Positions 1 to 64,000 of a stretch of 64,000 bases of DNA are shown in pieces. How positions within the stretch are numbered: the stretch's first letter is position 1; each line of letters begins with the position of its first letter. The DNA lies in the NCBI GenBank assembly GCA_963921825.1, contig OY997589.1, positions 23,953,482 to 24,017,481 of the forward strand, written 5' to 3'. Under the pieces are notes generated by a model. That model was not told the DNA's origin and did not search any database. It saw nothing but the letters and a program-made list of their open reading frames with translations. This DNA comes from Erodium maritimum (Eukaryota > Streptophyta > Magnoliopsida > Geraniales > Geraniaceae). Both the position numbers and the translations under genes were made by a program.

Positions 1-395
1 CCGGGAAGCAAGGAATGGTTGTGGGAGTGGTTCCCTAAACCCTGAATACTCGGAGGCAATGACAATTTGGCAGGCCTGGAATGGATCCAAGCATCGCACT
101 CCTCCAGGGTCATTATACAGAGCGACGCCCAGTACCTAGTGCACTTGATTCAAGGAACACATCATGTATTCTCCCCTTTGCGCCGGTTGGTAGACGACTG
201 TCGGACCCTGTTAGCTACTCTCGCGGATGTCAAACTTGAGTATATCTCTAGGTCAGCGAACGGTGCAACCCATTGCTAGCCCGGGAAGCCCGTTCTTCGC
301 CTGTCCTTTTGTGGTCAGGTTTTACTATTCCGGATGCACTTATGTCTATTTTACAACAGTTCAAATAATAAAAGTTACTATCCTGTTTCAAAAAA
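1..395 (+). mobile_element. LINE 3' end fragment (RNase H domain and poly(A) tail)
   Basis: A partial reading frame at 67-279 translates to an RNase H-like domain of plant non-LTR retrotransposons: the run RVIIQSDAQYLVHLI holds the catalytic-type Asp, and the end DVKLEYISRSANGATH matches the family's closing motif. The frame stops at the position where the family normally continues a few residues. A short 3' UTR follows, ending in an A run at about 390-399. The 5' part lies outside the window or is lost. Similar ends recur at 2592-2945 and 37104-37470, which supports the reading. Confidence 0.75.
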
Positions 396-406
396 AAAAG
401 GTAGGG

Positions 407-483
407 TATCTATCATTTTCAAATGTTGGGTAGTGTAGTGTTCATGACTAATACTTAAGAGTAAGTTTCGATGTTTAACCCTA
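407..483. repeat. Truncated end of a MULE-type MITE
   Basis: This stretch matches one arm of the complete 474-bp element at 31783-32256. Shared blocks are TGGGTAGTGTAGTGTTC, AATACTTAAGAGTAAG and the terminal TTTAACCC. Only one arm is present and no partner arm or TSD is visible, so it is a broken copy. Nothing further was recognised between it and about 785. Confidence 0.6.
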
Positions 484-784
484 ATTTATAAGGAGAACCA
501 CATTTCATGACGATATATTTTTTCTCGTTCAAACTTCACAATCCCAGTTAACCGTTTTAGAAAAATATCATAACATCGGGTTTTCCCTAACTTACAAGAA
601 GTAACAAATTGTATCTAAATGAACAAATATGTGAACTTCAACCTCAAAATGACGAAAATACCATTGATCTTTCGTTGCTAGTCTTACCCGCAATGTTGTT
701 CAAATTTTTATTTGAGAGGTACATAATCAAATTTTCATCCGCCAACAGAACCTTTATCTCTTTATTTATTTCTCTTTTGTATAG

Positions 785-2945
785 ATGGACTGTCACACCT
801 TCTCTGGAGAGCGCTTGGAGCTAGTTTTATTCACGACGTTCAGATCGCTAGGGGATCCCCTAAGGTATCGCATATGTTTTTTTGGTGATGATTGTTACAT
901 CTTTTACAGGGCCACTACAAGAAAAGCACATCAAATTTGTGACATTTTAGGTGTTTTTGGGAAATTGTCGGGGCAAGTGTTGAACCCAAATAAATCATCT
1001 ATATTCTTCCACACAAATACTCCGACCAACATGCGCCAAGAATGTTGCGATATACTCTCTATTGTCGAAACCTCAGCTACATCTATGTACCTTGGGGTTC
1101 CTAATATGATCGGCCAGAACTGAAATGTGACTATGGCTTATCTAAGGGATCAGGTCCTTACGGGAATTAGGTCATGGAATGGCAGGCTCCTCTCGCCGAT
1201 AGGAAGGAAGGTGATGATCCGATCGGTTCTCACTTCCCTACCGATTTATGTTATGTCAGTTTTCTGAGTCCCTCATCGCAATGTGGACCATATTCATGTC
1301 GTACTGGCCCGTTTTTGGTGGGGGAGGTAAATCAGTTCGCCCAATTATTTGGCAAGACTATGATAAATTATGTATGCCTAAGGAATGTGGGGGTATGACT
1401 TTTTGGTATCTACAAGATGTCAATACAACACTTCTTGGGAAGTAGGCCTAGGGCCTTATCCATCGTCTGCAATCCCTAGTGGCCTAGGTCCTGAAAGCCC
1501 GATACTTCCCACTACCAACTTCCTACAAGCACAAATCGACTTAAATCCAAGTTTTATTTGGGCTATTATTTTTTCAACACAAGAACTCCTTCGTAATGGA
1601 CTTCAGATTTCTATTAGAGACGGACGGGATACGATGATCAAGGGCACACCATGGTTGATTGGGACGGTACCAGAAATCGAATCATCTGGGGTCACTCTAA
1701 ATGGAGCCCTTATGGCAGGCCTCATGGTCCCTGGCTCTTGTTGTTGGTACGTTGATCTTATTCACCGATTATTTGACAGTGTGGACCATGATAATATTCT
1801 TAAAGTCCCTAATTCTGACATTAGAGTAAGAAACGAATGGTACTGGGCGAGTGATAGAACCCGTTTTTATTCGACTAAAGCAGGATACACAACATTAGCT
1901 CCTATTCTCCACCAGGCTCGGCAAGATAGTGAGGCAATCACATAGGCCTCCTTATAGAACATCCCGGTACCACCATGCCTATGAATCTATCTGTGGAGAT
2001 GTCTTACAGATACCCTGCAAGTGGCATCTAATCTATTTCGACGGTATGTTCCGGCTCATCCGATATGTGCTATTTGTGGTCAGGCTCAAGAAACTATAGG
2101 TCATTTATTTCTATCTCATGGCTTTACGAAGACGTGTTGGACACAGTTGGGGGGGGGGGGGGGGGGGAGTTTCACAAGACGCGAATAATGTTGTATTTCA
2201 AACATGGTGGGAATGTATGAAAGTGGGCACGACCTTAGGCCGGGTGGTAGAGGTTCTTTGTGTTCTTTGGTAAATATGGAAGGCCCGAAATTCCCTGGTA
2301 TGGGGGGAAATTACGCCTACTGCTCTTGGAGTTATTTCGATTGCAAAAACTAATCCGTTAGCATGGCTGGAAGTAAATGCCAATATCCTGCAACCACACC
2401 CGGTGTCCCCTAACTGGCCGTCTAGGCGGTATCTCCTCTATTAGGAACGATGGTCATTAATGTGGATGACGCTATTTTCCAAGACATTGAGCAATCTACG
2501 TGAGGACTTATAACTCGGTCAGGGGGGGTGGGGGTGGGGGATAGTTAGCCTAACTACGAATGGGGTCCTCCCGGGAAATTGGTCCCCAATCATGATTGAA
2601 GCATACGCCTTAGGAATAGCTCTCCAGAATACACACTCTTTGGGGGCAGGGGCGATTATTGTTAGATCTGATGCTCAGGTCCTCCTTAATATGATCAGGG
2701 TGGGTGAACCACCAACATCACTGGTGGGAACTATCGTCAGGGATATTCGTCGCATATTTCTCCAAAACGAAAGAATAACTCTTAAATTTGTCAAAAGAAC
2801 CGCGAACAAAACTGTTCACCGGTTACTTAGGGAGACACGTTCTATGCATGTTTTTTAGTGGTCAGGAGTTCTCCCTAATACACTTCAGTATATTCTCAAC
2901 TCTGATAATTAATGAAATTGGTACCTTTTAATTAAAAAATATAAT
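785..2945 (+). pseudogene. Degenerate LINE ORF2: reverse transcriptase, zf-RVT and RNase H
   Basis: Frames broken by stops and shifts give, in order, three parts of a plant LINE ORF2. First, a reverse transcriptase palm fragment at 785-1123 with FFGDDCYIF, where FGDD replaces the usual FADD, followed by GKLSGQVLNPNKSS. Second, a zf-RVT-like zinc region near 1975-2140 (CAICGQAQETIGHLF). Third, an RNase H domain at 2592-2858 (IIVRSDAQVLLNM, then LKFVKRTANK). Endonuclease and ORF1 are missing, so the copy is 5' truncated. A run of 19 G at 2149-2167 interrupts the frame. The 3' end runs into A/T-rich sequence near 2940. Not functional. Confidence 0.8.
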
Positions 2946-3760
2946 CTCTTTTCTAATTCCAAATTTGAAATAATCATATTTGGAGCACTTATAATAATGT
3001 AAATTTAATAGCTTCTGATTCAAAGCTGAAGACAAATGTCGGAGTCAAATCACTACAAGATTTAATATTTGGAATCGACGCTCATAGTCTTTGATTCTGA
3101 CTTCAGAGCTTACTATCGACGCCCCATCAACATTTATCCTGACTGCTCATAGATGAAGAGAATTTTGGGAAGTATATAGATGCTTCGTTGACTCAAGAAC
3201 AAGTGACCCAAATGTCTGATTCAAAACCTTAAAGTAGTTTATATTATGCTTCATCATGGTCCCTCTCTACCGGTTCTAGCTCACAACCATCGTCATCTTT
3301 TTGGCTCGTGGACATCTCGATCGATGGAGGAAGAAGACATTAGGATGGCTGAACGCCGAGAACTAAACAAGAAAATTGAGTATTTGGAGGAAATGGACTA
3401 ATCTCAAATTACGCTAGAATAGTTGGAGCTTCATTGTAATCGGTTTCAACAACACAATCATGCTAGCAAACTAGCTATATGTAGTTGTATTTTGTATCAA
3501 ATTGTAAATAATTTCGTTCATGTACTTTTCACGCAAGATTATAATTTTACGATTATAAATTAATGCTTAATATGTAATACTTTATGTAGTATCTAAGTTA
3601 ATTGAAATTCGTTATTGTTAATAAAGGACACCTACCCATCAAAAGCTGTCACTGTACATTCTCTTAGGCCTAAACTTGGTTTACCCCTGAAAGATAAAAG
3701 CTGAAGACAAGGTAGAATTTAATTCATACACAATATGAACTTGCTTGCAAACCAAAACAT
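2946..3760. other. Intergenic stretch without a recognisable gene
   Basis: No frame here could be matched to a family. A weak stretch near 3320-3400 reads MEEEDIRMAERRELNKKIEY, which resembles coiled-coil tails of PIF/Pong-type accessory proteins, but this is too short to call. The right part probably holds downstream sequence of the methyltransferase gene. Confidence 0.4.
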
Positions 3761-3761
3761 G

Positions 3762-3828
3762 TATAAATAACTTGGAAACCACATTTCATGTATATATAAA
3801 TAACTTGGAAACCACATTTCATGTATAT
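3762..3828. repeat. 33-bp tandem duplication downstream of the methyltransferase gene
   Basis: The unit beginning TAAATAACTTGGAAACCAC starts at 3764 and again at 3797 with almost no difference, giving a period of 33 bp. It lies about 190 bp beyond the stop codon of the gene at 4017-7127, so it may fall within or just past the 3' UTR. Confidence 0.85.
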
Positions 3829-4016
3829 ACCACATGCGGCACATTACCCATTAGCTGAAGCAACTTAAAGACAAGAATAGCCTCTAAGTGCTGGTAAGTC
3901 TATAATGCTTATCCACGGCATAAAGAATAATACAGTAATCACCAGTCTGCTAAAAAATGAAACTATTTTACTACATAGCTGTTGCTTGGGACATCACTTC
4001 ATTCCTTGTGCAATGC

Positions 4017-7000
4017 TTATTCTGAATCCCTGACGCTTTCACTTGTAAGCCACATCTTCTTCTGGATAATGAATATAACATCTCCGTCCTCATCTAACTC
4101 TAAACTGGAATCAGAAGTTGCCACCGCTTCCCAGTGCAACGCCGTTAGGTACTTCTTGATGAAGTCTACCACTGACTGTTTGTCCCTCACAATAACGAAG
4201 CCAGTTGGCCTCAGCATTCGATCCATCTCAATCAGTAGATCCTCAGGACTGCATTCTTTCTTTATAACATCTGAAAACACAGTCCAAGCATGTAGTAGAT
4301 CATAGGTTCGGGGGTATGTTGAATAGGCTTCACACCTGAAAAATAGACCAATCAATTTAAAAGATTTGCTCGATGCAAGAACTAATATGCATACAAGTTG
4401 ATCTGCATACCAGTTGTGAACTGAGCCAATCAAGCCTCTGTCATATATCAGCTTTAGTGTGTTTGGTCCATTTTCAGGGACGACATTCATCACCCAAACA
4501 TTCTTGTCTTTCAGAGCAGCTCCAAAAGAACCCATGTTTGCCTTCATGTCCATCACATTCCTCAAAGTGTCTTCTGAGATCTTTGAGCCCAACAGATTCC
4601 AATAACCTTCAACCCTTTGTTGCCACACTACCTGTGAATATATGTGTTGTTAATGAATAGCTCATTTATGCTTGCACACCAAAACAATACTGAATTTCAA
4701 GCAGACTAAAATACATAGTACAAATCATGTTGCCAGCAATTACCGTGTCCTTTTCAAACATTTCGTTTGAATATCCAAAATCAGCAAGTCGGGGAGGAGG
4801 CGTTGTCAGCCTAGCTGGCCAAGGAGCCAATCCACTTCCCTTGACTTTCTGGACATCTGATAAAACACCGACACACAAGTTTCATTAGCATATGCATTTA
4901 ACTACCATCGCTTCCTCAATTGATTTGAGGTATCATCGTGAAGTGTACAAATTTTTCATGGAAAAATAAAAAACAAGATAATAATTTGCTAACAAGGGTG
5001 TTCAGAACTTCAGGAGAAGAAATCAATATCTGACTACTAACACTTGTAATGGCGTTATTGTTGTCGGAGGTGATTATAAAAAACTCTAAAATTATCATCA
5101 ATATTAAACTAAACAACGGCGGGTCTTGCTCTAAGATTTGCTATTAGAATGATGTCGGTTTCTTTAAATCACTTAGTGGTGCAGAGTAGTTTCATCATTG
5201 TTTAGCCTGGTCAAGGACAGTTTGACTAGTTCCCTTCATCCATGGACTTATAGTTTTTATCCTGAAGAGGTGCCATTATGAAGTTGAAGAACACATGTAT
5301 ATCAGGAAAACCATCTTTGGGACATCATTTAGTAGAGCACATAAATTCTGGAAACTTGTGTGTGCATGTATGTATCAGCAAATAAAGAAACTTCAGACAT
5401 CTCTGGAATTTACATCTACCAACTAAGGTGACATAAATGATGAACAATATATGGGGTAAAACACTTACGGTCAGAGTAAGGTGTGATGCAAGCTTCCATT
5501 TGTACACCATATACGGCATCGGGATCATCATCAGTGCGACAGAGAGGAGGCTGGGTACCAGGTTCTCTATTCACATAGCATTCATTTGTTAAAGGTTTCT
5601 GCCAGATGACTGTTTGGTTCTTCTTAGAAGCAATTGTCCAACACATGCGTTCCACAAGTGCACTCATCTCTCTCCATATTCTAAGATCCTCTTCATCCTG
5701 AGCATATGCTTCGGGAGATGAGTAGGCAAAGTAGCCTCCTGGTCTGAGCAACCTATCTAGCTCCAGAAGAAGAATTCCGTCCCTTTGAAGCCAATCAATC
5801 CTACAACGACTACAATGAGCAAGTTCAAAAGATCTGCTTGGGTAAGGAAGCCTCTTAGTTCCTAGAACACCAAGATATGCAGGGATTCCTCTTTCAAGGG
5901 CAAATTGAATTTGGTTTTGATGCACATCATTGGGTGCTAAGGACATTGCTATAATATCAGATGAGAGTAGATACGCTCCAAAACTTGCAACACCACACCC
6001 AACATCAAGAACTGTTCGCAGCCTTCCTTCATTGTTCAAGTTATTGTTTGAAAAGTTGAGCATCTGTGAATTGAAAGTAGAAACCACAACTTAGATAATT
6101 ACTACAATTAATTTGATGAAATTTATATAACAGTCTATATTTACCAATCAAATAACAATCAAAGGGGAAATGTACATAGCAATGCTGAAAATCAGAAAGA
6201 GATTGAAGACAGTATTATATTCATATCTAATGCAAGGTGAAAAGTCCAAATTTTTTACATTTGCAATAGAGGCAATGTACTTATCAGCTCCATAGTGAAA
6301 ATGAGTGCCTCCTCCTGGAAATTCTATCTTTTCACCTTTTTCAACCATCCAATTCTGGTCAGATTTTTCATGTGCTAAGTGAGTATGTGGTATGTTTGCC
6401 TTCCATACTTCATCCCTGCTTCTGGGCCACTTAATCGGAACCTAATACATTACAGGAACCAAACATTTAGTATTTACAGGAGTACAGACAATTGCAAGAG
6501 CAGAAAAACTTTTAACACCAATTTCACCTTGTACCCTTGTGGAGGAGGAATCAAGCAATTGTATCGCCTTTCAGCGGGAGGGCAGTGCCTTTCATAGTGC
6601 TCCATGACAGACAGATCCAACTTCAATCTCAACTGGTATATAAGGTTTCTATCCAGACATGGAATTAATTCCGAATGCCGATCATCACATACCTATAAAG
6701 AGAAAACAGAAGTAAGCAAAGTAGAAAACCACAACCCTTATGCATATGGATAAAACAATAAGTTAACTTGGTTAAGTAGTTAACCATACTATCTGATGAT
6801 TAAACACAAGTGGGGTAGGGTTTCAAGCCAAGTTTGAGTGTCATAACTAACCGGAAAGCTTTTTGGTGTGACATCATCCTCTACATCTTCTTGGCCGAAT
6901 TTTGTCCCATCCTGCTTGCCATCAGTATCATCATCCCCACCCAAATAAGATGACCCAAGTTTTCTCAAAGTCCTACCATATTCCAGGGCAGAACTATGGC

Positions 7001-7127
7001 TTTCAGAGCCAAAAATGGATCCATGATATACATATAGAAAACCAAGAAAGACAGATATGAGACACACAGAAGTGATTAAACGCTTCTTTTGCGTGCCATC
7101 AGATCTTCCCCTCATCATTGTATTCAC
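4017..7127 (-). CDS. Probable pectin-type methyltransferase, PMT2/PMT8/PMT9 group
   Basis: Seven coding exons join in frame: 7127-6852, 6692-6528, 6441-6259, 6063-5469, 4856-4744, 4631-4411, 4335-4017. They give 623 residues, the usual family length, and all introns have GT/AG borders. The product is a type II membrane protein: a short N-terminal tail, a membrane anchor at about residues 15-36, then a two-part SAM-methyltransferase region. Motif I is VLDVGCGVASFGAYLL near 226, with THFHYGAD before it and LELDRLLRPGGYFAYSSPEA after it. The second half holds NVMDMKANMGSF near 467 and ends SESVRDSE. The family is plant specific and Golgi located, and QUA2/TSD2 relatives are linked to homogalacturonan methylation; that role here is inferred. 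The start is ambiguous among Met 1, 4 and 5; family members usually begin MRGRSDG, which favours Met5. No break was seen. Confidence 0.95.
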
Positions 7128-8150
7128 TTTTGAAATCCTTCAACTAAAATCTACCACTTCCAGTTATCCTGCTGAAAGATCAAAATATAGATCTCATCTC
7201 CAAAGAATACCCTGTACCCGATTAATCAGTCAAACTAAAACTGTTTGTCCTCCTGCACAAAGCACCCAAGGATAGGCAATTATAACCTGTAAAAATACAA
7301 CCCATAGAAATTTAGCAACACATAAAAAGCATATACATTTGAATTTAACAGGCAGAGACAGTTCATCTGCAAGGTCTCTAGATAGGCTGAACAATTGACC
7401 AAAACAACTGCAACCAAGTCAAGATGTCCAAACTTAACAACAATAATAACTATACTGAAATCTCTAGATTTTTATATCCACAAACAAACAAAAAACAATG
7501 TCATGGTACACATAAGAAACAGTGACACCAAAGACAAACAATTAAGGGTTGGAGCCTGCAGATTCAAAATCTAATCATAGTAGTGTATTATATAATGTAC
7601 TACAAAGAAGCCATAAAAGGGTCAGTGACAAGTTGAGAAATTGAGTGGAACAAGATCTCAATGATCAGGTACTAGTAAATAACAAAGACACTAAGCAAGC
7701 TCAGATACAAAAAAGAAGCATTGATCCAAGAAATCACAAGACTTATAGGCAACCCAAATATCTAATAAAACAACTGCTACCAGAGCCAGTGAAGGAAGGA
7801 ACTGCAAGACCCAGATCTAGGAACCAAAACCGAAATTCGATAGCAACCCAAAACAAGAATGGAGAGTTGCCACACTCCAAAATCAGCAACAGGGGCAGTT
7901 CAATTGGATCCAATAAAGAATGAAATTTCCAAGCGAAACCCAGAAAATGTAAGCAAAAGAAAAACTGATCGACTTACCGAAAGGATCGAATGAAGAAGTG
8001 GAAGGCTAGAGAAGAAGGAAGGAAGCTGAGATTGGTAGGAGGAGATCTGGGAGCAATGAATGGGGAAAGAGGATTGAGATTTAGATCTCAGAGAGTGATG
8101 ATGAAGTGAAGAGAGAGTTCCGGTTTTGGGTGAGAGAGAAGAGAGGGTCT
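7128..8150 (-). promoter_or_regulatory. 5' leader of the methyltransferase gene with a leader intron
   Basis: Reading the minus strand, a donor TTTCG/GTAAGTC at 7978/7977 and an acceptor ending TTTTTACAG at 7287 define a likely 691-bp intron in the 5' UTR, T- and A-rich as expected. Upstream, 8000-8150 is rich in GA/CT runs typical of plant leaders. The transcription start was not located. The intron is inferred from splice signals only. Confidence 0.6.
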
Positions 8151-8355
8151 ACACTGTTAACTTCCTTCCCAGGTCGTTGGCTTTTCTATCCTTTTCGTTT
8201 TTAGCTGTCAATGAACATATATGCAAATTTACTATTTTAGGACCTATAAGGTAGATCCCGTGTTACAGAAACTTCTTAAATTTTACTATTATATAATCGG
8301 CCACTAGGACATGAGTTTACAAGATAGTTTATCCTCTTTTTTCTATTAATACTTA

Positions 8356-9431
8356 TAAGGTGAAATCGGCTACAAACCAATCTTAACCTAAAAACTAGAG
8401 AACTAATCCTACCCACACACACCTAACATCCAACATTCCCCTTGATGTCACATCATCACCCCAATTGCACCCAAACTCACGCCACTTTCATCATTTCTCA
8501 CATAAGCAAGGGCATAATTGTAAAAACATGTTGCCATGTGGACAAGTGTCCATTTTTTTCTTCACCAATTCACTAATTTAATATTTCCCGCTTCGTTTGA
8601 ACTCCGATTAGCTTCAAACTTGCGCTAATATTTTTATTTTTTCAAGGGCTTTAAATCAAGATCAATCATGAATATATTTTGAAGCACGAAAATAAAAAGG
8701 TATATCGGAGTAATAAAAAAATGTTGAATGTTGATAAATCTTCACTAATAAATGTTTTATATCAGAGGTATCAAACTAGTGCTAAATGTTGATAAAAGCA
8801 TGTACTGAGGTGATAAAAACCATGTTCAATTTTGATAATAAGTGTGATAAACTAGAGTTTAGCGTCGATAAAAAACCACGTGATGGGGGATGATAAAACA
8901 CACGTAATTGAATGATAAACCTAGTGTTTAGTGTTGATAAAACTAGTGTTCATAAAAAGCACGCGATGAGGTGATAAAATCATGATCAGTTTTGGAAAAT
9001 GGGGTGATAAAACCAGTGTAAAGTGTTGATAAAACCAGTATAAAAGTGTTGATAAATCCAGAGCAAAGTGTTGATAAAAATTAACCAGATTTTTTTTATA
9101 AAAATCAACACCGAAATAATTTTTTTTTCGTGCTTCAAAATATATTCATAACTTATTTTGATTTAAAGCCCTTCAAAAAACAAAACTAATGGCGCAAGTT
9201 TGAAGCCAATCGGAGTTCAAATGAAGCGAGAAAAATTAAATTAGTGAATTGATTAAAAAAAATATGATAGTTTTACTAAAAAGCCCTTACCACTTATTAA
9301 AAAATGCTGTTTTTTTGCAGTCAACAAGTCAACTATTCAATTGCATCTCATCCATCCATTCTTAAAATGGATGGCTTAGATTGGTTCTCTAGTTTTTAGG
9401 TTAAGACATGGTTTGTATTTGATTTCTCCTC
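8356..9431. mobile_element. Non-autonomous MULE foldback element with 9-bp TSD
   Basis: The 1,076-bp unit is flanked by perfect 9-bp direct repeats TAATACTTA (8347-8355 and 9432-9440), the Mutator superfamily hallmark. Its ends are inverted repeats: CTTAACCTAAAAACTAGAGA on the left is matched by the reverse complement of 9394-9416. About 110 bp of subterminal sequence (8588-8697) is repeated inverted at 9125-9240. The core, 8700-9110, is a degenerate tandem array of units like TGATAAAACCAGTGT. There is no coding capacity. Both distinct ends match those of the 15.98-24.75 kb element, in opposite orientation. Confidence 0.85.
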
Positions 9432-9585
9432 TAATACTTAATACTGTTTTTTCAAAGAGTCGATGACTTCATTCATACAGAATAATCAAATACGATTTTA
9501 TGACATAACTCTCTCAGGTGAAAAACATAGTTAGGGACCTGTCAAAGATAGGTGTATCGACCATTTATGCCATAGAAAAAAATCT

Positions 9586-10434
9586 AGTATAATAGCAAAA
9601 GAGTCTAAAAGAATGAAAATTAAAGTTCAATCCTTTCGTCTCTTTGCCTGTCTTATAGCCGTTGTGGTCACCATGGCCAACACCTTTTCTCTTCCTCCGC
9701 AACACTGATACCCCTACTAATGCCTTTGTCGCCGCTCGTATGGGAGATCTAGTGGTCATCGTTTTTTTCTCACAGATGGTCCTCGTCATCACTGGCTCAT
9801 TAGCGGGTTCCCCTCCTGGTTTGCCTATCGAGGATCGAGGAGGCAGCCTCATTCGGAGCCTTTCGTGGCTACAGCTCCGTCTGCCGCATGCAGCGTTGGG
9901 AGGCATGCCGATTCTGACCAACCGTAAGACTGTGATGACGCCCCAACAGCGGTTGGGGGCGCTCTCGTTGGAGAACGAGTCGAACGTTGATGATGAAGAG
10001 GTGGACATCTCGATTGAAGCCGTCCATGCTGCTGTCGACGGTAATGATGATCAACAAGCGAGGGAAGCCAAACAACCCCGTTGGGAGACATGATCGGACA
10101 CCGAGGTGGGGTGGTAGAGGCCTAGTGGCCTACCCCCTATGACCCGGGACAGGTGGTGCTTATCCGTATTGGGAGGAGCAAGGAAGCACGTCTATTTTAT
10201 TTTTTCTGTTTCATTTTCAGTTGTTTGAATTTCTGGTTATTTTTATTCTATTAGGCTTTAGGATGTTGGAATTTTTACAACTAGTGTAAGATGCAAATTA
10301 GACTATTTCTACAATCCATGAGTGCTGGGTCACCCACCGGGGGGACATATTCTGGAGTTTAGGGTCTTTGTCCTTATCTTTATAATTGTTGGTTGACATG
10401 ATTAATGCAATTTCCTCGTCTCCCGTTTTAAAAA
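9586..10434 (+). pseudogene. LINE ORF1 3' fragment with 3' UTR and A tail
   Basis: The frame at 9662-10093 ends AREAKQPRWET and resembles the ORF1 C-terminal tail seen at 41456-41719 ([11 protein letters not shown]). It passes directly into a 3' UTR carrying a segment, GATGCAAATTAGAC, that recurs in related tails at 31228 and near 38008. The unit ends in TTTTAAAAAAA near 10434. Imperfect flanking repeats (GCCATAGAAAAAAATC at 9569 and GCCACAAAAAACAATC at 10437) may be an old TSD. There is no ORF2. Confidence 0.6.
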
Positions 10435-10439
10435 AAGCC

Positions 10440-11450
10440 ACAAAAAACAATCATATTAGACAACATATGACATAATAGATAAGTACAACAGTTAGACACG
10501 ATAAATCAAACACAAGGAGATAGACACCCCTACTAGGTGATTGTCTTGAGCTGCTAGGACAATTTGGGTTGCCCCATCTCGTGGAAGAGAGTCGGGAAGA
10601 CCCGACCCATACTAGTACGAGGTGGGCTTCCATCCCCCCCGACACTCTTTCAATGGATCATATCCCTTGACGGGTCTGCTTAGTAGAGCTTGTATTGGCA
10701 ATCAACCACCCTTCCGCTGTCACTCGATGTCGGCCGACCGCCATCCCATGAGGCCTATAATCAATCTATGGTGATGCTAGATCGAGCCTCAACCCTTATG
10801 GAATTTTGTAGGAGCTGACCTCGTCGATCTTCAACCCTCTAAAGCCCCATCGTCCCTACTACCCTAGGTACTGAAATCCCCATACACCCGACCACCACCC
10901 TCACAGATATGGGGTTTGAGTGATCAGATCTCGTTATGCGTTGTTCTTCGGGCCATCTCCATCAGTGTTGTTGTTTTCTTGTCGGAGCCTTCCTCGTTTC
11001 CTCCGTGGCCTTTGAGAGGGCGCATAAGAAGCTACCAAACCAAGAGAGTATCACGAACCCCCATGCATCTCCGTCACCAAAGAACTCGTTGTCCCTAGGG
11101 ACGGTAATGAGCACGGAGGAGGGAGGGAAGAACATGCCCCCATTGGCATCACCTTCATCACCATCGAGCGAAATCGCACTTATCATGCCATAGATTAAGA
11201 CAAAACCAGTAGGCATCAGATCGAACGAGGGATGGGGTTCTAGTGTAAGTTCGTCCCCATGGATGGAGAGGGTGACTGAAGAAGAGTGTGAGAGTGTGTT
11301 GGGGGTAGGGGGGTTGCCGGAGAGGGAGGTTGGGGAGAGGCCCTCGCTCGACTGCGAGAAGATGGTGACATCGTCACGATAATTCCATTTCGGAATCCTA
11401 AAAACTCCATTATGTACTCGAAAGAGAGGGACGAAGAGGGAGCACTAATA
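10440..11450 (-). pseudogene. Probable minus-strand LINE ORF1 tail, heavily mutated
   Basis: On the minus strand, fragments read like ORF1 C-terminal linker sequence of the window's LINEs (for example RWGNPNCPSSSRQSPSRG at 10645-10520), with frequent stops. The base composition is GC-rich like the other LINE ORF1 pieces and unlike the AT-rich intergenic DNA. No domain signature was seen, so the call rests on composition and tail resemblance. Confidence 0.35.
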
Positions 11451-13016
11451 TCACTTTCTTTTATTTTACTATAATAATACTTACTATTGATGAGGAGGGA
11501 GTTTGGCGATAAAAAATGTCCATAACAATCAGTCAACAAATTTGACCACTTACATCTGTTAATTATGTTTTTATTTATTTAAGTAATTATTTGTTGATAT
11601 TAGTTCGATTAATTTTTTTAGCATATAAGTGAAATTTTATTAATAATAACAGTGGGTAATAGAGAAACAAATATGAGAGAAAAGGAATAGGCGAGACATA
11701 GTCTCAAACGACATGTTCGAGACGCTAACCCAATGACTAAAATACCCGGATAATACAAGTGACAAATGAGGGATTAGATCCTCGTGATAGTGGTTTCTTG
11801 GTCGTAGCTCACAATGCTCTTTTCATGACTCGACCTGGAAATGGTCGTGGTGTCTAACGCACACATTGATCTCTCGGCAGAGACCGTCTCGAGACACTTG
11901 GGTGGATAACGTGCATCTAGAGAAAACACTAAGAAAACGAGGATACAATAGGTCGGGATGACTCTGACCTTGGTAGAGCGAGATGTGCGTCCCTACACAC
12001 ACCCCGTTGCTCGATCTCGCACTCATTGTCCCTAGCGAGGTTACTTCACAGACCTCGCCTCTATGTTATCACCAGTAGTTGGTGCCCTCGCCAGGGGGTG
12101 ATTTGTAGAAATATAGAGCAGAGTTCTCACCTGGAGAATTCATGAAGACAACCTCTTCATTCGCTTGCCTTGCAAACAGGAGAATCTCCGCATTTCTCAA
12201 ATGAAGTCCAATTGTAGCATCTACATTAAAATGGGTGGTATTTCTAATCCCTTATAACTTAAATGTATAAGATATCTACTCTAAATTGAGTGATGTTTGT
12301 TGGGATTTGCCATACTATTGAGATATAAGATCTTGTTTGAGCATTTCGGTGCATTATTTATCTATGGACTCTCGAGAATGCATGAACACCTTATCGAACA
12401 ACTAAGTGTAAGGGAGATGGTTATAAGCATAAAGGCAATTAAGTTTCTTGAGTCTTGCATTTCGAGTTAAAAAACATATTTTAGTTATGAGTCTTATTTT
12501 GTGTGTAAACCTTGGATAAACAATTTTGACCAATATGAGTAAGCCGGGAGTAGATTTCTTTTTATCATTTCCGGTTTTGAGGAATGAATAGAGGATTTAT
12601 TGTTGGTAGTGCTAAGAAACCGTATATTGTGTTTATGTTTTATCGCTTTATTCGGGTAAAAATGATTTATGAGATGCTATATGATGACGAACTTTTTAAT
12701 TGTTTTTATCACCGCTAGCCTAATTCTACCTTGCTTTTTGCCTATTCCGGGCCTAGTTAAGAGATAGTAGTCTTATTTCATACATCCCCAAAAGAGAAAA
12801 TAAAGGACAAAAAAAGTAAAAGTTGTTTTTTAGTCTAGAAAGTAAAGAAATAATGTACACACTACCACCTAAGACATATAACTATTTATTCACGTAAAGA
12901 GTCGGTCACGGATACAAGTAAACATGACTTCCAATTAACGCATGGTATGATTAACGATGGTGACATCACAATATTTAACCCTATAAAATGTGGTAATATA
13001 TGATAAAATAATAATC
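11451..13016. other. Unassigned intergenic sequence
   Basis: No gene or clear element was recognised. The part at 11690-12200 has moderate GC and short open frames on the minus strand (11823-12026) with no recognised family. It is probably old retroelement debris. Confidence 0.4.
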
Positions 13017-13050
13017 CGATTAATCCCCGCCTAGCGCCTAGGACCCCTTC
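13017..13050. repeat. Short dispersed repeat with CGCCTAGCGCCTAGG core
   Basis: TAATCCGATTAATCCCCGCC followed by TAGCGCCTAGGA is matched, inverted and with changes, at 52135-52185 (CCCCTAGGCGCTAGTCGG then GATTAATCGGATT). The family was not identified. Confidence 0.55.
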
Positions 13051-13059
13051 CCTACCGAC

Positions 13060-14040
13060 TAGCGCCTAACATTTTTTACTAACTTGCTGCAACCATCGAG
13101 GAAAAAGAATCTCGAGAGCCTCACATACTACTATTGGCTCAGACTGGTGTCCCATGCCCCAAAATGAGGACTCGATCCCGAGCGACGAAGCGGTGTGACA
13201 AGGTCCTTCCAAAAGCGCACATTTAGGGTCCCTCCCCAAGCTAGTCATGTCGAGTCCTTTCGAACATCCACAAAACCTCCTAGTGCCTCCCTCACCTAGA
13301 ATCATGTTTCGGCTGTTAGTCCGTCCCAGTGGAGGTCGGAGACTCGTGCCTACATTTGGATCCGAAAAAAGGTAGGGTAGCAAGATTGACTTGTGGTCAG
13401 AGGTTCTCCAGAACCACGTGTTCGTGCTTGAAGAACCATGGTTTCCCTTTCCTAATCTAATCCTTTTCCACTTGGGAGGTGAAATAAAAATTGGATATGA
13501 CCCAACCAAGATCCTTGATGACTAGGCCATCATGACGCTAGATCTTCATCCTCAACTCTTCCATAGAGGTCCGATCATACTGGCCGGACATGAATAATCG
13601 TCCATCTAGAGCAAGCGTCGTATAAACATAGACCTTGCTAGGAATGACGATTCTTAGATCAAAATAGGTTCAAGCCGAAATAGGTATTGAGCCCTCTTTG
13701 AAGCCTTGAATATCGCCTTTTGAAGACCTAATAATATCGTCCAATGGATGCTCTAGCTAGAGGGGACTAACAGCTTCATGATGATGGTCAAAAATCTCTG
13801 ATTGATCGCTAAAGATGGGAGATATGGCTCTCCAAAGTTGCTCACCCCAAAATCCAAATCTGAAAATTCTCATGATATTACCTCCAAGTCAAGCTAGCTT
13901 AAGGAGAGGAAGGGTTGCCAATGATCCGGTGTGGGTAGGTCTACAGGAGCCCGCGGTCAACACCTCAAAGTCAGCAACTCTGGTGTACCTGAATCTATCA
14001 CGTGACATCATCTTGTGCAACTCCTCCATAATGACATTTT
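13060..14040 (-). pseudogene. LINE ORF1 (DUF4283-like gag domain), degenerate
   Basis: Reading from about 13640 downward on the minus strand, frames give VIKDLGWVISNFYF, then RKRKPWFFKHEHVVLENL, typical of the DUF4283 gag-like domain in plant LINE ORF1. The same motif (VIRDLGWGISYF) occurs on the plus strand near 56575. Stops and shifts are frequent. The region ends abruptly against a MULE-arm fragment at 14045. Not functional. Confidence 0.65.
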
Positions 14041-14044
14041 TTTC

Positions 14045-14165
14045 TATTTTGCTCATGCCCGCTCCATTTGAACTTTGATTCACTTTGTTTTTTCGCCAAT
14101 ATTTTTATTTTTCTGAGGCCTACACAATGAGTCCAATACTGGATATATTATGAAGCACCAAAAAA
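14045..14165. repeat. Fragment of the 8.4-kb MULE family's arm
   Basis: The order of blocks TTTGAACTTTGATT, GCCAATATTTTTATTTTTC and ATATATTATGAAGCACCA parallels the arms at 8588-8697 and 16193-16285. One arm fragment only; no ends or TSD are visible. Confidence 0.55.
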
Positions 14166-15600
14166 TATCAACGATTAAGAGACTTTAAGGCAATTACTCA
14201 TAAACGCTAAAAACACAAAATAAAGATTAAGGTAAAAATATAGAGAAAGAATGGTCCAATTAGATGGATCATATTTAAGCGCATCACACACCACCGAGAC
14301 ATGTGAGCTCAACACGGGAAAGTTGTTCGATGAGGGCAGTAGATAAGGTCTTATCCGAAGTCTGAAATTGCTCATCAAACACTATGAGAAGTGAATAAGC
14401 ATTTCCATGCTTCTCCACCAAGCCCCTTATGCCAACGAATATATGAGTCTTTATGAACAAGACAGAAAGTCAGTTAGACTTCTCCCGTTTTTCATGTATC
14501 TCACTTTCCACTCGGTTGGAGTCTAAGGCATGTGGCTCATCCTTACGAATGGCATAATCCATATCAGCCACTCCTACAACGAGAAATACCTCTATTTCTA
14601 GATGAAGTAGTTTTCCCCATTCAGTATGAGAACCTCCACTTTGAGGTCATTATCATTCAAAGAGTTAGATGTTGCAAACATTACATGTATAGTATAGGAA
14701 ACAAAAATGAGATTAATTATCATGCTTTACATACATAAGTATACAAAATGAATCTATCGACGTATAACTTATATGTGGGCTAAAGTCATACGCAAACAGA
14801 GCATTCACACAAATCAACCAATAAAACTATTAAAATTATGTTCACTTTCCTAACTCATGTGGGTAAATTAGAAAAATAAATTTGATATTTTATTTAATCA
14901 ATTATATAGAGTTTAATAGAATATCATGTGGGATGAATTTTATTAAACTTTGATATAATTAATTACAACTTTAATGATTTGTTTTCATACATATACATTG
15001 TTAATCTAAAAATGTTGTGCCTACTATTTAAACAAACAATATAACATACATAAATTAAAGATGGATAAAAAACACCATGAATATGACAAATTTCGAGCTT
15101 ACAAAAAAACATGGCAATTTTCAGTTGAAAAATCATCTTAACAATTTCACTAATACAATAAATACGTTTCATTGGATATGTATAACAAAAAAGCCAAGCG
15201 ATGAAGCCTTTGTTGATTATGAGGCAGTTTTTTTAATTGGCCTGAACTCAAGCCCAAGCTAGTCAACGACCCACATAACATATTTAACCCGAAAGTCGAC
15301 CCAGCATCGACCCGAGAACCGATCAACAACCCGATCGAGAATCCGATCAATGATTCGTTAAATCGAACCAGAACCCGGTCCACACTTATTTGACCCGTCT
15401 TCAACCTCCAAATGGGTAAAAAAGCCCGATTTTAGACCAAGTTTCAGATCCGGTTGGTTCTACCTTAATTTGGCACCAAAAAGTTCATTTTAAAGCCTAG
15501 AATGTATGGAAATCGATTTTTCAGATGATTCCCATAATCAAAACACAAGGATAACATACCATAATCAAAACCCAAAAATTAATAAAAGTTGAAAATGCAA
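14166..15600. other. AT-rich intergenic sequence, no gene seen
   Basis: No coding region was recognised. A GACCCG/AACCCG-rich stretch at 15290-15420 is compositionally distinct and may be internal sequence of the retroelement whose end lies at 15.6 kb. Confidence 0.4.
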
Positions 15601-15624
15601 AAACAAAATAGAGGATAAACATGT

Positions 15625-15974
15625 GCTCTAATACCATATGTAAGAACTCAATCACGTGATCTATAAATATAATACAATCGCTTTGATGCATAATTAAGAT
15701 CACTTACCTCCAATCATTCCTTTCTTGAAGATGAAACTTTGAAGACCCAAACTTGATATTCTTGTTTTTGATCTTCCAAATCCTTACACCTTTATTTTCC
15801 ACTCTCCGATGATGTATGAGTATGTGATAAGAATTATCTGCGTGGACTTGGGACATATTAATACTCATTTTCTCTATCTTCAATCAACCATTATTAAGTG
15901 AAGAGGTATATCTTATGAGCTGTGTTTGTTGACAAATTGGACAAAAAATAATGACCATAAACCTTATGATATCA
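15625..15974 (-). mobile_element. LTR-retrotransposon end with primer-binding site (minus strand)
   Basis: On the minus strand, TGGTATTAGAGC at 15636-15625 matches the plant initiator-Met-tRNA primer-binding site with one change. It follows two bases after a CA that would close an LTR (15640-15639). A possible LTR start, TGATATCATAAGG, lies at 15974, giving a putative LTR of 336 bp abutting the MULE end. No gag/pol or second LTR was found. The LTR start is a guess. Confidence 0.4.
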
Positions 15975-18523
15975 AAAGGAAGAGAATAAATCAAATAGAA
16001 ATCATGCCTTAACGTAAAAATCGTGTGAACTCATCCAAGCCATCCATTTCATAAATGGATGGATGAGATGCAATTGAGTGGTTGACTTGTTGACTGCAAA
16101 AACACAACATTTTTTGGTAAGTTGTAGATGATTTTCAGTAAAACTATCATATCTTTATTTTTACCAATTCACAAATTTAATTTTCCCTCCTTTGTTTGAA
16201 CTCCGATTGGCTTCAAACTTGCGCCAATATTTTTATTTTTTCAAGGGCTTTCTATCAAGATCAGTCATCAATATATTGTGAAGAACAAAAAAAATTATTT
16301 CGGGGTTGATTTTAAAAAAATTATATCTTGGTAATTTTTATCAACACTGAACACTGGTTTTGTCAACACGGAACACTAGTTTTATCACCATATTTTACCA
16401 AAACTGAACATGACTTTTATCACCTCATCACTTGTTTTTTATAGGGGTTATCCCGTATCCTAACCCCAATCTTTCAAATATGTTTAAATCCTAACCCAAT
16501 TAAACCCATATAGTCAAGTAGCAACATTGACCCCATACCATGCCACTTTCCGTTTAAAAAATTGGATGGACGTTATATGGGCTAGAGAAAACTCGAATTT
16601 GCCCTCCAAAAACGTTGAATACACGTTGCCACACTCTCTTGCATATTTTCCAGAATATAGGTTCGTCTCTCTCTCGAGAGAGATTCAGCTCTTCTTCTTC
16701 TCGGTCAGCTCTCCTTCTTCGTTCTCTCTCAGTCAGTGTTTCCTCAGTTCCCATGCCATTGAGCAGGAGTTTCACATTGAGCAGTCAAAGCCGAGACGTG
16801 TATTGATAGAGGTAATCGACATATTCCTATCTCCATTTTGTACTCTAGTTTTGTTAGGGTTTATATGAAATCGATTTGGGGTTTTATGGTCTCAGTTAGG
16901 AAATCGATATGGGGGTTTTAGGGTTTCAGTTAGGTAAATTGATTTGGGGGTTTTTGTTTTTTTTTTGCTCTGAAAATCTCCACCCTGTCACATGTTTTTG
17001 CTGAAATGGATTGGTCATGCAATAACTGATTATTTTGGTTGCGAAACAAGTGATTTCTGCAATAAGTTTGCTTCCTCATGATCTAATAACAGATTAGCTA
17101 GAACATTGAATTGGGTAATTTCGGCTGTTACATACATAACCATGGTTTGGGGTCTGTTTCTATGACGAGAGACTCCGTTTTACTTGAAGTGATTGATACT
17201 AGGTACTTGGTTGTTTGATTATAACATTCATGGGTTACTATGTAGTTTTATCTTTATCTACATACATACACACATACATGGACCATTGAGATTTTAGGAG
17301 CCAATGTCTGACATTTTGGAGTCATTGCTCAGTTGCTTGTGTATGTTGTTTATTGTCACAACTCTCCCCTCCATGTATTTCTTAAATAGCTCAAGTGGCA
17401 GTCTGGCACTAAATGGAAACACCTCACTGCTCCCTTGTAACTATGAGGGACAATTGGTCAGGATGTTAATAAGTTCGTTTCTGATTTGCTTTTAGTGTTT
17501 TAAAGTGTCCAATACCTTGTGTGCGGGGAGATTTCATTGCTTCAAAATATTGCCTCTTTTTACTTCATTTAAATCCATCTCTTGGTGCTATCTCTATATG
17601 TGTTTTCTGTATAGCTGAGTAGCATTGCATTCGGTCCAACTTCTTCCGGACTGCAAACAATTATTGCATCTCTGAAACTCACACTAGTTGAAAATTTTAG
17701 AACAAGAATGTTGCCCAAGTTCTATTAGACATGCTTAGTGTTAGTGAACCCTGGAATGTGGCTCTATCTCTACACTACAACTACATACATACTCTGTCCC
17801 TTTTGTCAGCACATAATTGAAAACCTTTCCTTTATAAATGTCCATCTCTACACTACACTGTAGAGAAAGAGTGTAGTGATTAATTAATAAATAATAATTA
17901 TATATTGAAATGGAGAAAGAGCTTTTGGTGAAGACAATAATATGGATACTGTTCATTCGTTTTTTTGTCTCATGTCTTGTGTAAATTTCAAAGTAATGGA
18001 TCAGTCAGACAAATCTTTCTCTGCTGCTGTAGCCTCAGCCTGGCCCTGTAGCTGTAGTCTGTACAGAGATGGATGTTTTTATGTGCTGAAATTAACATTA
18101 TTAACATTGAGTAACAATAATATATGCATAGATGACCAATTGTGTTATCAGTATTCTCCCTGTAGCATAAGTATTTTATCCATCTTTGAGTCATAGTATT
18201 CTCCCTGTACCGATTTAAACATAGTTTTGTTGTCATTTAATTATTGATTAAACATATTTCATTCATAGAATAAGAAAGCTGATTTGTTCTACTAATTAGT
18301 TACAATAAAGTGTCATACTAGCAACATGTGATTAATTGTATGAATGTAATTTGATTACATTAAAGTAATAACAGATAAGAGGGTCGGTTGCTTTTACTTG
18401 GTCTAAAATAAACTGTGTATTTGTTTATGTGCAATGAAACATTTTTTATGGTGTATTTGTAAATAAATTGTGTATTTGTGTATTTGTAATACTAACTGTG
18501 AGACTTTTAATGTTGTTTACTAG

Positions 18524-21500
18524 ATGGGGAAGAGGAAGATGGGGGAGTTGAGATTAGTTGATGAACCATCAGATGAGGACTTCGATGAGTTGTTCGATAA
18601 ACAAATCATAGACAGTGAGATGCTGGAGGATGAAATAGATGAAATTACTACTGAGGAACTTAAATATGGTGGAGGTTCATCCAGTGAAGAATCTGATGGT
18701 GATGGAAGTTCATGTAGTGAAGAATATGATGAAGAAAGTGATGAGGAAGACGATGGAGAAGATGTTGAAAGAAAGGAACAAGGAGAGAAATGTGACGGGG
18801 AAACCAATGAAGAACAAGCTGAATATGGAGAAGAAGGCTTTGAAGTTGAAGATGAAATGGAGGAGGATCCCATGACGGGTTTTGCTCCATCAAGTAGCAG
18901 GGAGCCAAAATATTGGGACAAGTCTTGTTCCTTGGAAAAGATACAACTGCAAGTAGGGGACAGATTTGAGGATGCTGATTGGTTACGTGTGGTACTTCAA
19001 AACTATTCAACTGAGAAGGGTTTCAACTACACATACAGTAGGAACCAGAAGAATGATGGCATTGGAGCGGTGTGCAAGCTACCTAAATGTGGGTTCTACA
19101 TATGGTGTGGGTACATTAAAGCTGAAGGATGTCTTGCAATCAAAACCTTCCGACCCAAGCATAATTGTCAAACTGCCATAAAAGGGAAAAGCATCACTGC
19201 CCGTTCCCTTGGATACAGGTATGAAATTATGTTTGGTTTTAATTTAATGTTAATTCTAGTTCTGTAATGTTAAATGAAGTTGTCACTGATTGATTGTGTA
19301 TTTTCATGTTTTGATGTAGGTACGCACATTACATAAAAGAGCATTCAAGTATCGATCGTGAAGAGTTCAAGAACAAGATACAATCCGATCTACAGATAAT
19401 ATTGAAGCCAAATAAAGTAACTCGTGTGATCCGAGAAGGAAGACAGGTTTATGAAGAAGAAATAGGTCTTCAATACGGCATGCTGGAGCGATATGGTAAG
19501 CTGGTTATGAAGAGTAACCCGGGAACCCAATTCAAGCTCCTTACCGACTGCAAGAACCCGCCTCGGTTCAAAAGGCTGTATTTGAGATATGGAGCTCAGA
19601 AACTAGGGTTCATTAACGGGTGTAGGCCCTTCATTGGATTAGATGGATGCCACTTGAAATCCCCGCACGGTGGCATCCTTCTAGGAGCAGTAGCTAGGGA
19701 TGCCAATGACGGCATGTTCCCACTTGCAATCGCAGTGGTTGAACAGGAGACAAAAGAGTCATGGAAATGGTTTGTTGATGAACTGTTTGAAGACATTGGT
19801 GATGGGGAAGAACAAAGATGGGTATTTATGTCGGATAAACAAAAGGTAAGATTATTACTTTGGAATTTACTGTTTTGTATAGTTTAATAAGTCCTAATTA
19901 TTTGAACTGAAAACGTTACTTCTATTTTGAACAGGGTTTGGTGGAGGTGTTTAAACAACGTCCAAACGTTGAACACCGGCATTGCATGAGACACCTCTAC
20001 GAGAACTGGTTCAAGAGCTTTAAGTCCCAACAAATGAAGAAGATGTTGTGGAAGTGTTCACAAGCAACATCTAGAGAAGAATATGAGGATACGATGGAGG
20101 AGCTAAGGAAGATTAATCTGAAGGCTTACCAATGGTTGAGAGCTAGACCAGCAGAGAACTGGTGCATTGCTTTCTTCAGCACTGGTTGCAAAAGCGCTGC
20201 ACAGACAAACAACATTTGCGAGACTTTCAACAGCTGGATCAAGAAGGGCAGAGCAATGCCAATACTAACCTTCTTAGAGTATTACCGCACGAAGCTGATG
20301 TCTTGGTTCTATCGCAAAGGGCTATTGTTTGACGAAGATGACGACAAATTGTGCCCAAGAATGCTAAAGAGGCTGACAGACAACCTGACAATAGGACAAA
20401 AGCTGAAGGTAGAACCAAGTTCGCCCATATTGTATGAGGTTACAAGCTTCAATGAGGAGTTCGTAGTGAACTTATCCTATGGCACATGTACATGTCTGTT
20501 GTGGCAGCTTAGTGGCCTGCCATGCAAACATATTGTTGCTGCCCTCATTAAAGCAGAATTAGACCCTCATGTGTTTGTGGACTTCTATTATACTATGAAG
20601 TACTTCAAGCAGGCATATACAGAAGACATTTCACCTGTCATTGGCGTGAGTAGGTGCAAGAATGTAGAGAAGGAGGACATGATTTTAGCTCCCATCATTC
20701 GCAGGCAACCGGGTCGACCCAGGAAGAATAGAGTTAAGGGGTGCGTTGAGACAAGTGGGAGTCTACAGAAGAAGCCAAAGATAGGAGGAGAGGGCCAAGA
20801 GACTCATAGGATGCCAAAGAAAGGGATCATAATGACCTGCAGTATTTGTAAGAATGTGGGTCACAACAAAAGAACCTACTCAACGAAGGACTCTGGAGTC
20901 ACCGGTAATGAGTCAGTGCAAGCAAAAGGAAAAAAGAAAGCAGAGAAGGTCCAGAAGATGCTTCAATCCCAGTTAAGGGTAAACTTCCCGTAAGAAGAAC
21001 ACCATTGGATGATGCAGTTGTGAAACCAAGAAAGAACATTCCCGTTCGTGTTGCAGGTAATGAAAATATTGTATTTTTATACGTTTCCTTACATCAACTG
21101 TATTTTAATTAGCTATTTACTTATATCGTAATCATTACTTATGCAGTGTGTTGAGAAACTAATTGTTTAAACCATTTTACTTCGTGTTGCAGGTTCTGAG
21201 AAAATAGTTCAGCACATACTTGAGAAAAAGAGACAAGCAAGCTTTGCTAGGATTGAGAAAGAGAGAGAGGCAAAGAGAGTGAAAAGACAACAGGCTAAGA
21301 AGAAGGCTAAGGAACAACAAAGAAAAGAAAATGAAGCAGACTTTGGTGATCACAATGATCCAGTAGCAGACCTCGGTGAATCTGCTGACCCTGTAGATGA
21401 ACTTGTGGCACTTATTGCAGTAGATGAACCTGCTGACCCTATAGATGAAAATGAGCAAAATGCAGATCACGAGGAAACTGAGGAGGATGAGGAAACTGAG

Positions 21501-22381
21501 TCGAATGAGGAACATGATGAACGAGTTAGAAGGTTTCAACTTGTGGATGAGGATGATGAGGAAGATGATGTAGTTAATGAGGACGAACATGTGGAGGAAG
21601 AGTTTGATTTTGGAGCATGTGAAGGTGAACCTCTTACTGTTGAAGGAGATGAACCTGCTGGATTGGATGGTGACGAAGATGACTTAGTGGATAATGTTAT
21701 AGTTGATGCTGCAGCTAGTGAAGTAACCACTCAAGGAGTAGTGGCTGGTGAAGTTGATATGACAGCTCTATTGAAAATATTTTGGACCATCACACCTGCT
21801 GAAAAGATCTTGAAGAGGGAACAAGAACTTCGTGAGGAGAGCTGGGCACGTCTGAAGAAGAGGCAACAAGAACAAGAAGAGGTTCAGTGGGAAAATGCAA
21901 AGGTCCATCTTTTACCCTTCTCATAAACTACTAATTTTTCATCATTCTAAATTACTAGAAATATTGTTATGTGTGTGTAAATGAAGATCTAATTAATCTA
22001 TATTAATCAAATGGTCCAGTTAATCTCTGTTTTTGTAAATGAAGATATAATTAATCTAATGAATATCCAGTTAGCTATTAGGACTGATCAACTAGAGTTT
22101 GGAACTATGTGGTCAACTAATCTATATTAATGAGCTTTTCCATTCCAAAGGAGGTTTCTGGTTCTACTCTTCTAGATAATATAGAAAGGGACATATTCAA
22201 GTTTGTCCTCACAGATAATCTAATGATATGAAATGTAGTTGTTGCCCAAATAAGTTTGTCCTCACAGTTTGGAAGAAGTTTTTATAGTAGTTGCAGCTTT
22301 ATTCTTTCCAGTTATGTCATGTTAAGTTGACATTATGTTTGGTTTCAATTTCCACAGGCTGCTGTAGGATTAGGAACATGA
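18524..22381 (+). CDS. mudrA-like MULE transposase, C-terminal frameshift
   Basis: Exons 18524-19218, 19320-19845, 19935-21056, 21193-21902 and 22358-22381 have GT/AG borders. Order of parts: an acidic N-terminus; a DBD_Tnp_Mut-like zinc region at about 145-230 (CKLPKCGFYIWCGY); the MULE DDE core with PFIGLDGCHLK (Asp near 340), MSDKQKG (Asp near 403) and NNICETFNSWI (Glu); a SWIM finger CTCLLWQLSGLPCKHIV; and a zinc knuckle CSICKNVGHNKRTY whose last Cys is Tyr. Exon 3 stops at 20993 as read, but a one-base shift near 20930-20950 restores a frame (LPVRRTPLDDAVVKPRKN) that splices into the acidic exon 4 and ends AAVGLGT. So a recent 1-bp loss likely removes the C-terminal third, while the catalytic core stays intact. 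A non-coding first exon at about 16660-16810, ending in a GTAATCG donor, is plausible. The product would cut and move MULE ends in the nucleus. Confidence 0.85.
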
Positions 22382-22814
22382 CTGAAACAAGCAAGAGCTA
22401 CTCATGGTTGTAGGATAGTGAGTGAAAGGCTATTATGGGCATTTAATATTGAACATTATTTTGTTTGGTGGCAGACCACATGTGATGGACATTTAATATG
22501 AGTCCCTTTTGTAAATAGAATTTCACATATGCAGTCACTTTTCAGAACTAAGTGAATGGAATCAGAATTTACAGGTGTAAGCTTTTGTAATTACTGTTTT
22601 TAGTTAAACTAGTTTATGTACTAAACTAGTAGTTAAACTAGTCCATGTATCGTCATCTTCTTATGCACTAATATTCTGTTAATGAAATGAAACAAGCATC
22701 CAAACACAAGAATACACCACTTAATACATATTAGAGACCCTACATGTTACAATGTCAAGATCGGAGCAGGTACTCCGCAATAATAGTACGCACTTTTTCG
22801 GGTTCCAAATTCAC

Positions 22815-23318
<504 letters not shown>

Positions 23319-23414
23319 TAATAATTAATCAATCAATTAATATACATACCATCATCATTTTACTTTATAAATTATTTAGTCAACACTTAATTAATCAACA
23401 CAACACGTGAATAT

Positions 23415-23510
23415 GAATAGGATGAGGAGGAAGCAGTACTAGAGTTGCAGGTCTTGAAGCTGAACAAAACAAGAACACCAACACCACCAGAGCTAGAGCC
23501 AGAGCCAGAG
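23415..23510 (+). other. Possible third captured exon
   Basis: A segment beginning after AATAG at about 23418 reads DEEEAVLELQVLKLNKTR then TPTPPELEPEPE up to a GTCTAT at 23511, with splice-like borders on both sides and AT-rich flanks. The family was not recognised. It could be a fragment of a captured gene or chance. Confidence 0.3.
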
Positions 23511-24269
23511 GTCTATATCTTTATTAATTTAATCTTTCTGATAATATATTATAATATTTATTATTAGATAGATACATTGACTTTGATTAAGGGAAGATTA
23601 TGATTAGGTTAAAAAGAGAAGAAATAGAGGAGAGATGGGTTGAGAGAAGGACGTGAGATTGTTGCTGAAATGGGAAGGATAAAAGAAAGCTTTTGAGCCA
23701 ATATTACATGGGTAATGTAGTCTTTTCACAACAACAAAAGAAGTCATGTGGGGAACTTGTTTTTGATATTCGACACTTACTGTTACATGTAACAGTTTTT
23801 AATGGTTTTTGAAAATCAATTTTGAAAAATTGGTACTATCTAATACATTTTATAGATGAGGGTTATGATTTGAAGTTTGACCTTAGTACAACGAGGTGAC
23901 ATGGAGTTTGGTCTTTTTTATATCATCTCATCACATGTCTAGTTTTATCAACACTGAACACGGGTTTTATCAACACGGAACACTAGTTTTATCACTTCAT
24001 TTTACCAAAACTGAACATGATTTTTATCACTTCATCACTTGTTCTTATATCACCTCATCACATGTCTAGTTTTATCAACACTAAACATTAGGTTTATCAC
24101 CACATCACATGTGTTTTAGCACCTCATAACTTGTTTTTTTATCACTTCAGCACATGTGTTTTATCACCCTAACATATGTTTTTTATCAACATTAAACACT
24201 ATTTTTGTCAACATCGAACACTAGTTGTATCACCTTAATATGAAACATTTATTAGTGAAAATTTATCAA

Positions 24270-24396
24270 GGGTAAACTACAAATACCTACCCCAACAATA
24301 TAACTAAACATCTGAGTAGGTATCAGTTAAAAAAAAACTTTACAGTAGGTATCAGTTAAACGCTACAAGTTTGGGGTAGGTATTTGTAATTTACCC
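24270..24396. mobile_element. 127-bp MITE with 9-bp TSD, nested in the large MULE
   Basis: Ends GGGTAAACTACAAATACC and, on the other side, GGTATTTGTAATTTACCC form a 26-bp inverted repeat with one mismatch. The flanks ATTTATCAA at 24261-24269 and 24397-24405 are identical 9-bp duplications. This fits a miniature Mutator-type element that landed in the right arm after the larger element was in place. Confidence 0.9.
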
Positions 24397-24981
24397 ATTT
24401 ATCAATACTCAACAATAGTTTTATCACCCCGATATAATTTATTTTTTTCGTGCTTCAAAATATATTCATGACTGATCATGTTTTAAATCCCTTGGGAAAA
24501 AATGACGCAAGTTTGAAGTTAATCGGATTTGAAACAAAGCGGAAATGATTAAATTAGTGAATTGGTAAAGAAAAAAATGGACACTTGTCCACATGACACC
24601 ATGCTATTACAATTATGCCCTTACTTGTGTAAGAGATTTTTGAATTGGGCGTGAGTTTAGTAACTTGTGGATGCCGATGTGGTATCATGGTGAATGTTAG
24701 ATCTTACGTGTGTGTGACTCGAATGAATTCACACAGTTTTTAGGATAAAAACTTACACATGCAACATATTTTTATAATCAAATATTATATACACGATACC
24801 CATGGAAATGTAGTTCAAATTGAGCACCACGCATCAATATGTTTCAACTCATATCATATTTCCCCTGTAACTCCAATGGAAAGATACACAAAACACAATT
24901 CATATATCAAATCAAACCTTTATAATATGATACAACATTTTCCAGCTTCACACTCCTAACTCCTTCCTCATTCTTGCATGA

Positions 24982-27900
24982 TCAGACGGCATAGATCTTT
25001 ATAATCTGGTTGATCCCTGCACGGCACACTGGGCAACCCCATTTCTTTTCCTTGATCTCATTCAGACAAGACATGCACCCGGCCATATGCCCACATGGAA
25101 CACAAGCTCCCTCCACAGCAGCATCCAAGCATATCACACAAGATGAACATGTACCTTCCTGGTTCATACCTGAGCTTGCAGGTACAGTCTCAGCATCCAC
25201 GGGACTAGAATCGATCGATGGATAGTGAACTGGTCCATCTCCTACAATCTCATTTGTAGATGGAACTAAATCTGAGGCATGGATGTTGTTGTTGTTGTCG
25301 TTCTTGGTTTTCTCAGGTATATTGCCTATAGGCCCGGCTTCTGGCACTGCCCAGTTACTGCCACTTGCTTTTGAAGGACCATCAGTTACACTTTCTCCAC
25401 AAGTATCAACAGAGTGGTTTGTACTAGTAGATGGGCCTACTTCAGTAATTGAGAATGCGTTGGCATATGGTGAAACATCTGCTGCTGATGAAGACTGAAC
25501 GGAGGCACTCATTGCCAACGCTGTTTCTAAATCTTCCATCGCAGGTGGCGCTGTTGGTAGAACAGCTTGCGTCTGTGCACTATGCATGACCTGAAAATTT
25601 TCAAGCATTCAAAAGATATAAATGCAAAAGAATGATGATCTGCGTATCACATCTATATGCTTATAATTGATCGTTAGTAGTAAATGCTCAATTTTTAGAG
25701 ATATTTCTTTGTACTATACATTTTAGTGTTCATACCAAGCATATCGATGCACATCAAACTTGGTCAGAGAATTTTAGATGTCTCGCTTGATGTCAAAATT
25801 CTCCAAGCAAACAAGAGATATAAAGAATTCAGTATGCATTTCACCTGTGGGATTCCTTTGCAGGCATCTGAAAACCACTGTAGTTGCTGTTTGTCAGTTT
25901 CATTTTCCGGTGCAAGTTTGATGCGCGTTTCTGAAGAGAAGTAATAATTCGAAATTACCCAAATGCAAAACACAATATTTGTCTAATGTCCTATCACAAA
26001 ACTAGCAATAATTGTTCTTTTCTTTGCCTAGCAATGAAGCTAGGATCATTCTTTGGTTGTATTGGGTTTTCAAGAAAGTTAGATTTATCGAAATTAATAT
26101 AAGATTTCCTGCCATAGGTTCTATAGTTTCAGTCTTGCTGCACTTTTACAATCTCTCTTTTCTTTCGTTATTTTAGATTTAGTTTGAAATAGCTCAACTG
26201 GTCATTGTACTTACGCCAGAGTGTCCGAACCTTGCACCTCTCTTGGTAGGTGCAAACATTCCGTCTCCTCCTCCTGCCTCGTGAGACTATCAATGAATTC
26301 AAAAACCAATCAATATAATAAGAGACTGGTATAATATGAGTACGATATCTAGAATATAAAGAAGGGGTATTTGAAAGTATGAAGAGATTACTGCGAGAGT
26401 TATCAACAATTGTCACAGTAGGTTCGGGTTCATGAATCTTCATATCCTCCAAATTGGTTTTCCACAATGCAAGAACAGTACGTGGTTTGGCATCCTGCTC
26501 ATTCAAGATTATACTGAATAAGATAACTAAAACATTTTGCCAATATAGCCGTTTAAGCAGCAGAGGAAAAAGAATTGACTGGTGAACCAGAGGTGTCATA
26601 GAAAGCATGGTACACGAAATTGGAGGGATGCATCAAGAAAGCCTGGCCAATGCTATCAATAGTTTCAATTATATATTCAATACTATTAAAAATCAAACAG
26701 ATTACACCTTAAGCTATAATTCTATCAATAGTATTAAATTTTACAAAACATCCTAGTAAAATGAACTCTATGCCATTTAGAATTATTAGTTATTATTATT
26801 AAAACCCAGTTCTCAAACAAAGTGACAAGTATACCTGAAAACTAGCATATATGGCAAGCTGAAATTTGGAAGGCTTCATAGGATTACGGGTTCCACAAGG
26901 TAAAACAACAACCCAACTGCAAATGATGTAATAAAATAATTGGCGTAAGTACCAATTCCTTGAACAAAATTACTTCAAGAATAGCATGAGATGCACAAAC
27001 TGATTACTCACACTTTTCTTGAGACCAGTTGAGGGGCTAATATTTCAAGAAAGCCTGGACCATTGAATTCCCGCATCCAACCAGAAAATAAGCAGATATG
27101 ATTCTACAATGTAACAGATAGGCATGCCGATTTAGGTTTGGAAAATTGCAAGTTGCAATAGCACTTGATAATCAGAGTGTATGAGTAACAATCAAAGGTC
27201 TACCTCAATTAAGCGTACAATACTGCTATACCCTTTTGCTCTAGCAATATCGAGTGGAGTCTGCCAACCGTCGTTCATCATCAATGCATTTGCTGAAATT
27301 TTGAGCAACAAACCATCAATTTAGTAATTTCATTGAATGCGATAAATAACAGTAATTTTACAAAACTGAATCTATAATTCTTGCACATCGCCAAATGGAC
27401 ACTTATTTTGGGATAGAGGAGTATATTACTTTGCAATCATCACCATATATCATTACCTCCATGCAAAAGAAGTAACTTAACAGTGGGCTCAAGGCCTCTC
27501 TTTGCTGCATGGTGTAAGGGAGTCCCAGCACAGCGACCTAGAATATGAAAACCAGGATATACTTGAGGTTACTATGTCATCTCTCATGCTGACAACAAAG
27601 TAAATAAGCATATTTTGCATGAAAGAAGACTGTCAGTAAGCTTTTGGCATGATAAAACAACTATCTGACATTTATTGCAAAAATCAGAAAAAAAATCCAG
27701 TGAAGCTCCTATGTGAGTTTCATAGAAGCCAAGGAGCATCCCCAGTTACCATAAACAAAGAAGCCAATATTTAGACACACTTGTCAATTTTAAATGCACA
27801 ATTTCACCAGCAGCAACTCAGCAAATTGATAATCGAAAACACCCCATTATCGAGCATTCTCCATTACCCTTTTTTCTAAACCAAAACAAGCAGCAATCTC

Positions 27901-28318
27901 ACCATATCACCCCAATAATAGACTGAAGAACACAGTCCAAAAGAACAGTAGCTCACCATGGCGGTAAGCATTGACATTAGCTCCCAGTTCAATCAAAGTT
28001 TGGGCAACGTTGTAGAGGTCCGGATTCATACAAGCTGCAATTAATGGAGTCTTCCCCTCCTTATCAGTCCACTGCACCCAAATCCACACACAATTCAGAA
28101 CCCATATCACAAAATCCCATTTTTTTTGAAAAATGAATCTTCAGTTATACCCAACAACGAGGAATAGCAATTTTGCGAAATCACAGTAAGAAAAAGAGTG
28201 AGGAAGTAATGGTTACCTCAAGGCTTGCACCTTCACTGTGAAGGGATTTGATACCTTCAGCGTTGGCATCGTTAACATGCTGATACAGCAGCTCGCCCTT
28301 GGATTGTTGCTGCCCCAT
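24982..28318 (-). CDS. XBAT35-like: XBAT34/35-like ankyrin-RING E3 ubiquitin ligase
   Basis: Ten exons join in frame: 28318-28217, 28071-27957, 27537-27457, 27292-27204, 27103-27012, 26916-26835, 26494-26392, 26286-26215, 25930-25845, 25590-24982. They give 476 residues, close to Arabidopsis XBAT35. The start MGQQQSKGELLYQ is the family's conserved N-terminus. Ankyrin repeats lie at about 35-125 (GKTPLIAACMN, AGTPLHHAAKRGL, WQTPLDIARAKG). A middle region follows (WMREFNGPGFLEILAPQ; WVVVLPCGTRNP), then a Ser/Thr/Pro-rich linker, then a C3HC4 RING at about 425-465 (CVICLDAAVEGACVPCGHMA ... CPVCR). It should transfer ubiquitin to bound targets; Arabidopsis XBAT35 is tied to ethylene and stress signalling. 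Both domains look intact. Confidence 0.95.
26215..26286 (-). other. Symmetric 72-nt exon encoding a basic, NLS-like block
   Basis: Exon 8 of the XBAT-like gene is 72 nt long, with both borders in phase 1, so skipping it would keep the frame. It encodes SRGRRRRRNVCTYQERCKVR, an Arg-rich block. In Arabidopsis XBAT35, skipping of the equivalent exon is known to remove a nuclear localisation signal and to shift the protein between nucleus and cytoplasm. The same switch here is inferred from position, phase and charge. Confidence 0.65.
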
Positions 28319-28590
28319 AACAATTGTAGCAGAACCTCGATAGTTTTTAACGGGAGAGTGTAGAATTTGAGCTTTATTGGAAACTGGGAAATATCTTCCT
28401 GGAAAGTGGATGAATTTTCCCGGAAAATGCAGAGCAAAAGGTCCCTAATCAAGGAGTAGTTGGGAGTTTTAGGCCGAAATGCACTCGTTAACGGATAATA
28501 CCTGACTACGTAATTCCGTTACCAACAAGAAAACGTTAAATGTCCATTTAACCAAATGTCCTACTCGGAATGAAACGTCCGAGAAATCAC
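28319..28590 (-). promoter_or_regulatory. Short upstream region of the XBAT-like gene
   Basis: Between the XBAT-like start codon and the LINE ORF1 remnant beginning near 28600 there are only about 270 bp to hold 5' UTR and core promoter. No clear TATA box was identified. Any more distant promoter elements would lie within or beyond the LINE. Confidence 0.4.
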
Positions 28591-29431
28591 CCTTCTTTTT
28601 TTCTAGTTCGTGATCCTTCTTCCGGCCCTTGTTTGTCCGCACACCCGCGTCCGCCACCGCATAAGACCCGTGCCCACGTCAAGGCCCCTCATCTAAACCC
28701 ACAACGCCATCATAGTTCGTCTCTCCTCCAAAGGTCTGTACCTGTATGTCTAGACCGACTAGGATTCCTCCTCGTCCATCCAGAACTTGGAGCCCATGCC
28801 CACACACCTCTACGTGGCTCGTATCCAGCTTGGCATGCCATTCCCAGGCCTGCCATATAAAGCTTTCCACATAAAGGTACAATCATTCCTTAGTCGGAAG
28901 GATTGTAGCTGATATCAGTTGCAACCCAGAAATTCTTTGTAGAGTCGTGCTCCAACACTGGAAGGTTAATGGGCTAGAGGTGGACGTGCACTCCAAGGAG
29001 GTCGTCTCGTTCACATTCTCGTTTGAGACTCCACTAGATCGGGTCAGACACAAAGGATCATAGACGTTTAGTGGGTACCCTCTGATGTTGGTTCTGCTCC
29101 TTCCTTGCATGCAACCAACTCTATTCCTTTCTAGTTTATGGAAATCATAGTGATGGCGTGCACCGTTCTGGGGGATGCTCGGAATGCCCTCGTCCGTTCC
29201 TTATTGGCCAACTATTTGGGTAGCGAAGTGGTCGCTACTCTAATACCTACCCCTCGGTAATGGGACGACTTTATCTAGTTTCGAGTCAGTTTGGATGTGG
29301 ACAGACCGTTTCGACCAAGACTCCGATTGTAGTTTCTGAGTCACCTACCACTATCGGACTGCAATACGAAAAGATCCTAGGATTCTGTGTTTGATGTGGA
29401 TGTCTTACTCACCGCATCCAGGCTTTCCAGC

Positions 29432-30282
29432 TAGGAATGGCAACGAGGCGGGTTTGGGGCGGGTTTAGTAATACCCGAACCCGACCCGAACATCTAACTC
29501 CTAAACCCGTCCCCGTCCCGTACCCGACCTTGACCCGACATCGCCCCGCCCCGACAGTGACCCGCTCGGGTCGGGGATTCCCCGACCCGCCCCGTATATT
29601 TCTACCACAAAGCCAAAATAAAAATAAAATAAAAATTTTAAACTATAATAAATATTAAGTACATTTAAAATGGACTTAATTTGTTTATACTCAAATGTTA
29701 AACTCTGTTAAATCAAAAATAAGATTTATGAAACGAGTTTTGTTGTATTGTAGATAAGAAACTTCATTATGTAGGGAAGTTGATTTGTCATATTTTGAAA
29801 TTTGGGCGATGTGGTATCTTCAGTTTCTATTTTAAATGTACTAACAAACTCATATATTAATAGATAAAGAGAAACAAAGTCATAAACCATCTAATAGCCT
29901 AGCGGTCAGGTGGTTCCATGAGCTTGATGGAGGTCTTAGTTTCGAGTCTCACTTGTTGCTTCTGTTTTTGTGATTTGAAAAAAATAAAATTAAAACACGC
30001 AACTCATGAGACTCAAACATAGGTTCATCGGAGTGTTAGAGGCCAGCTTCTACCACTATCACTTGTCATTATATGATAAATGGTATAATTGAATCTATAG
30101 TACTAATATCAGGGCGGGTTCGGGGCGAGAAGTGCCAAACCCGTCCCCGCCCCGACCCCGGTCAAATACCCGTTGACCGGGTTTTGCCCCGCCTCGAACC
30201 AATAAATACACGCCCCGAACCCGCCCCGATCGGATCGGGAACACCGGGTACCCGTCGAGTTCGGGTTTTTTTGCCATCCCTA
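29432..30282. mobile_element. Non-autonomous hAT element, 851 bp
   Basis: Ends TAGGAATGGCAA and TTGCCATCCCTA are inverted copies of the plant hAT terminus (C/TAGGGATGGCAA type). The flanks TTTCCAGC (29424-29431) and TTTCCAAC (30283-30290) are 8-bp duplications with one change, as expected for hAT. Subterminal regions are full of ACCCGACCCG-type motifs on both sides. There is no transposase. It splits the LINE ORF1 remnant. Confidence 0.9.
29890..29965 (+). other. tRNA-like (SINE head) motif inside the hAT element
   Basis: TAGCCTAGCGGTCAGG resembles a pol III A box and AGTTTCGAGTCTCAC, about 30 bp further, a B box, in the spacing of tRNA-derived SINE heads. A second, inverted block at about 30005-30058 carries similar words. 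No tail or TSD was identified and no functional tRNA can be folded from it by eye. Confidence 0.35.
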
Positions 30283-31782
30283 TTTCCAACCTCGTATCCC
30301 ATGAGTTGGAAGGGATGAGGTTCGGTTTGATGACTTGCTCCGGGTTCAGATGGGGGTTGATAAGGACCGACTGCTCCAGATAGAGTGGGGGTGCCTAAGC
30401 CCCGTAAGGTTCCCCCGGTGGAAGACCTACTGACTTCCCTCACACTAGGGTCCGAGAGGGGACAAGGAAGGAAGCTCCCCCGCCCTCCAAGGTTCCCTAC
30501 ATTACATGGCGCTGGGGAGGATGAATCGAAGACTGGTAACTTGGCTAAAGAGGGTTCTGAGGGTACACCTCCATTTTTCAGGGGATGCATCCAAGATCGT
30601 CAGAAGGGACGAGCGAGATCTTCGCGATCTGTGAATTAGCTAACATGAGACAGACGGACGACCGATAGGCACTAAGAGGGGATCTCAGCTATATCAGCGA
30701 TAGCCCTATACATTCATTGTGACCTTCTCTTGAGAGCCCTCGGTTGGAGAATGAGTTCCACCTTAAGTCGAGAAGTTAAAAGAACATAGGGAGTACATCG
30801 GAGGTTTGGGTCCTAAGAACCTAAAAATGTTGAAGACCAAGGGCCGAGCTAGACGGACCAGGTCTACACCCGTATGAGCCAGCTGAAACGGGCCTTCGAG
30901 CTACCGGGGTCCCTGACCATAAAGTACCGGCTTGTAGATGAAGCTAAGGCTACTCTGATCAGGCGCGGGCTTTCAAACAACCCTACCATGAGTCATGAGT
31001 CACCAAGGAGCCTAGGGAGTAGAAGGCTGATGGCCCACCCCTCACGATCCGGACCGGTCCTGTTTGTTATGTCTAGGGGGAGTATGCCTACACTAAGGAG
31101 TTTGTGTTTTTTCTTCTTCTGTTGTTTGTTCTATTTTAGTTTGATACATGTTGTTTCAATTGTTTCTAGTATATAATTTTACCAGTTCAGGGTAGGATAT
31201 AAGAATTTTTATCTTCGTGTAAGATGAAAATTAGACTACTCCAATAGATCCAAGACCGTCGGGCCACCTACGAGAGTCTCGGTTTTATTCTGGTTTCCCA
31301 AGGCTTCTAGCCCTTCTTAGATGTTTTGATTGACGTTATTTATGTTAATATTCCTTGTTTCTACAATTCCATCTTCTTTTGAAGTATCTATAGTTCTAGT
31401 TTTGGAAACTCCAAAATAGTTCGGATTTTGAAATTATTTCTCCTTCACGTAAACATAATCTAAAATTAAAATCTAAAACCTTTCTTGAAAATAGATGGGT
31501 TACAAGTTACAACTTACAACCTATATATTCAATCTTACTTTGTTTGTTTTTCCTACACTCCATCTTATTTTATTTCAACAATATACATTTGATTCATTTT
31601 CTATATCATATCATCATCCATAAACACGCTTTGAAATCCTCCAAAGTCTACAAAAACAAAACTTGCTTGCAAGAATGCTTCATGGGATGTAGGCGACTTA
31701 TGATGCGTTCAAGGTCAATTTTTCTCATAAAAACTTGATTTTTTTGTCGTCTATAGACTATAGCACATATTACAAAAATAAA

Positions 31783-32256
31783 GGGTTAAATATCGAAACT
31801 TATTCTTAAGTATTGGTCACGAACACTACACTACCCACGTTTTCAAAATGAACACTACACTACCCTTAAGTATTGGTCACGCGATTTGTTAGTAAAAATG
31901 GATGGATTTTCCCATTCCGTTAGTCATATGACCTCAAGTGTCCTATAATGGATGGTAAAATGACGTTTCTCCTTAATTATATGACCTCTACACATTTTAT
32001 AAGGAACATTACCATTGTACCCTCATTATTGTTCCTTATAAAATGTATAGAGGTCAAATACTTAAGGGCAAAAAAAACGTCATTTTATCATCTATTATAT
32101 GTCACTTGAAGTCATATGACGGAATGGAAATTTCCGTCCATTTTTACTAACAATATCGTGTGACCAATACTTAAAAGTAGTGTAGTGTTCATTTTGAAAA
32201 CGTGGATAGTGTGTGTTCGTGACCAATACTTAAGAGTAAGTTTTGACATTTAACCC
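31783..32256. mobile_element. 474-bp MULE-type foldback MITE with perfect TSD
   Basis: Terminal GGGTTAAATATCGAAACTTA is matched by the reverse complement of the other end (GGGTTAAATGTCAAAACTTA), and the match continues for roughly 200 bp on each side, so most of the element folds into a hairpin. The flanks AAAAATAAA at 31774-31782 and 32257-32265 are identical. There is no coding capacity. A broken relative lies at 407-483. Confidence 0.9.
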
Positions 32257-32265
32257 AAAAATAAA

Positions 32266-33430
32266 TTGCTTATCAAAGTTGTGAGATAAAGGGTGAAGAC
32301 GCTAACTTATAATTTCTTGTCCGTGGATTCGAGTTGTATCTAATGCTTGGACTATGCACCCATTGATGAGTAGGCAAGAAAAATACACTTTTAGTGTGGT
32401 CCAAAAATACAAAAGTATGTCATGAAATAACTTATTGGATATGCAAGATGCATCACTTGTTTGTGAAAGTGGTTGGAAGATAAATAGGTAGGGGCTGATA
32501 ATTATGATTATTTAATTCCTGACCCATATTCACAACCATCACCCTCTAGTTGGGTGAGGTAGTTAATACGAGTATAGTTTCTTCAAATAATGTTAGTGAT
32601 TGTCAATATTGCAACATTCTGTTTGGTCACAGAGATAATCTGAAACTTGTTTAAATAATACTGGTCTTTCCAAAAAGTCAAGAAATAGGAAAGCCTACAA
32701 GTGAGGAAAGGGACAAAAATAATTTGGTCCAACCAATTGAGATTTAGTCTTAGTAAGTAGCGTCCTTATTTTTAATCAACAAATGATGTTATGAAAATCC
32801 CAATCTTTGAACAAAATGATATGTAACAAAATGATCTGCAACTGGCATAGGGAAAAGAAAACAAAGTGAAAATCCAACTAAAGATGGGACTCCTCAAACT
32901 AACCAAGACCGGTAAAGAATTATGGTCTCCAAAAACCTGCAGTACTGATCTGCAAACGAGGATATAAAAAGCTTAGCATATGAATTTCCTTCTTCTTGTG
33001 GTGTAAAGATGGGGTTGGGATCTCCATTCCTCAAAAGAGATAGATTGATATTCAGAAAAGAAGACCATTCCAGATTAAAAGATGACCTCTAGATTTTAAT
33101 TAGAGTCGTCAAGGGAGACATCGTTATTTTTAAACTTCTTAGTTTTTTTGTGTTTTGAGAAAGGGGTATGAGTTCGATTAATCAAGAAGAATAAAAACAT
33201 ACATCCGGTACAAATCAAGAAAATATAGTTTTGGGATACAACCCGAAACAATCCAAGGTATCGTTCGGAATCCTCCTCTCTAAAACTCGAGAAGGTGATC
33301 CGACTCACAAAGATAGACACAAAAAATATTTCTACAAACAACCGTAAAATAGTAGTGGCAACAGGAGATACGTTCAATAATACAAAGCTAAGAAGCTAAA
33401 TATCGCGCCTGGTGGTTGTCTTAACTCGTG
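32266..33430. other. Intergenic sequence, no gene recognised
   Basis: AT-rich with scattered stops. A minus-strand frame at 33096-33377 (93 codons) has no family I recognise and looks like leader or LTR-type sequence. Nothing further was supported. Confidence 0.4.
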
Positions 33431-33975
33431 AGGTGATGACTATAGTCCTTCCATATAACTGGACCCCGCGCCAAAGGGCTGCACTCAGATGCAGGTGCTA
33501 GGAAGACTTGTTTAATTTGGGAGCCAATGAGTTTCCTACTCTAATTGGGCCATGACCTCTGAGGGTTGGGGTCAGGGTCAGGGTTCATACTGGTAGGAAA
33601 AAGAGAAAGTAGCCTCTGTGCCTGGCAGCGCAATCGAGGATTGGGATAAGGGTACGGGTCTCTATCGATGGTACAAGGAGTCGGGATCCTCTGTACTTGA
33701 CGGTGCAGGTCGTTACAATTTGAGGCTAAAAATGCTCGCCTGTTGTTAGGCCCAATGGGATTCCACCCCCCATTGGGCCCTTGCTTCTGAGGGTCGGGGT
33801 CACCACTAATGCCAAGGGGAAGGCAACGCCGGGTCAGGGTCCCATTTGCCTAATAGTAAAGCGATGGACCCGAGACAAGGTCAGACGAGGGGGGATCCCG
33901 AGACCAAAGAGGGGTGGGGGGGGGGGGGGGGGGGGGCGTGGGGTCACCAAAACAACCAAACTTGGGGACGAAAAG

Positions 33976-35706
33976 CAGTGGCGGATCAAGCCTTTCCAAC
34001 GAGAGGGGGGGCACCGATTTTTTTATAATAATAATTAACGTAAGAGCAATAAAAATAACATTAATTTTTTTTACATCGTATAAAAATAATAATTAATACT
34101 TGTTTCAAAACATGACTTTGAAATTTTATATTTTGAAAATGTTGTAAAACACTTTTGTTGTCAATACAATAAAAAAATCGCCGTATATGATATTTTTTGA
34201 CCTCTTATTCGATTTCTTCATCTTCATATAAAAAAGGGAAAATTTCAATTTAATACCCTGACAAACATTTATTTGCAATATAATACCCTAGCTTATTTTT
34301 TTTGCAATTTAATACCCTGACAAACATTTATTTTCACTTTCATACCCAACTGTTAACTTTCCATCCAAAATGGATGAAAAGTCCAAAATACCCCTTGAGA
34401 TCAATCATATTTTCAAAACCTACCACAAAAAAATCAGATTTTATATATATTTCAAAAAACTATATTTTATTTCAAAAAATATTTTTAAAAAATCAGTTTT
34501 TATATATTTCAAAAATCACATTTTTATATAATTTAAAAAAATCAGATTTATTTCAAAAAATATTTTAAAAAAATCAGTATTTATATATTTAATTTTTTTT
34601 ATATGTTTTCAAAAATAGATTTTATTTCAAAAAAAATATTTTAAAAAAGCAGTTTTTATATATTTAAAAAATAAATTTTTATATATTTCATAATAATATT
34701 TTTATATAATTTGAAAAAACAGATTTATTTCAAAAAAAAAATTAAATATCAGTTTTTTTAGATTATAAGAATCAGGTTTTTTTTATATATTTTTTTAAAA
34801 TTAGACTTTATTTCAAAAAATATTTTTTAAAAAAATCAGTTTTTATATATTTCAAAAATCATATTTTTATGTAATTCAAAAAATCAGATTTATTTTTAAA
34901 AAAATTAAAATCAGTTTTTTTTTATATTACAAAAAAACAGATTTTTATATATTTCAAAAAATTATATTTTATTTCAAAAAATATTTTTAAAAAAATCAGT
35001 TTTTATATATTTAAAAAATCAAAGATTGAAGGGTGTTTTTGGTATTTTTTGAAAAAACAAGGTCATGTGCAAAGCACATGACTACTTTCCATCCATTTTG
35101 GATGGAAAGTTAACGGTTGGGTATGAGTGAAAATAAATGTTTGTCAGGGTATTAAAATGCAAAAAAAAAACAAGCTAGGGTATTTTACTGCAAATAAATG
35201 TTTGCCAGGGTATTAAATTGAAAATTTTCCTATAAAAAATTGTGGAGACAAATTTTCTTTTGAAATATCCATCTATGATTATAATAATTTTTATATTACT
35301 CAATCCAAATTGATAGTAATCTCAAATATGAAATGATAAATAAATTTAAATTATTAATAGTATTTAATTTTAAAACAAGGGCTTATATTACATAAATTAA
35401 GAAACTTAAATATTATAAAATATAAAAAAGTTACAAAAGTAAAAACTTAATACAAAAAATAATTAAAATTGGAAAATATAAGAAAATACAGTAAAAATTT
35501 GAGAAGTTATGATAAATATAGATTATTAGAAATGAAAATAGAACTCAATTATGTAATTAATATTTTTTTTCCCCAAAGTTTAGGGGGCACAAGGGTGCAA
35601 AACAGAATATTAATAAAGAAAATTAGCAAAAAAATATTAAACATATTAATTTTCTCAAATTCGAGGGGGGTACGTGCCCCCCGGACCCCTAGTAAATCCG
35701 CCCCTG
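33976..35706. mobile_element. hAT-type element with perfect 8-bp TSD
   Basis: Starts CAGTGGCGGATC and ends AATCCGCCCCTG, an imperfect inverted repeat of the common plant hAT type. The flanks ACGAAAAG at 33968-33975 and 35707-35714 are identical. G-rich and C-rich blocks sit just inside each end. About 1,004 bp of its 1,731 bp is a later insertion (34236-35230 plus one TSD copy), leaving roughly 727 bp of AT-rich, non-coding hAT sequence. Confidence 0.85.
34236..35230. mobile_element. 995-bp MULE-type foldback element nested in the hAT
   Basis: Ends GGGAAAATTTCAATTTAATA and the reverse complement of the right end (GGAAAATTTTCAATTTAATA) begin inverted repeats that stay similar for about 180 bp, including ACCCTGACAAACATTTATTT and CCATCCAAAATGGATG. 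The flanks TATAAAAAA at 34227-34235 and 35231-35239 are identical 9-bp repeats. The core is an AT-rich degenerate array of units like ATCAGTTTTTATATATTTCA. There is no coding capacity. Confidence 0.9.
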
Positions 35707-37480
35707 ACGAAAAGGGATGAGAGGTCCGTCCCTTTTCAGCTCCCAATAGCAGAAGCGATTCCGACAAGACCTGTCATAACAAAGCCTGAATCGTACAAGG
35801 ATCGTCTATCCCCTCGAGATCAGATCATGTCAGACCTATACCGGAAGAGAAACACCACACCCCGTCGAGGCTTGCTCCTCCCTAGCCATGCTCTAATGGA
35901 GGTCAGCCTCACCTAACAAAGAAGAGTTCGTGAGATCAAAAAAAGGGAATATGGTAAGGTGAGCATGAATCCGGTGATGAGGAGGTTCAAAAAAGACAGG
36001 GGAAGTCGGCACCGGTCGTGGCTTGGTCCCTCCTGCCAAAAGCATACCAACAGACTCAGTTGTGAGCCCAGTCAAATGAGGTCCGACCTCCATTTTTTCT
36101 GGCGAGGCCATACCCGGCGAAACCGTAGCCCTTCTTAAGACGGATGGGAGAGAGAGGAACGGGCTCCGACGAGCAAAGAGCAGCGATGGCATGGGCCTTA
36201 ATCGGATCTTGCAGATGAAGAGCTTTCGAGGGCGACAAATTTCGACGACCTTCCATATCCAGGTCCGGTGGATCCTGGTTTGTCCGGCACCAAAGACCAG
36301 ATGCTAAAGGTGAAGAGGCTGGGTAAATGGATGGTGTGTCCGGGGAGCCACTCCCGCCATAACCGCCATCCATGAGCGAGTCATGAATGGATTCGGGGAG
36401 GAGAAGACGACCACATGCAAGCTTGGGAGATTGAGGGTCCGAAGAAGTCTATATTTGGGGATTTGGAGCACTGATGGTCGTAGTGGCCCCAAGGCTCTCT
36501 AATGAAAACGATAGTCTGGATCCCACGGGGCACATAGGGCTTTTTCCGGGTATGAGATGGACTGAAAACGTCCATGAGGAGGATTTCGGTGCCGGGTTCT
36601 GAGGTACGGTTGTTCGGGGGCGGTGAAGGTAAGTGAGGGGTTTGGGTTGACTCAGACCAAAGGGTGTCAAGGAGGGCGGGCCAGAGGAGTAAATAGTTAA
36701 TTGATCCATCAAAATTGTTGGAGGGGAGGGGGAGACGGTCGGGGGAGAAGGGGAAGCAGAACGGTTGGGAAAAGAGGAGGTGGCCGAAGGAGAAGAGAAA
36801 AAGTCAAGGTGAGAAGACTATTCAACACGGGGAAGACAAAGGAACACAACCGACAGACCTCCACGGACGGAGGTCTGAAGCCACGTCCATAGTTGGTGAG
36901 AGGCCCACCGGATTTTCAATGCATTATCGGTTCTACCAAAGAGCCCCGCTATGAAGGGATGAAAGCCACCATAACTAACCTGGAGGTCCTTGAATGTGGA
37001 TGAGGCGATTTTCTCTAATACTCATCAATTAGGCTGGGGTATAATCTGAAAAGATGAGAGGGGAACAATTATAGAAGGCCGAAGTGGTGTCTTCCTAGGG
37101 AGATTGGGGCCGAAAATGACGGAAGTAGTGGCGATTCAACATTCCTTATCTTGGGTCCGGGATTCAGGGCGGTCGAGGGTCATAATCCGTAGCGACGCCC
37201 AATTGGTGGTGAGGATGATATTAGTGTGTACCCCTCTTTTGTCACTGGTGGGCCGCATTATTGAAGAATGTCGGTATATTATTTCTTCGCTCGAGGATGT
37301 TAAACTCGAGTTTATTCTTAGGACTGCGAACGGGGTTGCTCACTGGTTAGCACGATAGGCTCGTTCTCTGTTTGTTCTTACGTGATCTAGATTTACAATT
37401 CCAGGTGCACTATTATGTATCCTGAGACAATTGAAATAAATTCTCCTAGTCTCTTTGTTTTAAAAAAAAGAACAAATGAT

Positions 37481-38153
37481 AAAATGCAAAAAAATAAAAG
37501 TCTAGACTAAAGAGAGTTTAAGAGACTAGTTGGTCCTAGCTTCCCTCCTCTATGGAAGCTTCTCCAATCTCCGGCGCCATCAATTTCATCTTTCTCATGG
37601 TGAGAGCCGTGGCAATCGGACTAGGGCTAGGGCAAGCCATGGGCACCCGTCGAGGTTTAAGCTTTGGGCGCCACTTCCCCGATAAACGTCAGATACAAGC
37701 TTCGTCTTCCCCTTTCATTATAGCCTTTTACGTAGTGACTACCGGATGGCTATGGGATTCGAGGTGAGACTATGAGTCGATGTACGGTTTCACAACATCC
37801 CAGGCCAGTCGATTAACAGAAATTTTAAAACGACATGCCAATCCATTCTTTCCGTTCGAAGCATCCCAAGATCTGAAAAACAAGATCTACATGAGGCGCT
37901 CGAACAATCACCTATGCAGCTCTTTTCAAGGATAATTAGGGAACTTTGATCGTGGATTGATTTATTATTTTCTGTGTTTTACGCTTTAGTTTTGTTGTCT
38001 AAAATTAAAATTAGACGATCTACGGGTCCAAGAGAACCGGGATTCTTATGGGGATCTCGGACAAATTTTGGTACCTATGGTCCTTGATCCTTTTCTGTAA
38101 CGATTGATTGGAAATATTAATAAAATTCTATGTCGTCACGTTTCAAAAAAAAA
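37481..38153 (+). mobile_element. Short poly(A) retroposon with 11-bp TSD, LINE-tail type
   Basis: The 673-bp unit ends in an A run (38145-38153) and is flanked by GAACAAATGAT at 37470-37480 and 38154-38164. Its 3' part (AAATTAAAATTAGACGATCT near 38008) resembles tails at 10288 and 31228. The short frame at 37552-37767 has no recognised domain. It inserted directly at the A tail of the preceding LINE, a common target. Confidence 0.75.
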
Positions 38154-38461
38154 GAACAAATGATTTATAATTTAAATTCACTCCATCTTAAAGTCAAAAT
38201 TGCACTCTCCGAATGCACATTTTTGAAGAGAACCCAAATACAAAACATTGATTTACAAATGGAAAGGAATTGTATCTACATTACAATTGTGACTATGAGG
38301 TTCAAAGGAAGAAGAAGAAAAACATGCTACAGACAACCCAAAAGGGGACTCTTTTCCGATTCTAACTTATGTCACCTTCCTCCAACAATTTGGAACATGG
38401 CTACCTTATTATTATGTAGAATCCCCAGTTCCTTCTCTGCTCTGCCCTGAGAACAAAAACA

Positions 38462-41400
38462 TTACATTCCCGAATGTGAAGCTGCACTTGACCTTTCAGG
38501 CACAAACTTCTTTAGCACCCTTTCTTTGTTTGCTTCCCACCATTCATTTGCCTGCTCCCCAGTAAACCTTCTTTTACTGTCAAAATAGCATTCAAGGAAA
38601 CACATGAGCTAGTACATATAAACAAGTCTTCCAACTAAGAAAATGAACTCATTAACATGCATTTCCGGATATGAACTAATCATATATTAGTAGTTGTCAC
38701 TATAAATTCAAATAATAATCAAACTAAACTAACCAACCCATCTTCGCTGTCCCATGAATATGTAACCTGTGGTCTGGCGTAGACAACTTCCCTAAGGGTA
38801 AATACATATCCACATGTAAGTTGATAAGAGAAAAGATGCTGCTAAATGATGAAGTAGATGCCACTGGGTACTGGGTTCTCAATTTATAAGTTGTGGTTGT
38901 GAGGTAAAGAGATCATGTTTCTTGATTGATACAAAGAGGCTTCAAAATCCTTAATTCAACAGATTTAAGAAAACATTAACACAATTTTTTCTCTTCTTTC
39001 AAGAAATCTACTGAATAACAACTTTGTCAGGCTTTTAGCCTATAATAGTTATACTATGTGATCACGTCTACTGCTATTATCTTTACCTATTACCTATCTA
39101 TAGTGCAGATTCACATATATCAGTCATAAGAGATGTGAGCCACAAGTAATGCTCATTCAACTCCACATGCTAATGCATTCATATACAATCTTTTGTGCTT
39201 ACCTACACATGCATGTTATTTATGTTGTTACACGCACATATATGGAATCAATAAAAAAAAGTTGGATCATCACGTACCTGAATTTAACTCGTTTGAAGAC
39301 CTTGGTACCATTTTGTAGTTGATGGCAAACTATCCAAACACCATGTTCAAAATGTTCCGAAATTTCCTTTTCTACTTCATTCGTCGGTTTTGATGTTTCA
39401 TGTGATCTCGTACTTTTTCCTGAGCTTACTGATGATCCACTACCACCATCATGAGACAAGTCGTGCGCATGTATTTGGTGTCCCATTCGACGTTCAGACT
39501 CTAGCTCTAAGGAAGAAGATGCAGATTTTCCAACTGTATCTAGATATGCTTTTGCTTTGGTTTGCATGGCTCTAAAGCCATCATTGTCAAGGATCTCAGG
39601 AGGCATCTTCTCAGTCAAATCCTTCAACTGGATCACAGAAGAAGCAAGATCCGGGCCAGTTAACAAACTCGATTTTCGGACTGGAGGTAATAATTTCATA
39701 TTCTTTCTTATAATAATAATTTCTTATTATGAATTATAGGTGTTTGGCCATCATAGGTGAATGGGGACTCTTGGTACCAGCATGGCATAAAAGTTAACCT
39801 TTGCTTTCTGTTATGGTCTGGCTGAGTCAGCATGGTCGACACCAGTAGCTGAAATTTAGGAGCACTCTTTCAATTAGTTGTTGCATTATCTAGAATTTTG
39901 GTACTTAGTTCCTTACATTTGGGAGATTATTCTCACACCACCAGCAATTACTTTTATTAGCTTGATCATCTAGTATATTATGATGAAGCCAATTGGCATG
40001 GGAATAAACAAGCAGAAATTAATCTTAAACTAGTATTATTGTAGGTTCTTAGTAAGAGTAATTGGATTAGTTATCTTTCTCTTAGTTAGCATACTGTCAC
40101 AGTGGCCATCAGAAAGAAGTCCAAATCAAATCAGTCTTTGGAGGGTTAGGAAGAAATTCGCTCCTTATTCTGTTAGGTTTTTTTCTCGGAAACAATTCCT
40201 TCTCCTCTTCCTGTTTTCCAATGGCAGGCGCCACCCCATCGTCAACAACTCCCTCTTTCTCCTCCATGAATCTGCGCACATCAAACCCATCGACAACATT
40301 CGGACCAGCAACCCAGAAGTCGAGCCTCCTTCACCTCGCCATCATGGCTCCTCCCAAATCAGAGATCGTAACCGCACCCTAAAACGGCGGAGGATTTGTC
40401 GGCCCTCCTACTCAGCGTCTCCCTCTAAGGCGATGACGAGGAGATCTTGGACGTACCGGGGGACAAGAAGACATAGAGGCGGCGGTTGTCAAATACCAAC
40501 ATGCCTTGGTCGGCCGTCTCCTCTCGATTAATGGCCATAACCCGATTCTCACAAGACAGGTATTAGTTGACACATAGAGGAGTGAGGGGCTCACGATCAA
40601 ACATACGGGGTTAGTGGTCCTTGCTTTCTTCCTCCGATCTGGAGCAGAGCGGAATAGGGTGCTAGGAAGGGAGCATGGACTTTTCGAGGAATCCTGATGG
40701 TGCTTACGGATCTGCTCCCCCACATGCAACCGAAGGAGATGGTCTTCTACCTCATGCAGGTGTGGATTCAGTCGATGCATCTTCCGGTAGGCTATCAAGC
40801 CTGTCTCTACGGGAAGTTCATTGGCAATGTGGTGGGGACATACAGGCACGTATAGGCTATGCTATAGGACACTATCCTCAAGATCTAAGTGGAACTGGAC
40901 GTTAGGCGTCCACTCCAAGGAACGACCCGTCTTAACGACTCGGGAGTTGGGCCGGTCACGGTGGCACTCCAATACTAGCACCTACCGAACCTGTGCTTCT
41001 GGTGCGGTTGGTTAGGGCATGCAATTGGAGATTGTACAACGCATATCCAAGGGGTCAGCCTCGGGAAGGCCCGTTTCCGCGTCCATGTGGGCCAACATAG
41101 ACGAGCACGTTCATGGTCAGCGGTTGGTCCAACCTAGGCCCCAAATAAGACCAGTGGGGAGATAGTGGACTTCGGCAAAATCGTCAGGCCAGGCTAGGTC
41201 GCGGCCCGATTGCCCCCGGGTTTTCCTTTCATCAAGATCAGTGGGATGACGGGACAACCAAGTCCCACCCACCACGTCTAAAAGGATCGGTCCTACCTTA
41301 TTATCCTGACTAGACCTCGATCGCCATTTCGAAGTCTAGTTGGGGCTGGGAATGCCAACCGCAACGGAGGTAAATACCGGTCCTTCACAATTACACGGGA

Positions 41401-44400
41401 CGAGACTAAGGTTGTAACGGAGGAGTGGACTCTCCTACTACCCACTCACGGACGTGTGGACGTCCAAGACGACACGGGAGAAGAGAGAGCAGCCAGTGGA
41501 TGTCCTACCTCCCGCATCCTGAAGCCATCCCCTGGTACCCTTAAGCTAAGGGTAAGTAGAAGCACGAAAACCCGGGCTCGGGGTATGGTTGCATTGGCAT
41601 TTGCCTTGCGAAAGAGAGAATACGGGGGCGCAAGCAGGGTTCCTCTAGAGCCAGTAATCATCGAAGGAGAACCACTGAATCAGGCGCGGGTTGCCAAACA
41701 ACCCCGCCAAGATAAATGAGAAGGGCAGTGGGGACCGACAAGCTAACAGGATGCACTCACCGGAAACCCGAGGGCCAGGGTCATTCCTGTCGCATCCCCC
41801 ATGACCTTCATTCTCTACATCTGAGCTCTGCTCAACTACTGGACGCACATCACTGGTAATTCTTCCCACGCAAGAATCCGAACTTCCTTATCAGCCTGTA
41901 GAGCCTCTAATAAGACAAGTTAGAAAAGGATGTGCATTAGACGATCTGAGTGGGGGATGGAGGGTCACTGGCCGCACAATAGCTATTTGGTAATTTCATC
42001 TCAAGATACAATTCTCGATTCTTAAAGGTGGTACATGAATTGGTGTTCTACAAGCCAGTTGGATATCATCCCCTATATCTTTAAATTTAGTTTATTTTCA
42101 GTTTGGGTGTGTAGGACGACTTACCCCGTCCAAATTTCTTTTTCCACTGTTTTTCTGATTCAATAAAATAATTTGCACCTTTAAAAAAAAGTCTTTGGAG
42201 ACTGATTTTGTGCTTCAAAGACGGGTAATAAGATTTCGGTCCCAGGGACCCGCAACACATTTCTTGTCCCAAGAGAAATCTTTGAAAATTAAGAATCAAC
42301 TCTTATGGGAAATTAGGATTTTGAACTTCTCAAGAACAAGGTAGTCCATTTAGTAAGGAGTGTGTTCCACATTTCGAGTATATAGATTTGAATCATAAAT
42401 TACAAAGGCATTTAGTAGTGGCGGCGCCAACAAAATGGGAAACTAAGAAACAGGTGCACAAAGGGAAAGTTCTACCCTCTAGGGTAGATTCACAACAGCC
42501 TGACCAGGGAATAAGTGGACATTGGGGCACCAATGTTGAGATAGATGAATAAATATCTTAATTAAACACAACTTGATACCCCTTTATATAAGGGGGTTTT
42601 CTTAACACTGAATATGGAAAACAAGACAAGTTTAAAAAGAAATTTAGGAATAGGAAATAAACTAAGCATAAGAAATAATTCTAAATATGAATACATTCTA
42701 ACAGGGTTAACAGTAGTGTACCCCGCATGTGTTTATTCTATCTTAAGGGTTTTTTCCATAAGAGAAATTTTAAGACACTTCTATTCTTAGCTTCTAAATC
42801 ATTTCAAAGCAGCTTTTACCTATATTAGGTATATGAACTGCGTGTTTAATGTAAGCATGCACATATGTCGTCTAAAATAATAAGTTGACCTTTAAATTTT
42901 AATAAGGGAAGCTCAAGCCCACACAGTCCAATATTAACCCAAAGGTCAAATACATTCTTAGACACCATAATAACTTTATCTCTACAATGAGATTCTTTGT
43001 AGCAAAAGGATGCTGACAAGTTAAGAAAGTACCTGTCCTGCAATGGATTTACAAATTTCTGTGGCTGCAGCACACCTGGAAGATCCCTCTGAAGATAATA
43101 TAACAGTTTCTTTAAGTAGGTTCTGAATCTCACTATCTTGAGCATCACATCTTTGCTTTAAGCTTCTAACCTGAATCCAGAGGAGGAAAAAGTAAAGAAC
43201 AGAGACCAAATTATTTCTTAATGCCTTCTCAGTTTAAAATACTGTTCTACGTCACTAAGTGTGTCAGAGCTACAAAAATATAAGTACACATCATACTTGG
43301 TTTTGCAACTTGGATACTTCTTGGTTCAGATGATCATTTGTTTTCTTGAGGCTATCAATAACACCCTTTGAAAATGCAGGACCAGTACGTGGAGAACTTG
43401 GTCTTCTCGAATACGGTGAAACAGATCTTGCATTGGCAGCAGATGGAGGTAGAGGGCCATTTGGTATAACAGGCTTTATAATAGCATTTTGAATTGCACT
43501 CAGCGAGCTTGGAAATTGCATATCTTTAAGTGGCGGGAGAGATGAAGCTTGGGAAGCCCTGATGGTGGAAGAATCAGATTTTGTCCCAGATTTTTCCATC
43601 CTGATTTCAATGAATTTGAGTGGATCTGAAACAGGAGAAAGAAGAAGCTTGGACGGTTTTGCCTCCCCCCTGTATTCTCGGATGTCCATTGAGGGGCGGG
43701 TGGCTGTAAGTTTCCTGTTAACCGTAGTAGTGTTGCCAGCCTCAGCAGTTTTAAGTTTTGTATAGCAAGCATCACAAACACGGTGAGGCTTGCCTGGAGT
43801 TGGAGCAAGTGCTGCTTTCAGTGCTTTCTTGGAGCTGCAAGCATGGCAATGTACCATCCCACAATTATAACAGTTGTGCCTCTTTTTGGTGAAACCAAAT
43901 GCTTGCCGGCAACCTGAGCAAACTGATTGGTCTGCTCCAGAGACCCACTTATGGATGCATATACTTGCAGTGAAGTTTGAGCCACATGATATACTTTTGA
44001 CAAGCCTGTCTTTTAGTGCTTCAACCAATGTTGGAGTCTTGCGATCTTCCGTGTCTCCATGTCCAAGTCTTCCATTACCACCTTTTCCCCAAGTATAAAC
44101 TTCACTTCTTGATGTCAGGACCGCGACATGAAACGCTCCACAAGATATTTCTTCAACAAATTCACCAACCAGCTTATCTTGTACTAAAACAGGTAACTTA
44201 CCATCAGAGTTTGGATTGCCCAGTTGACCACATGCAGTGCCACCCATTGTAAACACATGGCCTGATGTAGTTAGGGCAACAGTCATGGTATGTCCACATG
44301 ATACTTGGTGAAAATTATAGTCAAAAAGAGAAGAGACACAATTCGGTAGGAGATGATTCTCCTTGCTTCCATGACCCAAGCGGTGTTTCTCACCATCACC

Positions 44401-47400
44401 CCAGGTGAACAATTTTTTAGATGTAGCAGTTCCACCAGTCTGGTTCATAACCTCAACAATCGCTGCTGTATGCCACACTCCACATGCAACCTTAAGGGTC
44501 TTTAATCCATTCAGCAACTGAACTTCCCTAGGAAATATAGCACTTGAACGATCTCCATGGCCTAATACACCATATGTTCCATCGCCAAAAGTGAACAGTT
44601 TACCATTGGAAGTTGCCAATGCAGAATGCCATGTGCCACATGCAACTGATAAGACTTGAAGTCCTTCTAAGGGACCACAGACTCTTTTTGGTACCCAGTG
44701 GCTAACATCAGTTCCATGACCAAGAACCCCCACATTATGGGTTCCATCACCCCAAGTAAGTACATCGCCAGATGCAGCTACCGCACATGTATGATACTCA
44801 CCACATGCGAGAAATTCCACATTAGAAAGTGCCAAAGATTCAACAAGATGTGGGCTGCTAAAGTCTCTGTCAACACCGTGACCAAGTCTTCCCCCAGATT
44901 CATCTCCCCAGGTGAATACTTCACCTTGTCTTGTTACAAGAGCAATGTGTCTCACACCACAGGCAATCTGCTGAACATCAAGAACTACATTTGATTCTAA
45001 AGGCTTGGGAGCGAGCACGTCATTTTTTGTCGGGAAGGGGCTCACAGAACCATCAGGTAAAACCCCTTCAGACCAAACCTCTCCCCATAGATAAACATCA
45101 CCTAATGATTCTATGTCATCTTGACCAGATACTCCGCTTGAACAGCTAGGAGTGCTAGAAACACTAACTCGAAAACCATCGCCACCACCTCCTCTTAGTT
45201 GCATATTTGTGCGTTCTGAACCCACATCTGAGCTTACCAAGTAAATAGGGCAGTGGAGTTCAACAGAAGCCCGACCATGAGCAATAGGTGGGGTGAAATC
45301 TAGGGCTGCACCAACAGGATAGCCATTTTGAAGAAAATCTCCACCAAAACTAATCTGAAATAGAAAACAACACAGACAACTTACTACATGCTTTAAAAAT
45401 GTATCCTGCAGATGGCAGTTAAGAAAACAGCAGTTCAACATGTTCATGCAAATTGTTGGCATTCATATGGTATAGTTGTATCGGTAAAAATTAATTTGTT
45501 TCGTAATTTAGATTTTAAAACTTTCTATGTAGGTTAAAATTTTCATGTATAATTCATCAGAAGAAGTAAAGATCATTTGCACAATATCGTAGCATAGGTA
45601 CTGGATCCCGGAGGCTTCCTTTTCTCCTTTTTGCCTTGTTTTTCATTCTGATACACACAGGCAGTGGCTGCTCACACAGGAAGGTCAACAAGTTAGGAGT
45701 TTCATATGCTTTCTTTGCTCTCAGTGTGGAAGAGTGTGACATCCATGTTTTAATATAATTGTTATTATTTATTTATTTATGAATTATCATAATTTGAATT
45801 TTTAAAATCCCACAATCGGTCTGACATAAAATAGCTATTGACTTACCAACTGAAAACCTCGTTCAGTCGTTCCTACTGGAGTGTTGAACTTGAAAGGTTT
45901 ATGAATTAAGGTTCTCAACTGAATGGTGTGCATAGTTTCCTCAACACACAATTTAGGGTTAATTGTCAAAAACTGCACTGAAGTTTAGTCCACAAATGAA
46001 AGCATGCATAAACTTTTGTCCACGTTTTGTGGGTGTACTGAAGTTTTGTCCACGCTTTGTGGGTGCACTAAAGTTTTGTCCACCGACTTTTTTTACAAAA
46101 ACGTAATGGGATGTTCAGAATATCAGGTCTGGGCAGTTCTTCGCGGACTCGATAAATTTGTGGGCAATACATAATGCATTCTAAAGTTGTGTGGGCAATT
46201 CATAATTCATTCTATAGTTGTGTGGGAAATACGTTTTTCTAAAAAAGTAGGTGGACAAAACTTCAGTGCACCCACAAAGCATGGACAAAAGTTTATGCTT
46301 GCTTTCATTGTGGATAAAACTTCAGTGCACTTTTTGACAATTAACCCCACAATTTATGTACACGGACGTACACCATTTTTGGGGGGTTAATTGTCCAAAA
46401 CTATATTAAAGTTTTGTCCACAAACGGATGCAACTATAGAACGCATTATGAATTGACCAAACAACTATAGAATGCATTATGAATTGCCCACACAACTTTA
46501 GAATGCATAATGTATTTCCCACAACTTTAAAAAGTCGGCGGACAAAACTTTAGTGCACCCACAAAGTGTGGACAAAATTTTATGCATGCATCCGTTTGTG
46601 GACAAAACTTTAATGTAGCTTTCTATTCAATCGTAGTGCAACATTAGATAATGTATTGATATTAAAAATGATAATCACATACAAAAATAGTAGTAACACC
46701 AAATAGGGGTTGAAAAGTAGAGGGAATTCTTAAAACTGCCCAAAAGAATTGTGCGTGGACAAAAAAACTGTCCAATTAAAAAAAGACAACCTATGAGCTG
46801 CCTATTGTATTGTGCACGACCGAATATTTTTACATTTCATTAACATGGATGGAAGATGACTGAATATTCTGTCAATATGGACGGAATATCCTAACACGGA
46901 ACTTACTTTTTCAATAAACCCCAAACTACCCCTCAACCTTAAACTACCCTTTTGATTTCCCTAAGGCCTAAACACGCTCTAGTAAACACTAACTCATTCA
47001 GAGCATCCTCAATGGTGGGCGAATACGGTTTGTCACGATTTGCTTGGGCGCATCAGCGGGTGACGGGGCGAAGGTTTCATTGCCCGAGCAAGCCCAGCAC
47101 GGAGTGAAAGCCCAATGGCTAGTTGGTTGAATCCCCTTGCGTCGCGTGTCCACTTTTAAAAATAAATAAATTGAAACAAATCTGAAATATGTCCCTCATT
47201 TTCAGTATAAATGCCCCCAAATCAGCTGTAAGAATATACCATTCACTCTTTAATTTTGCACCCTCGAAAAAGATTCTCTCAACTTCCCTAAGCCAAGAAG
47301 AATTAGGAATTGCACCCCCAATATGTGCCGAGTTGCAAAGAAGTAATTGGATTCTCTTGGCAGGTATGGAATAATTGGTTGAGAGTTGAGAGGGAAAGAT

Positions 47401-50400
47401 TCGGTTTGCAACCGCAACACAACAACCCGTGCACATAGACAGAACTCGCGAGGAAGGAGATGCACGCTTTATGACCAACTACTTATCAACCCCGACAATG
47501 TACAACAAAAAAAACAATTTTGTCTTCGATTTTCAATGACGAAGGAACTGTTTCGTCGCACTATGTGAAGTTTTGGTAGAACACGATACTTACTTTTAGT
47601 CAACTCTTGATGCGATCGGTAAGCCTAACTTCTCTCCCTACCAAAATTCACAATAATTATTCATAAATTATTCTACAAACTAATATTTACAAACGGGAGA
47701 AAGCACGAATTTAGAGTAAGAAGATATTACTAGTATGTTATCGGTACATTTGGTCCAACTTATCTATGAAACAGAACTAGGGAATGGTTGCATGTTAATG
47801 CAACCTGTGACTTCCCGGGTATGCTAGGGAGTCTTGCCTGCATGTAGACAATGAAAGAATCGTCCGGTGGCACGAAAATGGCAATTCCAACACGAGGATA
47901 ATTCGGACGACTATCATGCTCAAAGTTGTCACCGAATATTTAGATATGAAACACTTTTTTCGGTGTCGCGAACTCGAACGACAACATCAACATACTCAAT
48001 CAATCAACGTTTTTGACAAAAGTTATCCAAGGCCGTCAACCACGAGTGCGCTACATAGCGAAAGACATATACACTATTTCTTACTATTTAATTGGCGGTA
48101 TTTACCTACCTTAGGCTAAAACAATACAACTACCATAACTTTCTAAACGCAAGTTATTTGTTGCACATCAAAAGGAGAAAAGGAACTTATTTACTACACA
48201 TCAACCAGTGAAAGAAAGGATACTGAATAAGCATGTGGGATTGTACAAACTTGTTTTCACATCCTTACTCGCCTTGATAAATTATGGGATAAGCAATCAC
48301 TAGTCATAAGCGCGTGCATCGTTATGCACAACATTATAGTTGGGGATAGATGCCATGCACAAAAAGGGGCTTATTTTTTTGGAGCAAAAAATACATTTTT
48401 ATAGGGTTATCACCTCAGTACCTTAACTATGAGTTTTCTGTCACCTCAATACCCTAACTTTTATTTGTAACACCTTACTACCCCATAATGCATTTTTTTT
48501 TCACTTTGATACCCGCCGTTAATTTTCCATCCATTTTTGGATGGAAAATGGTCATGTGACTGGCGCATGACCCCAATTTTTTTAAAATGATAACACTACC
48601 CTTTATTCCACTAAAACTCTAAATTCTCTTTACCTTCTCATTTTGATAAGGTCCTTGTGCTTGGGATCGCGTTATGGAATAAGGGTCGTAGCATTCATTA
48701 GAGTGAACGCAAGATTTCATGGTACGGCTCGTTGTAGAGGGAACCCGAGGACCTCGTAGGAGACCAAAGTACTTCTTTACAATTCTCAAGTCTATTTTAT
48801 TGATTGTTCTCTCTTGGTATATATAGCCAAGATATTACTTGCTGCAACCCAAGTCCTAATACAATAAAACTACTAACTTACCAAATCCTATTACACTTGT
48901 AAAATAAGAAAAGCAATTAAAAGGAAACAACTCAAACTAGGACATTAATTAAAAGGAAACCTAATAACCCACCAAACCCTAGCTGCCGGTCATACCCAAT
49001 GTGGTGTGTTATCCCATTCCGTTACGGTCCGCGAGGCCCATAACACATTTCCTCTTCATTTGACAGTCAATCTATCAAATCTCCCCCCACGGCTCATACA
49101 CGAACTAGCAACGAGCTCGACACCGGAGCTCCTCCGACACCTCTTCTCCTCCGTCTGCAGCGACCTCTCCCAGCGTCGTTCATGGTACGAGCTCGTTGAC
49201 TGACACCCTCTCCGAAGCCACCTCTCGGCCTCCTGACCACCGTGCTCGCTTTGTTCCTCCTCAACCAACATGCAGCCAGCGAGCACCACACAGAGACGGC
49301 TGCAAACTACAACCCAAGCGGAGCTAAAGACGAGGAGGCGAGTAGGTTTGGATATGAACGAGAGCAGCAAAGCACCGAATTCAGTATGTGATTTTTCACT
49401 CTCTATCTGGCTCAATATTCTTAATTTATGTTTGGGTCTGTGGAAAATTTAGATTTGGCTAATGGAAACGGTGATATTTGTTCAATTTGCATGTGGGTTT
49501 TGTCGTGTTAGTTGAGTCTTGTGCGAAAGATTCGAAATTTCTCTGGTTTTTGTGTCTGGTGCATTAGATTGAAATTGCAGAGCTTTTTGTTGTTGTTCAT
49601 GTCATTTTGTTTTTAATGCTGATGATTTATATCCAATTAGTGTTGTGTTTTTTCTGAAATGGGTATGTGATCTAACTTGTAAAAATTCAGCTATTATGTG
49701 TGTTTTGGTTCTTTTTCTGAAATGGGTATATGATTTTACTCACAAATATTCCATTTTTGCTGAACTTTAACAGGCATGTTCATGGAATGATATGGGAGGG
49801 TATGGATGAACAAGATTTGTTCCCAGAAGCTTCAGGGACTGTAGGAGCTTATTACCAGCGGGAGACAACCAATTTAGGAGAGAAAGGGTCTTAATCTGAA
49901 AATGGTCATTTGTAATGGTTGGATTAGTAGCTTGTAGATGGTCTGGTAGTGGATTAGGAATTTCACACTTCAATTTGTAGTGGTTTGTAATGGGTTTGAT
50001 GATAATGTTGTTAATCTTGAACTTCACCCTTCAATTCAATTTGATGATAATGTTGTTTCCTTGAATTGGAAAATTAAAAAAAATTAAATCTGATTTTTTA
50101 TAATTATAATTTGATTTATGTGGATAGTTTAAATAAAGTAAAGAATTAATAAAAGTAATAGAAAAATAAAAATGATTTTTAAATAAATATTAAACAAAGA
50201 AAAGAAAAAATTGATTTTTATAAAAAAATGTTTTTTTTAAAAAATAAAATCTGATTTTTAAAAGTAAAAACTGATTTTTGAACATATAAAATTAATTTTT
50301 TAAAATGAAATTTAATTTTTATAAAATAAAAAACTGTTTAAAAAAACTAATTTTTTTAATATAAAAATTGATTTTTATAAAACAAAATAGATTTTAAAAA

Positions 50401-53400
50401 GTAAAAACTAATTTTGTAAACGAAAATTTAATTTTTATAAAATAAGAAATAGTTTCTATAAAATAAGTAAATAAAAAGAAATTTTGAAATTCAATGGCAT
50501 GTTTTTGAAAATTTGACTATTAATGAGGGGTATTATAGACTTTTTAAGTGTTTCCATCCAAAAATGGATGGCAAGTTGACGGCGGGTATCAAAGTGAAAA
50601 AAATGCATTCTAGGGTAGTGAGGTGCCACAAATAAAAGTCAGGGTATTGAGGTGACAGAATACACATAGTTAGGGTATTGAGGTGAAAATAACCCTTTTT
50701 TATAAGGTGCAACCCAAAACAGCAAGCAACAATGAGAATCACAGTACAGTGCCCAACCTCCTGTAATGAGGAAGGAGAGGAGAGGATATCTGGGGCCAAA
50801 GCATCACGACAAGCACAACACGAGGAGACGGCTACAGAGTAGAGAAAGCAAACCTAAGCCAGAGCAGGAAAGGCTCCACACCAGAAGGTTTAAGGAAGGC
50901 GAAAGACGACAAGATATCGTTGGGGGCTAGCACCCACACAAGACCGACGAGCCTCCGACCACCTGCAACGAGCTAGGGCTGGGAGAGAGGAGGACCTCCA
51001 GCACCATAGTATTGCGGTAGCCACGAGCACGAGGAAGAGGAGGCGGCGACAGAGCAAAATAGAACCCAACCGACACCAAACCAAATCCGAGAAACCATCA
51101 GGAGGAAGAAGCAACATCGTGGGCTAACGCCCAAAATTTTGTTGGATGGTGAGGTGCAACCCGGCACCAATAATTCATCAGGGCCGCTTCTAAATTTCAA
51201 CATAATATTGGAGAACAATCAAAGGATCCAAGATCAGGGGACCCATCAAAGCCTCGAAGTAGACTTTATCATACACATTTGGATTAAGTTTGGATATGAA
51301 CAATTTTTTTGTAATTTTCATTTCGTATTCCAATTATGTCATTTTCCTTTCGTAATGATTTCAATTTCTTATTTCAAATTATTATGTATTTGTCCCACTT
51401 TTTACCTGGGCGGATATGCCATTGTTGAGCAAAAGTGCAACCTGAACCCATATATAAAATACCCCCATTTTCTCTCCCTCTCCCCACCCACTTCTCTTTT
51501 CTTGTTTTCACATCTTCATCTCCTTCTCTCCACCCAATGATTGTTGTACGACGTAATATATTATTGTCTGATGAAGAAAACGGCTTACTCATTGTAGCAA
51601 GACTTTTTCACGATGAGCTCGAAGGTGAACAGAGAATGACGTCTACTTACACTTCTTATAAGACTTGCCCACACCATATGCTCCTTCTTGAAATCACAAA
51701 CAACTGAAAGATCATTGGTTGAAGACTACTAAAAAGATAAGGAAATCTAATAGAATTTATCAACAATGAGACCGAAATCGAACCCCCGAGCATATTGATG
51801 ACTGACTGGGGTTTGGGTGCGGTTAATGCCCAATACATCTTGAAAAGTGAAGCATCATTCCAAAAAAAAAAGATGAAGCGAAGTGACAACGTCATACCAC
51901 GACTAGGCAATAAGAAATTTATAATTTTGGTTAGTTTTTTTTTTCAATTTAATGCAATAACATTTAAGGTTATTAAATTAATGCAATTTCGTTTCAATCT
52001 TTTAATTTGGGAATTTCGTTATAAATTTAGTATTAGCCCAGTTTGGGCTAATACCATTGAGGTAGCCCAACTTTTTCATTTTCTCTCTCCTGTGAAATAC
52101 CAGTTATGACAAAATTTGTAAAAAATGATAGGTGCTAGTCGGGTGATGGAGGCCCCTAGGCGCTAGTCGGAGATTAATCGGATTTCTATTTTACTATTTT
52201 TAAATCATTAATAATGATAATAATAATAATAACAATAATAGTAATAATAATAATAATTGTCAAAAGTTACTGTTTTTTGTCACATATCGTTTACATGTCT
52301 TTATAAATTGTTCACATATCAATTACATGTCTTATGAATTGGTCACATATCTTTTACATGTCTTATGAATTTAACAATAAGGCACACAAAGTGTCGAAAG
52401 TTTGGCCTAAATTTAGTCCAATAAGTGACCATAATTTAGGGTAGTTTTCTGTACGTGACCAATACAAAACCTACACAGGATTTGTCCAAGCTTCAGTAGT
52501 TAAGTACACTAATAGGCATCAAAGCAAGTGTAAGGATTCTGTTGCTCAAAAAGTTTAAGTGCGAAACTAGTAGCACTGATATCCAAGGTGAAATTGGAAT
52601 ATGAAACTAGAAATCTTCAATTACTCGTATATAACTCCCAAAAGAAAAGGTTGTATCCACTTCTTTTCTCATTTTATTCCGAAAATCAACAACCAAGTTT
52701 GACATATAACAGAATTCATGGTTTATGATGAACCTAGTCTTAACCTTGTGAAATTCAGTGATTTACATGTTCTGTAATGCATATTAAGAGAATCTTGAGT
52801 GAAATCAAAATTAAACTACAATGATATATGTTGAAATAAGAACTCACGTCGGGAAGCTCACTCTTAGTGCGTCGACTATGTTGTTGTCTACCAGAAGTTA
52901 ATGCCTTAAGGCCTGCAAACCATACCTCTACCTCAGCTTGGTCCTTGCAGATCTACAATTAGATATCATCAAGTAAATTGCTAGATTTAAACATGTTCTC
53001 TAATGTCCATAAAATGAATAATTGATTTAGAACGAAACACTGACCAGATCAAGAGATCTATCACCCTTATTATAAATAAGTGAAAATGACAAGTAATCCT
53101 TTTCAGGGCGCAAATATCTTTTGAACACGGGCTGTAAAAATAGCAAATAGAGGTTGTTTAATTATTTAAACACGGCTGTAATCAAATTCGCAACGTATAT
53201 CATCAACCAGTCATAGAAAATAGTCAAACTCACTGTTCTCTGTCCGGCTATAATCCGTGAAACAGAAGATAATTTCAGGTTTCTCTCTTCTCCACGAGAA
53301 TACCAAATTAGTGTTGTTTCATCCTGTTAATACAACTAAAGTTGAAATCATTCACGTACTTGAGTGTATTGACGACTTGCAAAAGGTACAATCTCAGTGG

Positions 53401-55093
53401 TCGAATATTAAATATGACTTGCAAGGGTGCCCAAGAGCATCTAAAGAGCACGGGTTGTTACATGGAAGAATGAGAATAAGAATCATTACCTGAAGTGTTT
53501 CATACATCAAGCATGGAGACTACAGGACAAAACACAAAAATATTACAGCAAGCACAACCTTAATCTCAATCTTAATCACCATTTTTTTAATGGTATGAGG
53601 GCTGAAACCAGCAACCACATACTTATCTTATGAGGTATCTGCCACTTCTCCCACAAACCTAGGTTAATCTTACTCATGATTAAGCAATATCACTATTTGC
53701 ATTCACAGCCATTAAATTTAAAGTAAGATTGTGGTGTGCATAATTATATTAATTTATTTCTGTAAAACCTTTTTTTTAGTGAATTGCAGTGCTTAGATTT
53801 CAGAATAAACTAAATCAGCAACTCACCGTAGAAATTCTGAATGGGCATAACTTGGGCTTCCCTTTGCGGCTATACTTGATTAACTGAGAACCTTTCTTCA
53901 AAGTAATGAGTGCCTTAAACGAATAGAAGTAAAAGTGGTGAAGTTCTTATAGTTGAATGACGTAGTCACCCAAAAGTGAAGATCCAATACCAAGCATAAA
54001 CATGGCCAAAAATATGGGTAAACTACTATTAAATCCATTCTAGTTAAAACAACTATCAAGCCGTTTTGGAACATTAATGGAATCGGATACATAAATCATT
54101 CATGAATACTTACTTTTATCCTCTGCTTGTATTCTCTTCCTACATTCCAAAATATAATAAGTTATTTTTTTCCACCAAGCCACACCTTATCACATCCTTA
54201 TTCTTACTACTTTATATGTTAATAAGGCCCCCTACACTTTTTAGCTTAAGTCTTTCCTTATTGCATTGTGCATGTCCTAACAACTTCAAATGGTTTTCTA
54301 GATCTGCCACAAGTGCACCTAACCATTGCCATCTCTACTACCCCAACCTTATGGCCACCCAGTCGCTTTGGAGCCTAATACTCACGGCATAAGCGGTCAT
54401 AACTAGCTCATGTAGTTTTACTTTCAACTTTAGGGGAATTCTCCAATCATAAAGAACCCAAAAGACACTTTTTATTGCAAGAACCTTAATCCAGTGGTGG
54501 ATTTTACAAATATCTTGAAGGTGTTAATTTTCCAACAAAACTCTATACTTCTTAATAAAAGTGGGGGTGAGTATTGATATGGTCATTTACAGTTAGTCTA
54601 AAGAACAATTTTTTTCCAAATTTTCCATTATTGGCATACAATCATGGAAAACTGTTAACTAGCCTGCAACATTCATCATTGGTCAAACCAATGCCACCAT
54701 CTTGACCACATTCTTATTAGATAATCACATTTTTTTCCATTTGCCTTATTACAATGCCAATATCCAGACTCAACATAATTATTATAGCTCATGTTCATCG
54801 CTTAAGAGTTGAAATTACTGAAGAAAATGAAAACCTGGGCCGCAGGTGAGTCTCAATAATAGTTTTAGCTTATAATAATCCAACTGGTAGAAACAAGTTG
54901 TAACTAAAGACATTAACAGCAAACATTAGTCTGATCCCAAAAAAAACATCAAACATACATATGTACTCATTTAACACCTAACTGGCCGGGAGCAAACAAA
55001 AACAAAAGAATTACATTTTCTCAGCAGCCAAACATGAGTAATTACCTGTTCGATGTCGCGGTCAGGATGGGTAAAAGAAGCAGGATCTGCCAT
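38462..55093 (-). CDS. PH-RCC1-FYVE-BRX protein (PRAF family)
   Basis: Nine exons join in frame: 55093-55046, 53913-53827, 53323-53234, 53131-53045, 52952-52848, 45354-43297, 43170-43033, 39627-39278, 38576-38462. They give 1,025 residues, typical of the family, with GT/AG borders throughout. Residues 17-130 form a PH domain ([37 protein letters not shown]). Residues 224-603 are RCC1 propeller repeats ([28 protein letters not shown]). FYVE is at 609-680 ([20 protein letters not shown]), with [10 protein letters not shown] in place of RKHHCRxCG. A coiled coil lies at 800-880, and a BRX domain near 960-1012 ([20 protein letters not shown]). PH and FYVE domains bind phosphoinositides, RCC1 repeats may act on small GTPases, and BRX mediates protein contacts; exact targets are unknown. 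Introns 5 (7.5 kb) and 7 (3.4 kb) are enlarged by transposons. Confidence 0.95.
40144..42189 (+). mobile_element. ORF1-only LINE with poly(A) and TSD, inside PRAF intron 7
   Basis: Flanked by AGTCTTTGGAG at 40133-40143 and 42190-42200, ending TTTAAAAAAAA. The first ATG is at 40221 ([15 protein letters not shown]). Frames broken by stops then give gag-like sequence ([20 protein letters not shown] near 40800), a CCHC zinc knuckle ([14 protein letters not shown] at about 40992-41033), and the C-terminal tail [11 protein letters not shown] ending at 41719. About 470 bp of 3' UTR follows, with no reverse transcriptase anywhere. The intact ends show it moved as a 2.05-kb unit, presumably using another LINE's enzymes. 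Confidence 0.8.
42534..42703 (-). mobile_element. LTR remnant of a small retrotransposon
   Basis: On the minus strand the segment begins TGTTAGAATG and ends TATCTCAACA, the TG...CA form with short inverted ends. It contains a TATA-like CTTATATAAAGGGG. Directly beyond its end lies TTGGTGCCCCAATG, a possible primer-binding region, with leader-like sequence to about 42420. No second LTR, gag or pol was seen and no 5-bp TSD was found. Confidence 0.45.
45956..46347. mobile_element. 392-bp MULE-type MITE in PRAF intron 5
   Basis: Ends GGGTTAATTGTCAAAAACTG and, reversed, GGGTTAATTGTCAAAAAGTG continue as a long inverted repeat (GCACTGAAGTTT, ATAAACTTTTGTCCA). The flanks CACAATTTA at 45947-45955 and 46348-46356 are identical 9-bp repeats. 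Short units of the type GTCCACnnnTTTGTGGGTGCA are repeated within each arm. No coding capacity. Confidence 0.9.
46384..46625. mobile_element. Second, diverged copy of the GGGTTAATTGTCC MITE family
   Basis: Starts GGGTTAATTGTCCAAAAC and carries inverted blocks ATTAAAGTTTTGTCCAC on the left and GTGGACAAAACTTTAAT on the right. The right terminus is diverged or cut (CTTTCTATTCAATC in place of the expected GGACAATTAACCC). It lies only 36 bp from the intact copy. No TSD was identified. Confidence 0.6.
48657..49045 (-). mobile_element. LTR-like insert within the 2.3-kb MULE
   Basis: Read on the minus strand, the segment starts near TGTTATGGGCCTCGCGG, contains a TATA box (GGCTATATATACCAAG) followed by AATAAAATAGAC, and ends near 48657, features expected of a retrotransposon LTR. 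The boundary at 48657 is uncertain, and no TSD or internal region was seen. Confidence 0.35.
49060..50030 (+). other. Captured gene fragment inside the 2.3-kb MULE
   Basis: A GC-rich block at 49060-49383 ends at a donor-like TTCA/GTATGTGA, followed by a T-rich intron-like stretch and an acceptor TTTAACAG at 49773, then a second block at 49774-49890 and a T/G-rich 3' UTR-like region to 50030. A short frame from 49270 ([20 protein letters not shown]) would splice to [11 protein letters not shown] and then stop. The parent gene was not recognised. Exon-intron texture within MULE ends is what Pack-MULEs show. Confidence 0.45.
50716..51150. mobile_element. 435-bp insert flanked by 11-bp direct repeats
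   Basis: AGGTGCAACCC occurs at 50705-50715 and 51151-51161. The block between is GC-rich, unlike its surroundings, and the Harbinger frame continues only after it, so it looks inserted. It contains two related words, GTTGGGGGCTAGCACCC and GTGGGCTAACGCCC. It has no A tail, terminal repeat or recognised frame, so its type is unknown. Confidence 0.45.
52135..52185. repeat. Dispersed repeat, partner of 13017-13050
   Basis: CCCCTAGGCGCTAGTCGG followed by GATTAATCGGATT corresponds, inverted, to the block at 13017-13050. It sits at the end of the Harbinger region in PRAF intron 5, just before a TAA/TAATAA-rich simple repeat at 52205-52258. Confidence 0.5.
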
Positions 55094-55442
55094 TCCATCT
55101 GAAAGAAGCGTAAAGGAACCGCCGATTAAGAAACCCTAGGCAACACAAGTGGAGCAACGGCGACTGAATCCGTGGCCCAGTCCTCATAGATGCGTATGCG
55201 AATTAAGAATTCGCCCAAACATCAATCAAAATCAAAATTCCTCAGTCAATCAGCGGGTCGGGAATCAACAAATCAAATCGATCAGAAGAGGACGGAGGAT
55301 TTGGAGGATGGGATGGAGGACCAGAGATGGGAGGTGAAATTGAAGCAAAATGGAGATGCTGCATTTGCATGCTTGACAAGAATGGGGAGAGAGAGAGGAG
55401 AGGGCCGAAAAGGGAGGAGAGCATGGCGCGCTTCTTTGCCTC

Positions 55443-55458
55443 CCTCCATATATAGTAT
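55443..55458 (-). promoter_or_regulatory. Possible TATA box of the PRAF gene
   Basis: On the minus strand CCATACTATATATGGAGG lies about 350 bp upstream of the start codon at 55093. A purine-poor leader with CT-rich stretches follows at 55300-55430, as in many plant 5' UTRs. Position and composition are the only support. Confidence 0.4.
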
Positions 55459-55624
55459 GGTATTAATACCCAACGACAATAATTTTAATACAAAAATATA
55501 TATCAAACATTAGTTTTGAACCCTTTTTTTTATCAACAACTAAACAAAAATTAGTTCATCTCTGAAATTCTCTTTCAAAATTGTATATTCGAATTTAACT
55601 AACATTCGGAAATAAATTTCGTTT

Positions 55625-58142
55625 CGTAGGATTCTCTCATTCTCTCTTTTATCACCGCTCGTTTCCTTTCGTCGTCTTCGAAGCTCCTAGCTGCCTCAGC
55701 CATCGTCAACTCTGACGATCACCAAGTATCCTACATGGATTCCGCACAAGTCCACTCCACCGATCTCATGGTGTTGAACACCAATAAGGTACGTCCTTCC
55801 CCACTCAATCCTATCATTGTCTATACGCCGACCGTGTTTGGCGAATCCGGCTACATGCCACCAGTCACGAGTACCAAGCAGATTAAACCCCTTCAGTACC
55901 AGAAGAAGACCGACCCCGAAACCTCTCCGACCCCTACCCCTATGGCCTTGAACCCATTGCCAGCTTTGGTAGCAAACCACATACGGGATCCCCGATTGGA
56001 CACGACTCCCGTTGTCATACTTAAAATGATCACGGTCAGTCCCCACCAACCCATATCTCCAACCTCCTCGATCCCCATGACCACCATCTGTTTGGGAGCG
56101 TTGGCGCAAGCATTTCTTCCCTAGTACCCCTCTCATTCACAGTCTGGGTGCGGTCCCCGAATGCGTCCTTGCTACCGACTCCAAGGATCTATTACAAAGA
56201 GTCTCATTGGACTCATCCAGGGATAATCCTTTGGTGTACTCAAATGGAATAGGAACGCAGGTTGGGAGAGTTACTCCAAATTGAGGGAATCAACCAAATG
56301 ACCCATCGGCCATCCATCCAATTGATGGTATCATAACCCACCCAAACTTCAGAAACTCCCTTATGGAGACAATTATGGCTCCCAAGAAAACTTTGATAGT
56401 CTCCAGATAAGAGAAGGAAGAGGATGAAAATATCCTCCTTCTTGAAGATCCTGAGATTACTCGACTCCGAGCCCAAGCTAAATATGGTTTGATTGACCGA
56501 TTATTCACCCTTCAGGACTATAATCAGAAAATCAATGAAGGAGTCATGAATAAAGTATGAAACCATGAGATTTTGGTAATTAGGGATTTGGGATGGGGAA
56601 TATCATATTTTTCTTCACAATCTAAAAAGAAAAAGATCGGATTCGACGCTCTGAACCGTGGTCTATAAAAAACATACTGATTATTCTCGAATGCCTCATA
56701 CCAAGTATGAACCCAGCCACCTTTCAATTCTCAAGACTCCAACTGTGGGCGGTGATATCAAATCTTCCTTAGGATAGTTTAATTGGGGCAACATGATGGA
56801 GGATAGGCGAGGCGCTTGGGGGTTGTGTGGATGTACGTACGGGCACCTCGGGTATGGGTTGTGGATGAGTACTCTTAGTGCAGTTTTAGAAGGATCTGGC
56901 CACCCCACTCTTATGTACTGTCAAGATCACTATGTATGAGCATACGACGCCAATTCGGGTATGTCTCCAATACAGTCGTTTACCAATCTATTGCTTCCGC
57001 TGTGATTGTATCGGACACCATGTGAGCGACTACAAACGAAGGGATCTACTTCAGCCGGTGGGACCCCCAAATTACAACCTCCCTCTGATGACTCCAGAAA
57101 TCCCCCACATCAAGGCGAGCATTCGAAAGAATTAGACGAACCCTATTCCGTCCAAGCATATGGCAAATATGGAGTGGACAATGATGTCACGCCCCAAAAC
57201 CGGTTTTGACTGGACTCGAGACGTGACTTAGGTGAAACGATTTTAAATGCAATAATTCAATAGTAACTTCCTGAAAATCTCCAATATAAAACTCAGATCC
57301 ACATAAGTCAGTTTAAAACATAAGTAACCCTCCAGGGGTGTAATAATAATCCTCCAACAGCTTCGTTCAAAAAGACAAATCAAAATCAAAACATAACCGA
57401 AATCTCTAATAGACACACACACCACCAGGATGACAAAGGCACCGAGGCCATTGTCCCTCCGGGTTTTGCACCTTTGACTCTCTCGGCTCCGTCGATGTTG
57501 TAGGATTTTATGTCTAAACAAGTATCCCATATTGGACCCGGGTGATTGGACCCTGTACACCCAACCCATCCATGCCATCTACTTCGGGTGTGGATCGACC
57601 TATGCATAGAAGGATGAATCTGATCACCTCAAAAATGGAGGAGATCCAAGAAGCAAAGGGATACCTGCCCATCCAAATCACCTCATATGAGGCCCCGATT
57701 ACCCGACAAACTAAGAAGGTGACAACTAACTTAAGCCTCAATGATGAACGGATGATTTTCGTGTTGTGGGCCCCTAAGAAGAGAAATCTGGATGAACCAA
57801 TCATAGATACAAGGCACCATACGCAAGAGAATGCTAAGGCGAGGTCTGACAAGGTAAATGATCGCCTCTCTGTGCATCAGAGTATGCATGGGGGGTGCAT
57901 ACTCCGCCTTTCCCTACTCGGTGGAATCTCGAGACATCGATCCCCCGTTCTCCTAAGGTTGTCAGGTCGACCCCCCCCCCCCCCCCCTAGCGACTGCAAT
58001 GCCCTAATCTATGTTTACCTGGTAGTGTTGAGTCTGCTATTATAGGGTCGAGAGTCCCAGCCCCATGAACTGTTTGATATGTGTTGCTCGATTTGTAAGG
58101 TTTATTAATGAATATTGACGCACATTTACTGAATAAAAAAAA
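55625..58142 (+). pseudogene. LINE ORF1 remnant (DUF4283 and zinc knuckle) with A tail
   Basis: A first frame starts at 55735 (MDSAQVHSTDLMVLNTNK). Beyond frame breaks come QAKYGLIDRLFTLQDYNQKI near 56480-56540 and VIRDLGWGISYF near 56575, the DUF4283 gag core. A knuckle follows at 56985-57030 (YCFRCDCIGHHVSDY, last Cys changed to Tyr). After an inserted block at 57184-57540 the linker continues, with a run of 17 C at 57971-57987, then a 3' tail ending AATAAAAAAAATG at 58142. No ORF2 is present, so this resembles the ORF1-only layout at 40144-42189. TSD not found. Confidence 0.7.
57184..57540. other. Unclassified insert in the LINE ORF1 remnant
   Basis: The ORF1-type reading is interrupted by AT-rich sequence starting TGTCACGCCCCAAAACCGG, a beginning often seen in plant LTRs and MITEs, and ORF1-like sequence resumes near 57541. 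No inverted ends or clear TSD were found. Confidence 0.35.
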
Positions 58143-58444
58143 TGAAAGAAAGACATCATCCTCCTCATTATTGCTACTGTTTCATACATTTACTTCTCAT
58201 ATTGACTCCCAGGTCCAAACAAAAATAACAGATGCAAGACATTTAACAAAGGATAGTACTTCATTTGAGGTTTATTAGAAGAAAAAAATAACCTCACAAC
58301 TCAACTTTAAATTATTTATTTCCACGAACAAGCTATGCATGGAACAATTCTCCCGAATGGAATGAAAAATACATAATTTACAGCGGAAAATTTGGATCCA
58401 ACAATGAGCAAAATAAATGGAGATGTAATAAGTCTGGTTCAAGC

Positions 58445-61400
58445 TCAAAGTATGGAAGGATCTTTGTATCTCTTGAAAATGTCCTCTATACCTGCCATTA
58501 CTTCCGCTGGCAATGGCCGCTCAGTTGTCACAAAAGCATCAATGTCTTCTTTCAGTTGCTCAACAGAGGTTGCACCAATGATTGAGCTCGTCATGAAAGG
58601 ACGGTCCCGTGCAAATGCAAGTGACAGCTCAACCAGAGATAGTCCATGCTTTTTCGCCAATTCATAATATTTCCCAGTTGCTTCCTAAAATCAAATAATT
58701 TATGTAATGTTTAAGTTGATTCTCATGAAACAGTAATCTAGTTTTGCATATCTAGACATACCTTAGCTAAAGAACTTTTGTATCTTTCCATGTAGCCAGG
58801 GAAGAGGTTGAGCCTTCCCGTTTTTGCTGCTTTGGACTCAGAATCAAGATATTTTCCGCTCAGTGCTCCCCCACCCAATGGAGAATAAGCTAGCAATCCA
58901 ATGTTGCAATTGTTTGGGTGGCAGACTTCAACAAGATCAACTACAAGGTAAATAGAATAACAAACTACAGTCAATAAACTGTAATGTGCATGATTTGTTG
59001 TCTGTAGATATGTATAGCTGACACCAGATAACTAGGGAGATATAGTTCAGCTCAACTCAAGTAATGGGGATCTAATAACATCTAAAGCTAATCATGGCAT
59101 TGCATTAACCATAACATTGAATATTTTCTCAAAATAATTAGAGGATGACACAAATATGGACTCTACCTTCAAAACGACATCTAACTATTAGACTGTAGTT
59201 GTTCTGGATACTGACGATTTTTGGTAGTGCTCCCACTTTAGCAGCATGAACAAACTCCATTACTCCATATGAAGTCTCATTGGACACACCGAGGTACCGT
59301 ACCTAATTCAGTTCATATTAAAACCATTACAATTATATCAGCTACAGATCTTATTGACAATTGCAAGCAAAGCTTATGAGTAAGTGTGCCTAGATAACAC
59401 AACAACACATGAAAACTCCTGAAAGGCTTCCAGTTATTACCTTTCCTTCATCAATAAGCTCTTGAAAGGCTTCCAGTTGCTCCACAAATGGCACACTCGG
59501 CCTCCACTTGGAATAATCATATGTAAACTCACCAAACAATGCCACATAGCGATCTGGCCTGAAAATAAATAAAATAATATTTGTTAGAAAATCTTAAATA
59601 TATCACACGGTTGTACTTCGTTCAAAAATGGGTTTCAGCAAAATCATGAAAGGTGAACAACAGTAACATATTTTATTGACAGAGGGGCAGCATGGAAATT
59701 AATTGTCTGACATGTATCTTGATCTGTGCTTCATCTTCAAACTGAATTTCTTTTGGTTACTTGAGAAGAACGGAAGTGGCATTAAAATATTAACGCAGGT
59801 ACAAAATGAAAAAGAAAAGCTAACAAACAGTTAGTTTACTGAGTAGATAGCACCACAGTCAACCAAGACTGAGCTCAAAATAGAATATGTCAAAAATCGA
59901 AGTTATCATGTAAGAAAACAAAGTGGTCTAAAACAAACTTATCTGATAAGATAAATAGTAGCTACAAAACAGAAGAGACAAATATTTAGCACATAGTCAA
60001 TACAACAAATATAAGTACAGTCTAAGACCATTTATAAGCCAATCACAGATTATTAGGTCAAGATATGATTCACACAAGTACATTCCTTTTGAATTCAGTA
60101 AAACCCCAGAAAACTCACCAATGAATCTGCAACAAGTCGATATAATCGGTTTGCAGACGTTTAAGACTCTTCTCTACACTCTCTTTTATATTAGCAGCAT
60201 CAACTCGCAAAACTGTCGCATTCTCACGCAAATAAGCTGATCTCTCTGAATAGCCACATACTTTTGTTGCCACTATTAGCTATTGATCAAATGAAACAAC
60301 CATTTGTGTCACAATAATGTCAACTTTTCACAATATTGTCAAAAGATCAACAAATGTGAACAGGAAAATAAATCACTGAAAAACAAGGATGCCAAACTGT
60401 ATCAACATAATAGTACAGATGAAACAAGATATACAGTTTGTAAGGAACTACTTCGCATATGCAACTGTGTAAATAGGTCTCTAGTTTATGGGCTATCTAT
60501 TGTTCTTTTTTCTTAAGAGCATCAAAGTTCGCACAGAATTCCGACCCCTACAGCCAGCACATATGCCACCTTGAGAATAAATAAAGGTGACTATAAAAAT
60601 AAGGCATCAGAGATGGAAATATACGAAAAGGCAATGTGAAACAAAATAAACTACCAAAAAACACAACAAAGAACTAATATCGTGTTAAGAAAGAATTTGG
60701 TGCTCGGTATGTCTTTTCCAATCTATCCATACAAAGGTACTACTATAGCTGTGAAAAGTGATGAAACACTCCAAGTACTACTAGCGAATCTAGGTTGACG
60801 ATTAGCAAGATATTCAGCACTTAAAGTCTAATACCTTATCGCGTGGTTGAGACTTCATCCAATTACCAATATAGAGATCTGTCTTTCCTTGTGTCTCCTT
60901 CTTCATTGGAATAGGGTACTGGAGAAAAAAAGTAAAACATCAATGCAGCTGAAAAACTTCAAGCAAAGAAGATGCCTGAAGAAACTTGCATAAGCAGAAC
61001 TTTCCTTATGAAGGCATCTTAAACTTTAGGTCACACAAAATCTTCAACCATGTGATGATTAGTATAATGCAGGAATTGCATATAGTTACATAGCTACCAC
61101 TGAATTATCCACGATAACGAACTACCATTTTGTTTTTCACTCTGTGCCATCATAACACAGTTAGATGGAAATATAAACAGACAAATTTGCCTCCATCTAC
61201 TTTCAAATTTTCAACTACATGCCCACATCTCAAACCCACGTCATTCATCTCTGAAAAGCTCTCTCAGTTATTAGGAAATGTTCATGGCGACCTATTTTTC
61301 TCGTTTGGCCATGGAACTCATTTTTATTTCTGAGTATGTTCATATTTGAGTTCCAGGAATAGTTGAAAAATTAAATACCCTCTTAGACAGCCCAAACCAA

Positions 61401-63139
61401 AATTTCACAACCTAATACTTTGAAGAGCAGCTATAGAAGCCTCAAAATCATCCTTTTTAGGCATCAAATGCCCATAATTTTTAAGGTACCAGTTTGGCTA
61501 TACGAGTTGTGGGTTCATGGTCTTATTTCTTCAAATCTAGATTCTTCGAGGTCATGGGAGGAGGTTCTCTTTCTTCTGATTTTGATAGTCAGAAATATTA
61601 TTTTTGAATTGAGTAACTGATTATGAAAAAAAAGCATTTGCAAAGACTTTGCATTAGATTTTGTTCTCAGGTAGTCATTTTAATGAACACCTTACTTCCA
61701 GCAAAACAAGATTTGAAAGGGAACCAAAAAATGGTTCACGTATAAGTCAGTACAAGCATTCATATATGTGTAATGATCTTCTTAACATAAGAGGACCATA
61801 TGAAAAGAGCAGATGGAAACTTTTTGTCAACAACAAGTGTATTTAATATAGTAGTAAATAATAGTAAAAACAGGCAATATTTGACTTAGAAGCCTAGCTA
61901 GTGAAAAAGATTTCTTTTATTTTTTTGCTTTTGCTGCACATGCATTTCTTGCAGGCATATGATGCAAGAGTCATGAAGTTGGGGAAAACAACTTACAGCT
62001 TCAGCAGTGTCTATAGCATTAATTCCACGCTCCACAGCATAATTAAGCATTTCATGAGCTTCTTTCTCTGTGTTTTGCTCTCCAAAGGTCATCTGAAAAT
62101 TAAATACACTCATCACAACAATAATTCAACTTCTGTGTCAGAAAATTTCAATTTCTTGTCTCAAAATTATTCCTAGCACATAAGAAAAGTACCATGTCAA
62201 TTGCACTACAGTGCTAGGCATGGTCCATATGAACACAATCACAACTTGCCTATTTGGAATTGATCTTATTGATTGAGTAAACTCACTCTATACACATATA
62301 AATAGACCAACTAAAGACAACCCCAACAAGAGAGATATAGTATTACTTACATGCAACATAAAAAGACATCAATTGTAGATATCAGCGAACAGAATTTACA
62401 TCTAAAGTAAACCAATCGAGCCAGTACATACGTATTACAAGGCAAATAAAAACAGACAGACGTACAAATACTCACAAGCAGCAAGAAAATAGTCAGAGGG
62501 ACCAGTAAACCCATCAACAAGCATATGCACATCCATTCTAAACCATTACTTAGCTATTGCATAAACCAATACAGTTTAACATTCAGAATCTTCAAATATA
62601 TTGAGTTCTGATTGAGTTTTAAACACATTTTAATAAACATGAACCATAGTTCTGCCAATAAGTTAATTCAATATTTGATTGCTATAAGGAACATGTAGAA
62701 TGTGACGCTTAGACAAATTCAGTTTCATAAATGAATAAGAAAATGCCTTCTACAATCATCGAATAGAGCAAAAATGAACACAATATGAATAAATTTCCAA
62801 ATTCCAAGCACGTTCAAGATGATAATCAATTAGAAGTAGCAATTACATACTCATGAGCACCAAGGGCTCAAACCCACTAATAATTTCAATGAAACGAACC
62901 GTGCCGAGAGTGATTTCTGAAATTTCAAGGTCGGAATCGCCGAGCTTCCGGTACTGCAAAGCTGGGTTCTTTTCACCGAGAATGGCACGGATAGAGGGTG
63001 GTGCCCTAAAGGAGCTCCTCTTGTTGACCCTTGTAGTAGCATAATTCAAGAGTGGCTTTGCATTGCCGGTGCGCGAGAGCCGGCGAGGGTTGGTGGAGAG
63101 GAATGTAGGGTTTCCAAAGAAGGTGCCAGTGGATGCCAT
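58445..63139 (-). CDS. Plastid-type aldo-keto reductase (At1g04420/Tas-like)
   Basis: Eight exons join in frame: 63139-62900, 62092-61997, 60918-60835, 60279-60119, 59558-59441, 59302-59167, 58940-58762, 58684-58445. They give 417 residues, close to the Arabidopsis homologue. The first ~58 residues are rich in Ser, Thr and Arg with few acids (MASTGTFFGNPTFLSTNPRR), typical of a chloroplast transit peptide. The reductase begins LQYRKLGDSDLEISEITLGT. The catalytic tetrad is visible: Asp108 and Tyr113 (DTAEAY, split by an intron), Lys146 (VATKVCG) and His193 (LLQIHW). NADPH-binding C-terminal motifs GLLAYSPLGGG and SSIIGATSVEQLKEDI are present. It should reduce aldehydes or ketones with NADPH; the true substrate is unknown. 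No break was seen. Confidence 0.95.
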
Positions 63140-63351
63140 GGCTCCTCTCGATGGAGAAGCTCTATAGGTGATGTATGGCTCCGATAGCTATTGGGTTGAG
63201 TTTCGTTACTGTGTCAAGCGTAACCGTGTGCGTGTGGTTTGGAGAGAAGGTAAAGGTGGAGAAGCCCATGCCATTCACTACAGTATAGTAGTAGGATATC
63301 GTCCTCTTGTTATCCGGGGAACTGACAGAATGTGGTTGATTTATATGATTC

Positions 63352-63940
63352 TTTTTTTTTATTAGGTGTAATTTTTATTTAAATATCATAAGCAATGATA
63401 CATCGTAGTGCGTGAGGAAGAGCTCTTGATCACATAAGAACAGATATAAAACGCGCTTTTTTGGTTATCCAATGAGCATCTTCGCCACAGTTCTTTTTAC
63501 AAATTGAGGGTTACCCCCTCGTTTTGAGAGAGCATACGACAGATATCTCGTATAATGGTCCCAACAGGAGACGCTGGGGGATCTCCTGACGTGATCATGT
63601 TTAGTAGAACCTGGACATCTTATCTGATGATAATTGGACCTGCTCCCATCGTAGTGGTGTTGTGAAGATATGTGCCGATTGCACACACTTCTACCATGAT
63701 CGGAGACCAGCATCTTAGAAGTAGTATGTTCGTTGCAAGACAAACAACCTCGTCTGTATTCCGGGCAATGACGCCCCTAGGTGATTGATTTGAGTCCTAA
63801 AAGACAGCTCATCCACATTAATGAAAACTATACCCGTAGAAGGGCGAACCCAGTGGGAGGGTCAAGAAGAGGGTGACATGTGGGGTACTTGTTAGTCTTA
63901 GTGTCTGTAGTTCAATCGTAAACATCCAAATATATATATA
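63352..63940 (-). pseudogene. LINE 3' end (RNase H), minus strand
   Basis: On the minus strand, frames near 63640-63470 read VQVLLNM, DPPASPVGTII and QFVKRTVAKMLI, matching the RNase H end of the LINE at 2592-2858 (VLLNMIRVGEPPTSLVGTIV; KFVKRTANK). The strand ends in an A run (T run at 63352-63360 on the plus strand). Stops and shifts abound. Its tail lies about 210 bp upstream of the aldo-keto reductase start codon, limiting that gene's promoter-proximal space. Confidence 0.65.
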
Positions 63941-63944
63941 TAGG

Positions 63945-64000
63945 GTAGCTATCAAGTACAAACGCCTCTTATTGTGCAAACTGCGAACGCACGATAGCCA
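63945..64000. other. Possible start of another terminal-repeat element, cut by the window
   Basis: After a TATATATATATA stretch, GGGTAGCTATCAAGTACAAA begins a segment with the look of a MITE or MULE terminus (GGG start, preceded by a TA-rich target). The other end lies outside the window. Confidence 0.3.

Follow-up and report, generated by a model that had tools for sequence, protein, structure and literature searches.

Does a mudrA-like transposase gene that lies beside a WOX1-type homeobox fragment and a fragment of plastid petB travel with them as one mobile unit, and on which ends would such a unit move? The question is raised by a stretch of 64,000 nucleotides (i.e. C2:23953482-24017481, hereafter the window), for which the original prediction proposed a single Mutator-like element (MULE) spanning 15979-24745. 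Searches of the window and of the 763 Mb genome, judged from its content to be that of a plant, indicate, almost beyond doubt, that the locus consists of two nested Mutator-like DNA transposons and that the chimeric inner element moved on its own ends after capture of its cargo. The boundaries first proposed were wrong, the real mobile unit being the inner element at 16444-23913, which lies inside a non-autonomous element. The nested arrangement comprises the following features.

15982..16434, forward strand: left half of the outer non-autonomous Mutator-like element (scored loci mostly begin at 15980-15982; siblings L051 and L052)
16435..16443, no strand: left target-site duplication (TSD) of the inner element, TTTTTTATA
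16444..23913, forward strand: inner Mutator-like element without terminal inverted repeats (TIRs), 7,470 bp, starting GGGGTTATCCC and ending GGAGTTTGGTC, as delimited by the C3 copy and the termini of relatives
23914..23922, no strand: right TSD of the inner element, TTTTTTATA
23923..24748, forward strand: right half of the outer element, without approximately the last 25 bp of the right end of the family
24270..24396, no strand: small inverted-repeat element of 127 bp within the right half of the outer element, with ATTTATCAA on either side
8356..9431, reverse strand: element of 1,076 bp related to the outer one, its TSD TAATACTTA lying at 8347-8355 and 9432-9440 (read by eye)

The inner element of the window is flanked by a perfect 9-bp TSD, and only one of 56,512 window positions, that of the inner element itself, exhibited a 9-bp match at this spacing. 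A query of window positions 20000-21000 returned three close full-length matches (95-98%) from the genome. Alignment of the C3 copy to a longer query (15000-26000) was confined to 16442-23914; the flanks of this copy are unrelated to those of the window and carry their own 9-bp TSD (i.e. TAGAAAGTA), whilst the two inner copies show 147 mismatches over 6,805 aligned bases, gaps excluded. As the C3 copy contains transposase, WOX and petB sequences together with its own target duplication, these three components have moved together. The one-unit proposal was therefore correct for the cargo but not for the outer ends, and the search that it had suggested, for full-length copies with a 9-bp TSD and all three pieces, did find one, on the inner ends. 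An inner block occurring elsewhere with its own TIRs and TSD had been named as evidence against the proposal: the 16.44-23.91 kb block is present on C3 with the same ends, its own 9-bp TSD and no outer sequence, except that the ends shared by the two copies are not inverted repeats. Comparison of the first 200 bp with the reverse complement of the last 200 bp gave a score of 33, which is not above those of 200 shuffles (mean 24, maximum 40). The MULE-type transposase and the mostly 9-bp TSDs place the inner element among the MULEs, and the absence of terminal inverted repeats among the non-TIR MULEs.

Similar termini were observed in seven further members of the inner family whose flanks were read. 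Including the window and C3, nine members had both flanks read, and seven of these have a perfect TSD, of 9 bp in the window, C3, C5:16.10M, C6:20.49M, C4:8.68M and C9:20.34M and of 10 bp in C8:63.6M; the duplication matches at 8/9 positions in C1:11.37M and is lacking in C8:46.5M. Unpaired left ends (C5:42.45M and C5:42.47M), an unpaired right end (C1:112.91M) and weaker matches were left out of this count. Three members count against the favoured interpretation: C8:46.5M has both ends without a matching duplication, the ends of C9:20.34M are one base short and its duplication is merely a run of A, and the right end of C8:63.6M is reduced to about its last dozen bases. The last of these bears a transposase and has no WOX or petB match.

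The outer halves belong to an abundant family. Homology of the outer ends to the two ends of the element at 8356-9431, as originally reported, was confirmed by inverted matches of 8482-8633 to 24497-24648 (84%) and of 9255-9397 to 16017-16159 (83%). The match of the family spans approximately 15980-15982 to 24748-24751, and the left and right halves match many loci (40 were scored from 4,520 and 6,102 candidates, respectively). Apart from the window, twelve loci occurred in the lists for both halves; on reading, the halves abut with a target-sized gap in nine of the twelve, overlap in two (C3:14.90M and C6:34.32M) and lie approximately 4 kb apart in C5:31.12M. Two of the nine, the empty siblings L051 and L052, were read through: their alignments continue over the point at which the outer halves meet, where a single target copy lies, the halves of the window having been joined by script solely to display the empty site. 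Both siblings extend to a further right terminus followed by TSDs (by eye, TTTATATGG, 9/9, and ATGATGAAG/ATGATAAAG, 8/9), and the window copy diverges from them at approximately 24748, its terminus gone. The host of the C2 insertion is a decayed non-autonomous Mutator-like element. The 127-bp element, whose repeats and duplication were identified by eye, is absent from L051 and L052 and adds a third level to the nest.

The predicted mudrA-like gene with a SWIM finger was recovered using Pfam (MULE, E 2.1e-14; SWIM, E 2.3e-9) and has the following structure.

18524..20993, forward strand: mudrA-like transposase gene with exons 18524-19218, 19320-19845 and 19935-20993 (GT/AG sites, frame and Pfam)

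Splicing of two putative introns would yield a product of 759 aa with the MULE domain and SWIM finger; this protein matched PF10551 (E 2.1e-14, 54.2 bits against a cut-off of 27.6) and also PF00872. No Ulp1 peptidase domain was found among six ORFs scanned with Pfam. A 1-base difference near 20950, relative to three other copies, breaks the window frame 3' of the MULE domain and SWIM finger, both of which are open, with loss of the C-terminal tail. Frameshifts lie beyond the SWIM finger in the C3 and C8:63.6M transposases, and C8:46.5M has several, some ahead of it. All four of the four copies compared therefore have at least one frameshift, which counts against the favoured interpretation and makes the present autonomy of the element only putative.

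Towards its right end, the inner element contains the captured DNA.

22749..22823, reverse strand: residual original sequence of the element, belonging to the minus-strand GRF-zinc-finger-like frame of relative L033
22824..23087, forward strand: first part of the WOX1-like piece, the homeodomain exon (donor C4:14868923-14869537, minus strand; Pfam homeodomain)
23088..23308, forward strand: plastid petB piece, 221 bp, within the captured WOX piece (98% to C40)
23309..23636, forward strand: second part of the WOX1-like piece, with the exon end, a GT intron start and more gene sequence

The homeobox and petB pieces were both as predicted, with Pfam detecting a homeodomain in ORF 22744-23097 (E 3.7e-15) and cytochrome b/petB in ORF 23112-23321 (E 1.8e-27). 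A WOX-type gene with an open homeodomain frame is located on the minus strand at C4:14868923-14869537 and aligns to window positions 22822-23087 and 23308-23636, being contiguous across the petB site. A frame upstream starts with MWMMG, which would be a WOX1-like feature. This C4 locus, the only close WOX1-like one found, is the donor. A GT splice site follows the exon, indicating that genomic DNA was captured. Over 561 gap-free columns, excluding the ATC-repeat zone, there are 17 differences between window and donor, 20 between C3 and donor and 7 between the two copies; of the differences from the donor, both copies have 15 in common, whilst 2 occur in the window alone and 5 in C3 alone. The homeodomain exon of the window also has a 12-bp deletion that is absent from C3 and the donor.

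At the left capture join, CATCCTTGC meets GTCGTCGCG, the two sides sharing GC, and the right join falls in a GAGA-rich stretch with GAT in common. All four relatives inspected keep their own sequence between these points (approximately 1,150 bp in L031, 1,078 bp in L033, 1,067 bp in L034 and 620 bp in L036), such that the capture in the window replaces 0.6-1.15 kb. The minus-strand GRF-like frame of L033 crosses the left join, its Pfam GRF match being weak and below the cut-off (E 0.01). Reverse transcription of a spliced copy was considered, as by blastn 22324-22488 resembled exons that are joined in the window and separated in relatives, and was dropped once reading of the window and one relative revealed deletions and a retained intron acceptor.

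The petB piece differs by five substitutions in 221 bases from C40, a contig of 118,135 bp with an uninterrupted petB frame at the matched site, which from this gene and its size is probably the plastid. The piece would thus be a NUPT, in the sense of a close match to the plastid genome. On C3 the petB piece recurs minus an internal stretch of 125 bp, and one change relative to C40 is common to C3 and the window. Other candidates were rejected: the piece on C38 starts 55 bp later, in a truncated frame, and C9:20.90M matches at only 83%.

Having delimited these components, alternative explanations were weighed. A single mobile element at 15979-24745 using the outer ends would explain why both ends derive from one family, but can be given practically no credence: the C3 copy comprises the inner block alone with its own TSD, empty outer siblings exist, the outer right terminus is absent from the window and the best matches listed in the genome searches include no further copy that joins outer to inner sequence. 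The exact ends and duplications of the inner element had already refuted it. Movement of the inner element solely by a transposase from a related element, with the mudrA gene as a passenger relic, is a serious possibility, if one that we rate slightly on the doubtful side, given that the window is frameshifted near 20950 and the three other copies elsewhere; against it, the window copy keeps an open frame across the MULE domain and SWIM finger, and the perfect TSD would argue for a fairly recent insertion. In the interpretation adopted here, the transposase of the element's own family would have moved it.

The order in which the WOX and plastid pieces arrived is less settled. Insertion of petB as an ordinary NUPT into the resident element, after WOX capture, has about an even chance of being correct. 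Blunt or short-match joins without a target duplication are typical of end-joining insertions of organelle DNA, and the petB piece has such joins, at an ATC repeat, where no duplicated target was observed; moreover, petB is missing from the donor locus. No WOX-without-petB intermediate was, however, detected among 22 genome matches. Alternatively, an allele or paralogue of the WOX donor could already have held petB, both being taken in one step. The clean position of petB inside the WOX piece suits this explanation, as does a petB divergence from C40 (5/221) of the same order as that of WOX from the donor (17/561), but it is unlikely, as the C4 locus lacks petB and only C2 and C3 of the 22 matches join WOX to petB.

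The favoured history begins with a non-TIR MULE carrying mudrA, from which 0.6-1.15 kb of original sequence would have been deleted (a size taken from the four relatives), probably through a double-strand break or stalled fork. The gap may then have been filled with approximately 0.6 kb copied from the C4 WOX1-like gene, using short matches at the joins; gap filling or template switching is consistent with such a substitution of element sequence by DNA from elsewhere (PMC8277862). Either this repair event or a separate one would have placed the 221-bp plastid petB scrap at the ATC repeat of the WOX part. The resulting chimera then moved whole, using its own ends, in at least one transposition that gave the copies on C2 and C3, with the C2 copy landing in the decayed non-autonomous element. 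Only two cargo-bearing copies were found among the genome matches, so that a single post-capture transposition is the least that is shown. A bolder version, in which one repair event patched nuclear WOX1 and plastid DNA over part of an accessory gene, the element still transposes and WOX1-related transcripts from it may affect the donor gene, is improbable; if true, the candidate products are small RNAs or a 117-aa ORF whose homeodomain is altered.

Gene capture by a MULE that bears a transposase is well resolved at this locus, all of the evidence residing in one assembly: the donor gene, the capture joins, capture-free relatives, the plastid patch and two post-capture insertions. The locus also indicates that organelle DNA can become mobile once it has landed in a transposon. 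The plastid petB patch is the unusual part of the element, the remainder being largely familiar gene capture. No precedent for plastid cargo in MULEs was found in the literature searched, mostly by title or abstract opening, which is weak evidence.

The expectation that MULEs with captured fragments generally have no transposase holds for Pack-MULEs by definition, but transposase-bearing MULEs with captured host sequence are known from grapevine and Arabidopsis. In grapevine MULE families, ULP gene sequence follows the transposase ORF (PMC2528002), and Arabidopsis Kaonashi elements have ULP adjoining mudrA (PMC2528002; PMC13317346), i.e. host-derived sequence beside the transposase, as here. 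Non-TIR MULEs of these species (Mutavine-6 and Kaonashi) are likewise described with a mudrA-like transposase and without TIRs (PMC2528002; PMC13317346), and Mutavine-6 with 9-bp duplications (PMC2528002). The present element differs from the Ulp1-bearing MULEs in that its host piece is WOX1-like plus plastid petB, and in that its relative has a GRF-like minus-strand frame into which the capture cuts. Pack-MULE and Pack-TYPE elements similarly hold a host gene fragment with intron sequence between transposon ends, a description that suits the WOX1-like piece with its C4 donor locus; they are, however, non-autonomous by definition, and the inner element was not filed as a Pack-MULE because it contains a mudrA gene. 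In packFinder, any element with a transposase match is classed as an autonomous TE, outside the Pack-TYPE set (PMC8903248). As such a pipeline defines Pack-elements by the lack of a transposase, transposase-bearing capture elements may be undercounted. Maize Mu elements with captured fragments have also been described (PMC3276141). For multicopy Pack-TIRs (FoSTeST), distant DNA likewise replaces element sequence with short-match joins before transposition, although these are described from animals and without plastid DNA (PMC8277862). Set beside these systems, the locus is a nest of familiar types of transposon in which the capture is documented with unusual completeness.

Genome searches with the sequence of the outer element, the non-autonomous Mutator-like element that hosts the inner insertion, returned first-look candidates numbering in the thousands. 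A 127-bp inverted-repeat element sits within the outer element and was missing in both of the sibling copies compared (i.e. L051 and L052, outer-family loci without the inner insertion). This element and other small structures of the window are as follows.

8356-9431, small non-autonomous Mutator-like element with a perfect 9-bp duplication, TAATACTTA
24270-24396, 127-bp inverted-repeat element, termini GGGTAAACTACAAATACC... and ...GGTATTTGTAATTTACCC, with ATTTATCAA flanking each side
34235-35231, 45944-46596 and 48407-50689, other inverted-repeat structures (pairs I5, I6, I7, I10, I13, I16-I20, I23 and I25), likely additional small transposons

Separately, a truncated petB piece joined to other sequence was observed on the 56-kb contig C38 (L058, C38:19200-20300), and is possibly plastid DNA within the mitochondrial genome.

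Relatives of the inner element were examined by genome search. No transposase match was seen for L033 (C1:11.37M) among the matches listed, and the same perhaps applies to L031, L034 and L036. A GRF-zinc-finger-like frame was present on the minus strand of L033, the sole relative of these four scanned for it, and may represent an accessory gene of the inner element's family.
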